64,000 nucleotides of DNA from Agriterribacter humi (lineage in GTDB: Bacteria > Bacteroidota > Bacteroidia > Chitinophagales > Chitinophagaceae). The DNA is taken from NCBI RefSeq assembly GCF_009192765.1, contig NZ_VOHQ01000006.1, positions 248,001 to 312,000 on the forward strand. Reading direction: 5' to 3'. A model generated the notes under the pieces. It had not been told where the DNA came from. It saw nothing but the letters and a program-made list of their open reading frames with translations, and did not search any database. Made by a program: the position numbers and the translations under genes. How positions within the stretch are numbered: the first letter of the stretch is position 1; the number at the start of each line of letters is the position of its first letter. This document shows positions 1 through 64,000 of this stretch, piece after piece.

Positions 1-375
1 TTTGAATTTTACAAAAATGAATTTAAGGTGCATTATATCTTCAGCCAGATGAACAAAAAGCCTGTGATCAAAACCCTTCGTAAAGATTTTGAGCTGGTGT
101 TAATGCAACACCTTAATGCGCCGGGGTCCTATACACTAAAAAGCAATGAGGATTACTACCATGTATTTCCGGATGGTCAGGATTTTTATTATTACATTAC
201 CGACAGTGCCTGCAGCAACCTGTTGCGTATGGAAAGGGGAAGCAGAAAAAAAAGAATATTGGAAGCCATCATGCACAAAGGCAGCGATGGCATGCCCGAT
301 ACAATTGGCATAAAACATCACAATTTTAGTTTTGATATTGGATTAAAACGTTTACAGGATGATACTGAAAGATGA
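1..375 (+). CDS. Uncharacterised protein, C-terminal part, cut by the window edge
   Basis: The reading frame is open from base 1 (codons for FEFYKNEFKVHY precede a possible GTG at 28), so this is the 3' part of a gene starting upstream; the GTG is unlikely to be the real start. About 124 residues are visible, with no signal peptide or membrane segment in this part and a basic middle (RGSRKKR). I do not recognise the family. It overlaps the next gene, a FabZ-like dehydratase, by 17 bases, so the two are surely one operon and probably translationally coupled. Genes next to small FabZ-like proteins in Bacteroidota often belong to fatty-acid-derived pigment (flexirubin or aryl polyene) clusters; that is context only. 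Confidence 0.6.
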   Translation, partial: FEFYKNEFKVHYIFSQMNKKPVIKTLRKDFELVLMQHLNAPGSYTLKSNEDYYHVFPDGQDFYYYITDSACSNLLRMERGSRKKRILEAIMHKGSDGMPDTIGIKHHNFSFDIGLKRLQDDTER

Positions 376-733
376 TTTTTATACTATCACTTCCTTAACA
401 GTGGATAATGAAATTGCTGAGGCCTCACTGGAACTGAACCCGGCACACCCGATATTTGAAGGGCATTTTCCCGGGCAGCCTGTAGTGCCGGGCGTGTGTA
501 TGGTGCAAATGATAAAAGAAATACTGGAAACCGTTACCGGAAAAACTTTGATGTTAAAGCAGTCTGATCATATAAAATTTCTTTCCGTCATTAATCCGGT
601 CGAAGCTAAGCCGGTTCAGGCATCTGTTAAATTCAGCGAAAGGGAAAATGATGAACTGCATGTAGTTGCTTCCCTGAGTTGTGAAGAAAGGATTTGCCTG
701 AAATTAAAAGCTGTTTTTGTAATAACGGACTAA
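359..733 (+). CDS. FabZ/FabA-like hotdog-fold 3-hydroxyacyl-ACP dehydratase
   Basis: A 124-residue single hotdog domain, the usual size for a stand-alone dehydratase. The signature HPIFEGHFPGQPVVPGV near residues 30-46 matches the FabZ motif with the catalytic His (GHFP). The acidic residue of the second catalytic motif, usually Glu in the LxxEAxAQ helix, appears as Gln in MVQMIKE, so the activity could be specialised or reduced. Proteins of this short divergent type typically dehydrate ACP-bound intermediates in aryl polyene or flexirubin synthesis rather than in housekeeping fatty acid synthesis. It overlaps the upstream gene by 17 bases. The cluster continues outside the window, so the pathway cannot be fixed here. 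Confidence 0.75.
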   Translation: MILKDDFYTITSLTVDNEIAEASLELNPAHPIFEGHFPGQPVVPGVCMVQMIKEILETVTGKTLMLKQSDHIKFLSVINPVEAKPVQASVKFSERENDELHVVASLSCEERICLKLKAVFVITD

Positions 734-735
734 AG

Positions 736-770
736 AACCAATCAACTAACCAACCAACCACCAATCCATC
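736..770. repeat. Short-word intergenic repeat (ACCAACCAACCA type)
   Basis: The gap between the convergent FabZ-like and SelT/W/H genes consists almost entirely of ACCAATC/AACTAACC/AACC words, a C/A-rich low-complexity run of the kind found in many gaps of this window. On the minus strand it is GGTT-rich and directly follows the stop of the SelT/W/H gene. No terminator hairpin is evident. Confidence 0.5.
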
Positions 771-1041
771 AGCCAGAATGCCCCAGGTCTTTGGCAGGGT
801 TAACCACATCTCTTATTAACTGTTTCAATTCCTTAATTTCCGGGAAACGCCCTTCGGTTTTTCTGTCGAAAATAATTTTATTATTGATGCTGATGGTATA
901 ACGGCCGGCAGTATCCGAGGGCTGAAGCATTATCCCTTTCACATCTCCGGTAAAAGTAGTGAGCAATTCCTGCGCCATATAAGCCGCCCGCAACAGCCAT
1001 CCACACTGTGGGCAGTATTCGATGGTAATAACATCTTTCAT
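769..1041 (-). CDS. SelT/SelW/SelH (Rdx) family thioredoxin-like protein
   Basis: A 90-residue protein with the redox motif CPQCGW at residues 10-15 at the end of the first strand of a thioredoxin-like fold; the second cysteine stands where eukaryotic SelW-type proteins carry selenocysteine. The flanking pattern ITIEYCPQCGWLLRAAYMAQELL is typical of bacterial Rdx proteins, as is the conserved Phe-Asp-Arg-Lys segment (IIFDRKTEGRFPE). A cytosolic thiol redox role is inferred from the family; the substrate is unknown. It is a stand-alone gene, convergent with the FabZ-like gene and followed upstream by a secreted protein on the same strand. Confidence 0.85.
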   Translation of the reverse strand: MKDVITIEYCPQCGWLLRAAYMAQELLTTFTGDVKGIMLQPSDTAGRYTISINNKIIFDRKTEGRFPEIKELKQLIRDVVNPAKDLGHSG

Positions 1042-1087
1042 TGAACCTTGTATTGTGCTGTAAAAATATAAAAAGAAAACGGCGCTA

Positions 1088-1492
1088 TTAATTCTTTCTC
1101 CTTTTTACCCGCTTTGGAGGCTCCGCCATTATTTCATCCACTGTTTTTAATTTTTCATCGTCTGCTTTCTTTTTTATATAGATAGTACGATACAGGATTT
1201 GCGAAGGGATTTGCCTTGCTTTTACGGTGATATCTACCTTTTCAACTGTGGGTTCAAAAGGTAACCATAAGCTGTTACCATAAAATTTTCCGTAGGAGGA
1301 GGTAAAAATGAGCTGGGTGCTGTCCATAGGGCGGAAATTACCATTGGAAAGTTTTCCAATTACATTAATATAATTGTATGTCCCTTTTTTCAGGCTGTCT
1401 GTATACAGATTAAAATATATGCTGTCAACTTTTTGTGCAAACAGTGTAGTAAATAATAGCAGTAAAACGGGTATGAGTAATGCTTTTTTCAA
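1088..1492 (-). CDS. Hypothetical secreted or periplasmic protein
   Basis: A 134-residue protein beginning with a clear signal peptide (MKKALLIPVLLLLFTTLFA, cleavage near AQ), followed by a beta-rich domain and a very basic tail (PPKRVKRRKN). No cysteine lipobox. I do not recognise the family; the middle (KGTYNYINVIGKLSNGNFRP, then TSSYGKFYGN) resembles Ig-like or carboxypeptidase-regulatory-like folds in spacing, but that is a guess. It is upstream of the SelT/W/H gene on the same strand, 46 bases apart. Confidence 0.6.
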   Translation of the reverse strand: MKKALLIPVLLLLFTTLFAQKVDSIYFNLYTDSLKKGTYNYINVIGKLSNGNFRPMDSTQLIFTSSYGKFYGNSLWLPFEPTVEKVDITVKARQIPSQILYRTIYIKKKADDEKLKTVDEIMAEPPKRVKRRKN

Positions 1493-1791
1493 ATTTCATC
1501 CAATTTTATACATTGTTATGACGTATAAACAGCTACAAAAGTACAGTTGCGAGCGGTATTTTACTGAATCTTTGCTTTTATGTAACAAATAGAATGGCGC
1601 TTCCTGCTGACCGAAGCGAATACAGATTCTTCTCCCGCTTTGAGGCGGGATCAGAATGACAAGCAGTGGTAGTGGGATTGAGCTTTTTTGCTAATGCCGG
1701 ACAAAAAACCCATTGCCTGCCACCCTGGTTTTGTATTGTCGTTATAACGAAGGAAGGAATATTGGCAGTAATTATTTTACCTTAGTGCACT
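1493..1791. other. Intergenic region between divergent genes
   Basis: About 300 bases without a gene, between the secreted hypothetical (minus) and acetoacetyl-CoA synthetase (plus). It must hold the promoters for both. It contains one compound hairpin repeat (1626-1657). A perfect Bacteroidota promoter was not found for the ligase; the nearest -7-like box is TATTTTAC at 1773-1780. Confidence 0.5.
1626..1657. repeat. Compound palindromic repeat element
   Basis: Outer arms ATTCT (1626-1630) and AGAAT (1653-1657) enclose inner arms TCCCGC (1633-1638) and GCGGGA (1645-1650). The sequence resembles the scattered AGATTCTTC...TCAGAATGACA-type intergenic repeats of Bacteroidota; only one copy is visible here. 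It could serve as a transcript-end hairpin or be a remnant of a miniature mobile element. Confidence 0.5.
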
Positions 1792-3753
1792 ATGACCCCA
1801 CCTATATTATGGCAACCTTCTGAACAATTTAAGCGCAATTCCAATCTTGCAAAATATATGCAATGGCTAAAAGATAATTTGAATTTGGAATGTAAAGATT
1901 ATGATGCTTTATGGAAATGGTCTGTTGAACATCCCGCTGAATTCTGGAAGAGCATTTCGGATTATTTCAAGGGCATCCATCATTCTTCATACAGCAGTGT
2001 AATGAGCAATGATCCTATGCCCTATACAAAATGGTTTGAAGGAAGTACATTGAATTATGCAGAGCATATTTTCCGTAATGCAACGGACAAGCACCCGGCC
2101 ATCTTATTTCAATCCGAACGCCAGCCGCTTGCCGCCATCAGTTGGGAAGCGTTGAAACAAAGGGTAGCAGCATTACAAAGTTTTTTTATACAGCAGGGCA
2201 TACAACCGGGCGACAGGATTGCCGGCTATTTACCCAATATTCCTGAAGCTACCGTATCGCTATTGGCCGCTATGAGCGTTGGCGCGGTATGGAGCAGTTG
2301 TTCACCCGATTTTGGTTCTGCAAGCGTAATGGAACGTTTTCGGCAAATTGAACCCAGAATATTGATTGCTACCGATGGGTATGTGTATAACGGCAAATCC
2401 TTCAACCGTATGAAAGATGTAAAAGCCATTAAAGCGGCGCTTCCTTCGGTCGAAAAATTAATACGCATACCCTTTACCGGTAGTATCATTGAAGAAGGAA
2501 ATACGGCCGGAGCTGTATTATGGGATGAAGTAATGCAGACCTCATATACAGCTTTGCAATTTACTGCGGTTCCTTTTGGTCACCCCATATGGATATTATA
2601 TTCCTCCGGTACAACCGGTATACCAAAAGCAATTACGCATAGTCATGGCGGCGTATTGCTTGAGCATTTTAAATACCTGGCTTTTCACAATGATGTTCAG
2701 CCAGGTGAAAATTTTTTCTGGTTTACCACTACCGGCTGGATGATGTGGAATTATTTGCATGCTGCACTGCTTTTGGGCGCCACTATAGTATTGTACGATG
2801 GAAGTCCGGGTTATCCGGATATCAGCGCATTGTGGCGTATGGCGACAAAAATACCGGTACATCATTTTGGCACCAGCGCTCCCTTTATTATGGCCTGTAA
2901 AAAAGCAGGTATCCTTCCGGGTGAGTATGGCGATCTTTCCGCATTGCGTTCTGTGAGCTCCACCGGTTCGCCGCTTCCGCAGGAAGGATTTGATTATGTG
3001 TATGAAAAGATTAAGAAGGATTTGTGGCTGTGCAGCATGAGTGGCGGAACGGATGTTTGCACAGCATTTGTGGGTGGATGCTCCCTGTTGCCGGTATATG
3101 AAGGAGAAATCCAATGCAGGGCTTTAGGTTGCGAAATGTATGCTTTGGATGAAAATGGCAACCGTATAACGGATGAGGTAGGGGAAATGGTGATTACCAG
3201 GCCCATGCCTTCTATGCCTGTATTTTTCTGGAACGATAAGCAGTTTGAAAAATATCTTTCCAGCTACTTTGAAACCTATCCCGGAATATGGCGGCATGGC
3301 GACTGGGTGAAAATAACACCACGCAACGGCGTTGTTATTCTCGGAAGATCGGATGCTACACTTAACCGGCAGGGCGTACGCATTGGAACAGCAGAAATAT
3401 ACAGGGCGGTAGATACTGTGCCGGAGGTAAAAGACAGTCTTATTGTTAACATTGAATTGCCCGGCGGCGGTGATTATATGCCCTTATTTGTAGTAATGAA
3501 AGAAAATCACAGCTTAACCGCGGAAATAAAAGATACTATCAAAAGAACCTTACGCAGCACCTACTCTCCGCGTCATGTGCCCGATGAAATTATTGCGGTT
3601 AATGATATTCCCTATACCATCAGTGGTAAAAAAATGGAGATGCCCGTTAAAAAGATATTAATGGGTAAGCCATTAGAGCAATCAGTGAACGCCGGTTCAG
3701 TAAAAAACCCTGAATCGCTGGAGTTCTTTAAAACATTTGTGGTGAAAAAATAG
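1792..3753 (+). CDS. Acetoacetate--CoA ligase (acetoacetyl-CoA synthetase)
   Basis: A 653-residue member of the ANL adenylate-forming superfamily, full length for acetoacetyl-CoA synthetases. The P-loop-like motif YSSGTTGIPKAITHSHGG lies near residues 268-285, and the C-terminal Lys motif YTISGKKMEMPVKK near 610-625. The long N-terminal domain (WQPSEQFKRNSNLAKYMQWL) and the conserved WWxTS-like region separate it from acetyl-CoA synthetase. It activates acetoacetate to acetoacetyl-CoA with ATP, for ketone-body or leucine-derived carbon use. It stands alone on its strand. The ATG lies just after a C-poor leader without a clear Shine-Dalgarno sequence, as is usual in this phylum. Confidence 0.92.
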   Translation: MTPPILWQPSEQFKRNSNLAKYMQWLKDNLNLECKDYDALWKWSVEHPAEFWKSISDYFKGIHHSSYSSVMSNDPMPYTKWFEGSTLNYAEHIFRNATDKHPAILFQSERQPLAAISWEALKQRVAALQSFFIQQGIQPGDRIAGYLPNIPEATVSLLAAMSVGAVWSSCSPDFGSASVMERFRQIEPRILIATDGYVYNGKSFNRMKDVKAIKAALPSVEKLIRIPFTGSIIEEGNTAGAVLWDEVMQTSYTALQFTAVPFGHPIWILYSSGTTGIPKAITHSHGGVLLEHFKYLAFHNDVQPGENFFWFTTTGWMMWNYLHAALLLGATIVLYDGSPGYPDISALWRMATKIPVHHFGTSAPFIMACKKAGILPGEYGDLSALRSVSSTGSPLPQEGFDYVYEKIKKDLWLCSMSGGTDVCTAFVGGCSLLPVYEGEIQCRALGCEMYALDENGNRITDEVGEMVITRPMPSMPVFFWNDKQFEKYLSSYFETYPGIWRHGDWVKITPRNGVVILGRSDATLNRQGVRIGTAEIYRAVDTVPEVKDSLIVNIELPGGGDYMPLFVVMKENHSLTAEIKDTIKRTLRSTYSPRHVPDEIIAVNDIPYTISGKKMEMPVKKILMGKPLEQSVNAGSVKNPESLEFFKTFVVKK

Positions 3754-4088
3754 TGCAAGGTTCCGTTGCAGGTTACAAGTTACAGGGTGGCAATCTGTAA
3801 AAATGAACCTGATTCGGGTAGTTTTGCATCTGAGTATCCTATATGCCTGAAGTGCCTGCCTTGTGGCAAGCTATTGCGCGGGAACAGTTCAGTGTTTAGG
3901 TTAATCACAAAATTCGAAACCCGGAGAAACACCCAAATTCAAAAAATAAATTTCAACCCTCCTTTCGCCACGGTGTGCCTATTTGAAGATGCCAGAGATT
4001 CAAAGGCCAGCAATAGGCTCATAAATGATGCTGCTCTCAAATCCCAAACGACCTCATCTCAAATTTGAAATTTAAAATCTCAAATATC
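3754..4088. other. Convergent intergenic region with short-word repeats
   Basis: A 335-base gap between the ends of the convergent ligase and AI-2E permease genes. Just after the ligase stop come GCAAGGTT and GGTTACAAGTTACAGGGTGG words (3755-3790). Next to the permease stop is a TCTCAAATTTGAAATTTAAAATCTCAAAT tract (about 4050-4085). The middle is not obviously repetitive. The open frame crossing it has no family resemblance and I treat it as non-coding. Confidence 0.5.
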
Positions 4089-5216
4089 TTATTCTTCCTC
4101 GTCTTCCGCATCGGGCTTCCGCACATGCCTGTTCCTGAGCCGTACCGCCGGGTTGGTCATGGGGCTGAGCCCGGGACGTTCATCACCCAGCAAAATACCC
4201 CAGTGCCGGAATTCTGTGGTATGATCAAAAATAATTTTAAGTATGGCAATCATAGGCAGCGATAAAAACATGCCCGAAACACCGGCGAGGGTGCCACCTA
4301 TTATAACGCCAATGATACTTACCAGGGCATTGATTTTTATTTTGGATCCCACAATGCGGGGCATAAGAATATTATTATCCAAAAACTGAACAACCGTAAT
4401 AACAATCAGCACGGCAAACACATGCCATAGTTCAGGGGATGAAGTAAGCGTGAGCAGCACACCGATAATATTTCCAATGAGAGCCCCTACATAAGGAATA
4501 AGGTTAAGCACAGCGAAAATGATGGCAATCAGCATGGCATGCTTAATTCCTATGATCATCAAAATGCCCCCTAACAGTATCGTCATATAGGTTACCTGTA
4601 TCATTAACCCGATCAGGTAGCTTTTAACCATTACTTCGGTTTCGCGTAAAGCGGATTCTACCTGCGGATGATCATCCCTGTTGAACCACAGGAAGATAAA
4701 ACGCAGCAGCAGGTTTTTATAAAACAGGATAAGAAAAATATAAATGGGAAGCAATCCCATAAATACAAATACCCCGGTAAGCGATAAGGCGGCGCCGCTG
4801 AGGTACGAACCCGCATTGTTCAACAGGTTGGTGCCCTGTTCCTGCAGCACTTTGATCTGCTGGTCTGCAGAAAGGTTAAGGTTCCTGTTAACCCAGTCGC
4901 TTAAAGTTGTCCAGTGCTGGTTAAGATTTTTCTCTAATTGGGGAAAATCTTTTACTAATGATGCAATTTGCAGGGACAAAAAGCCCAGTATCAGTATTAC
5001 GATTAATGCTGCAGCTAAAATAACCAGCACAATCGCAATGATCTCAGGTATTTTTATTTTTCGCAGAAACCGGAACATGGGCAACAGCATGAGGCTTATG
5101 AAAAACGCCATCAGCAAAGGCATTATGATAGCATTCGCCACAGAAAAAAGGGCTATGATCAAACATAACCCCAGAAGTTCTATGGAACGTTTTACTGTTA
5201 AAGGCAATTGATTCAT
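4089..5216 (-). CDS. AI-2E family transporter (YdiK/PerM-like permease)
   Basis: A 375-residue integral membrane protein with two hydrophobic hairpins at the N-terminus (SIELLGLCLIIALFSVANAI), a central extracytoplasmic amphipathic region (residues 95-150) and four or more further membrane segments (GLMIQVTYMTILLGGILMII, LIPYVGALIGNIIGVLL, NALVSIIGVIIGGTLAGVSG). The motif LIPYVGALIG is typical of the UPF0118/AI-2E family. Members export autoinducer-2 in E. coli or ions elsewhere; the substrate cannot be told from sequence. A charged C-terminal tail ends in DAEDEEE. It is convergent with the ligase and divergent from the ceramidase-like gene. Confidence 0.9.
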   Translation of the reverse strand: MNQLPLTVKRSIELLGLCLIIALFSVANAIIMPLLMAFFISLMLLPMFRFLRKIKIPEIIAIVLVILAAALIVILILGFLSLQIASLVKDFPQLEKNLNQHWTTLSDWVNRNLNLSADQQIKVLQEQGTNLLNNAGSYLSGAALSLTGVFVFMGLLPIYIFLILFYKNLLLRFIFLWFNRDDHPQVESALRETEVMVKSYLIGLMIQVTYMTILLGGILMIIGIKHAMLIAIIFAVLNLIPYVGALIGNIIGVLLTLTSSPELWHVFAVLIVITVVQFLDNNILMPRIVGSKIKINALVSIIGVIIGGTLAGVSGMFLSLPMIAILKIIFDHTTEFRHWGILLGDERPGLSPMTNPAVRLRNRHVRKPDAEDEEE

Positions 5217-5316
5217 ACAGGGAATATTGTTACCAAGTTACATAAAAAAATATGCCAGTTAAAAATGTGATTTTGGTAGAGAACAAATTACTTATTTTTA
5301 AATAAAGATTGCTGTT

Positions 5317-6582
5317 ATGAAAAAAGGATTGCATCTTATTGTTTTCTTTTTTGCAACCACGGTTCTTGCAGCTCAGCATAATGACTCCGGGCACTTACTG
5401 GCGGGTGCTGCTGAGGCCATTATAAACCCGCCTGCCGGAACTTACCTCGCGGGATATGATCAGAACAGGAAAAGTACCGGCGTGCACGACAATCTTTTTG
5501 TAAAAGCCGTTGTGGTAGCCAACCGGCAAAATGCACTGGCCCTGGTTACCATAGACTGCATTGGGTTGCCCTACCCGGTTGTGCAGCAAATAAGAGACGC
5601 GGTAGAATTAAAACTGCCTGCCAATGTATTCAATGCAGGGCATATTATTATTTCTTCTACCCACACCCATTCGGGTCCGGACGTAATCGGTATTTGGGGA
5701 CAGGATATGCTGCACACCGGAACCGACAGCAGCTATATGCAGTTTTTAATCAATACCGCTACAGCCGTGATTGTAAAGGCATGGAAGCGCAAACGGGCGG
5801 TTGTGGCAAAGTATGCAGATAGCGCATTTGGAGAAGGTTGGGTTGAAAATGTTTCAGACAGCCTTGAGATAGACCGTTCAGTTGGGGTTGTGCAATTTAC
5901 CACTCCGGGTGGAAAAAATATTGCTACGCTTACCAACTTTGCCTGTCACCCTACTTTTTTGGGAAGAGAAAATACATTGGTGAGTGCGGATTTTCCTTCT
6001 GGGTTTTATAAGCAGATGAATGCTAAGCTGGGCGGGATAAACCTGTATATGCAGGGAGCGATAGGAGGATGGGTGCAGCCTGAAAAAGTAGCCCGTACAT
6101 TTGAAGAAGCAGAGCAAAAAGGAAAAGCGCTTGCCGCAGTGGTTAGCAGTGCATTGAAACGATCAAAAATGCTTGAAGGGAACGAGGTATCATTTTCTTC
6201 CAGCCGATTTGAAATGCCTGTAAACAATAAAGCGTTGAAGCAAATGGCCGATACCGGAATTATCCGGAGAGATATTAGCGAAGGCACTCCAACAGAAGTG
6301 GCGTGGTTTAGTATTGGCAGCGCAGTATTTGCCACGCATCCGGGAGAAACCTCTCCGTTATATTCTTTTGCAACCAAAAAATTAATGAAGAATAAAGGAC
6401 CAAAATTTGTTCTGGGACTGGGGCAGGACGAATTAGGCTATATTCTGAAACCCGATTTTTTTGATCCGGGCACAAAGCTGCATGCTGCTCCTTATCTTAC
6501 CAGCATGTCGCCAGGCAAAAAAGCCGGGGCTGCAATGATGCAGGTGCTGGCTGATCTCGCAGAGAAGAACGATGGCAGGTAG
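5317..6582 (+). CDS. Neutral/alkaline ceramidase N-terminal-domain protein, secreted
   Basis: A 421-residue protein with a signal peptide (MKKGLHLIVFFFATTVLAAQ) and the amidase fold of neutral ceramidases. Early strands GAAEAIINPPAGTYLAGY and the zinc-binding motif SSTHTHSGPD (about residues 110-119) are present, as are NFACHPTFLG (His ligand, about 208-217) and a C-terminal GLGQDELGYILKP. It is shorter than full ceramidases (about 650 residues) and lacks the C-terminal Ig-like domain, as do many Bacteroidota homologues whose substrate is unknown. It probably cleaves an amide bond in a lipid or sugar in the periplasm. Sphingolipid-making Bacteroidota make ceramide plausible, but this is inference. 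Confidence 0.82.
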   Translation: MKKGLHLIVFFFATTVLAAQHNDSGHLLAGAAEAIINPPAGTYLAGYDQNRKSTGVHDNLFVKAVVVANRQNALALVTIDCIGLPYPVVQQIRDAVELKLPANVFNAGHIIISSTHTHSGPDVIGIWGQDMLHTGTDSSYMQFLINTATAVIVKAWKRKRAVVAKYADSAFGEGWVENVSDSLEIDRSVGVVQFTTPGGKNIATLTNFACHPTFLGRENTLVSADFPSGFYKQMNAKLGGINLYMQGAIGGWVQPEKVARTFEEAEQKGKALAAVVSSALKRSKMLEGNEVSFSSSRFEMPVNNKALKQMADTGIIRRDISEGTPTEVAWFSIGSAVFATHPGETSPLYSFATKKLMKNKGPKFVLGLGQDELGYILKPDFFDPGTKLHAAPYLTSMSPGKKAGAAMMQVLADLAEKNDGR

Positions 6583-6642
6583 TCAGCAAACAGTGGTAAG
6601 GTGAATGCAGTAGCCACTCACTATTCACACCTCACTACTCAC
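6583..6642. repeat. Mirrored short-word repeat between convergent genes
   Basis: The 60-base gap reads AGTGGTAAGGTGAAT after the plus-strand stop and then CACTCACTATTCACACCTCACTACTCAC before the minus-strand stop. The two halves are partly complementary (GTGAAT with ATTCAC, AAGGTG with CACCTC), so transcripts from either gene could fold here. It may act as a bidirectional 3'-end structure, although no T-run follows. Confidence 0.55.
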
Positions 6643-7647
6643 TTACTGATTCACCAGTTTCATAGCGCCTTCGCTGTACCTGTTGCCAACATTGGGGTAG
6701 CGCGCTACTAAATCATTGATCTTTTTCAAATCATTTTCCGATAGATGAACATCCACGGCGCTGGCATTTTCTTCTAAGTATTTTCTTTTCTTGGTGCCGG
6801 GTATGGGAATAATATCATCACCCTGAGCCAGTACCCATGCCAGGGCAAGTTGAGCAGGTGTTGCGTTTTTGTTCTTAGCCAACGCTGCAAATTCATTCAC
6901 CAGTTTAATATTGTTTTGTAAGTGTTCCTCATCAAAACGGGGTAATGTGCGGCGAAAATCATCGGCGGCTAATTGTGCAGGATCATTTACCGTAGCAGTA
7001 ATTATTCCTCTTGCCAGTGGTGAATAAGGAATTAATGAAATGCCCAGTTCATGTACAGTATCTAATATTTCGCCCTCTATATCCCTGCTCAGTAATGAAT
7101 ACTCGCTCTGCAATGCAGCAATAGGGTGAACGGCATGTGCTTTCCGTATAGATTTTGCAGAGGCCTCGCTAAGCCCGAGGTAACGTACTTTACCTTCTTT
7201 TACCAGTTCGGCCATTGCGCCAACCGTTTCTTCTATAGGAATATTTTTATCTACGCGGTGAGCGTAATACAAATCAATCGTATCAATTTTTAATCGCTTC
7301 AAGCTCTTTTCTACAGCCGTTTTTATATATGCCGGCGATCCGTCAACATAAGTGCCTGGCAGGCCGCTATGTCCTGGTGCACTGTCTTTAAAACGAAAAC
7401 CGAATTTAGTGGCAATAAAGACTTTATCCCGGTTCTGAGTCAGCACCTGCGATACCAGCTCTTCATTTTTTCCGTTGCCATACATATCAGCCGTATCCCA
7501 AAAATTAATGCCCAGGTCTAAGGCCTTATGCAGCGTGGCGATGCTTTCGGTATCATCGGTAGGTCCATAAGCATAGCTCATACCCATACAGCCAAGTCCT
7601 ATAGCGGATAATTTTTCTTTTGTGTTGCCCAAATTCCTGTATTGCAT
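6643..7647 (-). CDS. Aldo/keto reductase
   Basis: A 334-residue single-domain aldo/keto reductase of the YajO/Tas-like class. The catalytic residues are visible: Asp and Tyr in [11 protein letters not shown] (about residues 49-59), Lys in [10 protein letters not shown], and His in DLYYAHRVD. The NADPH-binding end is [18 protein letters not shown]. It reduces small aldehydes or ketones with NADPH; the substrate is not predictable. It lies 18 bases downstream of the methionine sulfoxide reductase gene, so the two form an operon, which suggests a detoxification or oxidative-damage role. Confidence 0.92.
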
Positions 7648-7665
7648 AAGATATTATTTATAAGG

Positions 7666-8139
7666 TTACCAGTGTATTAATTCAACTATTTTCTCAAGAT
7701 ATTGCTGGTCGGTTGTGTCAAACTGGTTGTATGCTTCACTGTCTGCATCCAGTACCCCTACTACTTTATTGTTTCTTATAACCGGCACCACAATTTCTGA
7801 CCTGGATAAGCTACTGCAGGCTATATGGCCCGGGAATTTTTCAACATCGGGCACAATAATCGTTTGGGCTTTTTCCCAACTGGCGCCGCATACGCCTCTT
7901 CCCCTACGGATACGGGTACACGCCACCGGGCCCTGGAAAGGACCCACCACCAGTTCATTTTCCCTAACGATATAAAACCCTGCCCAAAACCAGCCGAATT
8001 GCGCTTTAAGCGCCGCTGCTATATTGGCTAAATTAGCCACCAGGTCGGGTTCGTTCTCCATTAATGCTTTTACCTGCGGAATAAGCGATTGGTATTGCTC
8101 CGCTTTGGAACCCGTTGCAATAATCAAATCTTCTGCCAT
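7666..8139 (-). CDS. Free methionine-(R)-sulfoxide reductase (GAF domain, fRMsr)
   Basis: A 157-residue GAF-domain protein whose three conserved cysteines of free methionine-(R)-sulfoxide reductases are in place: GPVACTRI, GRGVCGASW and HIACSSLSRSE. It reduces free methionine-R-sulfoxide via thioredoxin. I place the start at the ATG ending at 8139 (MAEDLIIATGSK). A longer frame would add 24 residues (MNSPPCTPQPVPCNF...) encoded by an intergenic short-word repeat and without homology. The gene precedes the aldo/keto reductase by 18 bases. Confidence 0.93.
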   Translation of the reverse strand: MAEDLIIATGSKAEQYQSLIPQVKALMENEPDLVANLANIAAALKAQFGWFWAGFYIVRENELVVGPFQGPVACTRIRRGRGVCGASWEKAQTIIVPDVEKFPGHIACSSLSRSEIVVPVIRNNKVVGVLDADSEAYNQFDTTDQQYLEKIVELIHW

Positions 8140-8304
8140 GCTGCAAAGGTAGCAAGTTACCGGGTAGAAGTTGCAAGGTACGGGTTGCGGGGTGCAGGGA
8201 GGACTATTCAACCTATGCCTTCTCCCTTTTCACGCCTGCCTGCAGACAGGTTTCTCTTCTCACGTTTCTCACCATTCACCACTCACTACTCACCCCTCAC
8301 ATTC
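8140..8304. repeat. Intergenic repeat cluster, both word polarities
   Basis: On the minus strand, which is the coding strand of both neighbours, the DUF1080 stop is followed by GTGAGGGGTGAGTAGTGAG and GTGGTGAATGGTGAG words. Next comes a GC-rich near-palindrome (CCTGCCTGCAGACAGG on the plus strand, 8235-8250). Then, up to the methionine sulfoxide reductase start, there is a C-rich tract (CCTGCACCCCGCAACCCG and CTTGCAACTTCTACC). The same two-part layout occurs between trpD and trpC. Confidence 0.6.
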
Positions 8305-9066
8305 CTACAAAGGCCTTACCCATATATTCCTGAAAGCAGTAGGGTTGCCGTGATCCTGTAATTCGATGGGTTCTTTATCGCTATGCTTTTCGTAATTGGG
8401 CGTGCCGACATATTGCGTGGAGCCCCAGATGGTAGTATTGTTTTGTACCAATACGCCATTGTGAAATACGGTGATTCTTGCGGGTGTTCTAACCGTGCCA
8501 TCTTCCTGAAAGGTAGGAGCGGTAAAAAGTATATCGTATGTCTGCCATTCGCCGGGTCCGCGGGAAGCATTTACCTGTGGAGGCGTTTGTTTATAAATAC
8601 TTGCGGCCTGTCCGTTGGAATAGGTTCGATTATTATAAGAATCCAGTACCTGCAGTTCATATCGGCCCATCAAAAAAATACCACTGTTGCCACGACCCTG
8701 GCTTTCGCCTTTTACTACAGCAGGAGTGCGCCATTCAATATGCAACTGGCAATCGCCAAAGCCTTCTTTTGTTTTTATATTACCAGTACCGCTTTCTACT
8801 ACTAAAGCATCTCCTTCAATTTTCCATTTTACCGGACTGCCGTCTTTGGCAGACTTCCATTTAGAAGCGTCTTTTCCGTCAAACAATACAATAGCGTCTG
8901 AAGGTGCATCAGCGGCGGTTTTGCCTGGCGTAATAACACGTACGGGAGGATCCCAGTATTCGGTTAATTTTGGATCGCCCTCCCGGGGTGCTTTTTGTGC
9001 AAAACTAGCGGAAACAGCCAAGCATAAACAAGCGCTCATTACAATTTGAGATAAACGAATGATCAT
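8305..9066 (-). CDS. DUF1080 (3-keto-disaccharide hydrolase-type) secreted protein
   Basis: A 253-residue protein with signal peptide (MIIRLSQIVMSACLCLAVSASFAQ) and a concanavalin-like DUF1080 domain. Visible hallmarks are IVLFDGKDASKWK, a GFGDCQLHIEWRTP strand pair, GNSGIFLMGRYELQVLDSYNN and the C-terminal EPIELQDHGNPTAFRNIWVRPL. The family includes 3-keto-glucoside hydrolases and carbohydrate-binding relatives. A periplasmic or outer-surface glycan role is likely. It is divergent from the his operon. Confidence 0.88.
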   Translation of the reverse strand: MIIRLSQIVMSACLCLAVSASFAQKAPREGDPKLTEYWDPPVRVITPGKTAADAPSDAIVLFDGKDASKWKSAKDGSPVKWKIEGDALVVESGTGNIKTKEGFGDCQLHIEWRTPAVVKGESQGRGNSGIFLMGRYELQVLDSYNNRTYSNGQAASIYKQTPPQVNASRGPGEWQTYDILFTAPTFQEDGTVRTPARITVFHNGVLVQNNTTIWGSTQYVGTPNYEKHSDKEPIELQDHGNPTAFRNIWVRPL

Positions 9067-9212
9067 AATTAAAATTTGTTGCGTTTATAAAAGAGGGTAC
9101 AATTTATAAAAAAATATGGTTTGAGACAGCTTTTAACAAACGCGCAACGAATTAGAAGTTTGAAGATTTCTAATTTATTAGTTTATGGCCCTTAAAAGAA
9201 CCCCACATAAAT
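9067..9212. other. Divergent intergenic region upstream of the his promoter
   Basis: This AT-rich stretch separates the DUF1080 gene from the his leader. It contains a perfect inverted repeat, AATTAGAA at 9150-9157 and TTCTAATT at 9168-9175, 10 bases apart, which could be an operator or a weak hairpin. No open reading frame of interest. Confidence 0.4.
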
Positions 9213-9243
9213 TTTGCCACGTAAAAGCTGTACCTTATTTTTG
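9213..9243 (+). promoter_or_regulatory. Bacteroidota-type promoter of the his operon
   Basis: A -33 box TTTG (9213-9216) and a -7 box TATTTTTG (9236-9243, exact to TAnnTTTG) are separated by 19 bases, the consensus spacing for the primary sigma factor of this phylum. Transcription should begin near 9250, leaving a short A-rich 5' end before the hisL start codon at 9265. Confidence 0.75.
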
Positions 9244-9264
9244 CGGCGTTAAAAAAATGTAATA

Positions 9265-9312
9265 ATGATCCATCGCACACATCACCACCATCATTTCTTG
9301 CCCAAAGGGTAG
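9265..9312 (+). CDS. hisL: his operon leader peptide
   Basis: A 15-codon frame encoding MIHRTHHHHHFLPKG with stop TAG at 9310-9312. Six of fifteen residues are histidine, five of them consecutive (codons 9280-9294, a mix of CAT and CAC). It lies between a consensus promoter and a rho-independent terminator, about 90 bases upstream of hisG. This is the classic composition of an attenuation leader peptide, in which scarcity of charged tRNA-His stalls the ribosome at the histidine run. The stop codon sits inside the 5' arm of the predicted antiterminator. Confidence 0.9.
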   Translation: MIHRTHHHHHFLPKG

Positions 9313-9361
9313 GCCGGTGCTGTATGTGCAGATTTCAATACAACATGTTTAGAGGCTTACC
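9308..9361 (+). promoter_or_regulatory. his antiterminator helix
   Basis: GGTAGGCC (9308-9315) can pair over all eight positions, one a G-T wobble, with GGCTTACC (9354-9361), the 5' arm of the terminator. A nested helix TGCTGTAT (9318-9325) with ATACAACA (9338-9345) supports it with one mismatch. The outer 5' arm includes the hisL stop codon. A ribosome stalled in the His run (9280-9294) leaves the arm free, whereas one reaching the stop covers it. Confidence 0.75.
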
Positions 9362-9379
9362 GTTAGGTAGGTCTTTTTT
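9354..9379 (+). terminator. his attenuator rho-independent terminator
   Basis: Stem GGCTTACC (9354-9361) with GGTAGGTC (9366-9373), a GTTA loop, and a run of six T (9374-9379). Two of the eight pairs are G-T wobbles. It lies 20 bases before hisG. Its 5' arm is shared with the antiterminator, so the two structures exclude each other. Confidence 0.82.
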
Positions 9380-9398
9380 ATTTTAAATACATCAGATA

Positions 9399-10250
9399 AT
9401 GCTTAAACTGGCAATACAAAAATCGGGACGGCTGCATGAAGATTCGATGAAGCTGCTAAAAGAATGTGGCATCGCTATTTCCAATGGCGCCAATAAACTT
9501 AAAACGGAAGCCACCAATTTTCCGCTGCAGGTGTTTTTCTTAAGGGATGATGATATACCTCAGTACGTGGAAGATGCGGTAGCAGATATTGGTATCGTTG
9601 GCGAGAATGTGGTATATGAAAAAAACAAGTCGGTAAAAACGGTAGAGCAACTGGGTTTTGGTGGTTGCAGGTTAAGTATTGCAGTTGTAAGAGGCGAACA
9701 GTATAACAATATTCAATCGCTTGAAGGAAGGCGCATTGCCACCAGTTACCCGCATCTCACTAAGCAATTTCTTAAAAAAAATAAAGTGAATGCCGAAATA
9801 CATGAGATCAGCGGTTCGGTGGAAATTGCTCCGGGCATCGGCTTGTCCGACGCGATCTGCGACCTGGTAAGCAGCGGATCTACTTTATTGACCAACGGAT
9901 TAAAAGAAGTGGAAACTATTTTGCAATCCCAGGCGGTGCTGATCCGCCATAATAATTTTAACGCGGCGCAGCAGCAGGTGCTTGATAAATTATTGTTTCG
10001 CATACACGCAGTAAGAAAAGCGAAGAACAATAAATATATTTTATTGAATGCACCAAATGATAAGCTGGATGAGATCATTGGTTTGCTGCCGGGAATGAAA
10101 AGTCCCACGGTATTGCCCCTGGCAGATAAAGGATGGAGCTCGGTGCACAGCGTATTAAGCGAAGATGAATTTTGGGATAAAATAGAGCAATTGAAAGCCG
10201 CAGGCGCACAGGGTATACTGGTGGTGCCGATTGAGAAAATGGTGATGTAG
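9399..10250 (+). CDS. hisG: ATP phosphoribosyltransferase, long form
   Basis: A 283-residue long-form HisG catalysing the first step of histidine synthesis (ATP + PRPP). The N-terminus LAIQKSGRLHEDSMKLL and the PRPP-binding-type segment DAICDLVSSGSTLLTNGL (about residues 152-169) mark the catalytic domains. The last 70 residues (IGLLPGMKSPTVLPLADKGWSSVHSV...) form the PII-like regulatory domain, so no HisZ partner is needed and histidine feedback is expected. It is the first structural gene after the attenuator. Confidence 0.97.
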   Translation: MLKLAIQKSGRLHEDSMKLLKECGIAISNGANKLKTEATNFPLQVFFLRDDDIPQYVEDAVADIGIVGENVVYEKNKSVKTVEQLGFGGCRLSIAVVRGEQYNNIQSLEGRRIATSYPHLTKQFLKKNKVNAEIHEISGSVEIAPGIGLSDAICDLVSSGSTLLTNGLKEVETILQSQAVLIRHNNFNAAQQQVLDKLLFRIHAVRKAKNNKYILLNAPNDKLDEIIGLLPGMKSPTVLPLADKGWSSVHSVLSEDEFWDKIEQLKAAGAQGILVVPIEKMVM

Positions 10251-10375
10251 GTGCAAATCCGAAAGGATAAATCCGAAATCCGAAGTAGAAGAACCAATAG
10301 CCAAAAACAGAACCCAATAAAACCTGCCTGCCGCGACTGATTTCAAATTTCAAATCTTAAATTTCAAATCGTCTT
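10251..10375. repeat. hisG-hisD gap with short-word repeats
   Basis: A 125-base co-directional gap. It holds AAATCCGAAA and AGAACCAATAGCC words, then the GC-rich fragment CCTGCCTGCCGCG (10323-10335), then a TTTCAAATTTCAAATCTTAAATTTCAAAT run ending just before hisD. The pre-start tract is of the C/A-rich polarity. Confidence 0.5.
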
Positions 10376-11647
10376 ATGAACGTTATCATCCATCCCCCGC
10401 GCAACGAATGGCCTGCATTGCTGCAACGGCCGGTGCTGGATCATTTCACGCTCGAAACTGCCGTGCAGGAGGTCTTGAACCATGTAAAGAAGAACGGCGA
10501 TGAGGCGCTGGTTGAATTAACCCAACGTTTTGATGGGGTGCTTATAAAAAATATCCGGGTACCTGAGCAGGAAATAGCAACAGCAGCGCAAACCTTACCG
10601 GTGGAACTTAAAAAAGCCATAACGCAGGCAAAGGAAAATATTGAAAAATTTCATACTGCACAGATGCAGGCGGTAATAAAAATGGAAACCATGCCGGGCG
10701 TGCAGTGCTGGCGCAAAAGCATTGGAATAGAAAAAGTAGGGTTATATATTCCGGGTGGTTCAGCACCGCTCTTCTCTACTGTTTTAATGCTCGGCATACC
10801 GGCAGTGCTGGCAGGCTGCAAAGAAATTATTTTATGCACACCTCCCGGTAAAGATGGTACTATTCATCCTGCTGTTTTATATGCGGCAACAGCTGCCGGG
10901 ATCACTCAAATATATAAAGCCGGCGGTGCACAGGCCATAGCAGCTATGGCTTATGGAACGGAAACCATTGCTGCGGTATATAAAATCTTTGGCCCGGGTA
11001 ACCAGTATGTAACCTGCGCCAAGCAATTGGTACAACGCGATGGCATTGCCATTGATATGCCGGCCGGCCCTAGCGAAGTATGTGTGCTGGCCGATGAAAC
11101 GGCCAATGCAGCTTATGTTGCCGCCGACCTTTTATCGCAGGCCGAACATGGGCCAGACAGCCAGGTGTTGCTGGTGAGTACTTCGGCCGCTATGACTGAA
11201 AAAATTATTAAAGAAAAGCAGAAGCAATTGGCCGCACTTCCGCGAAGGGATATTGCCACAAAGGCATTGGCAAACAGCAAAGCCATTATTGTGGAAAATA
11301 TGGCTGATGCTTTGGCATTGATTAACGCGTATGCGCCGGAACACCTGATCATTAGCTGTGAAAATGATGAAGCCATAGCGGAGCAGGTGGTGAATGCCGG
11401 TTCCGTGTTCCTGGGCAATTATTCGCCCGAAAGCGTTGGGGATTATGCCAGCGGAACCAATCATACCCTGCCTACTAACGGCTATGCCAAAGTGTACAGC
11501 GGCGTGAGTGTTGACAGCTTTGTAAAAAATATCACTTATCAAAAGTTAACACAGGAAGGCCTGAAAAATATCGCTTCCACTGTAATCAGTATGGCAGAAG
11601 CCGAGGGACTGCAGGCGCATGCCAATGCGGTGAAAGTGAGAATGTAA
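10376..11647 (+). CDS. hisD: Histidinol dehydrogenase
   Basis: A 423-residue, full-length HisD, which oxidises histidinol to histidine in two NAD-dependent steps. Hallmarks in order: GLYIPGGSAPLFST (about 122-135), the GPGNQYV segment, MPAGPSEVCVLAD, LLSQAEHGPDSQ (zinc and catalytic His region), YAPEHLII, and the C-terminal GDYASGTNHTLPTNGYAK. It is the second structural gene of the operon. The start is fixed by the usual N-terminal NVIIHPPRNEWPALLQRP. Confidence 0.97.
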   Translation: MNVIIHPPRNEWPALLQRPVLDHFTLETAVQEVLNHVKKNGDEALVELTQRFDGVLIKNIRVPEQEIATAAQTLPVELKKAITQAKENIEKFHTAQMQAVIKMETMPGVQCWRKSIGIEKVGLYIPGGSAPLFSTVLMLGIPAVLAGCKEIILCTPPGKDGTIHPAVLYAATAAGITQIYKAGGAQAIAAMAYGTETIAAVYKIFGPGNQYVTCAKQLVQRDGIAIDMPAGPSEVCVLADETANAAYVAADLLSQAEHGPDSQVLLVSTSAAMTEKIIKEKQKQLAALPRRDIATKALANSKAIIVENMADALALINAYAPEHLIISCENDEAIAEQVVNAGSVFLGNYSPESVGDYASGTNHTLPTNGYAKVYSGVSVDSFVKNITYQKLTQEGLKNIASTVISMAEAEGLQAHANAVKVRM

Positions 11648-11753
11648 GTAATGAAAATTATAAACTATAAATTCTAATGTGAGTGGTGAGTCGTCAGTAG
11701 TGAGTGGGGTTATCTTAACCACAAACAATAAACCACAAATTGAAATATCGGCT
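11648..11753. repeat. hisD-hisC gap with short-word repeats
   Basis: After the hisD stop are TATAAACTATAAATT and GTGAGTGGTGAGTCG / GTCAGTAGTGAGTGGGG words, then ACCACAAACAATAAACCACAAATT just before hisC. An in-frame ATG at 11679 lies inside this repeat and would give hisC 25 extra residues without homology, so I reject it as the start. Confidence 0.55.
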
Positions 11754-12812
11754 ATGAATTTTAACATAAACGACCTGGTAAGAGAAAATGTAAAAAAACT
11801 GGTTCCCTATTCTTCTGCCCGCGATGAGTTTAGCGGGGAGGCAAAGATCTTCTTAGACGCAAATGAAAACAGTCTGGGGTCGCCCACAACAAAGTGGTAT
11901 AACCGCTATCCCGATCCGCACCAGCAAAAAATAAAAGAAAAGCTTACCACTATAAAAGGCGTGCCGTCAAAAAATATTTTTTTGGGCAATGGCAGCGATG
12001 AGTGTATTGACCTGCTGTTCCGTGCTTTTTGTAATCCCGGAAAGGATAATGTAATTATTTGTCCGCCTACTTACGGTATGTATGAAGTGAGCGCCCATAT
12101 TAATGATGTGGAATTGCGTAAAGTGCCCCTGCTTGAAAACTTCCAGTTAGATCTGGTACACCTGGAAACGAAGGTGGACGATTTTACAAAGATCATCTGG
12201 TTGTGCTCGCCCAATAATCCCACCGCCAATTCGCTCAACAGAGAGGATATAGAAATAGTGCTGAATAATTTCCCCGGCATCGTGGTCATTGATGAGGCCT
12301 ATATCAATTTCTCACGCCACCGGTCTTTTGTGCAGGAACTGGCCGAGTACCCTAATCTTGTTGTTTTACAAACCCTTTCTAAAGCATGGGGGCTCGCAGG
12401 ATTGCGTTTGGGTATGGCTTTTGCGGGAGAAGAGATCATAAGTATCTATAATAAAATAAAGCCGCCTTATAATATCGGTCAGGCAACACAGGAAATAGTA
12501 TTGAATGCGCTGGATCATGTAGAGGATGTGAATGAAATGATAAGGGTGCTGGTGCGGGAACGGGATATGATGGCGGAACAACTGTTATCGGTTGCTGTGG
12601 TGGAACAAGTATATCCCTCGGATGCCAATTTCCTGCTGGTAAAGGTGAAGGATGCGAGGGCTGTTTATACCGCTTTATTGAGCAAGGGTATTGTGGTTCG
12701 CGACCGGAGCAATGTGCAGCTATGTGAAGGCTGCCTGCGTATAACGGTAGGTAGTCCTGCAGAAAATACAGCCCTCGTGAATAGTTTAAAGGATTTTGTC
12801 ACGACTTTGTAA
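11754..12812 (+). CDS. hisC: Histidinol-phosphate aminotransferase
   Basis: A 352-residue fold-type I PLP enzyme that converts imidazole-acetol phosphate to histidinol phosphate. The conserved LDANENSLGSP start, the NPTANSL segment binding the cofactor, VIDEAYINFS, and the Schiff-base lysine in TLSKAWGLAGLRLGMAF (about residue 212) are all visible. The start codon at 11754 (MNFNINDLVREN) was chosen over an upstream ATG lying in an intergenic repeat. Confidence 0.96.
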   Translation: MNFNINDLVRENVKKLVPYSSARDEFSGEAKIFLDANENSLGSPTTKWYNRYPDPHQQKIKEKLTTIKGVPSKNIFLGNGSDECIDLLFRAFCNPGKDNVIICPPTYGMYEVSAHINDVELRKVPLLENFQLDLVHLETKVDDFTKIIWLCSPNNPTANSLNREDIEIVLNNFPGIVVIDEAYINFSRHRSFVQELAEYPNLVVLQTLSKAWGLAGLRLGMAFAGEEIISIYNKIKPPYNIGQATQEIVLNALDHVEDVNEMIRVLVRERDMMAEQLLSVAVVEQVYPSDANFLLVKVKDARAVYTALLSKGIVVRDRSNVQLCEGCLRITVGSPAENTALVNSLKDFVTTL

Positions 12813-12838
12813 TTTTATGTTTCTAAAAACGATATGAT

Positions 12839-14131
12839 ATGAAAACGATCAAATGGTATCTGTCATGTTTGGTTTTTACATGCATGATAGTGGTATCTGC
12901 ATGCGCGGAAGAAAATAAAAACATATCCGATACTACAGCTATACTACCGGCTGGTTCCGTTAATCCCGGTTTAACATTACCCGATGGCTTTACGGCAACT
13001 ACGGTGGCGGAAAACCTGGGAAGTGTGCGGCATATTGCGGTAAGCAGTAACGGAGATATATACGCGAAACTGGAGAAGCTGAAAGATGGCAAAGGCATTC
13101 TGCTGCTGAAGGGAGGAAATGCGACAGCGGTGAGTAGTTTTGGCAATTATCCCGGTACGGGCATCTCTATTAAAGATGGTTATTTGTATGCGTCTTCCAA
13201 CTCGGCTGTATACCGCTACAAACTGAACGCCAATAATGAAGTGGAGAACCCCGGTAAACCGGAAACCATTATAAAAGGACTGACTGACCGCGGACAGCAT
13301 AACTCCAAATCCATTACGCTGGATGATGCAGGTAATATTTATGTAAACATAGGTGCACCCTCCAACTCCTGCCAGGTGCAGGACAGGGCGGTAGGATCAA
13401 AAGGACAGGATCCCTGCCCGATATTAGAATATGCCGGGGGGATATGGCAGTTTAAAGCAGGCACGCCCGGCCAGGAATTTAAAGATGGCGTACGCTATGC
13501 CACCGGCATCAGGAATTCCGTTGCGTTAAGCTGGAACAGCAGCGCCAACGAATTATATGTATTGCAGCACGGGCGCGATGACCTGCACCGCATGTTTGAT
13601 GATCTGTATACCACTAAGGACAATGCTGAATTACCGGCTGAAGAATTTTTATTGGCCAAAAAAGGATCGAACTTTGGTTGGCCCTATTGTTATTATGACG
13701 GAAAGCAACAGAAAAAAATATTAGCGCCGGAATATGGTGGTGACGCCAAAACGCAGGGCCGTTGTGAAAGCGTAGATAAGCCCATCATGGCGTTTCCGGC
13801 TCACCTGGCGCCCAATGCATTGCTTTTTTATACAGGCAGCCAGTTCCCTGAAAAGTATAAAAACGGCGCTTTCATTGCTTTTCATGGATCATGGAACAGG
13901 GCGCCGGAGCCGCAGGCCGGATTTTTTGTAGTATTTGTGCCCATGAAAGATGGTAAACCCAGCGGCGAATGGGAAGTGTTTGCAGACGGGTTTGCCGGCA
14001 GCGATGAAAAGAAAGCCTCCGGCAGGGTAGATTACCGCCCCTGCGGTTTGGCGCAGGCGCCGGATGGCGCTTTATATGTGTCGGATGATAACAAGGGTAA
14101 TATATGGAAGATTACTTATAACGGTAAATAA
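12839..14131 (+). CDS. PQQ-type sugar/sorbosone dehydrogenase-like lipoprotein
   Basis: A 430-residue lipoprotein with signal peptide and lipobox VVSAC near residue 21, followed by a six-bladed beta-propeller of the soluble glucose/L-sorbosone dehydrogenase family. Matching segments are LPDGFTATTVAENLGSVRHIAV, ATGIRNSVALSWN, GSNFGWPYCYYDG, FIAFHGSWNRAP and the ending GLAQAPDGALYVSDDNKGNIWKI. It probably oxidises a sugar with PQQ in the periplasm and passes electrons to the cytochrome c encoded one base downstream. Its place inside the his operon, 26 bases after hisC and upstream of hisB, is unexpected, since no histidine step is periplasmic. Confidence 0.85.
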   Translation: MKTIKWYLSCLVFTCMIVVSACAEENKNISDTTAILPAGSVNPGLTLPDGFTATTVAENLGSVRHIAVSSNGDIYAKLEKLKDGKGILLLKGGNATAVSSFGNYPGTGISIKDGYLYASSNSAVYRYKLNANNEVENPGKPETIIKGLTDRGQHNSKSITLDDAGNIYVNIGAPSNSCQVQDRAVGSKGQDPCPILEYAGGIWQFKAGTPGQEFKDGVRYATGIRNSVALSWNSSANELYVLQHGRDDLHRMFDDLYTTKDNAELPAEEFLLAKKGSNFGWPYCYYDGKQQKKILAPEYGGDAKTQGRCESVDKPIMAFPAHLAPNALLFYTGSQFPEKYKNGAFIAFHGSWNRAPEPQAGFFVVFVPMKDGKPSGEWEVFADGFAGSDEKKASGRVDYRPCGLAQAPDGALYVSDDNKGNIWKITYNGK

Positions 14132-14132
14132 T

Positions 14133-14561
14133 ATGCGAAGAAGACTGATTCCTGTAAATGTGGTGATTGCCGCTCTTTTATTTATTTTGCTGAGCCTTGA
14201 GCCCGATCAAACCAAACCACCCGCAGCGGTAATGGAAAGAGGCAAAACGGTATATACAAAAGAGTGTTTAACCTGTCACCAGGCAGATGGACTTGGGGTG
14301 CAGCGTATGAATCCGCCATTGGCAAAAACGGAATGGGTGCTGGGGCCAAAGGCAAGGCTTATAAAAATTGTAGTAAACGGGTTAACGGATCCTATAGAAA
14401 TTGATGGGGATACTTTTCATAACCCTATGCCGCCTCATCCGCATTTAACCGACCAGCAGGTGGCAGATGTGCTCACCTATGTGCGCAATAGCTTCGGTAA
14501 CAAAGCCAGTGCCGTTACCATACGGGAAGTAAAGAAGGTAAGAGCGGAAAAAAAAAGCTGA
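14133..14561 (+). CDS. Membrane-anchored monohaem cytochrome c
   Basis: A 142-residue protein with an N-terminal signal/anchor (MRRRLIPVNVVIAALLFILL) and one haem-binding motif CLTCH at about residues 48-52. The likely axial methionine is in HNPMPPHPH. The start at 14133, one base after the upstream stop, was chosen because the longer frame runs back into the dehydrogenase gene. It is presumably the electron acceptor of the preceding PQQ-type dehydrogenase. hisB follows after 38 bases. Confidence 0.88.
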   Translation: MRRRLIPVNVVIAALLFILLSLEPDQTKPPAAVMERGKTVYTKECLTCHQADGLGVQRMNPPLAKTEWVLGPKARLIKIVVNGLTDPIEIDGDTFHNPMPPHPHLTDQQVADVLTYVRNSFGNKASAVTIREVKKVRAEKKS

Positions 14562-14599
14562 ACAGATGATTTAACAACTAAACCCCTGAAATAAGAATT

Positions 14600-15742
14600 A
14601 TGGCAAAACGGATTTTATTTATTGACAGAGACGGCACATTGATTTATGAAGCTCCTCCCACCTACCAGTTGGATGCATTTGAGAAGCTTACTTTTTACCC
14701 GCACATGTTTGAATACATGACCAAAATTGCCAGGGAATTAGACTATGAACTGGTGATGGTAAGCAACCAGGATGGATTGGGAACGGATGTGTTTCCGGAA
14801 GATACATTTTGGCCTTTGCATAATTTAGTGATGAAGAGCCTCGAAGGGGAAGACATTTTTTTCAGCGCGGTGCATATAGACAGAACCTACCCGCATGAAA
14901 ATGCGCCAACCCGTAAACCGGCCACCGGTATGCTCACGCAATATTTGAATAACGAGGATTATGATATCGCCCATTCATTTGTCATAGGCGACCGCATAAC
15001 AGATATACAATTGGCCAAGAACCTCGGCTGCAGGGGCATCTGGCTCAACAATGATGCTTCACTGGGCGCTGCCGAAATTTCGGATAAGGCAGCTGCGCTG
15101 CAGGATACCATTGCACTGGAAACAACGGAATGGAGCAAAATATATGAATTTTTAAAGATGGGATTGCGTTCGGTTACCCAGGAGCGTAATACCAATGAAA
15201 CAAAGATCAGCGTGGCATTGAATGTTGACGGGTCGGGGAAAGCAGACATTTCAACAGGCATTGGTTTTTTCGATCACATGCTTGAACAAATTGCCCGACA
15301 TGGTAAAATGGATTTATCTGTTCGTACCAAAGGCGATCTGCACATTGATGAACATCATACCATTGAAGATACGGGCATTGCGCTGGGAGAAGCTTTTGCC
15401 AAAGCTTTGGCCGATAAAAGAGGGATGGAACGCTATGGATTTGCCCTGCCCATGGATGAAGCCGATGCCAAAGTGCTGATTGATTTTGGCGGGCGGAACT
15501 GGCTGGTATGGAATGCAGTATTTAAGCGCGAGAAGATAGGGGAGATGCCCACGGAAATGTTCTATCATTTCTTTAAATCATTTTCCGATGCTGCTAAATG
15601 CAATCTCAATATTGAGTGCAGGGGCGACAACGAACATCACAAAATAGAAGCCATATTCAAAGCTTTTGCCAAAGCCATCCACATGGCGGTAAAGCGCGAC
15701 CCGCTGAGCAATTATTTGCCAAGCACAAAGGGGGTATTATAA
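14600..15742 (+). CDS. hisB: Bifunctional histidinol-phosphatase / imidazoleglycerol-phosphate dehydratase
   Basis: A 380-residue fused enzyme. The N-terminal HAD phosphatase domain has the nucleophile motif [13 protein letters not shown] (residues 5-17) and [14 protein letters not shown]. The C-terminal dehydratase domain (from about residue 190) has the metal-binding [14 protein letters not shown] and [10 protein letters not shown], a second [10 protein letters not shown] segment, and [17 protein letters not shown] near the end. It performs the sixth and eighth steps of histidine synthesis. It closes this his locus; hisH, A, F and IE are elsewhere in the window. Confidence 0.97.
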
Positions 15743-15795
15743 ATCTATTTTCCGGTATTGCCGGAGGCGATAATAACATCCTGTGAGTGGAAGGC

Positions 15796-16419
15796 TCAAT
15801 GGACTGGTTGTGAAGACTCGATCGTAACAAATAATTCGCTTAATTCGTTCTCAAGAGCTTCTTCTCTTTTTTTTCTAACACCGAGATCAGAAGAAGCTCT
15901 AAGATTTAATGCATATTGTTGAACGTTTGTATTTGCTTTTGAATTATCACCTTCTTGTTTTTCGACTGTGACAAACTTATCAACTTTTTCGGCGAAAGAG
16001 TAGAGCATATTTCTTGCTCGTTCACGAACTGCTTGTGGAAATGGTAGTGAATTTCTTTTCTTCGCTAATAAAAGAAATAAAGTGTAGAAGTCCGTCTTTT
16101 TTGACCATATAGTTTCGGGTATTAGTGGCAGTGTAAAAACTATTTCTCTCAAGACAATATCAAATGTTTCTTTGAGTCTATCTCTTTCAGGAAATTCACT
16201 CTCATATAATTCATAATATTTATCCAGAGTCAATTTTTTGTTTTGTAGCCCATGAAGAATCCCTACCGCAAGTTCACTGATAAATTCAACGTCTAACATT
16301 CGTTTAATGTCATTATTTGTGAATACATCTACCTTGCGCCATAGCTCAACATCCGCTAAATTGTTCATGGTTTTGATAAATGGCCCCCAATAGGTAGTGT
16401 AAGGAAACGGTTTCTTTAA
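15796..16419 (-). pseudogene. C-terminal remnant of a DUF262 (GmrSD-like) protein
   Basis: The open frame gives 190 residues from an ATG at 16368, but the same frame continues 17 codons further upstream through TYWGPFIKT before a stop. That segment and the following VDVFTNNDIKRMLDVEFISELAVG match the helical C-terminal half of DUF262 proteins, which usually have an N-terminal ParB/Srx-like nuclease domain with a DGQQR motif. That domain is absent here, so this is a 3' fragment of a longer gene. DUF262 proteins belong to modification-dependent restriction (GmrSD) and related defence systems. It is convergent with hisB and ends 53 bases from it. Confidence 0.65.
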
Positions 16420-16635
16420 TTATATCGTCGATTAGTTCTTGTTTCATGTCGCGTTGAATGGCAGCAATGCCCTTAGTTGTTACGCCCTATTTTGTTTAGA
16501 CCAGCCCTGTGGTTTTTTGCCCTTACAACAAAAAACACCAGTTATGCAAAGCCATGCGCTGACCAGGGTAAAATTATTTCTTGTTTATAGCCAGCCAGAA
16601 AGTTATTGAGATGTTGAGAGGATATTCTTTTTATG
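16420..16635. other. Intergenic region upstream of the DUF262 remnant
   Basis: I find no trace of the missing N-terminal DUF262 domain here, so that part was deleted rather than merely frameshifted. On the minus strand a short frame, MKQELIDDIIKETVSLHYLL..., overlaps the remnant in another phase; it may be chance or the start of a second broken gene. Confidence 0.35.
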
Positions 16636-17262
16636 CTATAGTATTTTAAATGCCCTGGGGCCTTTAAGGGTTAAGGATTGTGCAGTGTCTGTATTGTAGA
16701 GTAAAATCTCATCAATTGATATAACGCTCCCGCTTTCCAGGTTCGATATGGTTTCTATAACCGCCTTTGGAAAATGTTTGCCATTTACCTGGTAATGCTT
16801 CCCGTCAATACTGAGTGCGTATCGGGTAAGCGTGAAATTATCAAACAACTTGTCGCCCGAATTTTTACTGCCCGCAATATGTAAAGCGCCACTTTTCAAA
16901 ACGGCTTGTTTCGAAACAACGGCCTGGTTTAAATAAATTGAATCCGTTAATGCGATAACAAACCGCGGGAAATAATCGGCCTCAAAAGTGAAGGATTTTT
17001 TAGCGGCTGTAGTTTCAACTTCAATTACAAAGGCTCCCTTATTTACCGGGTATACAGTGAGTGTATCTCCTGCGCGGTGTATCGATCCGCCAGGGGAATT
17101 TATTTTTGTAACGGTATTGGTATTGCCTTCAAGCATCAACTGGTTTTGTATGCCGATATAAATGGCTCTTGAATCCTTTCCCCAAAGATTGGCAATCGTA
17201 ATGTTTTGTGCCACGCCAGGGAGGGCACTCAGCAACAGTAAAATGGAAAACAGCCATCGCAT
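16636..17262 (-). CDS. Secreted protein resembling the C-terminal domains of GldM
   Basis: A 208-residue protein with signal peptide (MRWLFSILLLLSALPGVAQ) and two beta-rich modules. The first, NITIANLWGKDSRAIYIGIQN with GGSIHRAGDTLTVYP, and the second, containing FDNFTLTRYALSIDGKHYQVNG, resemble the periplasmic domains 3 and 4 of the gliding/T9SS motor protein GldM. The membrane-spanning N-terminus of GldM is absent. An upstream alternative start would add 32 residues before the signal peptide and is rejected. The assignment is by pattern recognition only. Confidence 0.5.
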   Translation of the reverse strand: MRWLFSILLLLSALPGVAQNITIANLWGKDSRAIYIGIQNQLMLEGNTNTVTKINSPGGSIHRAGDTLTVYPVNKGAFVIEVETTAAKKSFTFEADYFPRFVIALTDSIYLNQAVVSKQAVLKSGALHIAGSKNSGDKLFDNFTLTRYALSIDGKHYQVNGKHFPKAVIETISNLESGSVISIDEILLYNTDTAQSLTLKGPRAFKIL

Positions 17263-17399
17263 ACTGTGTATTTTAGTGGGTTTGCTATAGAAGGACTGAT
17301 CCATAAATATACACATTAAGCTGCCCGGTAAATAGCTGAGCTTACTTAAAATGTTCACAAAAGTTAGTGGATTAACTTAATTGTATTCAAACTGAAACT

Positions 17400-18215
17400 T
17401 TAACCCAAAGCCACATCGAGTACCATCATAGTGGCAAAACCCAGCATGGCCCCAATGGTAGACAGATCCGTTTCATCTCCACTTTGAGATTCCGGGATCA
17501 ATTGTTCCACTACTACAAATATCATGGCGCCGGCGGCAAATGAAAGCGCGTAGGGAAGTAAAGGGGTAACTGTAAAAACAAGGTAGGCTCCGATAACCCC
17601 GGCAACAGGCTCCACAACGCCGGAGAGTTGCCCGTAAAAAAAAGCCCTTCGCCTCGAAAAACCCTCCCTGCGCAGGGGTATGGAAACGGCTGCGCCTTCA
17701 GGAAAGTTTTGCAACCCAATGCCTATGGCAAGCGAAACAGCGCCGCCAAGCAGTCCGATATCGGGATTGTGGGCTAAGGCGCCAAATGCCACACCCACCG
17801 CCAGTCCTTCCGGGATATTATGCAGTGTAATAGAAAGAATAAGCAGCACACTCCTTTTCCAGGCGGTTCTTATTCCTTCGGCCTTGTTCATAGGCCGGCC
17901 AATATGTAAGTGGGGTAATATCTTATCTGCCATTAATAAAAAAGCACCGCCTGCTAAAAATCCAACCACTGCGGGTACCCAGGGAATGCTGCCGTTTTCT
18001 TCCGCCATTTCAATGGCTGGTTTCAGCAGCGACCAGAAGCTCGCGGCTATCATTACACCTGCCGCAAAGCCCAGCATAGCATTCAAAATGTTTTTGTTGA
18101 TTTTCTTAAAAAAGAAAACCATAGACGCGCCTAAGGCGGTAACAAAATAAGTAAATAAGGTAGCAAAGAGCGCCAGTAACACAGGGTTGTAATCGAGCAG
18201 CCAGTCTAGTTTCAT
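17400..18215 (-). CDS. ZIP family metal transporter (GufA type)
   Basis: A 271-residue membrane protein with eight expected segments. The metal-site helices show HNIPEGLAVGVAFG (about residues 132-145) and QNFPEGAAVSIPL (about 168-180), the binuclear pattern of GufA-type ZIPs, followed by a conserved Glu in SGVVEPVAGVIG. It likely imports zinc or other divalent metals. It has an own ATG and stands 16 bases downstream of the O-methyltransferase gene. Confidence 0.93.
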   Translation of the reverse strand: MKLDWLLDYNPVLLALFATLFTYFVTALGASMVFFFKKINKNILNAMLGFAAGVMIAASFWSLLKPAIEMAEENGSIPWVPAVVGFLAGGAFLLMADKILPHLHIGRPMNKAEGIRTAWKRSVLLILSITLHNIPEGLAVGVAFGALAHNPDIGLLGGAVSLAIGIGLQNFPEGAAVSIPLRREGFSRRRAFFYGQLSGVVEPVAGVIGAYLVFTVTPLLPYALSFAAGAMIFVVVEQLIPESQSGDETDLSTIGAMLGFATMMVLDVALG

Positions 18216-18231
18216 GATTCAAATCGTGCTG

Positions 18232-18906
18232 TTATGGTATTTCATTCACTATCGCCAGTGCCATGCCATCATGGTACTTACTGCCGACGGTTTGAATGAT
18301 GGTAGCGGTAACCTGTTTGGTAGCAGCCAGTAATGTAATAAAACGTTTCACGCCGGTTACATTAGTATCGGTGCTGTTTTCTTCAAGTATCTTTCCTTCG
18401 CGCACTACATTGTCTGCAATGATGAGCGTGCCCGGCCGGGAGAGTTGTAAAGACAATTCAAAATATTCGGCATAAGGTTCCTTATCGGCATCAATGAATA
18501 TAACGTCAAAGGGCCCCGCGCCTTCTTTTTTCAATTTGGGCAATTCCTCCAGTGCATTACCCACACGAATTTTAACTGTATTACTTAGACCTGCATTTGA
18601 AATATTGGCAAGGGCCACATCTGCGTGGTGCTGATCCAGTTCAAGGGAAATCAACTGCCCGCCTTCCTGCAATGCTCTTGCCAGCCAGATGGTACTGTAC
18701 CCGCCCAGTGTGCCTATCTCTAATATTTTTTGGGGATTATTGAGTTTGGCCAGGATATGCAGGAACTTGCCCTGGTTTTCGGAAATGCTGATGAGCGGAA
18801 GATCGCCGTCAATAATGGCTTGTTTGGTTTGTTGCAATGCATCATCTTCCTTTACAAACAAATTATTGATAAACTGGTCTACTGCGCCAAAAATATTTGT
18901 ATCCAT
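18232..18906 (-). CDS. Class I SAM-dependent O-methyltransferase (COMT-like)
   Basis: A 224-residue methyltransferase of the O-methyltransferase 3 family. SAM-binding motif I is ILEIGTLGGYSTIWLA (about residues 56-71), the metal-binding acidic motif is VIFIDADKEPYAEYFE, and LIIADNVVREGKI follows. These proteins methylate catechol-like or phenolic hydroxyls with divalent metal help. The adjoining ZIP gene may supply metal, though co-transcription alone is the basis. It lies 5 bases downstream of a DUF1080 gene. Confidence 0.9.
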   Translation of the reverse strand: MDTNIFGAVDQFINNLFVKEDDALQQTKQAIIDGDLPLISISENQGKFLHILAKLNNPQKILEIGTLGGYSTIWLARALQEGGQLISLELDQHHADVALANISNAGLSNTVKIRVGNALEELPKLKKEGAGPFDVIFIDADKEPYAEYFELSLQLSRPGTLIIADNVVREGKILEENSTDTNVTGVKRFITLLAATKQVTATIIQTVGSKYHDGMALAIVNEIP

Positions 18907-18911
18907 ATTGA

Positions 18912-19703
18912 TTATTTCCTTTTTTTCCTGTACTGCTTTTCGAGGTTAATGATCTCCACCTTCCTGAATTCAACGGGATGACTTTCGCTTTGCAGGGAAA
19001 TATAACCGCTCTTCAAAAGTTGCCCGTCTTTCTTTACAGCAGGATCATAATGGCTTACACTACCGCCGCCTATTTGTGGTTTTCGATATACCAGAACGGT
19101 ATCTCCGTTTACAATTTGTTTTATCACTGAATCGCCCAATACCAGCACTTCAGCTCTTACCCATTCTTCATTGCGGAAAGTTTTTGATTTGGAATTGATG
19201 CAATGTGGCGTAAACAGTTTTCCATCCATTTCTACATTGGTGCCCGGTGTACAAAGATTGCAGGTTGTTCTTTCGCCGGTTGAATCGCCGCCCAGTAACT
19301 GATCTTCTATTGAAATAGGAAAATCCTGGTCTTTAAGCATGGTGGATGGCGGCTGGCAATGCAGCATAATGCCACTGTTTTTATAAGCCCATCCCGGCCC
19401 GCCTTCAACCTGTTTGCCCACAAAACGATATTCAACCGCAAGCAAATAATACGAATAAGGTGTTTTATAAAAAATATGACCAAACTGGTTGTTGAATGCA
19501 GTATACTGGTCATAAGACACTACCATTTTCCCATCTTCAACGCGGAATGTGTTGCCGTAATTATCATTTAATTCATGCCCGCTGATCTTAACTGTCCAGC
19601 CTTTCAGATCTTTGCCATTGAAGAGTTGCTTCCATTTTCTTTTGTCCTGGGCAAAAGAAGTGATGGTGAAAAGCGTGAAAAGTAATACCAATAAATTTTT
19701 CAT
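18912..19703 (-). CDS. DUF1080 (3-keto-disaccharide hydrolase-type) secreted protein
   Basis: A 263-residue paralogue of the protein encoded at 8305-9066. It has a signal peptide (MKNLLVLLFTLFTITSFAQ), LFNGKDLKGWTVK, AYKNSGIMLHCQPP, SIEDQLLGGDSTGERTTCNLCTPG and the final SESHPVEFRKVEIINLEKQ. The insertion with GERTTCNLCTPGT is typical of a DUF1080 subgroup. It is first in an operon with the O-methyltransferase and ZIP genes. Confidence 0.88.
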   Translation of the reverse strand: MKNLLVLLFTLFTITSFAQDKRKWKQLFNGKDLKGWTVKISGHELNDNYGNTFRVEDGKMVVSYDQYTAFNNQFGHIFYKTPYSYYLLAVEYRFVGKQVEGGPGWAYKNSGIMLHCQPPSTMLKDQDFPISIEDQLLGGDSTGERTTCNLCTPGTNVEMDGKLFTPHCINSKSKTFRNEEWVRAEVLVLGDSVIKQIVNGDTVLVYRKPQIGGGSVSHYDPAVKKDGQLLKSGYISLQSESHPVEFRKVEIINLEKQYRKKRK

Positions 19704-19889
19704 AAGTGCAAGATAATAAAAAGAGAGGATCGGCGGATACGGTAAGCTTGTTGAATAAGTATCCGGCAGCCGGAGCTTGATCCGCGTGTAACTGGAAATA
19801 AATGAAAATAACTTTGTGCCTCCTTGTCGCTTTGTCTACAGTGTTTCAAAACACAGGCATACTAATTGGCTGTAATAAACAGGTTAATC
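19704..19889. other. Gap between phosphodiesterase and DUF1080 genes
   Basis: A plus-strand frame starts here with a signal-like MKITLCLLVALSTVF but runs into the antisense of the phosphodiesterase gene. I regard it as spurious. No repeat words or hairpin stand out. Confidence 0.3.
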
Positions 19890-21560
19890 TTATGCTTTTT
19901 TCAGGAATAATTTATTTGCCGGAACAAGTTGTTTGGGAATACCGGGACCTTTATAAAATACATCGAGCCAGTAACCGCCTGCCGCATTGAAAAATTCAAC
20001 TTTTATTTTCTGCAGGCCTGCTTCTAATGTAATGTCGCCTGCCTCTTCTGTTACACCATGATCTCCATCATTGTTTACCACTGCTTTATCATTGATGAAC
20101 AATTTGCTGCCATCATCCGATTGAGTAGAAAAGCGGTATTCTCCGGGCTTATCAATTTGTATATAGCCATCGTACACCAAACCAAAGGTTGAATTTCCTT
20201 TTTCCTGCAAAGGCGAGATTGTTTTTTCATCAACAGAAAATTCATAGCTGTTCCATTTTTTTGCCGGAGTAAGCTTTCCAAAAGCAGGGAGTTTTTTCCA
20301 GCCGCTGCCTTTAAAATAAGCAACAGTTAGGCCATTGTTTGTGCCCGGCTTAATCATTCTGAAATAAGCAACGCTCACCCCGCTTTCATTGCCTTTGTTG
20401 TCAAAAGCTTTTGCCTGAACCACCGTAGTGCTGTCAATGCTAAAGGGTTCTTTGTATACAGGCGAGTTGCTGTCGGGAACGTCGCCGTTTAAGGTATAAT
20501 GAATGACGCTGTTATCGGTAATCGCACTCATCTTAACCGTAGCCGGTTCATTAATATACAGTCCGCCGGCTTGCTGATACAAATTCCTTTTAGGGAATAT
20601 GGTAGGAGATGCAATTACCTCTTTTCCTTTCCATAAATTAGCCGGTTCCTCAAATCCTTCAAAAGCCGCTTTTATGGGGCGCCCGATCCATGCGTAGGGC
20701 GGTGTAAGGTTAAGCGCGAATGCGATAGTGGCGGCAAGGTCGTAAGTATATACCTGCTGCTGAATTTTATAGCCTTTCTTTATGTCTTTACCGTGAAGTA
20801 TCATGGCAATCTCAGCTTCTTCCGGTGTAGGCCCGCCATGACCCTTGCCCATACCGCCATGGTCAGCGGTAACAATAACCAATGTGTTTTCTTCAATACC
20901 GGTTTCTTTAATGGCTTTCAATACCTCACCTATTAATGAATCTGCTTTTGCCACTGCGGCATAGTATTGTGGTGTACCATGACCATCGTGATGTCCTGCA
21001 TGATCAACATGATCGAAATGCACGAATCCAAAAGTGGGTTTTTTGGTTTTGATATAGTTGATGAAATCCGCTGCTGTAGAGTCTTCCGTTGAAAAGTTTT
21101 TATCATAGTTCACGGCTTTCTTTTCAAACAATCTGCCGAAGCCGCTCCAGTGGTAAACCGCTCCAATTTCTGCATCGGGTTTTTGCTCCCGGATGATTCC
21201 GAAAATAGAAGGGAATATACCTTCTTCGCCCGCTACTATGGGGGGAAGCGTATGATCATCTCTTTCCCAGTCGTTATTAATAATGCCATGTTGTTCAGGG
21301 CCGGCGCCCATGATCATGGAAGCCCAGTTCTGGCTACTGGCAGTAGTTAATACAGTGCGTACATTCCATTTTACAGCGCCACCGGCAATCATGCTGTCCA
21401 TTACCGGTGTTGTGGCATTGCGTATGCCATCGGGACTCATGCCATCCACCCCAATTACGATAACATGTTCGATCCCTGCCGGGTAGCTTTCTGTTTTTTG
21501 AGTTTGACAGGAGACTAAAAAATAAATTGCGAATACATAAAGCAGGTTTTCCTTTCTCAT
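19890..21560 (-). CDS. Alkaline phosphatase-superfamily phosphodiesterase lipoprotein with chitobiase-like and PA14 domains
   Basis: A 556-residue lipoprotein (lipobox LVSC near residue 18). Residues 30-290 form a type I phosphodiesterase/nucleotide pyrophosphatase domain: metal ligands in VIVIGVDGMSPDG, the nucleophile region TTASSQNW, HFDHVDHAGHHDGHG and VTADHGGMGKGHGG. A chitobiase C-terminal-like Ig module follows (VIHYTLNGDVPDSNSP), and a PA14-like domain ends it (YRFSTQSDDGSKLFINDKAVV). It probably hydrolyses an extracytoplasmic phospho-ester or phosphonate while the C-terminal modules bind glycan. Single gene. Confidence 0.88.
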   Translation of the reverse strand: MRKENLLYVFAIYFLVSCQTQKTESYPAGIEHVIVIGVDGMSPDGIRNATTPVMDSMIAGGAVKWNVRTVLTTASSQNWASMIMGAGPEQHGIINNDWERDDHTLPPIVAGEEGIFPSIFGIIREQKPDAEIGAVYHWSGFGRLFEKKAVNYDKNFSTEDSTAADFINYIKTKKPTFGFVHFDHVDHAGHHDGHGTPQYYAAVAKADSLIGEVLKAIKETGIEENTLVIVTADHGGMGKGHGGPTPEEAEIAMILHGKDIKKGYKIQQQVYTYDLAATIAFALNLTPPYAWIGRPIKAAFEGFEEPANLWKGKEVIASPTIFPKRNLYQQAGGLYINEPATVKMSAITDNSVIHYTLNGDVPDSNSPVYKEPFSIDSTTVVQAKAFDNKGNESGVSVAYFRMIKPGTNNGLTVAYFKGSGWKKLPAFGKLTPAKKWNSYEFSVDEKTISPLQEKGNSTFGLVYDGYIQIDKPGEYRFSTQSDDGSKLFINDKAVVNNDGDHGVTEEAGDITLEAGLQKIKVEFFNAAGGYWLDVFYKGPGIPKQLVPANKLFLKKA

Positions 21561-21704
21561 AAAATGATTTTAAAATGATGTAGTGTGGGGTTTAATGCAG
21601 GTTTTGCAAAAGTGCGCTTGCTGTATAATCAAATTGTTAACAAAGGCTAATCAAAAGGTTAAGTAATATTAAAGATAGAAAAAGAATTTAAAATGGCGAT
21701 ACCA

Positions 21705-22376
21705 TTATTTTTCTTTGGCAGATGGAGAAATATTTACTGGAATTTCCTGCTGCAGCCGGTGTATGTTGAGGATGGTAACGGGAGGAATAAAGCGTTGATT
21801 ATCTTCAGGTTGCCGATAGATTTTCATTACTGTTTCCATACCTTCCACTACTGCGCCAAAAGCCGAGTAACCCTTCTCATCCGCATTATTTTTGCCTCCG
21901 TAATCAAAACCGGGTTCATCTTCCACACAAATAAAAAATTCCGATGTGGCAGTTCCCGGTTCGTTTCTTGCCATTGAAATGACTCCCCTTGTATGAAGTA
22001 TTCCGGTTTGATTGGTAGGCTCATGCGGAATAGGATTGAATTTACTTTTCAAATCGGGATTGGATTGCCATATACCTCCCTGTATCAGGTGAGAATGGAG
22101 TGCCCCGGTTACCTGGTTATCATTGCGTAACACCCGATAGAACGAACAATTATCAAAGTAGCCCGAATCAATATTCCTGAGAAATGCTGACACTGTAGCC
22201 GGCGCTTTTTGCGGATACAATGCTACTGTTATATTGCCAAACTTTGTTTCAATCACCACCACCGGGTTATTGTACTTTTTTTGAGAAGCACAACCAGCAA
22301 TTCCTCCACACACTATTATTGGAGCTATCCAATAAACAAAGCATATTTCTCTCAAACGGAAATACCTGTCTTTCAT
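21705..22376 (-). CDS. Cyclophilin-type peptidyl-prolyl isomerase lipoprotein
   Basis: A 223-residue protein with an N-terminal signal and lipobox GIAGC (start MKDRYFRLRE chosen over an ATG nine codons upstream). The cyclophilin domain shows VVIETKFGNITVALYPQKAP, SFYRVLR, GTATSEFFICVEDEPGFDYGG and SAFGAVVEGMETV. The family assists folding of periplasmic proteins. Bacterial cyclophilins commonly vary at the catalytic positions; here the Arg of FYRVL and the Phe of SEFFI are kept. Confidence 0.92.
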   Translation of the reverse strand: MKDRYFRLREICFVYWIAPIIVCGGIAGCASQKKYNNPVVVIETKFGNITVALYPQKAPATVSAFLRNIDSGYFDNCSFYRVLRNDNQVTGALHSHLIQGGIWQSNPDLKSKFNPIPHEPTNQTGILHTRGVISMARNEPGTATSEFFICVEDEPGFDYGGKNNADEKGYSAFGAVVEGMETVMKIYRQPEDNQRFIPPVTILNIHRLQQEIPVNISPSAKEK

Positions 22377-22399
22377 GCAGACAAATGTATTGCCTTTTA

Positions 22400-22863
22400 C
22401 CAATACTATTGCTGCTGCACTTTGGCAGGATTGCTAATAATATTGAACCAGTCGGGAAAGCGCATTTTGTGGAACCCGGCTATTGGATCACAGATGAAAC
22501 TTTTCTTGCCCGCCTGTCCGGTAGGCAGGCGACGCTCCCTGTCTACCGGACAGGCAGACGTTTATCCGCATCGCACGGATTATTATGAAAAGAGTTTCAC
22601 TCAATATGAAACAGGAAAATTTGTGAACGAATACAATGGAATTGCTAATGTGTTTCAAAGTTTTTACGCAATGGATTCGGATGGTCAGGAAGCAAAAGGA
22701 ATGGCAAGTTGCCAACTTGTTTATTTTGATGACTGTTGGTGGATTTCCGATGTCTTGTGGACAACAAACACAAACGGGATTCCGATTCCCCAAAATATTT
22801 TAAAAAATAATGTTACTGTTGGAATTGGACAGGTACTTCGGCAGGCGGATTTTAATTTTGAAA
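22400..22863 (+). pseudogene. Broken NTF2-like (SnoaL-type) gene
   Basis: From about 22566 the plus strand encodes HRTDYYEKSFTQYETGKF..., ending WWISDVLWTTNTNGIPIPQ near 22795. This is the C-terminal half of the small NTF2-like proteins whose usual end is RWWIVSxxWxxE...IPxxYL. The N-terminal half is not recognisable in the same frame. The junction is occupied by a GC-rich inverted repeat (22512-22555), and the normal stop is missing, the frame running into a second repeat at 22864. I infer a gene disrupted by repeat insertion and decayed. Confidence 0.55.
22512..22555. repeat. GC-rich inverted repeat inside the NTF2-like pseudogene
   Basis: Perfect 13-base arms, GCCTGTCCGGTAG (22512-22524) and CTACCGGACAGGC (22543-22555), with an 18-base centre. 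It belongs to the CCTGCC/GGCAGG palindrome family seen also near 8235, 10323, 22880, 47359 and 59235. Its GC content contrasts sharply with the flanking AT-rich sequence. Confidence 0.75.
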
Positions 22864-22918
22864 TTTATCCGCCCCGGCGGACAGGCCTGCCTGCCGGTAG
22901 GCAAGTTTGGTTCTTGTT
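22864..22918 (+). repeat. 55-base dispersed repeat, copy A
   Basis: This copy reads from TTTATCCGCCCCGGCGG through GGCCTGCCTGCCGGTAGGC to AAGTTTGGTTCTTGTT. The reverse complement recurs at 59210-59264 with one mismatch. Translated in one frame it gives the spurious peptide YPPRRTGLPAGRQVW. The GC-rich part is self-complementary (GGCCTGCCTGCCGGTAGGC), so it is a candidate REP-like or MITE-like element. Confidence 0.75.
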
Positions 22919-22981
22919 ATTTGCTATTTGGTTCTTTGTATTCCCACGGATTTCGTGCTTTACTCTTCGTGCTTTCCACTC

Positions 22982-24070
22982 CTACAATCTAAAAAATATC
23001 TTTTTCTTATATAAAAAATAACACAGCCCCCATTCCAATCCAAAAATGGTGAGACAGGTAACCAGGTCCATCAAAAAACCGGGGAAATGCGCCATGCCCA
23101 TCAATCCATTGGTAACGGCGGCAACATAATCGTTAAACCACCTGTGCCCTACAATTTCAAAGAACAAATAAATAAAAATGGAATTCATGCCCACCACTGT
23201 AAAAAATAAAAGATGCTTGCGGTGGTTACGCATATCAATCCACCAGTAACAGGCGGCTAAGGCCAGCAGGCACCAGCCTAATGAAGCCAGTGTAAAAGAA
23301 GTGGTGGCAATGCGTTTAATTATAGGCGTTATGTGCAGCCAGTCTAAACCAAAGCCTGCTATCAAACAAATAATACCCCATAGTAATAACGGTTTTACTT
23401 TTTTTGCATGTTCACTCAGTAGTAATTTGCCCGCCAATGCTCCGGCAATGGTATGTACGGCTGTAGGAATACAATTGATGGCCACCCATCCGCCGCCGTT
23501 AATTTTATTCATTAATAAAAGATCAACATAATTGCCAAAGTTGTGCTGGTCTGTAAATGGCTGGTCAAAGCCCGGTACGTTGGTAAAGCGGTACAATATT
23601 TCTGTAAGCAACAATATGCCAACACATATGATCATTTGAGTGCTGATGCTGAACCTGAAGATCAAAAAAGCCACAAGCAGTGTAAAAGAGAGTTGTGTTA
23701 GTACATCCCAAAGTTCAAACGAAAGACCGGTTTTTCTTACGGCATAATCCAAAACACCCCAGAAAAAAAGCCATCCGCTTCTTTTCAATGCCTTGCGAAA
23801 CGATTGCGACCAGGGAACGCCATTCTGCTGTTGTTTATGCAGGGAATAGGCCATTGCTGTACCGGCAATAAACATAAAACCCGGTTGAATCAGGTCCCAG
23901 AACCGAAGTCCGTTCCATTGATGATGATCAAACTGTATGGTTATATTGTGCCACCAGCTTCCTTCGGCAGCACCATTCAATACATGGTATAATCCTGCGG
24001 CTTCCAGCGCTAATAATACCATAATCAAACCGCGGAGGAAGTCGAGCGAGAGCAATCTTTTTTGAACCAT
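22982..24070 (-). CDS. NagX-like / DUF5009-type acyltransferase-family membrane protein
   Basis: A 362-residue protein with about ten membrane segments, beginning KRLLSLDFLRGLIMVLL, the signature of heparan-alpha-glucosaminide N-acetyltransferase-like and DUF5009 proteins. Further family features are FWDLIQPGFMFIAGTAMAYS, NCIPTAVHTIAGALAG and FTVVGMNSIFIYLFFEIVG. Such proteins may transfer acetyl groups across the membrane onto amino sugars, or may transport sugars; function is unproven. It is divergent from the trp operon. Confidence 0.85.
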   Translation of the reverse strand: MVQKRLLSLDFLRGLIMVLLALEAAGLYHVLNGAAEGSWWHNITIQFDHHQWNGLRFWDLIQPGFMFIAGTAMAYSLHKQQQNGVPWSQSFRKALKRSGWLFFWGVLDYAVRKTGLSFELWDVLTQLSFTLLVAFLIFRFSISTQMIICVGILLLTEILYRFTNVPGFDQPFTDQHNFGNYVDLLLMNKINGGGWVAINCIPTAVHTIAGALAGKLLLSEHAKKVKPLLLWGIICLIAGFGLDWLHITPIIKRIATTSFTLASLGWCLLALAACYWWIDMRNHRKHLLFFTVVGMNSIFIYLFFEIVGHRWFNDYVAAVTNGLMGMAHFPGFLMDLVTCLTIFGLEWGLCYFLYKKKIFFRL

Positions 24071-24149
24071 TGGAAAAAAAGCGTTAGGGGATGATTGAGA
24101 ATAATTCTGAAAAACTAAGTCAAAATTTTTTTTTTAACAAAAAAGCATA

Positions 24150-24157
24150 GACATTTG
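24150..24157 (+). promoter_or_regulatory. Possible -7 box of the trp operon
   Basis: GACATTTG matches TAnnTTTG at six of eight positions and sits 11 bases before the trpL start. A long T-run (24126-24135) takes the place of the -33 box. Weaker than the his promoter. Confidence 0.35.
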
Positions 24158-24167
24158 TGCCTCAATC

Positions 24168-24227
24168 ATGAAAAATAATACAAATAAATACTGGTGGTGG
24201 CATACAAACTCTCTGTGGGGCTTGTAA
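24168..24227 (+). CDS. trpL: trp operon leader peptide
   Basis: A 19-codon frame encoding MKNNTNKYWWWHTNSLWGL with stop TAA at 24225-24227. Three consecutive tryptophan codons (24192-24200) and a fourth at 24216-24218 make four of nineteen residues tryptophan. It is followed by a rho-independent terminator and then trpE, so it is an attenuation leader peptide. The fourth Trp codon, the next two codons and the stop codon lie inside the antiterminator 5' arm. Confidence 0.92.
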   Translation: MKNNTNKYWWWHTNSLWGL

Positions 24228-24268
24228 TGCTGTTATCGTATTTTAGTATATTACAATATTCAGGCCCC
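24217..24268 (+). promoter_or_regulatory. trp antiterminator helix
   Basis: GGGGCTTG (24217-24224) can pair fully with CAGGCCCC (24261-24268), which includes the 5' arm of the terminator. Alternatively GGGGC pairs with GCCCC (24264-24268) while TTGTAAT (24222-24228) pairs perfectly with ATTACAA (24250-24256). Either form blocks the terminator. The 5' arm overlaps the end of trpL, so a ribosome at the stop prevents it and a ribosome stalled at TGG codons permits it. Confidence 0.78.
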
Positions 24269-24289
24269 GGTAATCACCGGGGTTTTTTT
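24265..24289 (+). terminator. trp attenuator rho-independent terminator
   Basis: A perfect seven-base stem CCCCGGT (24265-24271) with ACCGGGG (24276-24282), tetraloop AATC, and seven T (24283-24289). It is the strongest terminator hairpin in the window and lies 22 bases before trpE. Confidence 0.92.
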
Positions 24290-24311
24290 ATGAAAATGGA
24301 ATAAGGCAGTT

Positions 24312-25748
24312 ATGAAGAAAGTTGAAATAAAAACGCAGTTCAAAAAAATGCTTTCCGATGTGTATACGCCGGTGGGCATATACTTAAGGGTGAGAGACCG
24401 TTTCCGCGATACCATTTTGCTGGAAAGTACCGACTATCATGCCGCGGAAAATAGTTTTTCCTTTATCTGTATCAATGCCATTGCCGGTATGGAAATTACC
24501 AGCCAGCGGTCCATTGAGTTTAAGTTACCGGGACAAAAGCCGGAACGGCTGCCGGTAAATGATCCCGCCGAAGTGCCCGCTATGCTGTGGAATTTTATGC
24601 AGCGCTTTGATGTGGAGCAGTCGCCGGATAAAATCGTTGCTGCCGTTCAGGGGTTATATGGATATGCTACTTTTGATGCTGTTCAGTTTTTTGATACCAT
24701 TACTTTTTCCGATCGCCACTCACCGGACGCTTCAGATCATTCGCCATTTGCAGCCATACCGCTCATGCGTTATCGCTTATACCAGTACGTTATCGCCATC
24801 AATCATTTTAAAAATGAAATGTACATCTGCGAGAATATTATTCCCGGATTGGCCAGTGATATGGAAATGGTGGAATCGCTGATCAGGAGTAAGGATGTGC
24901 CGGTATTCCCATTCAGTGCAAACGGTGCGGAAACGTCCAACATGACAGATGAAGCTTACCGGCAAATGGTGGAGAAAGGGATACAAAGCTGTTACCGCGG
25001 GGATGTATTTCAGATTGTGCTGAGCAGGCGTTTTGCCCAGGGCTTTACAGGCGATGAATTTAATGTGTACCGCGCCCTGCGGAATATAAACCCCTCGCCC
25101 TATCTTTTTTATTTTGATTACGGCGATTATAAGCTCATGGGCTCATCTCCCGAAAGCCAGTTGATCATAAAGAACGGGAAAGCGGTGGTACATCCAATAG
25201 CAGGCACATTCAAAAGAACCGGCGATGATGAAACGGATCAGAAAATGGCGGAGCAATTATTACTTGATGCCAAGGAAAACGCAGAACACGTGATGCTGGT
25301 TGACCTGGCCCGAAACGACCTGAGCCGGCTTTGTGATGAAGTGAAAGTGAAGCATTACCGGCAGGTACAATATTATTCGCATGTTATTCATTTGGTGAGT
25401 GAAGTCAACGGCAATGTAAAACCGGGAACCAATCCTTTTCATTTACTGGCTGCCACTTTCCCGGCGGGCACTTTAAGCGGTGCGCCCAAATTTAAAGCCA
25501 TGCAGCTAATTGATGCATACGAGCCTACTTCGCGCAGCTACTATGGAGGAGCCATTGGCTTTGTGGGTTTTAACGGCAGTTGCAATCATGCCATTATGAT
25601 CCGCACTTTTTTAAGCAGGAACAATACGCTGATTTCACAGGCGGGAGCAGGTATAGTGGCTGCATCTAAGCCCGAAAGTGAATTGCAGGAAGTGAATAAT
25701 AAATTGAACGCATTGAAAAAAGCCGTGGAGCTTGCGGAGCGGATTTGA
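24312..25748 (+). CDS. trpE: Anthranilate synthase component I
   Basis: A 478-residue chorismate-using enzyme. The N-terminal half carries the feedback-site region (LLESTDYHAAENSFSFICI). The catalytic half shows YRGDVFQIVLSRRF, SPSPYLFYFDYG-like NPSPYLFYFDYG, MGSSPES, HPIAGTFKRTG, ENAEHVMLVDLARNDLS and the end GAGIVAASKPESE. With TrpG it makes anthranilate. It is the first structural gene after the attenuator and is followed by trpG after 91 bases containing short-word repeats. Confidence 0.97.
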   Translation: MKKVEIKTQFKKMLSDVYTPVGIYLRVRDRFRDTILLESTDYHAAENSFSFICINAIAGMEITSQRSIEFKLPGQKPERLPVNDPAEVPAMLWNFMQRFDVEQSPDKIVAAVQGLYGYATFDAVQFFDTITFSDRHSPDASDHSPFAAIPLMRYRLYQYVIAINHFKNEMYICENIIPGLASDMEMVESLIRSKDVPVFPFSANGAETSNMTDEAYRQMVEKGIQSCYRGDVFQIVLSRRFAQGFTGDEFNVYRALRNINPSPYLFYFDYGDYKLMGSSPESQLIIKNGKAVVHPIAGTFKRTGDDETDQKMAEQLLLDAKENAEHVMLVDLARNDLSRLCDEVKVKHYRQVQYYSHVIHLVSEVNGNVKPGTNPFHLLAATFPAGTLSGAPKFKAMQLIDAYEPTSRSYYGGAIGFVGFNGSCNHAIMIRTFLSRNNTLISQAGAGIVAASKPESELQEVNNKLNALKKAVELAERI

Positions 25749-25839
25749 GTAGATATAGGTTACAGGGTACAAGTTACAGAGTAAGGAATGTAGCAGCGGG
25801 CACAACAAACAATAAACCACAAATCACAAACAAACAAGT
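25749..25839. repeat. trpE-trpG gap with polar short-word repeats
   Basis: After the trpE stop: ATATAGGTTACAGGGTACAAGTTACAG. Before trpG: ACAACAAACAATAAACCACAAATCACAAAC. The first is the G/T polarity and the second the C/A polarity described in the findings. Confidence 0.6.
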
Positions 25840-26433
25840 ATGAAAATATTGGTTTTTGATAATTATGATTCCTTTACCTATAACCTGGTGCACCTGGTAG
25901 AAAAGATATTGCATCAGAAAATAGATGTGTACCGGAATGACCAGATCAGTCTTGATAAAGTGAATGAATACGATAAGATCATTCTTTCGCCGGGACCCGG
26001 ATTACCCGGGGAGGCGGGATTGTTATTACCATTGATCAGGCAGTATGCGTCTTCGAAATCTATACTGGGCGTATGTCTGGGTCACCAGGCCATTGCTGAG
26101 GCTTTTGAAGGTAAGTTAATAAATTTAAGCACGGTATATCATGGGGTGGCAACGCCCGTTACATTGTTTAATGATAAGCAGCCTGAACTGTTTGCAGGCC
26201 TTTCTGCCACGATTGAAGTAGGCAGGTATCATAGCTGGATAGTAGGCGATGATGGTTTTCCTGAGCAACTGGAAGTAACGGCAAGAGACGAAAACAATTA
26301 TATAATGGCATTAAAGCATAAGCAATATGATGTACAGGGAGTTCAGTTTCACCCCGAAAGTGTATTAACCCCCGATGGGGAAAAGATCATGCGAAACTGG
26401 TTAAGTTCATCCATGAGTATAAAGAGTAAATAG
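25840..26433 (+). CDS. trpG: Anthranilate synthase component II (glutamine amidotransferase)
   Basis: A 197-residue class I glutamine amidotransferase. DNYDSFTYNLVHLVE opens it, SPGPGLPGEAGLL forms the oxyanion loop, the nucleophile Cys is in GVCLGHQAIAEAF (about residue 80), and the His-Glu pair is in GVQFHPESVLTPDG. It supplies ammonia to TrpE. It could also serve PabB, as in some bacteria. Confidence 0.96.
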   Translation: MKILVFDNYDSFTYNLVHLVEKILHQKIDVYRNDQISLDKVNEYDKIILSPGPGLPGEAGLLLPLIRQYASSKSILGVCLGHQAIAEAFEGKLINLSTVYHGVATPVTLFNDKQPELFAGLSATIEVGRYHSWIVGDDGFPEQLEVTARDENNYIMALKHKQYDVQGVQFHPESVLTPDGEKIMRNWLSSSMSIKSK

Positions 26434-26480
26434 TATAAACTTGATTCCACAATCAAAAATTTCCTTTTAGGGATAAGGAT

Positions 26481-27473
26481 ATGAAAAAAATATTGCAATA
26501 TCTGTTCGAATACAAAATGCTTTCGCGGCAGCAGGCCAAAGATGTGCTGGTAAATATTTCCAAAGGCGCATATAATGAAAGTGAAGTAACGGCATTTGTA
26601 ACAGTATACCTTATGCGCACCATAACCATTGAAGAGCTGCAGGGTTTTTCGGACGCGCTGCTGGAATTGTGTGTACCCGTTCATTTGGAGGGTTACGAGT
26701 TAACCGACATTGTGGGTACAGGAGGGGATGGTAAAAACACATTTAACATTTCAACGCTGGCCTGTTTTATTGTTGCCGGCACAGGACAAAAAGTAGCCAA
26801 GCACGGTAATTATGGCGCTACATCTGTAAGTGGTGCTTCTAATGTAATGGAACAATTGGGATACCGTTTAAAATCAGACATCAGTGCATTGGAAAAAGAA
26901 ATAGACCAGGCGAATATCTGTTTTTTGCATGCGCCGCTTTTTCATCCCGCATTAAAAGCCGTAGGCGCTATACGCAAAAACCTGGGTATCCGTACTTTTT
27001 TCAATATGCTGGGCCCCATGGTTAATCCGGCCAATCCGGACTTTCAATTAGTGGGTGTTTATAACCTGGAGATGGCGCGGATATACAATTACCTGTTGCA
27101 GCAAACCGGTAAAGCGTTTACGATCATCCATAGCCTGGACGGGTATGATGAGATATCGCTGACCAACGATACCAAAGTAATTACCAAAGAAGGTGAACGC
27201 ATTATGACGCCGGAACAGTTAGGCAAACGCATGGTGAGTGCAACAGATATATATGGTGGTGCTACAGTTGAAGAAGCTGCCAAATTGTTTATGACTATAT
27301 TAAAAGGAGAAGGCACCTGGGCGCAAAATGCGGTGGTGCTGGCCAATGCAGCAATGGCATTGCACTGTACAGGAGCTTATGGCGATTATAATGATGCGTA
27401 TCTTGCAGCAGTAGAAAGTTTGGAAAGCGGAAGAGCCTTTGATGCGCTGAAGAAGCTGAAGGCGTTGCAGTGA
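26481..27473 (+). CDS. trpD: Anthranilate phosphoribosyltransferase
   Basis: A 330-residue homodimeric-type PRPP transferase. The phosphate-binding loop is GTGGDGKNTFNIST (about residues 80-93) and the anthranilate/PRPP segment is AKHGNYGATSVSGASNVMEQLG, with LGPMVNPA following. Second enzyme-coding step of tryptophan synthesis, in order within the operon. Confidence 0.97.
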   Translation: MKKILQYLFEYKMLSRQQAKDVLVNISKGAYNESEVTAFVTVYLMRTITIEELQGFSDALLELCVPVHLEGYELTDIVGTGGDGKNTFNISTLACFIVAGTGQKVAKHGNYGATSVSGASNVMEQLGYRLKSDISALEKEIDQANICFLHAPLFHPALKAVGAIRKNLGIRTFFNMLGPMVNPANPDFQLVGVYNLEMARIYNYLLQQTGKAFTIIHSLDGYDEISLTNDTKVITKEGERIMTPEQLGKRMVSATDIYGGATVEEAAKLFMTILKGEGTWAQNAVVLANAAMALHCTGAYGDYNDAYLAAVESLESGRAFDALKKLKALQ

Positions 27474-27598
27474 AGAATCCATGAGGTTTGTGGGGCCGGA
27501 ATTGCAAGGAGTGAGTAGTGAGAGGTGAAAAGTTGAAACCTGCACCCTGAAACCTGTAACTGTCCTTGCCCCCTGTAACCTGTAACCTGAGACCTTAT
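27474..27598. repeat. trpD-trpC gap with polar short-word repeats
   Basis: After the trpD stop come AGGAGTGAGTAGTGAGAGG and GGTGAAAAGTTGAAACC words. Before trpC comes a C-rich series, CCTGCACCCTGAAACCTG and then CCTGTAACCTGTAACCTGAG. The upstream ATG at 27566 falls in this tract and is not the start of trpC. The layout copies that of the gap at 8140-8304. Confidence 0.6.
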
Positions 27599-28381
27599 AT
27601 GAATATTTTAGAAACGATAATTGAACAAAAGAAAATTGAAGTAGCAGCACGGAAGCGGCAAACGCCGGTAGCTGTGCTGGAGCAGATGGAATGGTTTTCA
27701 AAGATCCCCTTTTCGTTGCGGAAGTTTTTACTGGATGAGAATAAAACCGGCATCATCGCAGAGTTCAAAAGAAAATCGCCGTCAAAAGGATGGATCAATG
27801 CGGATGCTGATCCGGGTGTTGTTACAGCCGCATACACGCAACATGGCGCTTCCGGGCTTTCTGTTTTAACAGATGAAAAGTTTTTTGGCGGAAGCTTGGA
27901 TGACCTTAAAAAAGCAAGGACCAATAACATTCCTGTTTTGCGAAAGGATTTTATAATTGACACCTACCAGGTAGTGGAAGCGAAAGCTGTTGGAGCCGAT
28001 GTGATTTTGCTTATTGCCGCTAACTTAACACCAGCCCGGGTAAAAACATTAGCCTCAACCGCAAAAAGCCTGGGCCTGGAGGTATTGCTGGAGATACACA
28101 ACGAAGAAGAGCTTGAACATATTTGTGATGAAGTGGATATTGTTGGCGTAAATAACCGCAACCTCAAAACATTTGAAGTAAGTATTGAAACATCGGTGTA
28201 CCTGGGCGGTTTAATTCCGCAAGATAAACCAATGATTTCCGAAAGCGGTATAGCTGATGTCGAAACGATAAGAAAATTGAAGCAACATAACTACAAAGGG
28301 TTTTTAATTGGCGAAAATTTTATGAAAGCGCCTGACCCCGCGATTGCTTTTGCCGCATTTGTTGAGCAACTTAAAAGCTAA
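27599..28381 (+). CDS. trpC: Indole-3-glycerol phosphate synthase
   Basis: A 260-residue TIM barrel that closes the indole ring. The catalytic Lys lies in AEFKRKSPSKGWI, another in PVLRKDFIIDTYQV, the Glu in LEIHNEEE, and phosphate-binding residues in VGVNNRNLKTF and SESGIAD. The start at 27599 (MNILETIIEQKKIEV) matches the family; the upstream in-frame ATG is in a repeat. trpF follows after 5 bases. Confidence 0.97.
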   Translation: MNILETIIEQKKIEVAARKRQTPVAVLEQMEWFSKIPFSLRKFLLDENKTGIIAEFKRKSPSKGWINADADPGVVTAAYTQHGASGLSVLTDEKFFGGSLDDLKKARTNNIPVLRKDFIIDTYQVVEAKAVGADVILLIAANLTPARVKTLASTAKSLGLEVLLEIHNEEELEHICDEVDIVGVNNRNLKTFEVSIETSVYLGGLIPQDKPMISESGIADVETIRKLKQHNYKGFLIGENFMKAPDPAIAFAAFVEQLKS

Positions 28382-28386
28382 AGACT

Positions 28387-29019
28387 ATGCGTATAAAAGT
28401 TTGTGGAAACACACAGTTAAACCAGGTGTATGCCATGGATGAAATGGGCGTTGAGTTCGCGGGATTTATCTTTTATCATAAATCGCCACGATACGTTGTG
28501 GGGCGCATTGGCGAAGAAGAATTAAAGAGGGCAAAGCTAAAGATCAATAAAGTAGGCGTTTTTGTGAATGCAGGGTATGATGAGGTAATGAATTATGTAG
28601 AGAAATACGGGTTGTATATGGTGCAATTGCACGGTGATGAATCACCCCGGTTATGTGAAAAGATAAGTGAGCAGGTTCCCACCATTAAAGTATTTCGTAT
28701 TAAAGAGGGTGATCATATTGACTGGAAGGTAAGGGAATACAAAAATGTGAGTGATCTTTTTTTATTTGATACCGATTGGTCTACTTATGGTGGAAGCGGA
28801 AAAAAATTCGACTGGAAAATATTGGATGGGGCGCATATCAATAAACCTTTTTTGCTGAGCGGGGGCATTGGAATAGAAGATGCGGAAGTATTGCGGTCTT
28901 TTGCTGACGGTAAACATGGCCCAAACCTTTTTGCGGTGGATGTGAACAGTAAATTAGAAAGTAGTCCTGGTATAAAGGATATGGAAAAAGTTAAAGCATT
29001 TGTGGAAGCACTGCGATAG
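28387..29019 (+). CDS. trpF: Phosphoribosylanthranilate isomerase
   Basis: A 210-residue TIM barrel. The catalytic Cys is in IKVCGNTQLNQV and the catalytic Asp in FLFDTDWSTYGGSGKKFDW; the phosphate loops are LLSGGIG and the final FAVDVNSKLESSPG. The gene ends with TAG at 29017-29019, and the last base of the stop is the first base of the REP-type repeat that follows. Confidence 0.95.
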   Translation: MRIKVCGNTQLNQVYAMDEMGVEFAGFIFYHKSPRYVVGRIGEEELKRAKLKINKVGVFVNAGYDEVMNYVEKYGLYMVQLHGDESPRLCEKISEQVPTIKVFRIKEGDHIDWKVREYKNVSDLFLFDTDWSTYGGSGKKFDWKILDGAHINKPFLLSGGIGIEDAEVLRSFADGKHGPNLFAVDVNSKLESSPGIKDMEKVKAFVEALR

Positions 29020-29121
29020 CTGCAGTACGAAGAGTGCTGCTGTACGAAGTCTCCGGACTTCAGTTACTGTACGAAGTCTCCGGACTTCGTACTCCTATGT
29101 TCTTCAAAGTTTAAAACTTTG
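29019..29121. repeat. REP-like palindrome cluster upstream of the RAYT gene
   Basis: The first 35 bases (29019-29053, starting GCTGCAGTACGAAGAGTGCT) recur perfectly at 29751-29785. Two palindromes with core CGAAGTC...GACTTCG follow: GTACGAAGTC at 29042-29051 with degenerate right arm, and 29069-29078 with perfect right arm GACTTCGTAC at 29083-29092. The last 25 bases (29097-29121, with CAAAGTTT/AAACTTTG) recur at 29801-29825 with one mismatch. Confidence 0.9.
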
Positions 29122-29126
29122 CACTT

Positions 29127-29690
29127 ATGAATAACACCATTTTCCGGGATGGCTACGCCATCCGCGATCAGTTTGCTGCCTATTTTCTTACGTTTACGGT
29201 TTGTGGCTGGATTGATTTGTTTACCCGAAAAATATATAAGGATATTCTTATGGATTCGTTTAAATATTGCCAGTTGAAGAAAGGATTAGTGTTAAACGCT
29301 TTTGTCGTTATGAGTAATCATGTGCATTTAATTGCCAGGGCCGGAAACAGGGAGATTACCCTGAGTGATATCATAAGAGATTTTAAAAAGCATACGCATC
29401 ATAGTATGATGCCTGTTATTCAGAGTGATGCTGAAAGCCGGAGGTTGTGGATGCTGCACCAGTTTAAGTATTATGGAACGAGAAACAGTAAAAATGAAAA
29501 CTACCAGATATGGACGAATGGTAATCATCCGGAGGAGTGTTTTAGCCATGGATTCACTCAGGTGAAGATCAATTATATTCATGAAAACCCGGTAAGGGCA
29601 GGCATTGTAAATCATGCGGAAGATTATGTGTATTCAAGCGCAGCGAATTATGCCGGTAAGCGGGGCGTAATTGATGTGGAAGTATTATAA
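29127..29690 (+). CDS. REP-associated tyrosine transposase (RAYT, Y1_Tnp family)
   Basis: A 187-residue single-strand transposase of the IS200-like Y1 class. The metal-binding HUH motif is MSNHVHLIAR (about residues 55-64), and the C-terminal catalytic helix is KINYIHENPVRAGIV (Tyr about residue 154), followed by DYVYSSAANY. These are the hallmarks of RAYTs, which act on REP palindromes. It is intact and flanked on both sides by copies of the same palindromic repeats, as a RAYT module should be. It sits between trpF and trpB in the operon orientation, so its presence must be compatible with read-through to trpB. Confidence 0.92.
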   Translation: MNNTIFRDGYAIRDQFAAYFLTFTVCGWIDLFTRKIYKDILMDSFKYCQLKKGLVLNAFVVMSNHVHLIARAGNREITLSDIIRDFKKHTHHSMMPVIQSDAESRRLWMLHQFKYYGTRNSKNENYQIWTNGNHPEECFSHGFTQVKINYIHENPVRAGIVNHAEDYVYSSAANYAGKRGVIDVEVL

Positions 29691-29692
29691 AT

Positions 29693-29825
29693 ATAGTCGG
29701 AGACTATGAAGAACATAAAAAATGCGAAGTCGGAGACTTCGCATAGCATTGCTGCAGTACGAAGAGTGCTGCTGTACGAAGTCTCTGACTTCGTACGATT
29801 ATGTTCTTCAAAGTTTACAACTTTG
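29693..29825. repeat. REP-like palindrome cluster downstream of the RAYT gene
   Basis: Three palindromes in a row: ATAGTC/GACTAT (29693-29698, 29702-29707), ATGCGAAGTC/GACTTCGCAT (29722-29731, 29735-29744) and GTACGAAGTC/GACTTCGTAC (29774-29783, 29787-29796). It contains the 35-base perfect direct repeat (29751-29785) and the 25-base repeat (29801-29825) of the upstream cluster, so the RAYT gene lies between direct repeats about 730 bases apart. Confidence 0.9.
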
Positions 29826-29847
29826 AATTAATTTAAATAAGTGTGCA

Positions 29848-31068
29848 ATGATAAACAGAACAATAGCCCTCGCCAAATATAAAGGCACATTTGAGCAGCC
29901 GGATATCTTTGGCTACTATGGAGGGTTCGGCGGAGCTTATATTCCCGAAATGTTGTATCCCAATGTGGAGGAATTAAAAAGCCGGTACCTGAAAATTATG
30001 TATGAAGATGATTTTCAGAAGGAGTTCAGGGCCCTGCTGAAAGATTATGTAGGACGACCTTCGCCATTATACCATGCAAAAAGATTAAGTGAAAAACATG
30101 GTACAACTATTTTTTTAAAAAGAGAAGATCTGAATCATACCGGTGCGCATAAGATCAATAATACGATTGGGCAGTTGCTGTTGGCAAGGCGGTTAGGCAA
30201 ACACCGCATAATAGCCGAAACCGGCGCCGGTCAGCATGGCGTAGCCACGGCAACCGTTTGTGCATTAATGGATATGCAGTGTGTGGTGTATATGGGCGAA
30301 AAAGACATTGAAAGACAGGCGCCCAATGTGGCCCGGATGAAAATGCTGGGTGCAACAGTTATACCCGCAACCAGTGGTAGTAAAACATTAAAGGACGCCA
30401 CCAATGAGGCAATTCGCGACTGGATCAACAACCCGGTAGATACGCATTATATAATAGGCAGTGTGGTAGGCCCGCATCCTTATCCTGATATGGTAGCAAG
30501 ATTTCAAAGTATCATTAGTGAGGAAATGCGCTGGCAGTTAAAGGAGCACACCGGCAGTGAATTTCCTACGCATGTGGTTGCATGTGTGGGCGGCGGCAGT
30601 AATGCAGCCGGTGCGTTTTATCATTACTTAGAAGAATTTGCCGTGCAGTTGGTTGCTGTAGAAGCGGCTGGTTGTGGCATACGAAGCGGTATGAGTGCAG
30701 CAACCACGCAATTGGGCAAGGCCGGTATTTTACATGGCAGTAAAAGTTTGGTAATGCAAACGGAAGATGGGCAGGTAGTGGAACCGCACAGTATTTCAGC
30801 GGGATTGGATTACCCCGGCATAGGTCCTTTGCATGCGCATTTATATGAAACCGGGCGGGCTTTATTTTTAAGCGCAACGGATGAGGAAGCTATAGATGCA
30901 GCCTTTGAGCTAACCCGCCTGGAAGGGATTATACCCGCATTGGAAAGCGCTCATGCCATAGCCGGACTGGATCAACTGAAACTAACGTCAAAGGATACTG
31001 TAGTGGTTTGTTTAAGCGGCAGGGGCGATAAGGATATGGCGGCGTATATGAAAGCGATGGGGGAGTAG
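29848..31068 (+). CDS. trpB: Tryptophan synthase beta chain
   Basis: A 406-residue PLP enzyme joining indole and serine. The cofactor lysine is in [15 protein letters not shown] (about residue 99), the catalytic Glu in [13 protein letters not shown], and the phosphate-binding glycine loop is [12 protein letters not shown]. It is a standard TrpB1 partnering TrpA. It starts 22 bases after the REP cluster, so its translation signal lies beyond the inserted element. Confidence 0.97.
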
Positions 31069-31145
31069 TGAGTGGTAAGTGGTAAGTAGTGAATGGTCAG
31101 TTTTGACAAAAAAAAATAACAGTATATTTTTTCAGGAGAAACAAT

Positions 31146-31928
31146 ATGAACAGGATACAACAATTATTTAAAACGAAGAGCAGCGGAGTGTTGAATATTT
31201 ACTGTACAGCGGGCTATCCGCAACTGGATAGTACACTAAAAGTAATGAAAGCTTTGCAGGACAATGGTGCGGGTATAATTGAACTGGGCATGCCTTACAG
31301 CGACCCGTTGGCTGATGGCCCGGTTATACAGGAGAGTGGGGGCGTGGCATTGCAAAATGGCATGACCCTTAAAGTGCTTTTTGAGCAATTAAAAATAATG
31401 CGGAATACGGCCGGTAGCGGCATAACGGTTCCTGTGATTTTGATGGGCTATATGAATCCTGTTTTACAATACGGCTTCGAAAAGTTTTGTGCTGATGCCT
31501 CGGCAACAGGAGTTGACGGGCTCATATTGCCCGACCTGCCTATACGTGAATTTGAAACAGAATATGGCCCGGTGATCAGGAAGTATGGATTAGATTTTAT
31601 CTTCCTGGTTACACCTGAAACCCCGGAGGAAAGAATAAGGAAGATTGATGCCCTGAGCACGGGATTTATTTACGCGGTTTCTTCTTCGTCTACTACCGGC
31701 AAGGATAAAAATTTTTCGGAAGTGGAATTGTATTTGCAAAAGCTACAGGATATGCAGTTGAAGAACCCTGTATTGGTTGGCTTTGGTATAAAAGATAAAA
31801 TCACCTTTCAATCCGCCTGCAAATACGCAAATGGAGCTATTATTGGGAGTGCCTATATAAAAGCGCTGAATGAAAACCCGGCAGTGGGAGAAACGACTAA
31901 AAAGTTTTTGGAAAGTATATTAAAGTAA
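31146..31928 (+). CDS. trpA: Tryptophan synthase alpha chain
   Basis: A 260-residue TIM barrel cleaving indole-3-glycerol phosphate. The catalytic Glu is in IIELGMPYSDPLADGPVIQ (about residue 47) together with its Asp, and phosphate binding is at YAVSSSSTTG and VGFGIKDK. The trpB-trpA gap (31069-31145) carries GTGAGTGGTAAGTGGTAAG words after the trpB stop. trpA ends one base before a tRNA gene on the other strand. Confidence 0.97.
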   Translation: MNRIQQLFKTKSSGVLNIYCTAGYPQLDSTLKVMKALQDNGAGIIELGMPYSDPLADGPVIQESGGVALQNGMTLKVLFEQLKIMRNTAGSGITVPVILMGYMNPVLQYGFEKFCADASATGVDGLILPDLPIREFETEYGPVIRKYGLDFIFLVTPETPEERIRKIDALSTGFIYAVSSSSTTGKDKNFSEVELYLQKLQDMQLKNPVLVGFGIKDKITFQSACKYANGAIIGSAYIKALNENPAVGETTKKFLESILK

Positions 31929-31929
31929 G

Positions 31930-32002
31930 AGCGGAAAACGGGATTCGAACCCGCGGCCTTCAGTTTGGGAAACTGATGCTCTGCCAACTGAGCTATTTCC
32001 GC
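31930..32002 (-). tRNA. tRNA-Gly (CCC anticodon)
   Basis: A 73-base cloverleaf on the minus strand: acceptor stem GCGGAAA/TTTCCGC, D arm GCTC...GAGC, anticodon stem TCAGT/ACTGA with loop TTCCCAA giving anticodon CCC, T arm GCGGGTTCGAATCCCGT, discriminator T. CCA is not encoded. It starts one base after the trpA stop and ends 16 bases before hisH, both on the opposite strand, so a read-through trp-his transcript would contain its full antisense. Confidence 0.96.
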
Positions 32003-32018
32003 AAAAAATAAAGTTACG

Positions 32019-32627
32019 ATGAATCTGGTAATTATAAAATATAATGCGGGCAATATACAATCGGTTTTATATGCCCTGGAACGTATTGGGCTGGAGGCGA
32101 AGGTTACCGATAATGTGGAACAGATCCGCAGCGCCGATAAAGTAATATTTCCCGGCGTGGGTGAGGCCAGCAGCGCCATGCGGTATTTAAAAGAACGGAA
32201 GCTGGATGAAGTGATCAAAAACCTTGCACAACCGGTGCTGGGTATTTGTCTGGGTATGCAGTTGATGTGCAGGTTTTCTGAAGAAAATAATGTAAACTGC
32301 TTGCATATATTTGATGAAGATGTGAAACTTTTTAAACAGGTAGTGAAGCAGCAAGCCGGCAATATTAAGATACCCCAGATAGGCTGGAATAATATTTATG
32401 ATCTTAAAACGGATTTGTTTAATGCTGTTCCTGAAGATAGTTACACTTATTTTGTGCACAGCTATTATGCAGCTTTAGGTGCACATACTATCGCTACAAC
32501 CAATTATATTATTCCTTACAGTTCAGCGCTCCATAAAAATAATTTTTACGGTGTACAGTTTCACCCCGAAAAGAGTGCGGATACGGGCGAACAGATCCTT
32601 AGAAATTTTATTGAACGCTGCAATTAA
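32019..32627 (+). CDS. hisH: Imidazole glycerol phosphate synthase, glutaminase subunit
   Basis: A 202-residue class I amidotransferase. IIKYNAGNIQSVLYALERIG opens it, the nucleophile is in LGICLGMQLMCRF (about residue 80), and the His-Glu pair is in GVQFHPEKSADTGEQ. It feeds ammonia to HisF. With only a tRNA gene on the other strand between it and trpA, no clear promoter was found in front of it, so it may be transcribed with trp. Confidence 0.96.
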   Translation: MNLVIIKYNAGNIQSVLYALERIGLEAKVTDNVEQIRSADKVIFPGVGEASSAMRYLKERKLDEVIKNLAQPVLGICLGMQLMCRFSEENNVNCLHIFDEDVKLFKQVVKQQAGNIKIPQIGWNNIYDLKTDLFNAVPEDSYTYFVHSYYAALGAHTIATTNYIIPYSSALHKNNFYGVQFHPEKSADTGEQILRNFIERCN

Positions 32628-32651
32628 AATCATTACGGTATATACAACAAT

Positions 32652-33365
32652 ATGGAAATCATACCCGCCATTGACATTATAGACGGCAAATGCGTTCGCC
32701 TTACGCAGGGCGATTATGCACAAAAAAAAATCTACAATGAACATCCGCTGGAAGTGGCCAAACAATTTGAAGATGCCGGTTTGCAACGCCTGCATTTGGT
32801 TGATTTAGACGGGGCCAAAGCCGGGCAGGTAAAAAACTGGAAAGTGCTGGAAACGATTGCCGGGAAAACCGGGCTCAGTATTGATTTTGGAGGAGGCATT
32901 AAACAACAGGAGGATGTGAATATTGTTTTTAATTCGGGTGCAGCACTGGCAACAGTTGGCAGCATAGCTGTTAAAAATGAAGCCGAACTGGTAGAATGGT
33001 TTATGATTTTTGGCGCAGATAAGTTTTTATTGGGCGCCGATGTAAAAGATGAAAAGATAGCCATTGGCGGCTGGCTGGAAACAACGGATATATGGATATA
33101 CGATTTTATTGAAAAATATATCGGTCATGGTATAAAACAAATATTTTGTACCGATGTAAGTAAGGATGGAAAGCTGGAAGGCCCTGCAGTAGAACTATAT
33201 AAAAATATTGTTCAAAAATTTCCGGCATTGCATTTTATTGCCAGTGGCGGCGTAAGTTCTGTTGATGATTTACATGCACTGCGTGATGCCGGCTGCAAAG
33301 GCGCTATAGTAGGTAAGGCGATTTATGAGGAAAGAGTGAAGATAAATAAGTTAGGGAGTTTTTAG
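32652..33365 (+). CDS. hisA: ProFAR isomerase (HisA)
   Basis: A 237-residue TIM barrel. The first catalytic Asp is in IPAIDIIDGKCVRLTQGDY, the second in FCTDVSKDGKLEGP; phosphate loops are IDFGGGI and IASGGVSS. It isomerises ProFAR to PRFAR. It ends directly at a TTTATAGTTTG word, one arm of an inverted repeat that encloses the following gene. Confidence 0.96.
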   Translation: MEIIPAIDIIDGKCVRLTQGDYAQKKIYNEHPLEVAKQFEDAGLQRLHLVDLDGAKAGQVKNWKVLETIAGKTGLSIDFGGGIKQQEDVNIVFNSGAALATVGSIAVKNEAELVEWFMIFGADKFLLGADVKDEKIAIGGWLETTDIWIYDFIEKYIGHGIKQIFCTDVSKDGKLEGPAVELYKNIVQKFPALHFIASGGVSSVDDLHALRDAGCKGAIVGKAIYEERVKINKLGSF

Positions 33366-33824
33366 TTTATAGTTTGTAGTTTTAAAGCCTGCTAATGAAA
33401 TGAAATTATGCTTACTATTTTAAAATTTGAAGAACTCGAAATTTGGAAGCAGGCAAGAGTGCTATCCTTAAAGATATTTCACTTTACTCAAAAGGAAAGT
33501 TTCGCAAAAGAATATAAGCTTAAGGAACAGATAAAATCTTCTGCCGGTTCTGTTATGGATAATATAGCGGAAGGGTTTGAAAGAGCATCAAGACTGGAGT
33601 TTGTTAATTTTCTTAGCATTGCCAAAGGATCATGTGGAGAAGTTAAATCTCAGTTGTGCCGCGTACTCGATCAAAAATTCATTACTGAGTCAGAATTTAA
33701 CGAGGTATATACTCAATACGAAGGATTGTCTGCCGGTATCGCGGCCTTTATGAATTACCTGAATAAATCCGGAATAAGAGGGCAGAAATTCCGTAATCGT
33801 GAGCCATAACTTCCAAACTATAAA
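33366..33824. repeat. 11-base inverted repeat flanking the four-helix-bundle gene
   Basis: TTTATAGTTTG at 33366-33376, immediately after the hisA stop, and its exact reverse complement CAAACTATAAA at 33814-33824, 15 bases before hisF. The words belong to the polar intergenic repeat family. The feature spans the two arms and the gene between them. Confidence 0.65.
33408..33809 (+). CDS. Four-helix bundle protein (S23 / 23S rRNA intervening-sequence family)
   Basis: A 133-residue helical protein with the family hallmarks FEELEIWKQAR near the start, QIKSSAGSVMDNIAEGFER (about residues 43-61) and FVNFLSIAKGSCGEVKSQL (about 67-85). The fold is shared with proteins encoded in 23S rRNA intervening sequences and with the Avd accessory protein of diversity-generating retroelements. 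Biochemical function is unknown; nucleic-acid binding is suspected for relatives. It is not a histidine enzyme, yet lies between hisA and hisF in the same direction, enclosed by an inverted repeat, so it looks like an inserted passenger. Confidence 0.88.
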   Translation: MLTILKFEELEIWKQARVLSLKIFHFTQKESFAKEYKLKEQIKSSAGSVMDNIAEGFERASRLEFVNFLSIAKGSCGEVKSQLCRVLDQKFITESEFNEVYTQYEGLSAGIAAFMNYLNKSGIRGQKFRNREP

Positions 33825-33838
33825 CCATAAATTATTCT

Positions 33839-34618
33839 ATGCTTTCCAAACGCATTATCCCCTGTCTTGATATTAAGGATGGGCGCACGGTAAAAGGCAC
33901 CAATTTTGTAAACCTGCGCGATGCCGGTGATCCTGTTGAACTGGGTGCATTGTATGCTAAGCAGGGCGCCGATGAACTGGTGTTTTTAGATATTACCGCA
34001 ACGGTTGAAAAAAGAAAAACCCTGAGTGAACTGGCTAACCGCATTGCGCACCATATCAATATTCCTTTTACCGTAGGCGGTGGTATTAGCAGCGTAGAAG
34101 ATGTAAATGTATTGTTACAAAACGGGGCGGATAAGATTTCTGTAAACACAGCGGCTTTTAAAAAGCCGCAACTTATCAACGAACTGGCAAAAGAATTTGG
34201 AAGCCAGTGCGTGGTGTTGGCCATAGATACCCGTAAGGAAGATGACGGAGAATGGTATGTATATCTGAATGGAGGAAGAACGAAAACTGAAATGAAATGT
34301 GTGGATTGGGCGAAGCAGGCCGTAGAGCTTGGTGCAGGAGAAATACTGTTAACGTCAATGAATCATGATGGCACCAAACAGGGCTTTGCCCTGGATATTA
34401 CACGCACATTATCAACACTCTTGCCCGTGCCTGTTATTGCCAGTGGAGGCGGTGGAACAATGGAGCATTTTGTAACTGTTTTTAATGAAGGCAAAGCCGA
34501 TGCTGCATTGGCCGCCAGCATTTTTCATTTTAAGGAAATAGCCATTCCGGAACTTAAGCAGTTCTTATTTGAAAATAATATTCCTGTGCGCATACTGCAG
34601 GAAAACATAAACAAATAA
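33839..34618 (+). CDS. hisF: Imidazole glycerol phosphate synthase, cyclase subunit
   Basis: A 259-residue TIM barrel. The catalytic Asp residues are in [15 protein letters not shown] and [13 protein letters not shown]; phosphate loops are TVGGGI and IASGGGG. It forms the imidazole ring with HisH and releases AICAR. It ends this his segment; the convergent DUF4249 gene starts its stop 133 bases on. Confidence 0.97.
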
Positions 34619-34751
34619 TGGATGAAGTTATTGCCGGGGGAACCTTTGCGGAATAGCGGACGGAACCGTGAACGGAGCGTCGCCACATCAGTTACATCAG
34701 GGTGTTGCTGCCGGTAAAATAGTAAGCGCTGTTATTTGGCATGCTGCTGCA

Positions 34752-35729
34752 TTAATTCATTATGATAGTTGCAGCGCTGATGGCCAGCCCGCTAAAACAA
34801 CCCGTTACATTTTTACCGTTAATGGTATTCAATAAGGATGCAGGTGTAGACAGCGGACCACTGCTGTTCCTGGCTTTATTATAACTGTCCCAGAAATTAT
34901 ATACGCTTCTTGGCACGTTAGCCATGTAATAAGTGATGCTGTCGCCTTTCACAAAACCATAGGAGTTGGTAAGGTGCATGTAGCTGCCATTGTTATTTTC
35001 ATCCGAGTTGATGATTCTTTTGCTGGTGCCCAGGCTGCCCCAGCCAAAGCTTTTTTGATTATCACTGTGCCGCCAATAAAATAGCTGGCAGTTACCGGTA
35101 GTATCCGGGTCTTTAAAATGCACCGTAATGCGCCCTTTGTTGCTTCCATCTTCATCGGTATAATGATAATCGGTGCTCAGGTGCTCTATCGGTATTGGAT
35201 ATAATAAAGGGGTAGAAGCAGTATATGATTCGCCATCCACTTCAATCTCCAGCAAATAATATTTCCCGGAAATACCCCGCAAGGCCCGGGCCGGGTCGGT
35301 TTGCAGTTTGGGGTCTGTATAAATACCATCGCCGATGCCTGCAGGAACGTCGGGAAGCGTCGTTTCTTCTAAAATTACAGTAGAGCTCCTGTCCCACACT
35401 ATAGTATTGTTCTGCATTAAGCTGCCCTCTGATATTTTAACCATTGCATTTTTTACAGGGATACTGGAGATGTCGGCATTTTCAATGGTTTGGCTTTTGC
35501 TGAGAATTACATAGTTGTATGCCGGTATTTCAGTGTTAATGTAGGCTTCTACCACCAATTGCGGTTCGGTGTAGTCCAGGCCTATATCAAAATTTTTTTC
35601 ACAGCCCGTAAAGAGCAGCAGTATGCAACCGATAAATATAATATTCAGTGCCGGGTAATAAAACCGTCGTTTTAACGTGTTCAGGTTTACAGGTTGGTAA
35701 AGTTGTAAAGCCTTCTTTGCATCATTCAT
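34752..35729 (-). CDS. DUF4249 family outer-membrane lipoprotein
   Basis: A 325-residue lipoprotein with a late signal segment (ALNIIFIGCILLLFTGC, lipobox LFTGC near residue 43), preceded by a 25-residue charged stretch that may be an over-long start. The DUF4249 pattern LVVEAYINTEIPAYNYVILSKSQ is followed by a region rich in NENNGSYMHLTNSYG-like loops. The gene lies three bases after the TonB receptor; the pairing is common in Bacteroidota and suggests a receptor-associated surface lipoprotein. The ligand is unknown. Confidence 0.82.
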   Translation of the reverse strand: MNDAKKALQLYQPVNLNTLKRRFYYPALNIIFIGCILLLFTGCEKNFDIGLDYTEPQLVVEAYINTEIPAYNYVILSKSQTIENADISSIPVKNAMVKISEGSLMQNNTIVWDRSSTVILEETTLPDVPAGIGDGIYTDPKLQTDPARALRGISGKYYLLEIEVDGESYTASTPLLYPIPIEHLSTDYHYTDEDGSNKGRITVHFKDPDTTGNCQLFYWRHSDNQKSFGWGSLGTSKRIINSDENNNGSYMHLTNSYGFVKGDSITYYMANVPRSVYNFWDSYNKARNSSGPLSTPASLLNTINGKNVTGCFSGLAISAATIIMN

Positions 35730-35732
35730 ACC

Positions 35733-38111
35733 TCAAAATTTAAAATTCCATCCAATAGCAGGTGTAATGGGAAAGAGATACACCATTTTACCCTGCAGGG
35801 ATTTTTCTGATTGATTGATGTCCATATAAATAAAATAAGGATTCTGCCTGTTGTAAACATTATATACATTGAAATTCCAACTGCTGCTGAACCGCTTTTT
35901 TTTCTTTTGCCCTGGTGTATAGGTGGCGCAAATATCAAGGCGGTGATAGGCAGGTAAGCGATAATTATTGATCTCTTCATACTGATTCATACTGGTATAT
36001 GATGCTGTGCGTTGGCTTACGTTAAATCCCACATTATAATTCACTCTTCCTGTAGGCATGGTAAGCGCGTTGCCGGTGCCGAACACAAAAACGGATGAAA
36101 AATTCCACCGCTGGCTTAATGTATAATTTGCCACGATGCTCAGATCATGCGTTCTGTCGTAACGGTAAGGAAATGGTTTGCCGTTGTTCATTTCCGCATA
36201 CTTCCTTTGTGTTTTGCTTAATGTATAACCAATCCAGCCTGTTAATTTTCCTTTTTTCTTTTCAGCATACAGCTCTATTCCATATGCTTTTCCTTTTCCG
36301 AACATCATTTCGCCCTCAATATTCTGGTTGAGCAATAACTGGGCTCCCTGCTTAAATTCTACCTGGTTGTTTAAATCTTTATAATAAGCCTCCACATTAA
36401 ACTGGTACATATTGTTGCGGGTATTTCTGAAGTAACCTATGGAAACCTGTTGGGCGATACCAGGCTCAACAATTTGTCCGGCTGGTATCCAGATGTCGCT
36501 GGGAAAGGTTGCTCCACTGGTTGTGGCCAAATGCAGGTACTGGATGGTTTTGGTATACGAAAGTTTTATATTTGAAAGAGAAGATATGCTATAATCCAAA
36601 TTTAAGCGGGGCTCAGGGTATTGGTAATGCGCTATGCTTTCGCCTTTTTTATACAATTCTGTTTCTCCTGTTGGATTGCCATCATCATTATAGATTACTC
36701 TCTCGGTGGGTCCCACCTGGTTAAAATAACTGTATCTTAAGCCAGTTGCAGCACGAAGGCGTCTGCTTATTCTGAAGCTTGAGCTTAGATAGACGGCAGC
36801 TTCCCTGGCAAACTGATTGTTTATTTTTGTTTTAAATTCCTGGATGCCTTTTGTGATATCGCCTGCGCCCGGTTTAAACTTGTGCCAGATATATTGAAAA
36901 CCCCAGTTGAAGTTAAATTTATGGGATGGCGAATAGTTCCAGTCGTTTTTAACCTGGTAATCGTTAACAGCGGAGGTAAAAATATAATCCGAAAGATCAT
37001 AGCCGTAATAGCTGTCTAAGTCAAATGCGTTATAGATCATTGAAACAGATTGCTTCAGCTTTCCGTGCAGCATTTGTTGTTTCCAGGTGACCCCGGCAAT
37101 GGTATTTCCCCAGTTGGCATCGAATAAGTTGTTTTTATCGTTGGTGTATGAAAATTTGTCTTTCCCGTTGTAAAAAGTAAACAGCAGTTTATTGTTGTTG
37201 TTTATTTCATAATCAGCTCTCGCATTTATATCATAGAAATAGTATCCGTTATTGCCGATTCTTTTCTTTGCAAAGACTTTTGCCACCTGGTCAATATACG
37301 TTCTGCGGCCGCTTATGATGAAAGAAGCTTTGTTTTTAACCAATGGCCCCTCTATTGAAAGTTTGGACGAAATTAAACCGATGCCGCCGCTGATTTTCAG
37401 TGAATCTTTATCGCCCTCCCTGGTATCAATTGATATTACGCTGCTTAACCTGCCTCCATAAGCTGCATTCATATCGCCTTTTTTAACGCTTACACTTTTT
37501 ATGGCTTCACCGTTAAATACGCTGAAAAAACCTAAAAGATGATTCGGATTGTAAACAGGAATATCATCTAAAAGAATCAGGTTCTGATCGGGTCCCCCAC
37601 CTCGTACATATATGCCTGAGCCCGCTTCTCCCCCGCTTTTTATACCGGGCAACAGGGTAATTGTTTTTAACGGATCTGTTTCACCCAGAATTACAGGCAG
37701 TTTTTTTAACTGATCAATACCTAAAGAATAGAAACTCATTTCATTTTTGCTGTTGTTTTTTCCTGCGGTAACAACAACATTGCTGAGTTCGTTTTCCTTT
37801 TGAATAAGCACCAGGTTAATGGTAGTATCGGAAAGCAGGGTGATGTTCAGCAAGCGGCTGTAATATCCTACTGCACTGGCTTCTACCAGGTGATTTCCCT
37901 TTGCACAAACCTGCAACAATTTTCCGGTTGAATCGGCGAGCATACGATACCCGTCTATCTCAACAGTAGCATTGCTTACGGGAGTTTGTATGTTGTTTAA
38001 GATATGAATGCTTACACTAACGGTTTGGGCATTAGCAGTGTAAATGCACTGCAACAAACAAAGCAGTAGGAGACCTTTTACAAAACAATATGTTGTTCTG
38101 AGATTGCGCAT
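35733..38111 (-). CDS. TonB-dependent receptor with N-terminal carboxypeptidase-like domain
   Basis: A 792-residue outer-membrane receptor. After the signal peptide (MRNLRTTYCFVKGLLLLCLLQ..., ANAQ) comes a carboxypeptidase-regulatory-like domain (about 25-105). The plug follows, with LLPGIKSGGEAGSGIYVRGGGPDQNLILLD in pieces and VKKGDMNAAYGGRLSSVI. The remainder is a 22-strand-type barrel ending in aromatic FKF. I chose ATG at 38111; a TTG 36 bases upstream would also be in frame. It pairs with the DUF4249 lipoprotein. The substrate is not predictable. Confidence 0.9.
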   Translation of the reverse strand: MRNLRTTYCFVKGLLLLCLLQCIYTANAQTVSVSIHILNNIQTPVSNATVEIDGYRMLADSTGKLLQVCAKGNHLVEASAVGYYSRLLNITLLSDTTINLVLIQKENELSNVVVTAGKNNSKNEMSFYSLGIDQLKKLPVILGETDPLKTITLLPGIKSGGEAGSGIYVRGGGPDQNLILLDDIPVYNPNHLLGFFSVFNGEAIKSVSVKKGDMNAAYGGRLSSVISIDTREGDKDSLKISGGIGLISSKLSIEGPLVKNKASFIISGRRTYIDQVAKVFAKKRIGNNGYYFYDINARADYEINNNNKLLFTFYNGKDKFSYTNDKNNLFDANWGNTIAGVTWKQQMLHGKLKQSVSMIYNAFDLDSYYGYDLSDYIFTSAVNDYQVKNDWNYSPSHKFNFNWGFQYIWHKFKPGAGDITKGIQEFKTKINNQFAREAAVYLSSSFRISRRLRAATGLRYSYFNQVGPTERVIYNDDGNPTGETELYKKGESIAHYQYPEPRLNLDYSISSLSNIKLSYTKTIQYLHLATTSGATFPSDIWIPAGQIVEPGIAQQVSIGYFRNTRNNMYQFNVEAYYKDLNNQVEFKQGAQLLLNQNIEGEMMFGKGKAYGIELYAEKKKGKLTGWIGYTLSKTQRKYAEMNNGKPFPYRYDRTHDLSIVANYTLSQRWNFSSVFVFGTGNALTMPTGRVNYNVGFNVSQRTASYTSMNQYEEINNYRLPAYHRLDICATYTPGQKKKKRFSSSWNFNVYNVYNRQNPYFIYMDINQSEKSLQGKMVYLFPITPAIGWNFKF

Positions 38112-38584
38112 GCCAGTATTCACTTTTAAAATGGTACGAATGGACAACCTTTATGGTTGTGCCAGAGTTTTCGGCATGGCTTTTCACACGGATCGGGTGT
38201 TTCATGAAGTTGAAAGAACGGACTACAAGGTATTTATTTTAGCTAATTATTGTGTAAACCTGTATCTTTTTTTCGGCTGTTTGTGCCCATATTGAAGTAT
38301 TAATGCTGCTGTAAAGTGTAAGGGGGTGATCCACAAACTATTAAGGGGAAACACGTAGCGTTGACAAATGATACTTTTTTACCGAATCAATGAAAATGGT
38401 TCTTTAAAAGCCGCTTTTTTGCCAAAATAAAACCTGGGGGTGGGCTATTGGGCGATCATTCTTTGTTTTACTTGTTTTGATAAACCCGATGCGGGTACAT
38501 CATTAATTAGGGGAACCATTTGTGGTTGATACAATGATCCGGCATTTCCCGCTAACCCTTATTTTATATCTTTGCCGCTCAATT
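38112..38584. other. Divergent intergenic region, TonB receptor / hisIE
   Basis: About 470 bases with no convincing gene. It must hold the promoters for the receptor (minus) and hisIE (plus). No short-word repeats occur here, unlike most gaps in the window, consistent with those repeats marking transcript ends and intercistronic gaps rather than promoter regions. Confidence 0.45.
38545..38574 (+). promoter_or_regulatory. Probable promoter of hisIE
   Basis: TATCTTTG (38567-38574) is an exact TAnnTTTG -7 box ten bases before the hisIE start. A TTTC (38545-38548) stands in the -33 position with an 18-base spacer. No leader peptide or terminator lies between it and the gene, so this locus is not attenuated like hisG. 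Confidence 0.5.
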
Positions 38585-39187
38585 ATGAACATGAATATTG
38601 ATTTTAAAAAATACAGCGATGGATTAGTGCCGGCTGTAGTACAGGATAATGATACACAAAAAGTGCTGATGCTGGGTTTTATGAATGATGAGGCTTTACA
38701 AAAAACCATGAAGGAGGGAAAAGTTACTTTTTATAGCAGGAGTAAAAAAAGGTTATGGACCAAGGGAGAAGAAAGCGGGAATTTCCTGGAATTAAGATCT
38801 GTTGCCGCCGATTGTGATCATGATACTTTGCTGATCAAAGCCCATCCCCTGGGACCGGTATGTCATACGGGAGCAGATACCTGCTGGTCAGAAAAAAATC
38901 ACAACGAAAACTTTTTACAATACCTGGAAGATATTATTGAACTGCGGAAAAAAACTTCACCTGAAACTTCATACGTGGCATCATTGTTTTCCAAAGGCAT
39001 TAATAAAATTGCCCAGAAAGTAGGTGAAGAAGCGGTTGAAACGGTAATTGAAGCCAAAGATGATAACGATGCGTTATTCCTTAATGAGGCAGCCGATCTC
39101 CTGTTTCATTATCTCATTCTTTTAAACGCAAAAGGATACCGCTTAAAAGATGTTACCCGCCTACTGCAGGAACGGCATTCGAAATAA
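38585..39187 (+). CDS. hisIE: Bifunctional phosphoribosyl-AMP cyclohydrolase / phosphoribosyl-ATP pyrophosphatase
   Basis: A 200-residue fusion. The HisI half has VVQDNDTQKVLMLGFMNDEAL, the zinc-binding ADCDHDTLL and CHTGADTCW. The HisE half (from about residue 105) has KGINKIAQKVGEEAVETVIEAKD and EAADLLFHYLILL. It catalyses steps two and three of the pathway. The start at 38585 (MNMNIDFKKYSDG) was chosen because the longer frame runs through the promoter. Confidence 0.97.
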   Translation: MNMNIDFKKYSDGLVPAVVQDNDTQKVLMLGFMNDEALQKTMKEGKVTFYSRSKKRLWTKGEESGNFLELRSVAADCDHDTLLIKAHPLGPVCHTGADTCWSEKNHNENFLQYLEDIIELRKKTSPETSYVASLFSKGINKIAQKVGEEAVETVIEAKDDNDALFLNEAADLLFHYLILLNAKGYRLKDVTRLLQERHSK

Positions 39188-39209
39188 GAGAAAATTTTAA
39201 CTGCTTCCT

Positions 39210-39262
39210 GATGGTTGGGGGAAAGGTGTAAGGTGTAAGGTATGAGGTGTAGGGGGTAAGGC
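39210..39262. repeat. Short-word repeat downstream of hisIE
   Basis: A GGTGTAAGGTGTAAGG / GTATGAGGTGTAGGGGGTAAGG run in the G/T polarity, following the hisIE stop by about 25 bases. Confidence 0.5.
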
Positions 39263-39399
39263 AAAAGAAGAGTGCTACGTTTACTATTTTTAGAATAAAA
39301 TATGACACATGTCTGCTAACGGGCAATGCTATCCACCTGCGCCAGTTTGGAGGTTAAGCCGATAATCCAACATATTATCTGCAACCAATTGAATTCAGC

Positions 39400-39654
39400 A
39401 TGACGAATAGTTTTTGTAACTCAAATATTTTTCCTCATAGCTTTAACAGCAGGCGCTCATTTGATCTGGCAATGCGGGAATCTGTTGTAGATAAATTCAA
39501 TAGTAAAAAGCCACAGCAAAAAATGCAACTGATTCCTGTTGGACAGGCTTTGAATGGTGAACCATTAGTTACCGTCAGCGAAGAAACGGCGATCAGGCTG
39601 AAAACCATTGCGTGGGAGTCTGTTAAAAAATATAAAGCAAAGTGCAAGCCTTAG
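39400..39654 (+). CDS. Small hypothetical protein
   Basis: An 84-residue frame starting MTNSFCNSNIF, with a charged C-terminal half (EETAIRLKTIAWESVKKYKAKC). No signal peptide and no recognised family. It may be a real small gene or the tail of a decayed one; base composition is similar to neighbours. Confidence 0.3.
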   Translation: MTNSFCNSNIFPHSFNSRRSFDLAMRESVVDKFNSKKPQQKMQLIPVGQALNGEPLVTVSEETAIRLKTIAWESVKKYKAKCKP

Positions 39655-39743
39655 TAATATTCTTAAAACAGAATGGTGCAGATAAATCTCCGGAATTTGA
39701 TTGTATGGGATGCATAAAATTTGAAAACGGTAAAATAAGTTAA

Positions 39744-41252
39744 GTGAAAAAGCGAACAGCTATATTTAAATCTCTTTTGCCATTATTATTGTTTAGTGGA
39801 AACGCAGGAGCGTTCAGGTCTGATTTTCAGGAAAAAATAAAAGATCCGCAACAGGAAATCTTTGTTTCTCCTGCAGGAAAAGATTCGGACCCGGGTACGC
39901 TAAAAAAGCCATTGCGTACCATTCAAAAGGCAATAAACAAAGCCACTGCCGGAAAAACAGTTACATTGCTTGCAGGCGAATACAGCCTTAATGCCCCGGT
40001 TACCTTGTCAGCAAAAGGCACTCCCAACGGATGGATAACCCTGCGCGGAGCAAAAGGTGCTAAAGTAATCCTTGATGGAATAAAAATAAATATTCCTGAT
40101 TCCGGAATGTATCCAGGGAATAATGGATTAATACAAGTTCAGGATGCCGGATACATTCGCATTCAGAATATTCATGTGCGCAATTCGCATCGCGCCGGAA
40201 TCAATATTCAGGAAAGCAAATATGTGGATGTTGTAAACTGTATTTCCGAGAACAGCCTTTCACCGGGTATTGCTGCCTGGCAACGTTGTGAATATATCCG
40301 GGTTTTAGGAAATACGGTTATTAATGCCAATGATATGAAAATGAGCTGGACGCCCTATAAAGGACATGAAGCGCCACACGAGGCTATCAGCATGGCCGGA
40401 GCCCATCATTTTGAGGTTGCATGGAATCATGTTTACAACTGTCAAAAGGAAGGTATAGATGTTAAAGAAACCGCTGCATATGGCATTGTTCATCACAATT
40501 ATGTTCATCATCTCAAAAGGCAGGGATTGTATATAGATGGATGGTTTGGACAATTAGAGGAAATTGAGATGTATGATAACGTTGTGCATGACTGCGAATC
40601 GGGCATTGCTATTTCATCAGAAGAAGGACCCAATACTAAAAATATAAAGATCCATCACAACCTGGTATATAATAACAGGGCCTCGGGTTTGTTTTTTTCA
40701 AGATGGGGCGCTGATAATCCACGTGAAAATGTAGCGATTTACAACAATACATTTTATAGAAATGGCTGGGGGGTTAATTTTTCCGGCGATCCTCAATACT
40801 GGCTCAGCGGTGGGGGTTATTTGTATTCAACAAACCTTAAAAATGTTAGCATCATAAACAACATTTTCGCTCATAATTTCCCATTCGAAATTGGACACAC
40901 GTCACGTTTGGCAGGAAACTGGATTGCAGAAAAGAATATTAATATCAGTAATAATCTTATTCAGGATATAAACAAATTTAGTTATCCTATGTACCTGAAA
41001 ACATGGTTAAAGGATAGTGTATATGCAATGACCGGGACACATGCAATTTTAGACGATCCTCAATTTGCTGATCCGGAAAATGGCGATTTCAGGCTTAAAG
41101 CAAATTCACCCGCGGCACATGCAGGATATGCTTACCCGGCAAAGAATCCAACTGACTATTTAGGAGTTTTTCCTCCCGGTATTGGCAGGGATAATTTTTG
41201 GTGGACAGGTAAATTTCCTCCGGAGATTGATATAGAAAACTATGGAAAATAA
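39744..41252 (+). CDS. Secreted right-handed parallel beta-helix protein
   Basis: A 502-residue protein starting at GTG 39744, with signal peptide (MKKRTAIFKSLLPLLLFSGNAGA) and the early motif IFVSPAGKDSDPGTLKKPLRTIQKA typical of DUF1565/pectate-lyase-like beta-helices. Repeated INI-x-N and IHHN coils (IRIQNIHVRNSHRAGINIQES, IKIHHNLVYNNRASGLFF) build the helix. It is probably a polysaccharide-active enzyme or binding protein; catalytic residues cannot be named. No polysaccharide utilisation locus surrounds it. Confidence 0.85.
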   Translation: MKKRTAIFKSLLPLLLFSGNAGAFRSDFQEKIKDPQQEIFVSPAGKDSDPGTLKKPLRTIQKAINKATAGKTVTLLAGEYSLNAPVTLSAKGTPNGWITLRGAKGAKVILDGIKINIPDSGMYPGNNGLIQVQDAGYIRIQNIHVRNSHRAGINIQESKYVDVVNCISENSLSPGIAAWQRCEYIRVLGNTVINANDMKMSWTPYKGHEAPHEAISMAGAHHFEVAWNHVYNCQKEGIDVKETAAYGIVHHNYVHHLKRQGLYIDGWFGQLEEIEMYDNVVHDCESGIAISSEEGPNTKNIKIHHNLVYNNRASGLFFSRWGADNPRENVAIYNNTFYRNGWGVNFSGDPQYWLSGGGYLYSTNLKNVSIINNIFAHNFPFEIGHTSRLAGNWIAEKNINISNNLIQDINKFSYPMYLKTWLKDSVYAMTGTHAILDDPQFADPENGDFRLKANSPAAHAGYAYPAKNPTDYLGVFPPGIGRDNFWWTGKFPPEIDIENYGK

Positions 41253-41578
41253 ACGATCTGTTTAAACAATCCGGATCTTGGTTACCTTGCTTAGCTCGTT
41301 AACCGGTAGCTTAGGTGAGTTTAAATGCTACTAACGGATATTAAAATAAAGATATGAATAATAAGATGTTGGTTCTGATTGTAACAGTAGCTTTGTTTTC
41401 TTGCATGATTAAAATGAACAAATTTGTTTTTACCGTAACTCAATGCTGATATCTGACAGCCAACTTCCCGGGTTTAATATTTAAAAAGAAAGGTGAAAGA
41501 TTTCCGGAAGATTGATTATTCAATCGCTCCGCCTTACCTTTCACCTCTGACTTCTCACTTTTCACCTCTCACCATTCA
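41253..41578. other. Intergenic region with an orphan lipoprotein signal
   Basis: About 325 bases. It holds a short frame with a lipoprotein-type signal (41354-41449) and, next to the DUF2911 stop, a TTTCACCTCTGACTTCTCACTTTTCACCTCTCACCATTCAC run (about 41530-41578). The latter is G/T-rich on the strand transcribed from DUF2911. Confidence 0.45.
41354..41449 (+). pseudogene. Orphan lipoprotein signal peptide, probable gene remnant
   Basis: A 31-codon frame, MNNKMLVLIVTVALFSCMIK..., has a textbook lipoprotein signal (hydrophobic core then LFSC) but stops 14 residues after the cysteine. It is likely the 5' end of a deleted lipoprotein gene; a tiny functional lipopeptide is possible but unproven. 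Confidence 0.35.
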
Positions 41579-42100
41579 CTACATCACCGTAAAATCAGTT
41601 TCGGTATCACCCCATAATAAACTCACTTTCCCGCTTTCATCCACATTAATGGTAAATTTTTCTGCAAAAGCCGGGGCTTTAGCAGGTTTAACTTTTACCC
41701 TTAAAGCGTCCTTGCTTTCATCATATTTAAAAGCGCCCCATTGTTCCCATGTTTTATTGAATATAATTGTCCATTCATCATCACCTGCAATGGTAAACAA
41801 ACCATATTTGCCTGCGGGTAAGTCCTGTCCTTCAACTTTTATGTCTTTATCTGTTTCAAAAACAGTGGCCTTATTGGCTCCTGTACGCCATACCTTGCCC
41901 GGCAGCGGTTCAAGATCCTTACCAATGGTTCTGCCTTTTACAGATGGCTGGCTGTAATCAATTTTAATGGTAGCGCCGCTTGTTATTTTTGCCGAAGCAG
42001 TAGCGGGAGGACTGGCCGGAGCTTTATTATCCTGTGCGAAAGCCGTACCTGTTGTTAGCAGCAAAACTGCTATTGCCGGAAATAGGAATAATCTTTTCAT
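41579..42100 (-). CDS. DUF2911 secreted protein
   Basis: A 173-residue protein with signal peptide (MKRLFLFPAIAVLLLTTGTAFAQ) and the DUF2911 pattern: TIKIDYSQPSVKGRTIG, GKVWRTGANKATVFETDKD, LPAGKYGLFTIAGDDEWTIIFN and a final LWGDTETDFTV. The function of the domain is unknown. It is monocistronic, divergent upstream from nothing but co-directional with pdxJ 50 bases away. Confidence 0.9.
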   Translation of the reverse strand: MKRLFLFPAIAVLLLTTGTAFAQDNKAPASPPATASAKITSGATIKIDYSQPSVKGRTIGKDLEPLPGKVWRTGANKATVFETDKDIKVEGQDLPAGKYGLFTIAGDDEWTIIFNKTWEQWGAFKYDESKDALRVKVKPAKAPAFAEKFTINVDESGKVSLLWGDTETDFTVM

Positions 42101-42150
42101 ATTGTTGTAGTTTTTAATACTAAATTATCTCAATATTCATGCCATCAGTA

Positions 42151-42876
42151 CTATCCCAGTTGTCGCTTGTACAATTGAATTACATTCTCCAATCCCAGGT
42201 AAAGCGCATCGCATATTAAAGCATGGCCTATGGAAACCTCGTTTATCCAGGGAATTTGTTGCTTAAAGTAACTGAGATTATGCATGTCAAGGTCGTGCCC
42301 TGCGTTTATACCCAATCCCAGTTCTTTAGCGCGTTGGGCTGCAGACAAGTAAGGGGCAACAGCACCTTCTTTATCTGTAAGATAATTTTTTGCATATCCC
42401 TCCGTATACAATTCTATCCTGTTGGTTCCCGTTGCGGCGGCTCCCTCCACCATTTCAATAACAGGATCAACAAATAGGGATACCCGGATGCCGGCTTGCT
42501 GAAAAACCCGGATCATCTCTGTTAAATAATCTTTATGCTTTATCGTATCCCATCCGTGGTCGCTGGTAATTTGTCCCAGGTCATCGGGTACCAATGTTAC
42601 CTGGTGGGGTTTGGTTTCCAGCACAAGGTCAACAAATTTCCTCTCCCTGCAATTCCCTTCAATATTGAATTCTGTGCTGATTATCTTTTTTATTTCCCTT
42701 ACATCGCTGTAGCGGATATGTCTTTCATCGGGCCTGGGATGTACCGTTATGCCATCGGCGCCAAAGCGTTCTATGTCTCTTGCTGCTTTTAGTACATCCG
42801 GGTTATTGCCGCCACGGCTGTTTCGCAGTGTGGCGATTTTATTTATGTTTACCGAAAGTTTAGTGGTATGATGCAT
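42151..42876 (-). CDS. pdxJ: Pyridoxine 5'-phosphate synthase
   Basis: A 241-residue TIM barrel that condenses 1-deoxyxylulose 5-phosphate with aminoacetone phosphate. KLSVNINKIATLRNSRGG opens it, the catalytic His is in ITVHPRPDERHI, and FNIEGNC, VTLVPD and GLGINAGHDL follow. I place the start at 42876 (MHHTTKLSVN); 26 extra codons upstream lack homology. It makes the cofactor used by the neighbouring PhnW. Confidence 0.96.
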   Translation of the reverse strand: MHHTTKLSVNINKIATLRNSRGGNNPDVLKAARDIERFGADGITVHPRPDERHIRYSDVREIKKIISTEFNIEGNCRERKFVDLVLETKPHQVTLVPDDLGQITSDHGWDTIKHKDYLTEMIRVFQQAGIRVSLFVDPVIEMVEGAAATGTNRIELYTEGYAKNYLTDKEGAVAPYLSAAQRAKELGLGINAGHDLDMHNLSYFKQQIPWINEVSIGHALICDALYLGLENVIQLYKRQLG

Positions 42877-42975
42877 ATCCAAAATTAAAGCCTTATTTAG
42901 TATTATTTTACAGGCTGTATCCCGGTTTTCAATATATTTACAAAGGCTAAACAAAAGTTTACTAAAAATCTACTG

Positions 42976-44286
42976 ATGCAATCAATCAAACAACTGCTCA
43001 CAGGTTCCAAAGCGTTTTTTATTGTGTGGTGTATGGTGGCGGCCTTTGGTACCTATTTTTGCATGTATGCTTTCAGGAAGCCCTTTAATGCCGGAACCTA
43101 TGAGGGGTTGTCTTTATGGGGGATAAACTATAAGGTGGTACTTATTATTGCGCAGGTGTTTGGTTATATGATTTCCAAATTCATTGGAATAAAAGTAATA
43201 TCGGAGTTAAAAGCCGCAAGCCGTACACAACTGATCATTGGATTAATCCTTTTTGCTGAAATAGCACTGTTGTTTTTTGGCTGGGTACCTCATCCCTACA
43301 ATTTTGTTTTTTTATTCATGAACGGGCTTCCGCTGGGAATGATTTGGGGCATTGTATTCAGCTATCTCGAAGGTAGAAGATTTACAGAAGTGCTGGCTAT
43401 CGGCCTTAGTGTAAGCCTGATCGTTTCATCGGGCATGTTAAAAACCATTTATTTTGACGTACGCGAATGGTTACCTGCCGTAGGAGAGTTCTGGATGCCT
43501 TTTGTAATGGGCTTATTGTTTCTGCCTTTGTTCCTTTTGTTTGTATGGATGTTGTCTGTTATTCCTGCTCCTTCAAAGGAAGATATGGCTTTGCGGGCCC
43601 CGCGGCTGCCAATGACCAATACAGACAAACGAATAGTATTCCGGCGCTATGGATGGGGTTTGGTATCCTTTATTATACTCTATACTTTTTTGGCAACCCT
43701 GCGCGATTTCAGGGATAATTTTACAGTTGAAATATGGAATGAAGTAGACCCGGGCTGGGATAAAAATGTATTTACCCAAACAGAGGCCATTACCAGTATA
43801 ATAGTACTGGCGGTTATAGGAAGTCTGTCTGCTATTAAGAACAACTTTAAAGGATTTTGGGCGGTGAACGGCATTATAGGCGCTGGGTTTATCATAACGG
43901 GAATAGCTACCTTCCTGTTTCAAAAGCATATTCTTTCCCCTTTCTGGTGGATGCTGTTATTGGGCACAGGCCTTTTTCTCGCTTACATGCCCATGCAAAT
44001 TGCATTGTTTGAACGCATGATCGCTCATTTCCGCATTAAGGCCAATGCAGGTTTTTTTGTATATATGTGCGATTCTATCGGCTATCTCGGGAGTGTTGTG
44101 CTGATGCTGTATAAAGAGTTTTTTATGAAAGAAATGAACTGGTCGGTAGTACTCATGAAGTTTACCTATCTCCAGGCTGTGATATCTCTTTTATTGCTGG
44201 CAATGGCATGTATATTTTTTTACAGATCTGCCGTTCGTGCAAAGAAAAGTGATTCACCGGTTGCAGCCGGATTTCAAAATGCATAA
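42976..44286 (+). CDS. DUF5690 family MFS-like permease
   Basis: A 436-residue membrane protein with about twelve segments and an MFS-like first half (FRKPFNAGTYEG; MISKFIGIKVISELKAASR; PLGMIWGIVFSYLEGRR). The central loop after six segments is AAPSK-like (IPAPSKEDMALRAPRLP). It belongs to the Bacteroidota DUF5690 family. It lies 27 bases upstream of phnW, suggesting import of 2-aminoethylphosphonate or a related compound; this is a context inference. Confidence 0.82.
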   Translation: MQSIKQLLTGSKAFFIVWCMVAAFGTYFCMYAFRKPFNAGTYEGLSLWGINYKVVLIIAQVFGYMISKFIGIKVISELKAASRTQLIIGLILFAEIALLFFGWVPHPYNFVFLFMNGLPLGMIWGIVFSYLEGRRFTEVLAIGLSVSLIVSSGMLKTIYFDVREWLPAVGEFWMPFVMGLLFLPLFLLFVWMLSVIPAPSKEDMALRAPRLPMTNTDKRIVFRRYGWGLVSFIILYTFLATLRDFRDNFTVEIWNEVDPGWDKNVFTQTEAITSIIVLAVIGSLSAIKNNFKGFWAVNGIIGAGFIITGIATFLFQKHILSPFWWMLLLGTGLFLAYMPMQIALFERMIAHFRIKANAGFFVYMCDSIGYLGSVVLMLYKEFFMKEMNWSVVLMKFTYLQAVISLLLLAMACIFFYRSAVRAKKSDSPVAAGFQNA

Positions 44287-44313
44287 ACACATCACTATTA
44301 ATATTTATAATGT

Positions 44314-45423
44314 ATGTCTGATCGGTCTTTATTATTTACTCCGGGGCCTCTTTCTACATCTTTAAGCGTAAAAGAAGCCATGCTGAAAGATATGGGTTCC
44401 CGTGATCATGTATTTATAGATGCAGTAAAAGATATCCGCAATGGGTTATTGCACCTGGCTCATGTTAGTAAGGAGGATGGTTATGAATGCGTAATCATCC
44501 AGGGATCCGGCACTTTTGCTGTGGAAAGTGTGATAAGCAGTGTAGTGGGGGAGAAGGACAAATTGCTGATACTGGCCAATGGCGCCTATGGAGAAAGAAT
44601 TGTAAAAATGGCAAGGATCCACCGGCTGAACCATGAAGTGCTCCGCTTTGATGAGGATGCTGTAGTAACCCCGGAAACAACGGAAACATTTTTAAAAGAT
44701 CATCCCGGCATCACGCATGTAGCCTGTATTCACAGCGAAACCACTACAGGTTTGTTTAATCCTGTAACGGAAATTGGTGCGGTTTGTAAAAAGTATGGCA
44801 AAATATTTATAGTAGATGCCATGAGCAGTTTTGGAGGAGTTGCAATGGATATGAAGGCCATGCACATTGATTTTCTCGTTTCTTCTTCTAATAAATGCAT
44901 TGAGGGCGTTCCGGGTTTTGCTTTTGCATTATGCAAACGCAGTGTGCTGGAAAAAGCAAAAGGGCAGGCACGCAGCCTGAGTCTTGATTTATATGACCAG
45001 TGGGCCGGGCTGGAAGCCAGCGGGCAATTCCGGTTTACACCACCTACCTTAAGTCTTATGGCTTTCCGGCAGGCCATGAAAGAACTGCAAGAGGAAGGCG
45101 GTATCCCTGCCCGTGAGCAAAGGTATAAAACCAATAAACAAATACTGGATGAGGGAATGACCGCACTCGGGTTTAAACAATACCTCAAACCGGAGATCCA
45201 GGGACATATCATTTCTTCTTTCTTATATCCTTCAGATCCTGGGTTTAATTTTGAACTTTTTTATGAAAAGTTAAACAAAAGGGGATTTGTAATTTATCCC
45301 GGCAAGCTCAGCAAGGCCAATGCTTTCCGGATTGGCAATATCGGGCAAATTTTTCCGGATGATGTAAAAGCATTGCTTGCTGCTATTGAGGAAGTGCTGA
45401 AGGAAGATGCCGTGGCGGTTTAA
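44314..45423 (+). CDS. phnW: 2-aminoethylphosphonate--pyruvate transaminase
   Basis: A 369-residue fold-type I PLP transaminase. LLFTPGPLSTSLSVKEAML opens it, GSGTFAVESVISS binds phosphate, FIVDAMSSFGG holds the PLP-ring Asp, and the Schiff-base lysine is in SSNKCIEGVPGFAFA (about residue 194). It converts 2-aminoethylphosphonate to phosphonoacetaldehyde. The next enzyme (PhnX or PhnY) is not in the window, so it is encoded elsewhere or the activity differs. Confidence 0.92.
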   Translation: MSDRSLLFTPGPLSTSLSVKEAMLKDMGSRDHVFIDAVKDIRNGLLHLAHVSKEDGYECVIIQGSGTFAVESVISSVVGEKDKLLILANGAYGERIVKMARIHRLNHEVLRFDEDAVVTPETTETFLKDHPGITHVACIHSETTTGLFNPVTEIGAVCKKYGKIFIVDAMSSFGGVAMDMKAMHIDFLVSSSNKCIEGVPGFAFALCKRSVLEKAKGQARSLSLDLYDQWAGLEASGQFRFTPPTLSLMAFRQAMKELQEEGGIPAREQRYKTNKQILDEGMTALGFKQYLKPEIQGHIISSFLYPSDPGFNFELFYEKLNKRGFVIYPGKLSKANAFRIGNIGQIFPDDVKALLAAIEEVLKEDAVAV

Positions 45424-45638
45424 AACCCATGAGGCTTGCGGGTAAGAATTACAGCGTGGTAAAGCCCCATAGGGTTAAATAAAGATGGAAAAGTGAAAAG
45501 TGAGAGGGTGGAAGGTGAAAGAAGAAGTATATATCCTGTCGTTAGCAGCTACTCACCTCAAGGCTCCTGCTACCTAAACTATAAATCTCAAATCGCGAAT
45601 TCAAAAAAACAATACCTTTAAAAAAAGGATTGTTTATC
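45424..45638. repeat. phnW-dehydratase gap with polar short-word repeats
   Basis: A 215-base gap. After phnW come AAAAGTGAAAAGTGAGAGGG and GGAAGGTGAAAG words. Before the dehydratase come GCAGCTACTCACCTCAAGGC and CTACCTAAACTATAAATCTCAAATCG. Both polarities occur, in the usual order. Confidence 0.55.
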
Positions 45639-47351
45639 ATGAGCAATGAACTTCGCAGCCGCGGCTGGTTTGGAAAAACAGGTAAAGATGGTTTTATATA
45701 CCGTGCATGGATGAAAAACCAGGGTATCCCTTCCTATGAATTTGAAGGAAAGCCTGTTATCGGTATTTGTAATACCTGGTCGGAATTAACACCCTGCAAT
45801 GCCCATTTCAGGGAATTGGCCGAATCCGTAAAGCGTGGTATATCCGAGGCAGGAGGCTTCCCGGTTGAATTTCCCGTAATGTCTTTGGGTGAAACGCTGA
45901 TCAAGCCTACGGCTATGCTTTACCGTAACCTGGCCAGCATGGACGTGGAAGAATCCATCCGCGCCAACCCCATGGACGGCGTGGTATTGCTTTGTGGCTG
46001 TGATAAAACCACGCCTTCCTTAGTAATGGGGGCGTGCAGTGTAAATTTACCAACCCTTGTTGTTTCGGGCGGGCCTATGCTCACGGGCAAGTATAAGGGC
46101 AAAGATATCAGCACAAGCGATATCTGGCGTTTCAGTGAAGCCGTGCGGTCGGGCTCCATGTCGCAGGAAGCGCTGAGCGTTGCGGAAGCCTGCATGTGCA
46201 GGAGCAGGGGACATTGCGCCGTAATGGGCACCGCTTCTACAATGGCCTGCATGGTAGAATCGCTTGGTTTGTCGCTGCCGGGTAATGCCGCCATTCCGGC
46301 GGCCGATTCACGAAGAAAAGTGCTGGCACAACTGTCTGGCATCCGTATCGTGGAAATGGTGAAAGAAAACCTGAGGCTATCGGATATACTCACCCGAAAA
46401 TCATTTGAAAATGCTATTAAGGTAAATGCAGCTATAGGGGGGTCTACCAATTTTGTATTGCATTTATTGGCCATAGCCGGAAGGATAGGAGTGGAGCTTT
46501 CTATTGAAGATTTTGATATTCATTCCAAAGACATACCACTTCTCGCTAACCTGCAGCCCTCTGGAAAATATTTTATGGAAGATCTGTACTATGCAGGAGG
46601 ATTACCGGCGGTGATGAAGGAAATGGAAGATATGCTGCATAAAGATTGCATAACCGCAAATGGTAAAACAGTAGCAGAAAATTTTTCCGATGCTGAATGC
46701 TACGACCGTGAAGTGATTTCTACCAGTGCAGAACCCTTCAATGAAATATCAGGTATAGTGGTGCTCAAAGGAAATGTTTGCGAAGAGGGCGCAGTGCTGA
46801 AACCTTCGGCTGCCAGCGCACATTTGCTGAAACATACAGGCAGAGCAGTAGTGTTTGAAGATATTGAAGATTATAAGAACAGGATTGATGACCCCGAACT
46901 GGATATTGATGAAACCTGCGTAATGGTGCTGAAAAACGTAGGACCAGCCGGTTATCCGGGTATGCCCGAAGTAGGTAATATGGGGATGCCTAAAAAATTA
47001 CTCTCTAAAGGCGTTACAGATATGGTTCGCATTTCTGATGGCAGAATGAGTGGAACTGGCTTCGGAACAGTGGTACTGCACGTATCACCCGAAGCTGCTG
47101 TTGGCGGCAATCTTTCGCTTATACAAAATGGTGATATGATTACACTTGATGTGGAGAAGAGATTATTGCATGCAGATATAACAGCAGAAGCATTGAAAAA
47201 AAGAAAAGCGCAAAGAGTACAACCTCCTTCCCCTTACAATCGCGGCTATGTAAACCTCTATCTCAGGCATGTGGAGCAGGCGCATCTGGGTGCTGATTTT
47301 GATTTTCTCAGGGGCTCATCGGGCAGTGAAGTAACAAGAGATTCCCATTAG
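45639..47351 (+). CDS. IlvD/Edd-family sugar-acid dehydratase
   Basis: A 570-residue Fe-S dehydratase close to L-arabinonate/D-xylonate dehydratases rather than to dihydroxyacid dehydratase, judging by the SRGWFGKTGKDGFIYRAWMKNQG start. The cluster cysteines are visible in NTWSELTPCN, LLCGCDKTTPS and CMCRSRGHCAVMGTASTM; the metal-binding Asp-Lys of GCDKTTP is present. It dehydrates a pentonate or similar acid to a 2-keto-3-deoxy acid. The start at 45639 (MSNEL) replaces a TTG three codons upstream. An SDR dehydrogenase follows, fitting a sugar oxidation pathway. Confidence 0.9.
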   Translation: MSNELRSRGWFGKTGKDGFIYRAWMKNQGIPSYEFEGKPVIGICNTWSELTPCNAHFRELAESVKRGISEAGGFPVEFPVMSLGETLIKPTAMLYRNLASMDVEESIRANPMDGVVLLCGCDKTTPSLVMGACSVNLPTLVVSGGPMLTGKYKGKDISTSDIWRFSEAVRSGSMSQEALSVAEACMCRSRGHCAVMGTASTMACMVESLGLSLPGNAAIPAADSRRKVLAQLSGIRIVEMVKENLRLSDILTRKSFENAIKVNAAIGGSTNFVLHLLAIAGRIGVELSIEDFDIHSKDIPLLANLQPSGKYFMEDLYYAGGLPAVMKEMEDMLHKDCITANGKTVAENFSDAECYDREVISTSAEPFNEISGIVVLKGNVCEEGAVLKPSAASAHLLKHTGRAVVFEDIEDYKNRIDDPELDIDETCVMVLKNVGPAGYPGMPEVGNMGMPKKLLSKGVTDMVRISDGRMSGTGFGTVVLHVSPEAAVGGNLSLIQNGDMITLDVEKRLLHADITAEALKKRKAQRVQPPSPYNRGYVNLYLRHVEQAHLGADFDFLRGSSGSEVTRDSH

Positions 47352-47358
47352 ATTTGAA

Positions 47359-47399
47359 ACCTGCCTGCCGGCAGGTAAGTTTAAGATTTAAGATTTGAA
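47359..47399. repeat. GC palindrome plus GATTTGAAAT words
   Basis: CCTGCCGGCAGG is a perfect 12-base palindrome (47364-47375), extended to ACCTGC...GCAGGT. It is followed by AAGTTTAAGATTTAAGATTTGAAA in the G/T polarity, directly after the dehydratase stop. Confidence 0.55.
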
Positions 47400-48182
47400 A
47401 TGTATCATATGCAGGCTTCTTCAAAAATATTTAACGAACAGGTAGCAATTGTAACAGGTGCGGGTCAGGGGATTGGTTTTGAAATTGCAAGGCAGTTATG
47501 TGCACAGGGCGCATCGGTTGTATTGAATGATGTAAATGAAAAATTAGCAACCGAAGCCGCTGCTGCTATTGCCAAAGAAGGCTATTCCTGTATTGCATTA
47601 CCGGGCGATGTATCATCCCCGGATTTTATTACCACAATGGTCAATGAAACAGTAGCACAATTTGGTAAACTCACTATTGCTGTTGCCAATGCCGGCATTA
47701 CCCTATTTGGCGACTTCCTGGATTACCCTCCCGACTCATTGTATAAAGTAATGCAGCTAAACCTGGGCGGTAGTTTCTTGCTGGCGCAGGCTACGGCCAA
47801 ACAAATCATACAGCAAGATACCGGCGGAAGTATATTATTCATGTCATCGGTTACCGGCCACCAGGCGCATAAAAAACTGGCAGCGTATGGCATGACCAAA
47901 GCTGCTCTTGAAATGTTGGCCAAGACCCTTGTAGTGGAACTTTCTGAGCATAATATTTCGGTGAATGCTATAGCGCCGGGCGCTACGGTAACAGAACGCA
48001 CAAGCGATGATCCGGAATATGTGCCTGTATGGAGCCGTATTACACCTATGGGCCGCCCGGCCCAGGTGCAGGACATTGCCAATGCTGCTTTGTTTCTTGT
48101 ATCTCCTGCATCACGGCATATAACCGGTCAAAGCCTGGTAGTGGATGGTGGCTGGACTTCAGTAAGCCCTTCACCCTATTAA
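47400..48182 (+). CDS. SDR family oxidoreductase
   Basis: A 260-residue classical short-chain dehydrogenase. The Rossmann motif is VTGAGQGIGFEIA (about residues 20-32), NAGIT the second motif, and the catalytic Ser, Tyr and Lys are in FMSSVTGHQAHKKLAAYGMTKAAL. The end QSLVVDGGW is typical. With the preceding dehydratase it plausibly oxidises a pentose or hexose derivative; the exact substrate is unknown. A second ATG at 47409 could also be the start. Confidence 0.93.
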   Translation: MYHMQASSKIFNEQVAIVTGAGQGIGFEIARQLCAQGASVVLNDVNEKLATEAAAAIAKEGYSCIALPGDVSSPDFITTMVNETVAQFGKLTIAVANAGITLFGDFLDYPPDSLYKVMQLNLGGSFLLAQATAKQIIQQDTGGSILFMSSVTGHQAHKKLAAYGMTKAALEMLAKTLVVELSEHNISVNAIAPGATVTERTSDDPEYVPVWSRITPMGRPAQVQDIANAALFLVSPASRHITGQSLVVDGGWTSVSPSPY

Positions 48183-48221
48183 GCCGTTGATCTTTGTTAA
48201 TTCATGTACGTAAACAACCGA

Positions 48222-48950
48222 ATGAAAATAGTAATTGCTATTATGCTCTTTGTTTCATTTTCTCATTTTTCGGGTGCGCAAAATGCAAACCAGCTCCATG
48301 CATTTCTATCGGATAGCCTGGATGTGATAAAAGAAAGAGCACAGCAACAAATTTGCGCGACACGTTACATGGAAGGTAAGCTGTTGCTTGAAACCGATAC
48401 TTTACCGGGATGGAAAGGAATACCCGTAGCATTGTATGAGTACTCCGTATTTGATAAAGTATATCAAAAAAAATTAACTACGCAGGTATACATGGCCAAT
48501 GCAAACAGCGAAAGATTGGCCAGGTGGATTATTTCAACCTGTTACACGATTACAGGAGCATTAGATAAAGAGGATACCGATATGCTCATTAAATCCATAC
48601 GCAGCGCGTCTGGCGGACAATTTCCCGTACAGGGTGTGGTGTATGAAGATATGTATGGTACCGGTCAAAAAGGATATAATTTTAAAGATGGAGTAACGGT
48701 ATACCTGCAAAAAGATTTTGACGGGGATATATCGGTTATTAATATTGATAATATAGCGCGAACAGGCAAATACGCCCGTATTATAAGTACCACAAGGGAA
48801 CAATATAAGGCTTATGGTGGAACAAAAGATACCACGGCATTACACTGGCTAACTGCTGTTCGGGAAGAATATAAAAAGGCCTTGCAATCGGATACCAATC
48901 TGCTGATATTGAGCTGGGCAAAGCAAAACCTCGTACCTGCCAAAAATTAA
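48222..48950 (+). CDS. Hypothetical secreted protein
   Basis: A 242-residue protein with signal peptide (MKIVIAIMLFVSFSHFSGAQ; the ATG six codons upstream is less likely). The rest is soluble and mixed, with DFDGDISVINIDNIART in the C-terminal half. I do not recognise the family. It follows the SDR gene by 39 bases and is probably in the same transcript. Confidence 0.6.
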   Translation: MKIVIAIMLFVSFSHFSGAQNANQLHAFLSDSLDVIKERAQQQICATRYMEGKLLLETDTLPGWKGIPVALYEYSVFDKVYQKKLTTQVYMANANSERLARWIISTCYTITGALDKEDTDMLIKSIRSASGGQFPVQGVVYEDMYGTGQKGYNFKDGVTVYLQKDFDGDISVINIDNIARTGKYARIISTTREQYKAYGGTKDTTALHWLTAVREEYKKALQSDTNLLILSWAKQNLVPAKN

Positions 48951-48955
48951 ATGAT

Positions 48956-49741
48956 TTATATGCTTCCTGTTCTTCCCCCATCCACCGGAATACTTGCTCC
49001 GTTTACATAGGAAGCTGCAGGAGAAGCGAGAAAAGCGGCAACATTCGCTATTTCTTCGGGTAGTCCAAACCGTTTTAACGGGATATTATCCGTCATTTCT
49101 TTTTCCACCATCTCCCTGCTGGTATTTTTCTTTTTTACTGTTTCTTCTATTAAGCTGTCGAGCCGGTCTGTTTTGGTAGAACCCGGTAATATATTATTTA
49201 CGGTAACATTATATTGTCCTGCTTCATTTGATAAAGTTTTGGCCCAGGCTGCTACTGCTGCACGTACAGTATTGGATACGCCAAGATTGTGCAGCGGAAT
49301 TTTTACTGATGCAGAGATGATGTTTATTATCCGGCCATATCCTTCTTTCTTCATACCGGGTAAAACACATTGTGCTAATAATTGATTATTGATAATGTGC
49401 TGGCGAAAGGCATTTTCAAACGCAGCCGTTGAAGCTTCAGCAAGAGGTCCCGGAGGTGGTCCGCCGGTATTATTGATGAGAATATGAATGTTTATTTTTG
49501 AAACCACTGATTCGATAGCGGCTTTTACAGTGGCAGGCTCAGAAAAATCAGCCACGCGATAACCATGTTCCTGCCCATCTTTATGTGGCAAACTATGTAC
49601 ATTTTCTTTTAGTAAGGGTTCATTACGCGCAAATAAAGTACAATTTGCTCCCAGCAAGGCCAGTTCTTTTGCTATTGCCAGTCCAATACCCCGTGTGCTG
49701 CCGCAAACAACAGCGTTCTTGCCTTTAAGGGATAACTCCAT
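48956..49741 (-). CDS. SDR-like protein lacking the usual Tyr-x-x-x-Lys
   Basis: A 261-residue short-chain dehydrogenase-type protein with an intact cofactor region (VVCGSTRGIGLAIAKEL, ILINNTGGPPPG) and GGRTGSI at the C-terminus. At the catalytic helix it reads ISASVKIPLHNLGVSNTVRAAVAAW, so the standard Tyr-x-x-x-Lys is replaced by SNTVR. Related 3-oxoacyl-ACP reductase-like proteins with this variation exist in many bacteria; activity is uncertain. It is convergent with the secreted hypothetical gene, 5 bases apart. Confidence 0.85.
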   Translation of the reverse strand: MELSLKGKNAVVCGSTRGIGLAIAKELALLGANCTLFARNEPLLKENVHSLPHKDGQEHGYRVADFSEPATVKAAIESVVSKINIHILINNTGGPPPGPLAEASTAAFENAFRQHIINNQLLAQCVLPGMKKEGYGRIINIISASVKIPLHNLGVSNTVRAAVAAWAKTLSNEAGQYNVTVNNILPGSTKTDRLDSLIEETVKKKNTSREMVEKEMTDNIPLKRFGLPEEIANVAAFLASPAASYVNGASIPVDGGRTGSI

Positions 49742-49980
49742 TGCTTCTTATTTATCGGCAAATGTAAGTAAGATCATCGGCTTTCCTCTTGCGCCAGGCT
49801 TCAGCAATGCACAAAAATATTTCTTCAGGAATGTTTAATAACCAAGAATAGCTTTAGCTTTGCGCCGCTGAAATAGAGTTGTCGAAGCTTTTGCATCTTC
49901 ATTCACAACCCGGCCATAAATTTTATAGTTAACCTGTGCCTTTTATATACCTTTTTACCATGAGTATCGTTAATGGAAAT
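49742..49980. other. Divergent intergenic region
   Basis: About 240 bases between the divergent SDR-like and deacetylase genes. No short-word repeats and no convincing consensus promoter were found; a longer deacetylase frame through it was rejected. Confidence 0.35.
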
Positions 49981-50826
49981 ATGAAAAGCATTTCTTTACT
50001 TGTTGTTGTTATTTCATTGTTCCCGCTATATGCCTGCCGGCAAAAAACACCGTTTATACCGGAATTAGCAGCCCCTAATACCGCCATGGTTCAATCCGTT
50101 GTTCCGGAAAGCATGATAGCTGGTGCGGCAACAATAATGTCACGTCCCGAAGTGCCTGTATTATGCTATCACCAGATCAGGGAATGGCGGGGAAATGAAT
50201 CAAGAGGGGTAAAAGATGTGGTGGTGCCCCCCGCTGCTTTTAAAAGCCAGTTACAGTTATTGGCCGATAGCGGGTACCAAACTGTGTTGCCCGATGATTT
50301 GTATGCTTACCTCACTACCGGAAAGCCACTGCCGGCAAAACCCATTATGCTTACCTATGATGACAGCGACCTGGATCAATATAAAATTGCCGCTCCCGAA
50401 ATGAAGAAACATGGATTCAAGGGCGTGTTTTTTATTATGACTGTTTCCTTAGGACGTTCTATATACATGAACAGGGCTCAGGTTAAGGAATTGTCTGACG
50501 AAGGTCATGTAATTGCTTCGCATACCTGGGATCATAAGAATGTAAAAAAGTACGCGGATGGCGATTGGGAAATGCAGATCGTTAAACCCGTCAGGCAACT
50601 GGAAGAAATTACGGGTAAAAAGATCCGGTATTTTGCTTATCCTTTTGGCGCATGGAATAAGGAAGCCATACCCGAACTAAAAAAATACGATATAAAAGCG
50701 GCTTTTCAATTGTCAGCCAAACGTGATTCAACCGAGCCATTATATACCATTCGCCGTATGATCGTTCCTGGTGACTGGAGTGCTACAACCATGTACCGGG
50801 CTATGAAGAGGACATTTAAGGGGTAG
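49981..50826 (+). CDS. Polysaccharide deacetylase (NodB-type) lipoprotein
   Basis: A 281-residue lipoprotein (signal MKSISLLVVVISLFPLYAC). The NodB domain starts at VLCYHQIREW. Motif 1 is LTYDDSDLDQYK in place of the common TFDDG, and motif 2 is SHTWDHKN with the two metal-binding His residues; AYPFGAWN is motif 3. It likely de-N-acetylates or de-O-acetylates a glycan. The start at 49981 is chosen since it directly yields a lipoprotein signal. Confidence 0.87.
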   Translation: MKSISLLVVVISLFPLYACRQKTPFIPELAAPNTAMVQSVVPESMIAGAATIMSRPEVPVLCYHQIREWRGNESRGVKDVVVPPAAFKSQLQLLADSGYQTVLPDDLYAYLTTGKPLPAKPIMLTYDDSDLDQYKIAAPEMKKHGFKGVFFIMTVSLGRSIYMNRAQVKELSDEGHVIASHTWDHKNVKKYADGDWEMQIVKPVRQLEEITGKKIRYFAYPFGAWNKEAIPELKKYDIKAAFQLSAKRDSTEPLYTIRRMIVPGDWSATTMYRAMKRTFKG

Positions 50827-50862
50827 AAGGTATGAGGTATGACCGAGGTGTAAGGTATGTCA
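50827..50862. repeat. Short-word repeat downstream of the deacetylase gene
   Basis: GAAGGTATGAGGTATG followed by GAGGTGTAAGGTATG, the G/T polarity, immediately after the stop codon. Confidence 0.5.
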
Positions 50863-50951
50863 TTGGTGAGTGTTGTCGTATCCAGCCTATCATTAGTAGT
50901 TACTTCAGTAATGATCCGTGTGGCCGGCAACCTTTTTAGCGATCTTTTCAG

Positions 50952-50959
50952 TAGGTTTG
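50952..50959 (+). promoter_or_regulatory. Possible -7 promoter box before the DUF3347 gene
   Basis: TAGGTTTG matches TAnnTTTG exactly, 17 bases before the ATG at 50977. The -33 region (CCTTTTT at 50931) is only loosely consensus. Confidence 0.35.
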
Positions 50960-50976
50960 TGAAAAATTATTATCCG

Positions 50977-51558
50977 ATGAATAAGATAATGTACATCATA
51001 GCGGTACTGTTTTTGGTTGCCTGCAAAAACAAAGAAAAAGAAGTTGAAGTAACGGCTAATGTGCCACCTGTTGAAAAGCCTGCTGTTCATTCTGAGGCCT
51101 TTAATACATCGTTTAAAAATGTGCTCGACCGGTATTACAGCCTCCGCGATGCATTGATTGCCAGTGATACTGCTGCCGCTAACCAGGCTGCTGCACTGCT
51201 TCTGCGGTCCGCTGATGAACTGAAATTAGACGAATTGAAAAAAATTGATACGAATAATATTATCATTCCTACCGCACAAACCTATACTGGTGGCATCAAC
51301 AGTGAAAGTAAAGGTTTACTTGGGGAAGCCGGTATAGAAGGCAAACGCAAATCTTTCCAGATGATCTCCGCTAATTTGTTTGACCTGACCAGAACAGTGA
51401 GATATGCTGAAGAAAAGGTATATCTCCTGCATTGTCCTATGGCGTTTAATAATGCGGGAGCCGACTGGTTGAGCAATTCAACAGAAATTAAAAATCCTTA
51501 CTTTGGGAGTAAAATGCTTACCTGCGGGTCAGTGAAAGATTCTGTTGTATTAAGATAA
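50977..51558 (+). CDS. DUF3347 domain lipoprotein
   Basis: A 193-residue lipoprotein (MNKIMYIIAVLFLVACKNK). The DUF3347 domain spans about residues 45-190 with LDRYYSLRDALIASDTAAANQAA near its start and the signature HCPMAFNNAGADWLSNSTEIKNPYFG ending at MLTCGSV. The domain occurs beside CusB-type metal efflux adaptors, and its Cys/His/Met content suggests copper handling. The start was set at 50977 to give a lipoprotein signal; the long upstream extension is rejected. Confidence 0.88.
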   Translation: MNKIMYIIAVLFLVACKNKEKEVEVTANVPPVEKPAVHSEAFNTSFKNVLDRYYSLRDALIASDTAAANQAAALLLRSADELKLDELKKIDTNNIIIPTAQTYTGGINSESKGLLGEAGIEGKRKSFQMISANLFDLTRTVRYAEEKVYLLHCPMAFNNAGADWLSNSTEIKNPYFGSKMLTCGSVKDSVVLR

Positions 51559-51596
51559 ATTTGTCTTACTATATCCGGAACCGGGAAAATAACTTA

Positions 51597-53144
51597 ATGA
51601 AAAGAATATTTTTTCTTTTTTTTGTTGCAATATTTTTTTGCAGGCCGGCAGCGGCCCAGGAAAAAATTGACCAGGAAATGATGCAGCGCATCAGGAATGA
51701 GGGCCTCAATCATTCTAAAGTGATGGATATTGCTTTTCATTTAACGGATGTAAGCGGTCCCCGGCTCACCGTATCGCCGGGCTTTACCAGGGCCGCTAAT
51801 TGGGCAAAAGAACAACTAACGGGCTGGGGACTGGAAAATGCCATGCTGGAACCCTGGGGAGAGTTTGGCAAAGGCTGGGAACTGCAAAAAATGTATATAG
51901 CGCAAACCAAGCCCTACTACCGGCCCCTGATCGCGTTTCCAAAAACCTGGACAAGCGGAACGGGCGGATTAAAAAAAGCTGCAGTAATACTGGTTGATGC
52001 TGACGATTCTGTTGATTTTGTGAGCAAATACAGTGGAAAACTAAAAAATAAGATCATCATCATCAACCAGCAGGATACTTTAAAGCCGGGTTTTAAGGCA
52101 GACGCCCGCAGGTATACAAACGAAGAATTAAAGGCTATGTCCGACAGAAAGCCTGCCATACCTGCGTATCCGCGGCCTGCAGGACCCACACGAAACAGCA
52201 GAAGCGTCATCTCCCTGCAGAATGATATAAAGGAAGTGGCTAAAAAGGAAGGTGCGCTTGCCATACTTACTTACAGTATGCGTGGCCGTGATGGTACCTT
52301 GTTTGTACAGGGAGGCGGTGGATACAAGAAAGACGATCCTGAAAACTTTACAGATATTATGATGGCAGTGGAAGATTATAAGAGTATAGTAAGATTGCTG
52401 CAGGCCAGTATTCCGGTAGAGATAGAAACGGATATACAAACACGTTTTATTCCGGATGATACGAAAGGATACAATGTGCTGGGAGAAATAAAAGGAACGG
52501 ACAATAAATTAAAAGACGAAGTGGTGATGCTTGGAGCCCATCTTGATTCGTGGCATGGCGCAACCGGGGCAACAGATAATGCGGCCGGGTCGGCGGTAAT
52601 GATGGAGGCTGTACGCATATTAAAAACTTTAGGTATACAACCCCGGCGCACAATTCGTATAGCTTTGTGGAGCGGCGAAGAACAGGGTTTGCATGGTTCA
52701 AGGAATTATGTAAAAAATCACATAGCTGATCCCGCTACTATGGAACTTAAACCCGGGCATGCTAAAATATCAACGTACTTTAATTTGGATAATGGCACAG
52801 GTAAAATACGGGGTATTTACCTGCAGGGAAATGAAGCATGCAGATCCATCTTTTCGCAATGGTTCAAACCTTTCAGGGATTTGGGCGCAGGAACAGTTAC
52901 GATAAGCAATACCGGCGGTACCGACCACCTGTCTTTTGATGCTGTTGGTATACCCGGCTTTCAGTTTATACAGGATCCTATTGAATACAGTACCCGCACG
53001 CATCATACCAATATGGATTCTTATGATCACTTACTGGCAGATGACCTGAAACAGGCGGCCACTATTATTGCCGCATTTGTATATAACGCCGCTATGCGCG
53101 ATAAACAGATGCCCAGGAAAGCATTGCCGCAGGTGAGGCAGTAA
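51597..53144 (+). CDS. M28 family metallopeptidase with inserted PA domain
   Basis: A 515-residue secreted aminopeptidase or carboxypeptidase. Signal peptide MKRIFFLFFVAIFFCRPAAAQ. A protease-associated domain is inserted around residues 110-270. The zinc ligands are in LGAHLDSWHGATGATDNAAG (His, Asp), SGEEQGLHGSRNY (Glu-Glu), FNLDNGTG (Asp) and THHTNMDSYDHL (His). Likely role: periplasmic or surface degradation of peptides. It starts 38 bases after the DUF3347 gene. Confidence 0.92.
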   Translation: MKRIFFLFFVAIFFCRPAAAQEKIDQEMMQRIRNEGLNHSKVMDIAFHLTDVSGPRLTVSPGFTRAANWAKEQLTGWGLENAMLEPWGEFGKGWELQKMYIAQTKPYYRPLIAFPKTWTSGTGGLKKAAVILVDADDSVDFVSKYSGKLKNKIIIINQQDTLKPGFKADARRYTNEELKAMSDRKPAIPAYPRPAGPTRNSRSVISLQNDIKEVAKKEGALAILTYSMRGRDGTLFVQGGGGYKKDDPENFTDIMMAVEDYKSIVRLLQASIPVEIETDIQTRFIPDDTKGYNVLGEIKGTDNKLKDEVVMLGAHLDSWHGATGATDNAAGSAVMMEAVRILKTLGIQPRRTIRIALWSGEEQGLHGSRNYVKNHIADPATMELKPGHAKISTYFNLDNGTGKIRGIYLQGNEACRSIFSQWFKPFRDLGAGTVTISNTGGTDHLSFDAVGIPGFQFIQDPIEYSTRTHHTNMDSYDHLLADDLKQAATIIAAFVYNAAMRDKQMPRKALPQVRQ

Positions 53145-53220
53145 ACTGATGGAGGCTAGAGGGTATAGGGTGTAAGGTGAAAGGTTGAAAGTGTGTAAAT
53201 GTGTATGGGGAGGGAGGATA
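53145..53220. repeat. Short-word repeat between convergent genes
   Basis: GGCTAGAGGGTATAGGGTGTAAGG and GGTGAAAGGTTGAAAGTGTG words in the G/T polarity after the M28 peptidase stop. Confidence 0.5.
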
Positions 53221-53748
53221 TCACCAATGTTTTTCTTCTCTTAGTCTGATTATATGTGCTGTGTGATGTTTGCCGTGCCAGGCATAGCTGCCCAATAACT
53301 CCCAAAGCGTTATCGTTTTCTTTTGTTCGGGATGGAATACTGTTCTGTCCCAATCCTTTATTCTAAACTGTTCTAACAGGTAATACCACCTGGCATGAAG
53401 CGCATGCAGGAGTGTAATAGAAATATTTACGGGCACGTGCTGTACATCTGGTAATTCGGCCCACAATTTTTCGTCGTAAGGTTTTATTACCGGGTTGGTT
53501 TCTGTTATGCCCAGCCTAAAACGGCAATAAGCGTTGATATGGCTATCGGCTACATGATGCACCAATTGCTGTATGGTCCATCCCCCTTCCCGGTAAGCTG
53601 TGTGCAATTGCTGCTCATCTAAATTCAGCAATGCATTTTCAAGCAATTGTGGCAAATGCCGGATATCGGCAATCCAATCTTCTTTCTTTTGTTCAGAAAA
53701 AGGTTCGGGTGTATATTTCCCAATTGGATAACGGGGGTCATGTGTCAT
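53221..53748 (-). CDS. DinB/YfiT-type putative metal-dependent hydrolase (bacillithiol transferase-like)
   Basis: A 175-residue helical-bundle protein. DPRYPIGKYTPEP is the well-known YfiT start. The three metal-binding His residues are in QLVHHVADSHIN (two in the helix) and WHGKHHTAHI. B. subtilis YfiT/BstA is a thiol transferase of this family; the natural substrate here is uncertain since bacillithiol synthesis is not shown by this window. Confidence 0.92.
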   Translation of the reverse strand: MTHDPRYPIGKYTPEPFSEQKKEDWIADIRHLPQLLENALLNLDEQQLHTAYREGGWTIQQLVHHVADSHINAYCRFRLGITETNPVIKPYDEKLWAELPDVQHVPVNISITLLHALHARWYYLLEQFRIKDWDRTVFHPEQKKTITLWELLGSYAWHGKHHTAHIIRLREEKHW

Positions 53749-53923
53749 AATAGTGGGTTATAACGGTATGCAGTATACGCTGTTTGTTCAGCAGAAATTA
53801 TAGCTTTTGCCCTGGCATATCAGGAAGATAAGCGTAGTGACAACTGCCACACACATTCACAATTCACTACTCACTATTGACAATTCACCCCGTCCGAACG
53901 GTGTTCAGCCGGGCGGCCACTCA
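53749..53923. repeat. Gap with short-word repeats
   Basis: On the minus strand, transcribed from the FKBP gene, the stop is followed by GTGAATTAGTGAGTGG, then a GC-rich CCGCCCGGCTGAACACCGTTCGGACGG-like segment, then GTGAATTGTCAATAGTGAG. This is the G/T polarity again, before the YfiT start. Confidence 0.5.
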
Positions 53924-54670
53924 CTAATTCACAATATCAATCAGCTCCACGTCAAAGATCAGTGCAGCGCCTCCGGGTATGCTGCCGCCAGCTCCCTGTT
54001 CGCCATAGCCTAAAGTATAGGGAATGTAAAACTTAAATCTTGAACCAACGGGCATGAGTTGCACTCCTTCCGTCCAGCCTTTTATAACCTGGTTCAGCGC
54101 AAAAGAAATGGGTTCGCCCCTGTCGCGCGAGCTGTCGAATTTCTTGCCATTGATCAAAAAGCCTTCGTAGTGTACTTTTACCGTGCTGGTATCGGCAGGT
54201 TTAGGACCGGTTCCCAATTTCAGTACTTCATACTGAAGCCCGCTGGGCGTAACTTTTACGCCGTCTCTTTTTTTGTTTTCTGCAAGGAATTTTTCACCCT
54301 CATCAATAGTCCCCTGCGATTTTTTGCGCATAAATGCCTGTAGTTGTTCTCTTACTGTCATATCTGCCTGTTGACTGGTTAATAATGTTTTTTTCTCTTT
54401 CAATACTTCATCGAACCCTTTATTCATTAAAGCATAATTGATGGTATCAACACCCTGCGATTTAAAAAAAGTAGCATCAATCATGCCTAAAGCATAACTC
54501 AAACTGTCTAATGCATTCGACAATACAGGAGTTTGCGGCTTGGCCTCAGCAAATACAATATGTGAAGTGTCGGCAGCCATTTCTTTAATGGAGGAACATG
54601 CCGGGAATAAGCTGATAAGTCCAATGGTAACTACACTGTATGTAATGTTGTTGAAAATCCTTTTTTTCAT
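53924..54670 (-). CDS. FKBP-type peptidyl-prolyl isomerase lipoprotein
   Basis: A 248-residue lipoprotein (lipobox LFPAC near residue 25). An N-terminal helical dimerisation domain (about 45-130) precedes the FKBP domain: LKLGTGPKPADTSTVKVHYEG, GKKFDSSRDRGEPISFAL, VIKGWTEGVQLMPVGSRFKFYIP and YGEQGAGGSIPGGAALIFDVELI. This is the FkpA/Mip-like architecture, a chaperone and prolyl isomerase of the envelope. Confidence 0.93.
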   Translation of the reverse strand: MKKRIFNNITYSVVTIGLISLFPACSSIKEMAADTSHIVFAEAKPQTPVLSNALDSLSYALGMIDATFFKSQGVDTINYALMNKGFDEVLKEKKTLLTSQQADMTVREQLQAFMRKKSQGTIDEGEKFLAENKKRDGVKVTPSGLQYEVLKLGTGPKPADTSTVKVHYEGFLINGKKFDSSRDRGEPISFALNQVIKGWTEGVQLMPVGSRFKFYIPYTLGYGEQGAGGSIPGGAALIFDVELIDIVN

Positions 54671-54695
54671 GCGACTTTACTATTTGTTTTTAGAA

Positions 54696-55460
54696 TTATT
54701 CATTTCGTAAAGCATGTCCTGTAAGATGGATGAATACATCTTCCAGGTTTGCTTTTTTTACCTCTTTGGGCCTTTCAAATCCCGATGCTACCAGCTCATC
54801 AATCAACTGGTCGGGCGAATGCAGCGCTATAATTTTTCCCTTGTCCATAATGGCAACCCTGTCACAAAGTATTTCCGCCTCGTCCATATAATGTGTGGTA
54901 ATAATAATCGTAACGCCCTTTGATCGGATATCTCTTATCAGTTCCCACAGATTTCTGCGTGCCTGCGGATCAAGCCCTGTTGTGGGCTCATCTAAAAAAA
55001 TAATCCTGGGCTTATTAATTAAAGTAGTGGCTATGGAAAAACGTTGTTTTTGTCCGCCGCTGAGCTCCTTGTATTTGTTCTTTGCTTTATCTTCAAGATT
55101 AACGAGGTGAAGCAATTCGGTTGCATTAACCGGTTCATTGTATAATCCGCTGAAAAGAGCGATCAGTTGCACAAGGTTAAGCCCGGGATAAAAACCTGAA
55201 GTTTGTAACTGCACCCCGATGATCTGTTTTATTTTATCTGTATTTTTATCAAGGTTATAGCCATCTATCATTACCTCACCACTTGTTTTTTTACGGAGGG
55301 TTTCCATAATTTCCAGGGTAGAAGATTTTCCCGCTCCATTTGGACCTAATAGTCCGAATATTTCTCCCTCATACACGCTAAAACTGATTCCTTTTACGGC
55401 TTCGAAATGGCCATAATTTTTTACCAGGTTCTTTACGGTAATTACTTCTTTCCGGTGCAT
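54696..55460 (-). CDS. ABC transporter ATP-binding protein
   Basis: A 254-residue ATPase. Walker A is LLGPNGAGKSST (about residues 38-49), the signature motif LSGGQKQRFSIA (about 136), Walker B IIFLDEPTTGLD, and the switch His in IIITTHYMDEAE. It resembles the drug/lipid ABC-2 exporter class (CcmA-like). No permease gene is adjacent in the window; upstream is aspartate kinase, divergent. The ATG ending at 55460 is preferred over a TTG three codons upstream. Confidence 0.92.
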   Translation of the reverse strand: MHRKEVITVKNLVKNYGHFEAVKGISFSVYEGEIFGLLGPNGAGKSSTLEIMETLRKKTSGEVMIDGYNLDKNTDKIKQIIGVQLQTSGFYPGLNLVQLIALFSGLYNEPVNATELLHLVNLEDKAKNKYKELSGGQKQRFSIATTLINKPRIIFLDEPTTGLDPQARRNLWELIRDIRSKGVTIIITTHYMDEAEILCDRVAIMDKGKIIALHSPDQLIDELVASGFERPKEVKKANLEDVFIHLTGHALRNE

Positions 55461-55563
55461 GAGGGGCAAGATAATGCAGTTAAGGATTATGGCAAATTAT
55501 TTAACGGAAAACTGTGCATCCCTATCTTTGCGTATTCTATTAATTACAGAAATAACAGAATGA

Positions 55564-56826
55564 ATGAAGGTATTTAAATTCGGAGGCGCCAGTGTGAACA
55601 GCGTGGACAGGATTAAGCAGATTGCAGATATTCTGCGTTTATATCCCGATGGTAAAAAAGTGGTTGTAATTTCTGCTATGGGAAAAACCACCAATGCGCT
55701 GGAAAAAGTTGCGGAAGCATTTTTCAACAACAGGAAAGAAGAAGCGCTGCAATTGTTTGACCATATTAAAAAGCAGCATTTAAATACCGCCAAATATTTA
55801 CTTGTTTCCAGTGCCAATTCAACGGATGCAAGGCTCATGGACCTTTTTGCCGAAGTTGAATGGGCGCTGCATGATAAACCTGTGAAAAATTTTGATTATT
55901 ACTACGATCAGATCGTATGTGCCGGTGAACTTTTTTCAACCACCATTATCAGTGCATATCTCAACGAGCAGGGTATAAACAATATATGGACAGATGTAAG
56001 GGATATTTTCAGAACAGATAATCATTTCAGGAATGCCGGTATTGACTGGGAGCTTACAGAAAAAAATATTTGTGATAAAGTCATTCCTTTTTTTGATGAG
56101 CATGATATTGTTATCACCCAGGGTTTTATAGGAGCTACAGATGAAAATGAAAGTACTACATTGGGGAGGGAAGGAAGTGATTACAGTGCTGCAGTTTTTG
56201 GCAACCTGCTCAATGCTGAAAACGTTACTATCTGGAAAGATGTAGCAGGCATCATGAATGCCGATCCCAAAGCATTTCCTTCGGCTGTTGTTATGCATGA
56301 ACTGAACTATGATGAAGTTATCGAGATGGCTTATTATGGCGCACAGGTCATTCATCCAAAAACCATTAAGCCCCTTGAGAATAAAAATATTCCATTGATA
56401 GTAAAATGTTTTATTGATCCGGCATTACCCGGAACGGTTATTCATCATAAAACGATAAAAAATTTACCACCTGTTTTTGTTGTTAAGCAAAACCAGGCAT
56501 TGCTCCATTTGCATACACGGGATTTTTCATTTATAGGTGAAAATGCCATATCGCGGTTATATCATTTACTGGCGCAGAAAAATATTTCGCCCAATCTTAT
56601 ACAGGCCGGTGCAATAACATTAATGGTTTGTACAGACGATAAAGAAGATAAAATTGATCAGTTGGCGGCTGCAGCATCAGAAATTTTTGATGTACAGGTA
56701 GAAAAGAATCTCAGCCTGTTAACTATACGGCACTATACACAGGAAGCGGTAGCTGAAATGACCGATGGAAAACATATAGTGCTCAGGCAGCAATCCCCGC
56801 ATACGGTTCAGTTTTTGCTACGGTAG
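55564..56826 (+). CDS. lysC: Aspartate kinase
   Basis: A 420-residue monofunctional aspartokinase. The ATP site opens with KVFKFGGASVNSVDRI (residues 2-17), Asp-binding is in GATDENESTTLGREGSDYSAAV (about 190-211), WKDVAGIMNADPK follows, and the C-terminal third forms ACT domains (FSFIGENAISRL, PNLIQAGAITLMV). It starts lysine, threonine and methionine synthesis. ACT domains imply feedback by an end product. Confidence 0.94.
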   Translation: MKVFKFGGASVNSVDRIKQIADILRLYPDGKKVVVISAMGKTTNALEKVAEAFFNNRKEEALQLFDHIKKQHLNTAKYLLVSSANSTDARLMDLFAEVEWALHDKPVKNFDYYYDQIVCAGELFSTTIISAYLNEQGINNIWTDVRDIFRTDNHFRNAGIDWELTEKNICDKVIPFFDEHDIVITQGFIGATDENESTTLGREGSDYSAAVFGNLLNAENVTIWKDVAGIMNADPKAFPSAVVMHELNYDEVIEMAYYGAQVIHPKTIKPLENKNIPLIVKCFIDPALPGTVIHHKTIKNLPPVFVVKQNQALLHLHTRDFSFIGENAISRLYHLLAQKNISPNLIQAGAITLMVCTDDKEDKIDQLAAAASEIFDVQVEKNLSLLTIRHYTQEAVAEMTDGKHIVLRQQSPHTVQFLLR

Positions 56827-57060
56827 AACAGGTTCTGTTATATGCTTCCGGTTTTTTAGAAATAAAAAATTCAACTTTCTGTTTTCACTCCTTTTAGGTT
56901 CTGGCTTGTCCAGGTTAGTGTTAAGATAAGCGTAAATTATCAAAAATACAGCCGCGAATACGCAAATAAACATTAATGCATTCGTGGCAGGATATACGCA
57001 TTTTATGGTATTTATGACATTAGAATAAAAAAAGAAAAATATCCCTCCTTTTTTTGCTAT
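56827..57060. other. Intergenic region with an imperfect palindrome
   Basis: A gap of about 230 bases after lysC. A triloop hairpin AACAG-GTT-CTGTT (56827-56839) sits at the stop. Near 56953 to 56998 is CCGCGAATACGCA...TGCATTCGTGGC, an imperfect inverted repeat resembling the scattered GCATTCGTGGC-type intergenic repeats of Bacteroidota. No gene seen. Confidence 0.4.
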
Positions 57061-57098
57061 TACGAAGATTATCGTATTTTTATACGAAATTAATCGTA
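57061..57098 (+). promoter_or_regulatory. Tandem TACGA-N6-TCGTA dyads, probable operator
   Basis: Two perfect dyads, TACGA (57061-57065)/TCGTA (57072-57076) and TACGA (57083-57087)/TCGTA (57094-57098). Their centres are 22 bases apart, two helix turns, so two dimers would bind the same face. They lie 28 bases before the coiled-coil protein start. The form suits BlaI/MecI/CopY-type repressors, which is an inference; no such regulator gene is in the window. Confidence 0.65.
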
Positions 57099-57125
57099 AT
57101 TGATCATCTTATTAAAACTTTAGTT

Positions 57126-57944
57126 ATGATACCTCGTACTTCCATGCGCCGCAAATATGGTTTTGGGCTTTTGATCATTTTCCTGCTTATCGTATCTTTT
57201 TCGTTTACTTATAGTTACAACGTAAAGGAGGGCGGTCCTTTTCGCAGCTTTCAGAATTTTCAGACACCAGTCTCCGGATCAGCCCGGGATACCATTCCTG
57301 GAGAGGGAAAATCTGAGAGAAGCGCCCTGGATGATCAATCCGTTTTGGATAAGGAATTAGATACCCGGTCTATCGAAAAAGCTTTGAAAAGCGTAGAGTA
57401 CCGTCTGCAAAAACTGGAAACGGAACTTAGAAATAAAGATTGGGAGAAAGTAGAAAACGCTTACCGGAAAGCTATTGACAATATAAACTGGAAACAGATA
57501 GAAACGGATACCAGGCGTGCGTTGGCAGATGTAAATAAAAAAGTAATGCTTGAAAATGATATTCACTTAGATAATATAAAATTGCAAATCAACAATGCTA
57601 AAGTAATGGCAGATCAGAATTTGAAACAAATGCAGCTCAGCATTGATCACGATCTTAAAATAAATTTGCAAAAAGCTACACGGGGTTTGCAGAAAGCCAA
57701 AGCATCCTTACAGCGGTTAAAAGCCTTTGCAAATGACCTGGAAAAAGACGGGTTGATAGAAAACGGAAAGCCCTATTCCATTGAAATCAAAGACGGTGAT
57801 TTATATATCAATGATGTGAAACAGTCTAAGAAGGTTACTAAAAAATACAGGGAAAAGTATAAAGATTATTTCGAAAACGATGGAGACTTTAAAATACACT
57901 ACAATAAAAGAAAGGGGAAGCAGGGTGAGGGGGGGCTGATATAG
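57126..57944 (+). CDS. Secreted or membrane-anchored coiled-coil protein
   Basis: A 272-residue protein with an N-terminal membrane segment (KYGFGLLIIFLLIVSFSFTYSY) and a long charged helical region (about 75-210) of repeats such as KNWEKVENAYRKAIDNINWKQIETDTRRALADVNKK-like heptads, here KDWEKVENAYRKAIDNINW. A small C-terminal segment (GKPYSIEIKDGDLYINDVKQSKKVTKKYREKYKDYF) resembles the tail of Bacteroidota M56/BlaR1-like proteins. No enzyme motif is present. The double dyad in front suggests control by a BlaI-type repressor. The start at 57126 (MIPRTSMRRK) is preferred over a longer frame running through the operator. Confidence 0.65.
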   Translation: MIPRTSMRRKYGFGLLIIFLLIVSFSFTYSYNVKEGGPFRSFQNFQTPVSGSARDTIPGEGKSERSALDDQSVLDKELDTRSIEKALKSVEYRLQKLETELRNKDWEKVENAYRKAIDNINWKQIETDTRRALADVNKKVMLENDIHLDNIKLQINNAKVMADQNLKQMQLSIDHDLKINLQKATRGLQKAKASLQRLKAFANDLEKDGLIENGKPYSIEIKDGDLYINDVKQSKKVTKKYREKYKDYFENDGDFKIHYNKRKGKQGEGGLI

Positions 57945-58019
57945 GGATAAGATGGTAAGATGGCAAGTGGTAAGATGGTAAGATGGTAAGACAGTAGATG
58001 GTAAGATGGTAAGTGGTTG
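57945..58019. repeat. GGTAAGAT tandem repeat
   Basis: About eight degenerate copies of a GGTAAGAT-type word (variants GGCAAGTG, GGTAAGAC, AGTAGATG) fill the whole gap between the convergent coiled-coil and PorP/SprF genes. It is the most regular of the short-word repeats and is in the G/T polarity for the plus-strand gene. Confidence 0.75.
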
Positions 58020-59150
58020 CTAAAACCGCGGCACAGGGCATTGCGTTTGCCTTAAGCTTTGGTTGTACTGATTGTAGTATCCATGATATAACAGGGCAAA
58101 TTCAGATGCTCCGCGCATATTGTTATAATTTTTAAGGGATGAAGTAGTAGCATCGTACGAGAACATGAGCCGAACTGATTTCCATTGAAACCCGATCATT
58201 GGAATAACCGCATCGCTGCCACGATAATACAGACCACCGATCACCTGTTTTTCTCCATCGCCCGATAAATTATAATTGGCGTGAAGTCCGAGCGTTAGCT
58301 CCTTTGCTTTTGCCTGCGTAGTAAAATAAGCGCCGGGGCTTACAATTACCCTGTCGTTTACTTTTAGCACAGCATCTGCAAAGCCGATGTACCTGCGCGC
58401 TATAGCATTATTGTATCCCGAAGCGCTGTTGAAAAATGATTCTTTGGGGCTGTTTACATGATGAACAGAAACACCTGCATGCAGGTAAATGTTGTCGGTT
58501 GGGAAATAAGCGTAGTTCAAGCCAACCTGTACATCAAGATAGTTGATATTGGTTGCCGCAAAATTTTCTCCGCTGGGAGCGCCGGCATCAAAAAATTTAC
58601 CGTTCCACTGGTTATCGAATGTGAACTTTGTTACATCTATTCTTTTGTTTGCCCATCCAATATTAAATCCAACGGAAAGCAATCCTGTACTGCCCAGCAT
58701 TTGGTGATAAGCGGCCGAGCCATAAATTTTAGTAGAGGTTAGATTGCCGCTTCCCGCAACATCACGCAATATGGCGCCGCCCAAGCCTACCCAGCCCGAT
58801 TCAAACCTGTCGCGGAAAGCCTGCGCATCCCCATAAATGCTCATGGTTTTAAATTGTGCGGGTATACTCGCCCATTGCTGGCGGTAATTTGCACCAAGGC
58901 GGTAATCATATTCCGGTAAAAAACCGGTATTGGCAGGGTTAGTCGTTAATGGCGAATTAAAGAATTGAGAGAAATGCAAATCCTGGGCACAAACGAAAGA
59001 TGGCAGTCCGTTTAATATGCCCATTCCCATTAACAAGGTGAATATAAAAATTCGCGTTGCTGTACGGTTATGCTTAGCGATCCGCTGCGTCAAAATGCGG
59101 TTTGCATTCCACGCCCATGAACATTGTGTATGTAATAAAGATAGTAACAT
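58020..59150 (-). CDS. PorP/SprF family type IX secretion-associated outer-membrane protein
   Basis: A 376-residue beta-barrel protein. After the signal sequence (cleavage near VCAQ) it reads DLHFSQFFNSPLTTNPANTGFL, the diagnostic PorP/SprF start, then NYRQQWASIPAQFKTMSIYGD. Such proteins anchor or shuttle CHU_C-type cargo, and the neighbouring 1212-residue gene encodes such cargo. The start at 59150 has a perfect AAGGAGG (59159-59165) eight bases upstream, rare in this phylum, but gives about 40 residues ahead of the hydrophobic signal core (IFIFTLLMGMGILNG). Confidence 0.92.
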   Translation of the reverse strand: MLLSLLHTQCSWAWNANRILTQRIAKHNRTATRIFIFTLLMGMGILNGLPSFVCAQDLHFSQFFNSPLTTNPANTGFLPEYDYRLGANYRQQWASIPAQFKTMSIYGDAQAFRDRFESGWVGLGGAILRDVAGSGNLTSTKIYGSAAYHQMLGSTGLLSVGFNIGWANKRIDVTKFTFDNQWNGKFFDAGAPSGENFAATNINYLDVQVGLNYAYFPTDNIYLHAGVSVHHVNSPKESFFNSASGYNNAIARRYIGFADAVLKVNDRVIVSPGAYFTTQAKAKELTLGLHANYNLSGDGEKQVIGGLYYRGSDAVIPMIGFQWKSVRLMFSYDATTSSLKNYNNMRGASEFALLYHGYYNQYNQSLRQTQCPVPRF

Positions 59151-59328
59151 GTCCGTAACCTCCTTTGTATTCGTCAATCTCTAAGCAATTGGTATGGTTG
59201 GAAACAAAAAACAAGAACCAAACTTGCCTACCGGCAGGCAGGCCTGTCCGCCGTGGCGGATAAAACTCAAATCCTAATCCCGGTATCGTAAAACGATAAA
59301 CCACAAACTACAAACCACAAAACCGTCC
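59151..59328. other. Gap between PorP/SprF and CHU_C genes with repeats
   Basis: It holds copy B of the 55-base dispersed repeat (59210-59264) and AACGATAAACCACAAACTACAAACCACAAAACC words (about 59288-59322), which are the GTTTGTAGTTTGTGG polarity on the strand transcribed from the CHU_C gene. A minus-strand frame across it is spurious. Confidence 0.55.
59210..59264 (-). repeat. 55-base dispersed repeat, copy B
   Basis: Reverse complement of 22864-22918 with a single mismatch (GGCCTGTCCGCCGTGGCGG here). Both copies keep the TTTGGTTCTTGTT extension, so the repeated unit is longer than its GC-rich palindromic core. Confidence 0.75.
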
Positions 59329-62300
59329 TTATCTCAGCAACGTAATATCTCCCTTTTTGGTTGCCTTGCTTCCATCTGTAAATTCTACTTCCAGCGTATA
59401 GGCATATGCGTCCATCGGTTGCAAAGCTCCCTTATATTTTCCATCCCATCCCTGGTTGCGGTCTGTGGATTGGTACACCAATTGTCCCCACCTGTTGTAA
59501 ATACGGAAAACCATTTTTCCAATAGCATATCCTCTCACAAATACTTTATCATTTACGCCATCGCCATTGGGGGAAAAAGCATTGGCTACAGCAATTAATG
59601 GAGACACGAGTGCCGATACGGGCTGGCAAATTGTATCGGCGCAGCCATACTGGTTATAGGCAATTAGACAGGTATTAAATTCACCCGATGAATTAAACTG
59701 GTGTATCGGGTTAACTTGTACTGAAGTATCGCCATCACCAAAATACCATTTATAACTTACTGCATTCATTGACGTGTTGGTATAAGTGGTTAGCGTATTT
59801 TCCTGTGGTTGTACGGGGCTGAAAGTAAAACCTGCCGTTGGTCCTAACCGTACATTAATGGTAAAAAAGGCAGAGTCGGAAATATTACAGGTCATGGAAT
59901 CCACCACCAATAATTTTACCCGGTAAGTACCCTCCGTATTGTAATCATGCTCAGGAGAAAATTCAGTTGAAGTAGTGCCATCGCCAAAATCCCAGTAAAA
60001 AGATTGCCCGGCTTCTGATATATTGGTAAAGATAGCATGGTATGGCACGCATCCTTCGGGAGGGGTTTCAAATTTAGCAACAACATTAGGCGCTACACGC
60101 ATTTGAAGCGTAAAGGTATCGGGTGCATTACAATAATTGGTGTCTGCAAGCGAAAGTTGCACATTATAGGTTCCGGCTGCCGGGAATTCGTGTTGTATTT
60201 TGCCGGGACCTGTTGTTACCGGCGCAGAACCATCGCCAAAATCCCATGTAAATGTGCTGTCGTGAAAAGGCTTACCAGGCGGCGCCACAGAGGTATTCGT
60301 AAATTCAAAATTCAAACTTTCACAGGGAAGCAATTTAGCGGCAGTTGCTCCAAGTTCCGCTCTGTCTGTTCGAACCCGGATGGTTGTGTATGCAGTATCG
60401 CTTATGATACATTTACTTGAATCTATAGAGATCAACGTTACATCGTAAGAACCAACAGTATTATAAGTATTGCTGCTGGTAGGCACGGTAGTAGTGTCTT
60501 TATTTCCATCGCCAAAATCCCAGATATATAATTTCCCTTTTTGTAAGGTATCCATAAAATCTACTGTAACCGGTACGCAGCCATAATTCCTGTACGGTTT
60601 CCCATCTATTGTAGGCCGGATACCGTTGGTTACACCGGAGAAATCCATTTCAATTTTTACTGCTGCCAGGTTGCATTCGTTGGGGTTTCCAGATTTCGGG
60701 CGCCATACACCCGGCGTGGTGGGAAAAGTACTTTGGGGGAACCTGGATATAAAACAGGCCGCACATATAGACTGGTAAATGACGCCATTGGCATCGAAAC
60801 GGCTGGTACCGCCGTCCACATGATCCCCGAAACCACCTTTTTGTCCGTAAAATGCACCGAACAAAATATCTTTCGCATCTTTTTCCAGTACGAAGAAATA
60901 AAAGTCGCTCCCATCCGTGTTACAGCCATTGGGTAATACATCGCAGTTTTTTGTGGGCATCCCAAAAGTTCCGGAAGTATGAAACGGGTCATCCCCGCTG
61001 GGGTTTAATCTGCCTCCCCATCCGGCTACATATACGTTTTCGCATTTATCAACCGCAAAAGCTACAGGTGAAATATTAAAGGTTGCTGTGCCACTGCCAA
61101 ATACGGTTGAGTATACATTTGCCGAAAGATCGGGCTGCATTTTTACGATGAATTGTTTTGTGCCGGGGTTATTATAAACTCCGGGACTAACCGGCCACGC
61201 ACCCAGGGTAACACCCATTACATAGGGAAATCCTTTTTGGTCAAATTTCAAACCATATATGGCATCCATATTACCGGTGCCAAGATAGCTGGCTTTTTGT
61301 AAAGCGCCTGTATTGTTGAAGATCGCTATAAAAGCATCTGCTGTGCCTCCCTGGTAAGCGGATGCTATAACGCCTGAAGCAGGTACACCGGGCAGGTTAT
61401 TGCTTTTTGTTGATCCGCCTACATAAATATTGTTGGTAAGGGGGTTAAGCGCCAGCACAAAAGTGCCATCATCATCGGTGCCGCCAAATAATGTGCTGAA
61501 CAGTACGGTTCCCACATCGGGTGCGATTTTCATTACCACGCCATCCTGTTTACCTGCCCTGGTAGCTTGTGAAGCACCGGTGGTTACAGGAAAATTGTCC
61601 GATTGTGTGCAACTGGCAATATAAATATTATCGCTGTTATCTAATATTACTTCGCTTCTTGAATCATCACCATAAAAAACAGACAGGCTGTTGGGCGACC
61701 TGGAAGTTGATATATTTACTCCATCTGAATTGGTGCCGCCAATTCTTTTTGATCCAATAAGTTGTGTTCCTGTACTATTGAGTTTTGATACTACAATGTC
61801 GAATCCACCGCCTGTTCCTAATTTATTATCTGCAGGTTGCAACGGGTAATTACTTGAATTGGTTCTGCCCAGTATTACAAGGTTGCCCTGGCTGTCTTCA
61901 ATTAAACTGTGCGGCTGGTCGGCGCCTTCACCACCAATATAAGTAGCATATAACCTGTTGTTGCCGCTGCCATTAAATTTCATGATGCCGATATCAAAAG
62001 ATTCTGTGTTGTTTCCTCCGCCATAAGTAGTTTGAAAAGCGCCGGTTGAAACCGGAAAGCCCGGACCAAAAACAATGCCTCCCGAATATAAACTTCCATC
62101 CGATCCATAGGTTGCCGTGAATCCCCATTGGCTTGAAGTACTGCCTGTAAAAGTGGCGAATATAAGAGTGGGGTCTATTACCAGTATTTGTGATGGATCG
62201 TATTGCTTTACTCTCAGTTTTACCTTATCCTTGCCTTCCAGCACATACCTGCAATCCACTTCATTTTTTCCCGCGTTGCTAACCTGGTATGAATAGGGGG

Positions 62301-62967
62301 ATAATTCTTTTACATCGCCAACAGATGTTTTAATATACAGTTCCCGGTTTTTGATCTGCAATTTATCCACTCCCTCATATTGCATAACAATATCGTTGAT
62401 ATTGGCTCCCGGGTAAGCAATAATATCATATTTTAATTGTCCGCCCTGTGCATAATAACGCATATCAATATTGGGATAAATATTTTTATAGGTAACCGCC
62501 TGGAATATTTTACAATTGGCCGCCCATTTGGAAGGATCATTGCCGGTAAGATAATTTTCATAAGAATTAACCGGCTTTTCACTTATTACGGTGGCATTGG
62601 TATTCGCCCCCGAAAAACGCATATGATATGCATGTGAGCGTAAAACAATACCGGAAGCAGGATCCGTTATATCACCATGAGAAGGACGGGGATGGGCCGA
62701 TCGGTTACTTGTTTTTGGATCCGTTTCTCCTTCGGGTGCGTGCCCGTGTATGCGCTCCGAAATTTGCTGCATATCCTCTTCGTTATGCAGCAATACGGTA
62801 AATCCGTTTCGTTCAAGATAAAAAGCGCCATTATTGATTCCGCCCCTGAACAAAACAGAATCGTTCCATTGACCTTTGTTTTCGGTAAACTCAACAGCCT
62901 GCTGGGCAAAGGCTGCCAGGGTATTAAACAATAAATAAACGAGAAATATGTGGGATTTAGATTTCAA
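59329..62967 (-). CDS. Giant T9SS cargo with SBBP/beta-propeller repeats, four PKD domains and a gliding-motility C-terminal domain
   Basis: A 1212-residue secreted protein starting at TTG (signal peptide MKSKSHIFLVYLLFNTLAAFAQ follows directly). Residues 22-260 resemble the DUF7948 module (VEFTENKGQWNDSVLFRG, YKNIYPNIDMRYYAQGGQLKYD). A region of about 450 residues with LYATYIGGEGADQPH- and FSTLFGGTDDDG-type SBBP repeats follows, then four PKD domains (WDFGDG three times, WYFGDG once, in the last 400 residues). The end is a CHU_C type B sorting domain: ANAFSPNGDGVNDKVFVRG, YNRWGQLVYQS and WDGKY. It is exported by the type IX system, probably with the adjacent PorP/SprF protein, and displayed or released. 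Confidence 0.93.
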   Translation of the reverse strand: MKSKSHIFLVYLLFNTLAAFAQQAVEFTENKGQWNDSVLFRGGINNGAFYLERNGFTVLLHNEEDMQQISERIHGHAPEGETDPKTSNRSAHPRPSHGDITDPASGIVLRSHAYHMRFSGANTNATVISEKPVNSYENYLTGNDPSKWAANCKIFQAVTYKNIYPNIDMRYYAQGGQLKYDIIAYPGANINDIVMQYEGVDKLQIKNRELYIKTSVGDVKELSPYSYQVSNAGKNEVDCRYVLEGKDKVKLRVKQYDPSQILVIDPTLIFATFTGSTSSQWGFTATYGSDGSLYSGGIVFGPGFPVSTGAFQTTYGGGNNTESFDIGIMKFNGSGNNRLYATYIGGEGADQPHSLIEDSQGNLVILGRTNSSNYPLQPADNKLGTGGGFDIVVSKLNSTGTQLIGSKRIGGTNSDGVNISTSRSPNSLSVFYGDDSRSEVILDNSDNIYIASCTQSDNFPVTTGASQATRAGKQDGVVMKIAPDVGTVLFSTLFGGTDDDGTFVLALNPLTNNIYVGGSTKSNNLPGVPASGVIASAYQGGTADAFIAIFNNTGALQKASYLGTGNMDAIYGLKFDQKGFPYVMGVTLGAWPVSPGVYNNPGTKQFIVKMQPDLSANVYSTVFGSGTATFNISPVAFAVDKCENVYVAGWGGRLNPSGDDPFHTSGTFGMPTKNCDVLPNGCNTDGSDFYFFVLEKDAKDILFGAFYGQKGGFGDHVDGGTSRFDANGVIYQSICAACFISRFPQSTFPTTPGVWRPKSGNPNECNLAAVKIEMDFSGVTNGIRPTIDGKPYRNYGCVPVTVDFMDTLQKGKLYIWDFGDGNKDTTTVPTSSNTYNTVGSYDVTLISIDSSKCIISDTAYTTIRVRTDRAELGATAAKLLPCESLNFEFTNTSVAPPGKPFHDSTFTWDFGDGSAPVTTGPGKIQHEFPAAGTYNVQLSLADTNYCNAPDTFTLQMRVAPNVVAKFETPPEGCVPYHAIFTNISEAGQSFYWDFGDGTTSTEFSPEHDYNTEGTYRVKLLVVDSMTCNISDSAFFTINVRLGPTAGFTFSPVQPQENTLTTYTNTSMNAVSYKWYFGDGDTSVQVNPIHQFNSSGEFNTCLIAYNQYGCADTICQPVSALVSPLIAVANAFSPNGDGVNDKVFVRGYAIGKMVFRIYNRWGQLVYQSTDRNQGWDGKYKGALQPMDAYAYTLEVEFTDGSKATKKGDITLLR

Positions 62968-63025
62968 CTTTAGTTTCGTATTAAATGTACAGATTCTGAT
63001 AGCGAATTTAACCCTAATTATATAT

Positions 63026-64000
63026 TTACGATATCTTACTCCACAGGGTTTGTCCTTTTTGATGCTGAAGATAGTTTTTTAACTTCAAGTTAACTGCCAT
63101 ACCCAGTTCCGGGTCATCATTTAATATGTTTTCTGCATATTGTTTGGCTAAATCTAACAAATGTTTATCCTGTACAATACTCGCCAGTTTAAAATTAAGC
63201 ATACCGCTTTGGCGCGTACCCTCAATATCCCCCGGGCCGCGTATTTCAAGATCTTTTTCTGCAATAATAAAACCATCATTGGTGGCGCACATCATTTTCA
63301 ATCTTTCCCTTGCATCGGCAGTTAACTTATTGCCGGTAAGTAAAATACAATAACTTTTTTCTCCTCCTCTACCCACCCGGCCGCGCAACTGGTGTAATTG
63401 CGACAAACCAAATTTTTCTGCGCTTTCAATAACCATCACTGTTGCGTTTGGAACGTTTACACCTACTTCAATAACGGTGGTAGACACCATGATCTGAGTG
63501 TCCTTTTGTATAAAACGTTGCATGTTTGCATCCTTTTGCGCCGCATTCATTTTTCCATGCACCATGCTTATCCAGTATTTCGGTTCAGGAAAATAAGCTT
63601 TCACATTTTCATAACCTTTCATGAGGTTTTCATAATTCATTTTTTCACTTTCTTCGATCAGCGGAAAAATGATATAGGCCTGTCGTCCTTTTAAAATTTC
63701 GGCTTTTATAAAGTCCATCACCTGCGAACGGACGGTTTCATAACGGTGAACAGTGGTAATGGGTATTCTTCCCGGCGGAAGTTCATCCATGATGCTGTAA
63801 TCAAGGTCGCCATAGGCCGTCATGGCCAATGTTCTTGGAATAGGCGTTGCCGTCATTACCAGCATATGCGGGGGGATTTCGCTTTTCTCCCACAGCTTTG
63901 CTCTTTGCGCCACGCCAAAACGGTGCTGTTCATCTACTACAGCAAACCCAAGTTTATTAAACTGCACCTGGTCTTCAATGAGGGCGTGCGTACCTGTTAG
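63026..64000 (-). CDS. recG: ATP-dependent DNA helicase RecG, C-terminal part
   Basis: The frame runs off the right edge, so only about 324 C-terminal residues are seen. The first visible codons read LTGTHALIEDQVQFNKLGFAV, then the DEQH box of motif II (VVDEQHRFGVAQR) and motif III MTATPIPRTLAMT. The helicase C-domain follows, with VSTTVIEVGVNVPNATVM and the arginine finger region HQLRGRVGRGGEKSYC, then GPGDIEGTRQSG, specific to RecG. It remodels stalled forks and branched DNA. Confidence 0.96.
   Translation of the reverse strand, partial: LTGTHALIEDQVQFNKLGFAVVDEQHRFGVAQRAKLWEKSEIPPHMLVMTATPIPRTLAMTAYGDLDYSIMDELPPGRIPITTVHRYETVRSQVMDFIKAEILKGRQAYIIFPLIEESEKMNYENLMKGYENVKAYFPEPKYWISMVHGKMNAAQKDANMQRFIQKDTQIMVSTTVIEVGVNVPNATVMVIESAEKFGLSQLHQLRGRVGRGGEKSYCILLTGNKLTADARERLKMMCATNDGFIIAEKDLEIRGPGDIEGTRQSGMLNFKLASIVQDKHLLDLAKQYAENILNDDPELGMAVNLKLKNYLQHQKGQTLWSKIS

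What the first reader, a model, noticed from the sequence alone, without database searches (positions are those of the whole stretch)
9213..9379. Complete his attenuator with a polyhistidine leader peptide
Seen: a consensus promoter (9213-9243), a leader frame MIHRTHHHHHFLPKG (9265-9312), an antiterminator (9308-9315 with 9354-9361, plus nested 9318-9325 with 9338-9345) and a terminator (9354-9373 then six T). The antiterminator 5' arm contains the leader stop codon. The geometry works: a ribosome stalled at 9280-9294 leaves 9308 free, and one at the stop covers it. Known: attenuation by leader peptides is classic in Proteobacteria. Inferred: the same control, in a reduced two-state form, acts in this organism.
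Basis: partly seen in the sequence, partly recalled or inferred. Interest (0 to 1): 0.75.

Follow-up and report, generated by a model that had tools for sequence, protein, structure and literature searches.

The report
Histidine leader attenuator in Bacteroidota
Just ahead of a bacterium's histidine-making genes lies a tiny gene rich in histidine codons followed by an RNA switch, which probably lets the genes be read only when histidine runs short; this is a classic type of control, found here in a group of bacteria where little about it has been described.

Summary
A leader frame MIHRTHHHHHFLPKG* (9265-9312) lies behind a Bacteroidota-type promoter (9213-9243) and ahead of a U-tailed terminator (9351-9379) and an antiterminator (9308-9315 with 9354-9361), just before hisG. 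A His-rich leader frame precedes hisG in 114 of 116 close loci (16 of 1160 shuffles) and, by a looser test without its own control, in 70 of 80 loci from 21 families of the phylum. Arms differ between families yet fit their own partners better than foreign ones. With a model ribosome the window's antiterminator forms at 0.98 (first His codon of the run), 0 (stop) and 0.003 (no ribosome). It does not match Rfam's proteobacterial His leader but works by the same logic. Precedents in the phylum: Rfam's Bacteroid-trp leader and a hisG 5' element in Flavobacteriaceae. New member of a known kind; nothing was tested at the bench.

The parts
9213..9243 (+). Bacteroidota-type promoter: TTTG 9213-9216, 19-nt spacer, TATTTTTG 9236-9243
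   Evidence: Sequence. TAnnTTTG lies within 45 nt upstream of the leader start in 93 of 101 distinct leaders, against 69 of 2020 mononucleotide shuffles of 55 nt. Start of transcription inferred a few bases after 9243, not mapped.
9265..9312 (+). leader peptide gene MIHRTHHHHHFLPKG, stop TAG 9310-9312
   Evidence: A His-rich leader frame precedes hisG in 114 of 116 loci.
9280..9294 (+). five tandem histidine codons, the presumed sensing codons
   Evidence: The last His codon of the frame starts 16 nt before the antiterminator arm here and in 48 of 101 distinct leaders, 13-19 nt in 85 of 101.
9297..9303 (+). segment 1, CTTGCCC, protector arm (pairs with 9307-9313)
   Evidence: MFE folds. The arm is hidden more than when the bases between are shuffled, p<=0.05 in 62 of 101; partner swap 18 of 99 at <=0.05; no covariation above shuffles on the MAFFT alignment.
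9308..9315 (+). segment 2, GGTAGGCC, antiterminator 5' arm; holds the leader stop codon
   Evidence: stop codon wholly inside the arm in 78 of 101 distinct leaders.
9316..9329 (+). segment 2b, GGTGCTGTATGTGC, pairs back to the His-codon region when no ribosome is there
   Evidence: MFE folds; not tested separately for conservation.
9354..9361 (+). segment 3, GGCTTACC, antiterminator 3' arm and inner part of the terminator 5' arm
9351..9379 (+). intrinsic terminator: stem 9351-9361 with 9366-9376, loop 9362-9365, U-tract 9374-9379
   Evidence: 96.2% of cells paired and 7 of 11 pairs with changes on both sides in 29 relatives.
9399..10250 (+). hisG, first gene of the cluster
   Evidence: TIGR00070 202 bits and TIGR03455, HisG C-terminal domain.
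10376..15742 (+). hisD (10376-11647), hisC (frame 11679-12812, start not settled), two non-his frames (12839-14561), hisB (14600-15742)
   Evidence: that they share one transcript with hisG is inferred from order and strand.

Best explanation
A ribosome-mediated transcription attenuator of the his cluster. RNA polymerase makes the leader; a ribosome translates the 15-codon frame. If charged His-tRNA is short, the ribosome stalls on 9280-9294, covers segment 1 and leaves 9308-9315 free, which pairs with 9354-9361 as soon as that is made, so the terminator cannot form and hisG is transcribed. If histidine is plentiful the ribosome runs to the stop codon, which lies inside 9308-9315, covers that arm, and the terminator 9351-9376 forms. 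If no ribosome loads, segment 1 and the His-codon region hide the same arm and the terminator again forms. Shown: the sequence parts, their conservation, arms that fit their own partners across families, and folding under a model ribosome. Inferred: transcription start, leader translation, stalling, termination and the histidine response.
For: Parts present and in the right geometry. His-rich leader in 114 of 116 close loci against 16 of 1160 shuffles. Terminator plus antiterminator called in 101 of 103 distinct leaders, two of them weak. Antiterminator probability >0.5 with the ribosome on the first His codon of the run in 97 of 101, on the last in 99, at the stop in 0 (12-nt edge); real against shuffled spacer 95 of 101 against 173 of 505. 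The terminator 5' arm pairs better with its own leader than with leaders of other families: mean -13.7 against -8.7 kcal/mol, at most 5% of foreign leaders as good in 29 of 60. Linked arm changes, e.g. L108 and L110, where segments 1 to 4 differ together from the common form. Model R1 hits beside hisG in 23 of 25 family genomes known to have hisG, and nowhere in 5 known to lack it (compared by eye).
Against: No RNA or expression data. With no ribosome the antiterminator still exceeds 0.5 in 44 of 101 (median 0.39), so the protector is not dominant everywhere. The protector's swap test is weak (18 of 99 at <=0.05, median rank 0.39) and the MAFFT-based count shows nothing above shuffles. Protector and antiterminator stretches fold no better than many shuffles. 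The stop-state result is partly built in, since the arm usually contains the stop codon. The arm core is nearly invariant inside the family, so covariation of the antiterminator is slight (3 cells with both sides changed, reached by 8 of 500 shuffles). A shuffled spacer gives a likely antiterminator in about a third of cases. In the swap test 21 of 60 rows have more than 10% of foreign leaders as good. R1 was trained on 19 of the 23 positive genomes.
Confidence: 0.92

Rival explanations
1. The leader acts at the level of translation (hiding the hisG start) or through Rho, and the hairpin is not the switch.
For: In family f42 His-rich leaders precede hisG with no intrinsic terminator called in 13 of 14 and with a G-poor stretch, so the sensor can exist without this terminator.
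Against: In the window the hairpin is followed by six T and ends 22 bases before the hisG start; 101 of 103 distinct leaders of close relatives have both terminator and antiterminator called.
Confidence: 0.04
2. The short frame encodes a small His-rich protein with its own job (for instance binding metal), and the terminator merely ends a small RNA.
For: His-rich peptides can bind metals (recalled); the frame is conserved.
Against: The His run is the constant part, while flanking residues and length vary; a matched antiterminator follows; leader-like frames with Trp, Phe/Tyr or Ile/Val runs precede a trpE-like gene, a prephenate dehydratase gene and ilvD in the same genome.
Confidence: 0.02
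3. A tRNA- or metabolite-binding riboswitch (T-box-like) with a chance His-rich frame.
For: T-boxes control his genes in Firmicutes and Actinobacteria (PMC9413887, abstract and passages).
Against: No Rfam family other than a distant tRNA gene reached its threshold in the window, and no T-box appears among the weak matches here; His frame in 114 of 116 against 16 of 1160 shuffles.
Confidence: 0.01

Closest known systems
Proteobacterial his operon leader (Rfam RF00514, His_leader; E. coli/Salmonella hisL)
   Same: His-codon run, overlapping protector, antiterminator and terminator, position before the his operon, same logic (hisL details recalled; logic also in PMC9413887, passages).
   Different: RF00514 is not among the matches even at E<=10; other promoter type; stop codon inside the antiterminator arm (whether hisL has this was not checked).
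Bacteroid-trp leader (Rfam RF01692, 'Bacteroidete tryptophan peptide leader RNA'; listed in a table of Weinberg 2010, PMC2864571, passages seen)
   Same: Leader-peptide cis-regulator in the same phylum.
   Different: Trp, not His; not among the matches to the his leader.
5' element upstream of hisG in Flavobacterium psychrophilum and other Flavobacteriaceae (PMC9723704; section '5' cis-regulatory RNAs' read, and passages)
   Same: Structured 5' region before hisG; the paper reports strong clues for leader-peptide attenuation before amino-acid biosynthesis operons.
   Different: The section read gives no peptide, arms or mechanism for hisG and says the elements have no Rfam hit; its supplements were not seen and may say more.
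Candidate his attenuators of Firmicutes (PMC9413887, abstract and passages)
   Same: Short leaders with three to five His codons in a row, terminator and antiterminator.
   Different: Other phylum; predicted there in 17 species.

Membership tests
ribosome-mediated (leader-peptide) transcription attenuator | short frame with a run of codons for the amino acid made by the operon | tested here: met
ribosome-mediated (leader-peptide) transcription attenuator | intrinsic terminator before the first gene | tested here: met
   (by computation)
ribosome-mediated (leader-peptide) transcription attenuator | antiterminator exclusive with the terminator and freed by a stall on the sensing codons | tested here: met
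   (by computation)
ribosome-mediated (leader-peptide) transcription attenuator | protector helix in the absence of translation | tested here: inconclusive
   Clear in the window's folds (0.003); moderate in relatives; no covariation above shuffles on the MAFFT alignment
ribosome-mediated (leader-peptide) transcription attenuator | leader is translated and expression responds to the amino acid | not testable with these tools
   Needs RNA mapping and reporters
Rfam RF00514 His_leader | match to the covariance model | tested here: not met
   Not among the 4 matches at E<=10 for 9150-9450; no gathering match in the window
T-box leader | match to an Rfam T-box model | tested here: not met

The most novel reading that the evidence does not exclude
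A His-codon sensor in front of hisG may be common across, and perhaps ancestral to, the phylum, with the switching part rebuilt several times: lineage-specific terminator/antiterminator arms in several families, and in family f42 no intrinsic terminator in 13 of 14 but a G-poor stretch that could be a Rho entry site. In some lineages the leader would be read from an almost leaderless RNA: start codon 4-5 nt after the promoter box in 15 of 93 close relatives and 11 of 14 in f42 (where starts near a box were preferred), although short 5' ends are reported as rare in two species of the phylum.
Probability: 0.35. Interest if true: 0.65.

Novelty: new member of a known kind. Interest (0 to 1): 0.42.

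Why it matters
I found little in print on control of amino-acid genes in Bacteroidota (ten searches, listed under Tried and rejected). This gives a base-level model of a his attenuator there, evidence that it is widespread in the family and probably beyond, and signs that the same organism may control trp, phe/tyr and ile/val genes likewise. It would mean that ribosome and RNA polymerase run closely enough together in this phylum for such a switch, which can be tested directly, and it offers a ready reporter of His-tRNA charging.

Tried and rejected
Rejected: the four weak Rfam matches near the site, all far below their families' thresholds. Rejected for lack of support: a second his element in the genome; R1 found only two weak further sites (E 0.08 and 0.83); one (L118) was read and not followed. 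Of little use: a scan for four His codons, 44 hits against 34 of the reversed control. MAFFT (A1) does not line up segment 1, so its pair count, which was negative, says little; searches replaced it and give moderate support.

Rows dropped or missed. One search counts some genomes twice (they are in both collections); L032 has no leader and L113 is cut off by its contig end. reduces the 114 to 103 distinct leaders; L030 and L103 got no antiterminator from my script (L103 has one by eye); L034 and L035 were called but are weak and were kept, left out. The leader test was loose (3 His in 6 codons, three start codons, up to 32 aa) and had no shuffle control of its own; several of its 70 hits (for example L147, L149, L150, L162, L185) may be chance. 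The 80 loci were my choice among the listed matches (that list was cut short), aimed at different families and genera. In one search the 13 rows from the 101 close leaders were chosen by hand for diversity, and the family label of L063, L087, L097 and L108 is my assumption. The hisG comparison was made by eye on 30 genomes.

Literature: ten searches were answered; two searches found nothing. None of the listings or passages seen describes a his leader peptide of Bacteroidota in detail, but most subscription papers are not held. Passages of PMC9026213, PMC8040213 and PMC2864571 did not mention a his attenuator. A survey of attenuators (Lopatovskaya 2010) was seen only in a reference list and may well cover this phylum.

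Full report
What is there. By record titles the nearest named relatives in hisG are mostly Chitinophagaceae or its genera, one title naming another family. The promoter is an exact TTTG-N19-TAnnTTTG, the form of this phylum (recalled; a flavobacterial map gives TAnnTTTG as the -7 box, PMC9723704, passage). The hisG product matches TIGR00070; hisD, hisC and hisB follow, with two frames between hisC and hisB that match heme-protein and cytochrome models weakly, below their cut-offs.

Beyond chance. The leader RNA folds at z -3.3, 0 of 200 shuffles as good, and the terminator stretch at z -3.4, 1 of 200; the protector and antiterminator stretches do not stand out (26 and 55 of 200 shuffles as good). 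On both strands of the window 8 short frames are His-rich and only this one is followed by a terminator.

Close relatives. hisG was found in 36 of 58 relatives, and 80 further named loci were kept, the best 80 of 256. A His-rich leader of at most 26 aa precedes hisG in 114 of 116 loci, some genomes being in both sets; shuffled upstream regions give 16 of 1160. Among 103 distinct leaders, terminator and antiterminator were called in 101. In these 101 the stop codon lies wholly inside the antiterminator arm in 78, and the last His codon starts exactly 16 nt before the arm in 48 and 13-19 nt before it in 85. That spacing leaves the arm free for a ribosome stalled in the run and hides it when the ribosome reaches the stop.

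Pairing. On 29 aligned relatives the terminator keeps 96.2% of cells paired, with changes on both sides in 7 of 11 pairs (0 of 500 shuffles); the antiterminator keeps 98.2%, with both-side changes in 3 of 8 pairs (8 of 500 shuffles). The core is nearly invariant, so covariation inside the family is limited. Linked changes exist: L108 and L110 differ in all four segments together, L028 and L097 have new arms that still fit. Over 18 families, 60 leaders with terminators (47 distant, 13 hand-picked close ones) were tested by partner swap: own pairing -13.7, foreign -8.7 kcal/mol on average; at most 5% of foreign leaders were as good in 29 of 60, at most 10% in 39.

Ribosome model. RNA up to the terminator's 3' arm was folded with bases hidden up to 12 or 15 nt past the first base of the A-site codon. 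In the window (12 nt) the antiterminator has probability 0.978 (first His of the run), 0.999 (last), 0.000 (stop) and 0.003 (no ribosome). In 101 leaders it exceeds 0.5 in 97, 99, 0 and 44. The stop result follows largely from the stop codon's place. With the spacer shuffled, 173 of 505 still exceed 0.5 against 95 of 101 real ones, so folding alone is not very specific.

The missed helix. CTTGCCC (9297-9303) pairs with GGGTAGG (9307-9313), and the His-codon region pairs with 9316-9329. In relatives the arm is hidden on average 0.74 against 0.56 when the bases between His run and arm are shuffled, with p<=0.05 in 62 of 101. The swap test gives 18 of 99 at <=0.05 where about 5 would be expected, median rank 0.39; the MAFFT-based count shows nothing above shuffles. 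I take the helix as probable, and prefer four segments to two states with moderate confidence.

Promoter and start. TAnnTTTG lies within 45 nt of the leader start in 93 of 101, shuffles 69 of 2020; in 44 of 93 the start codon follows the box within 8 nt, which would make the leader RNA nearly leaderless. In the window the gap is 21 nt. Leaderless mRNAs are given as 5.5% in F. psychrophilum, and 5' UTRs under 10 nt as about 3.7% in B. thetaiotaomicron (PMC9723704 and PMC7366714, passages).

Wider view. hisG was found in 252 of 296 genomes drawn from the phylum. Upstream stretches of 80 of these, chosen by me from 21 families, were fetched; 70 of 80 have a His-rich leader by a loose test; none in f33 (0 of 3), f66 (0 of 2), f37 and f44 (0 of 1 each), and part in f48 (2 of 4) and f28 (1 of 2). 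A terminator was called in 47 of the 70 and an antiterminator better than shuffles (p<=0.05) in 29. In the window's family R1 hits 93 of 117 genomes. Of 25 of these known to have hisG, 23 have the hit beside hisG, 19 of them being training sequences; G012 and G028 do not. Of 5 known to lack hisG none has a hit.

Place among known systems. It works like the classic his attenuator. It is not a match to Rfam's proteobacterial His leader. Naville and Gautheret 2010 (PMC2965389, passages) wrote that leader peptides had been shown, to their knowledge, only in Proteobacteria and Actinobacteria, and added Firmicutes. Rfam has a Bacteroidetes trp leader (RF01692), and PMC9723704 (section read) reports a conserved hisG 5' element in Flavobacteriaceae and clues of attenuation before amino-acid operons. 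So the kind, and partly the case, were foreshadowed; what is added is the base-level model, the further helix, and the spread over the family and probably the phylum.

Noticed in passing
window 24168-24290: A leader frame MKNNTNKYWWWHTNSLWGL with three tandem Trp codons, followed by a terminator, upstream of a gene with a chorismate-binding domain (trpE-like): a probable trp attenuator in the same window. Rfam Bacteroid-trp scores 22.7 bits there, below its threshold of 49.
   Followed up: partly
L200, L203, L205 (same genome, outside the window): Leader-like frames with runs of Phe/Tyr before a prephenate dehydratase gene, Ile/Val before ilvD, and Ile/Thr before an aspartate kinase gene (829-aa frame); the first two are followed by terminator-like hairpins by eye.
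   Followed up: partly
L186-L199 (family f42): His-rich leaders (5-12 His codons, GTG start in 12 of 14, 4-5 nt after a promoter-like box in 11 of 14) before hisG, no intrinsic terminator called in 13 of 14, and a G-poor last 100 nt (C 0.27, G 0.08, lowest G of the 21 families): possibly Rho-dependent control. A hairpin around the stop codon beats shuffles (p<=0.05) in 5 of 14.
   Followed up: partly
window 12839-14561: Two non-his frames with weak matches to heme-binding and cytochrome models sit between hisC and hisB.
   Followed up: no
window 9257-9262: An ATG directly followed by a stop codon lies just before the leader start; it is absent from the close relative L002.
   Followed up: no
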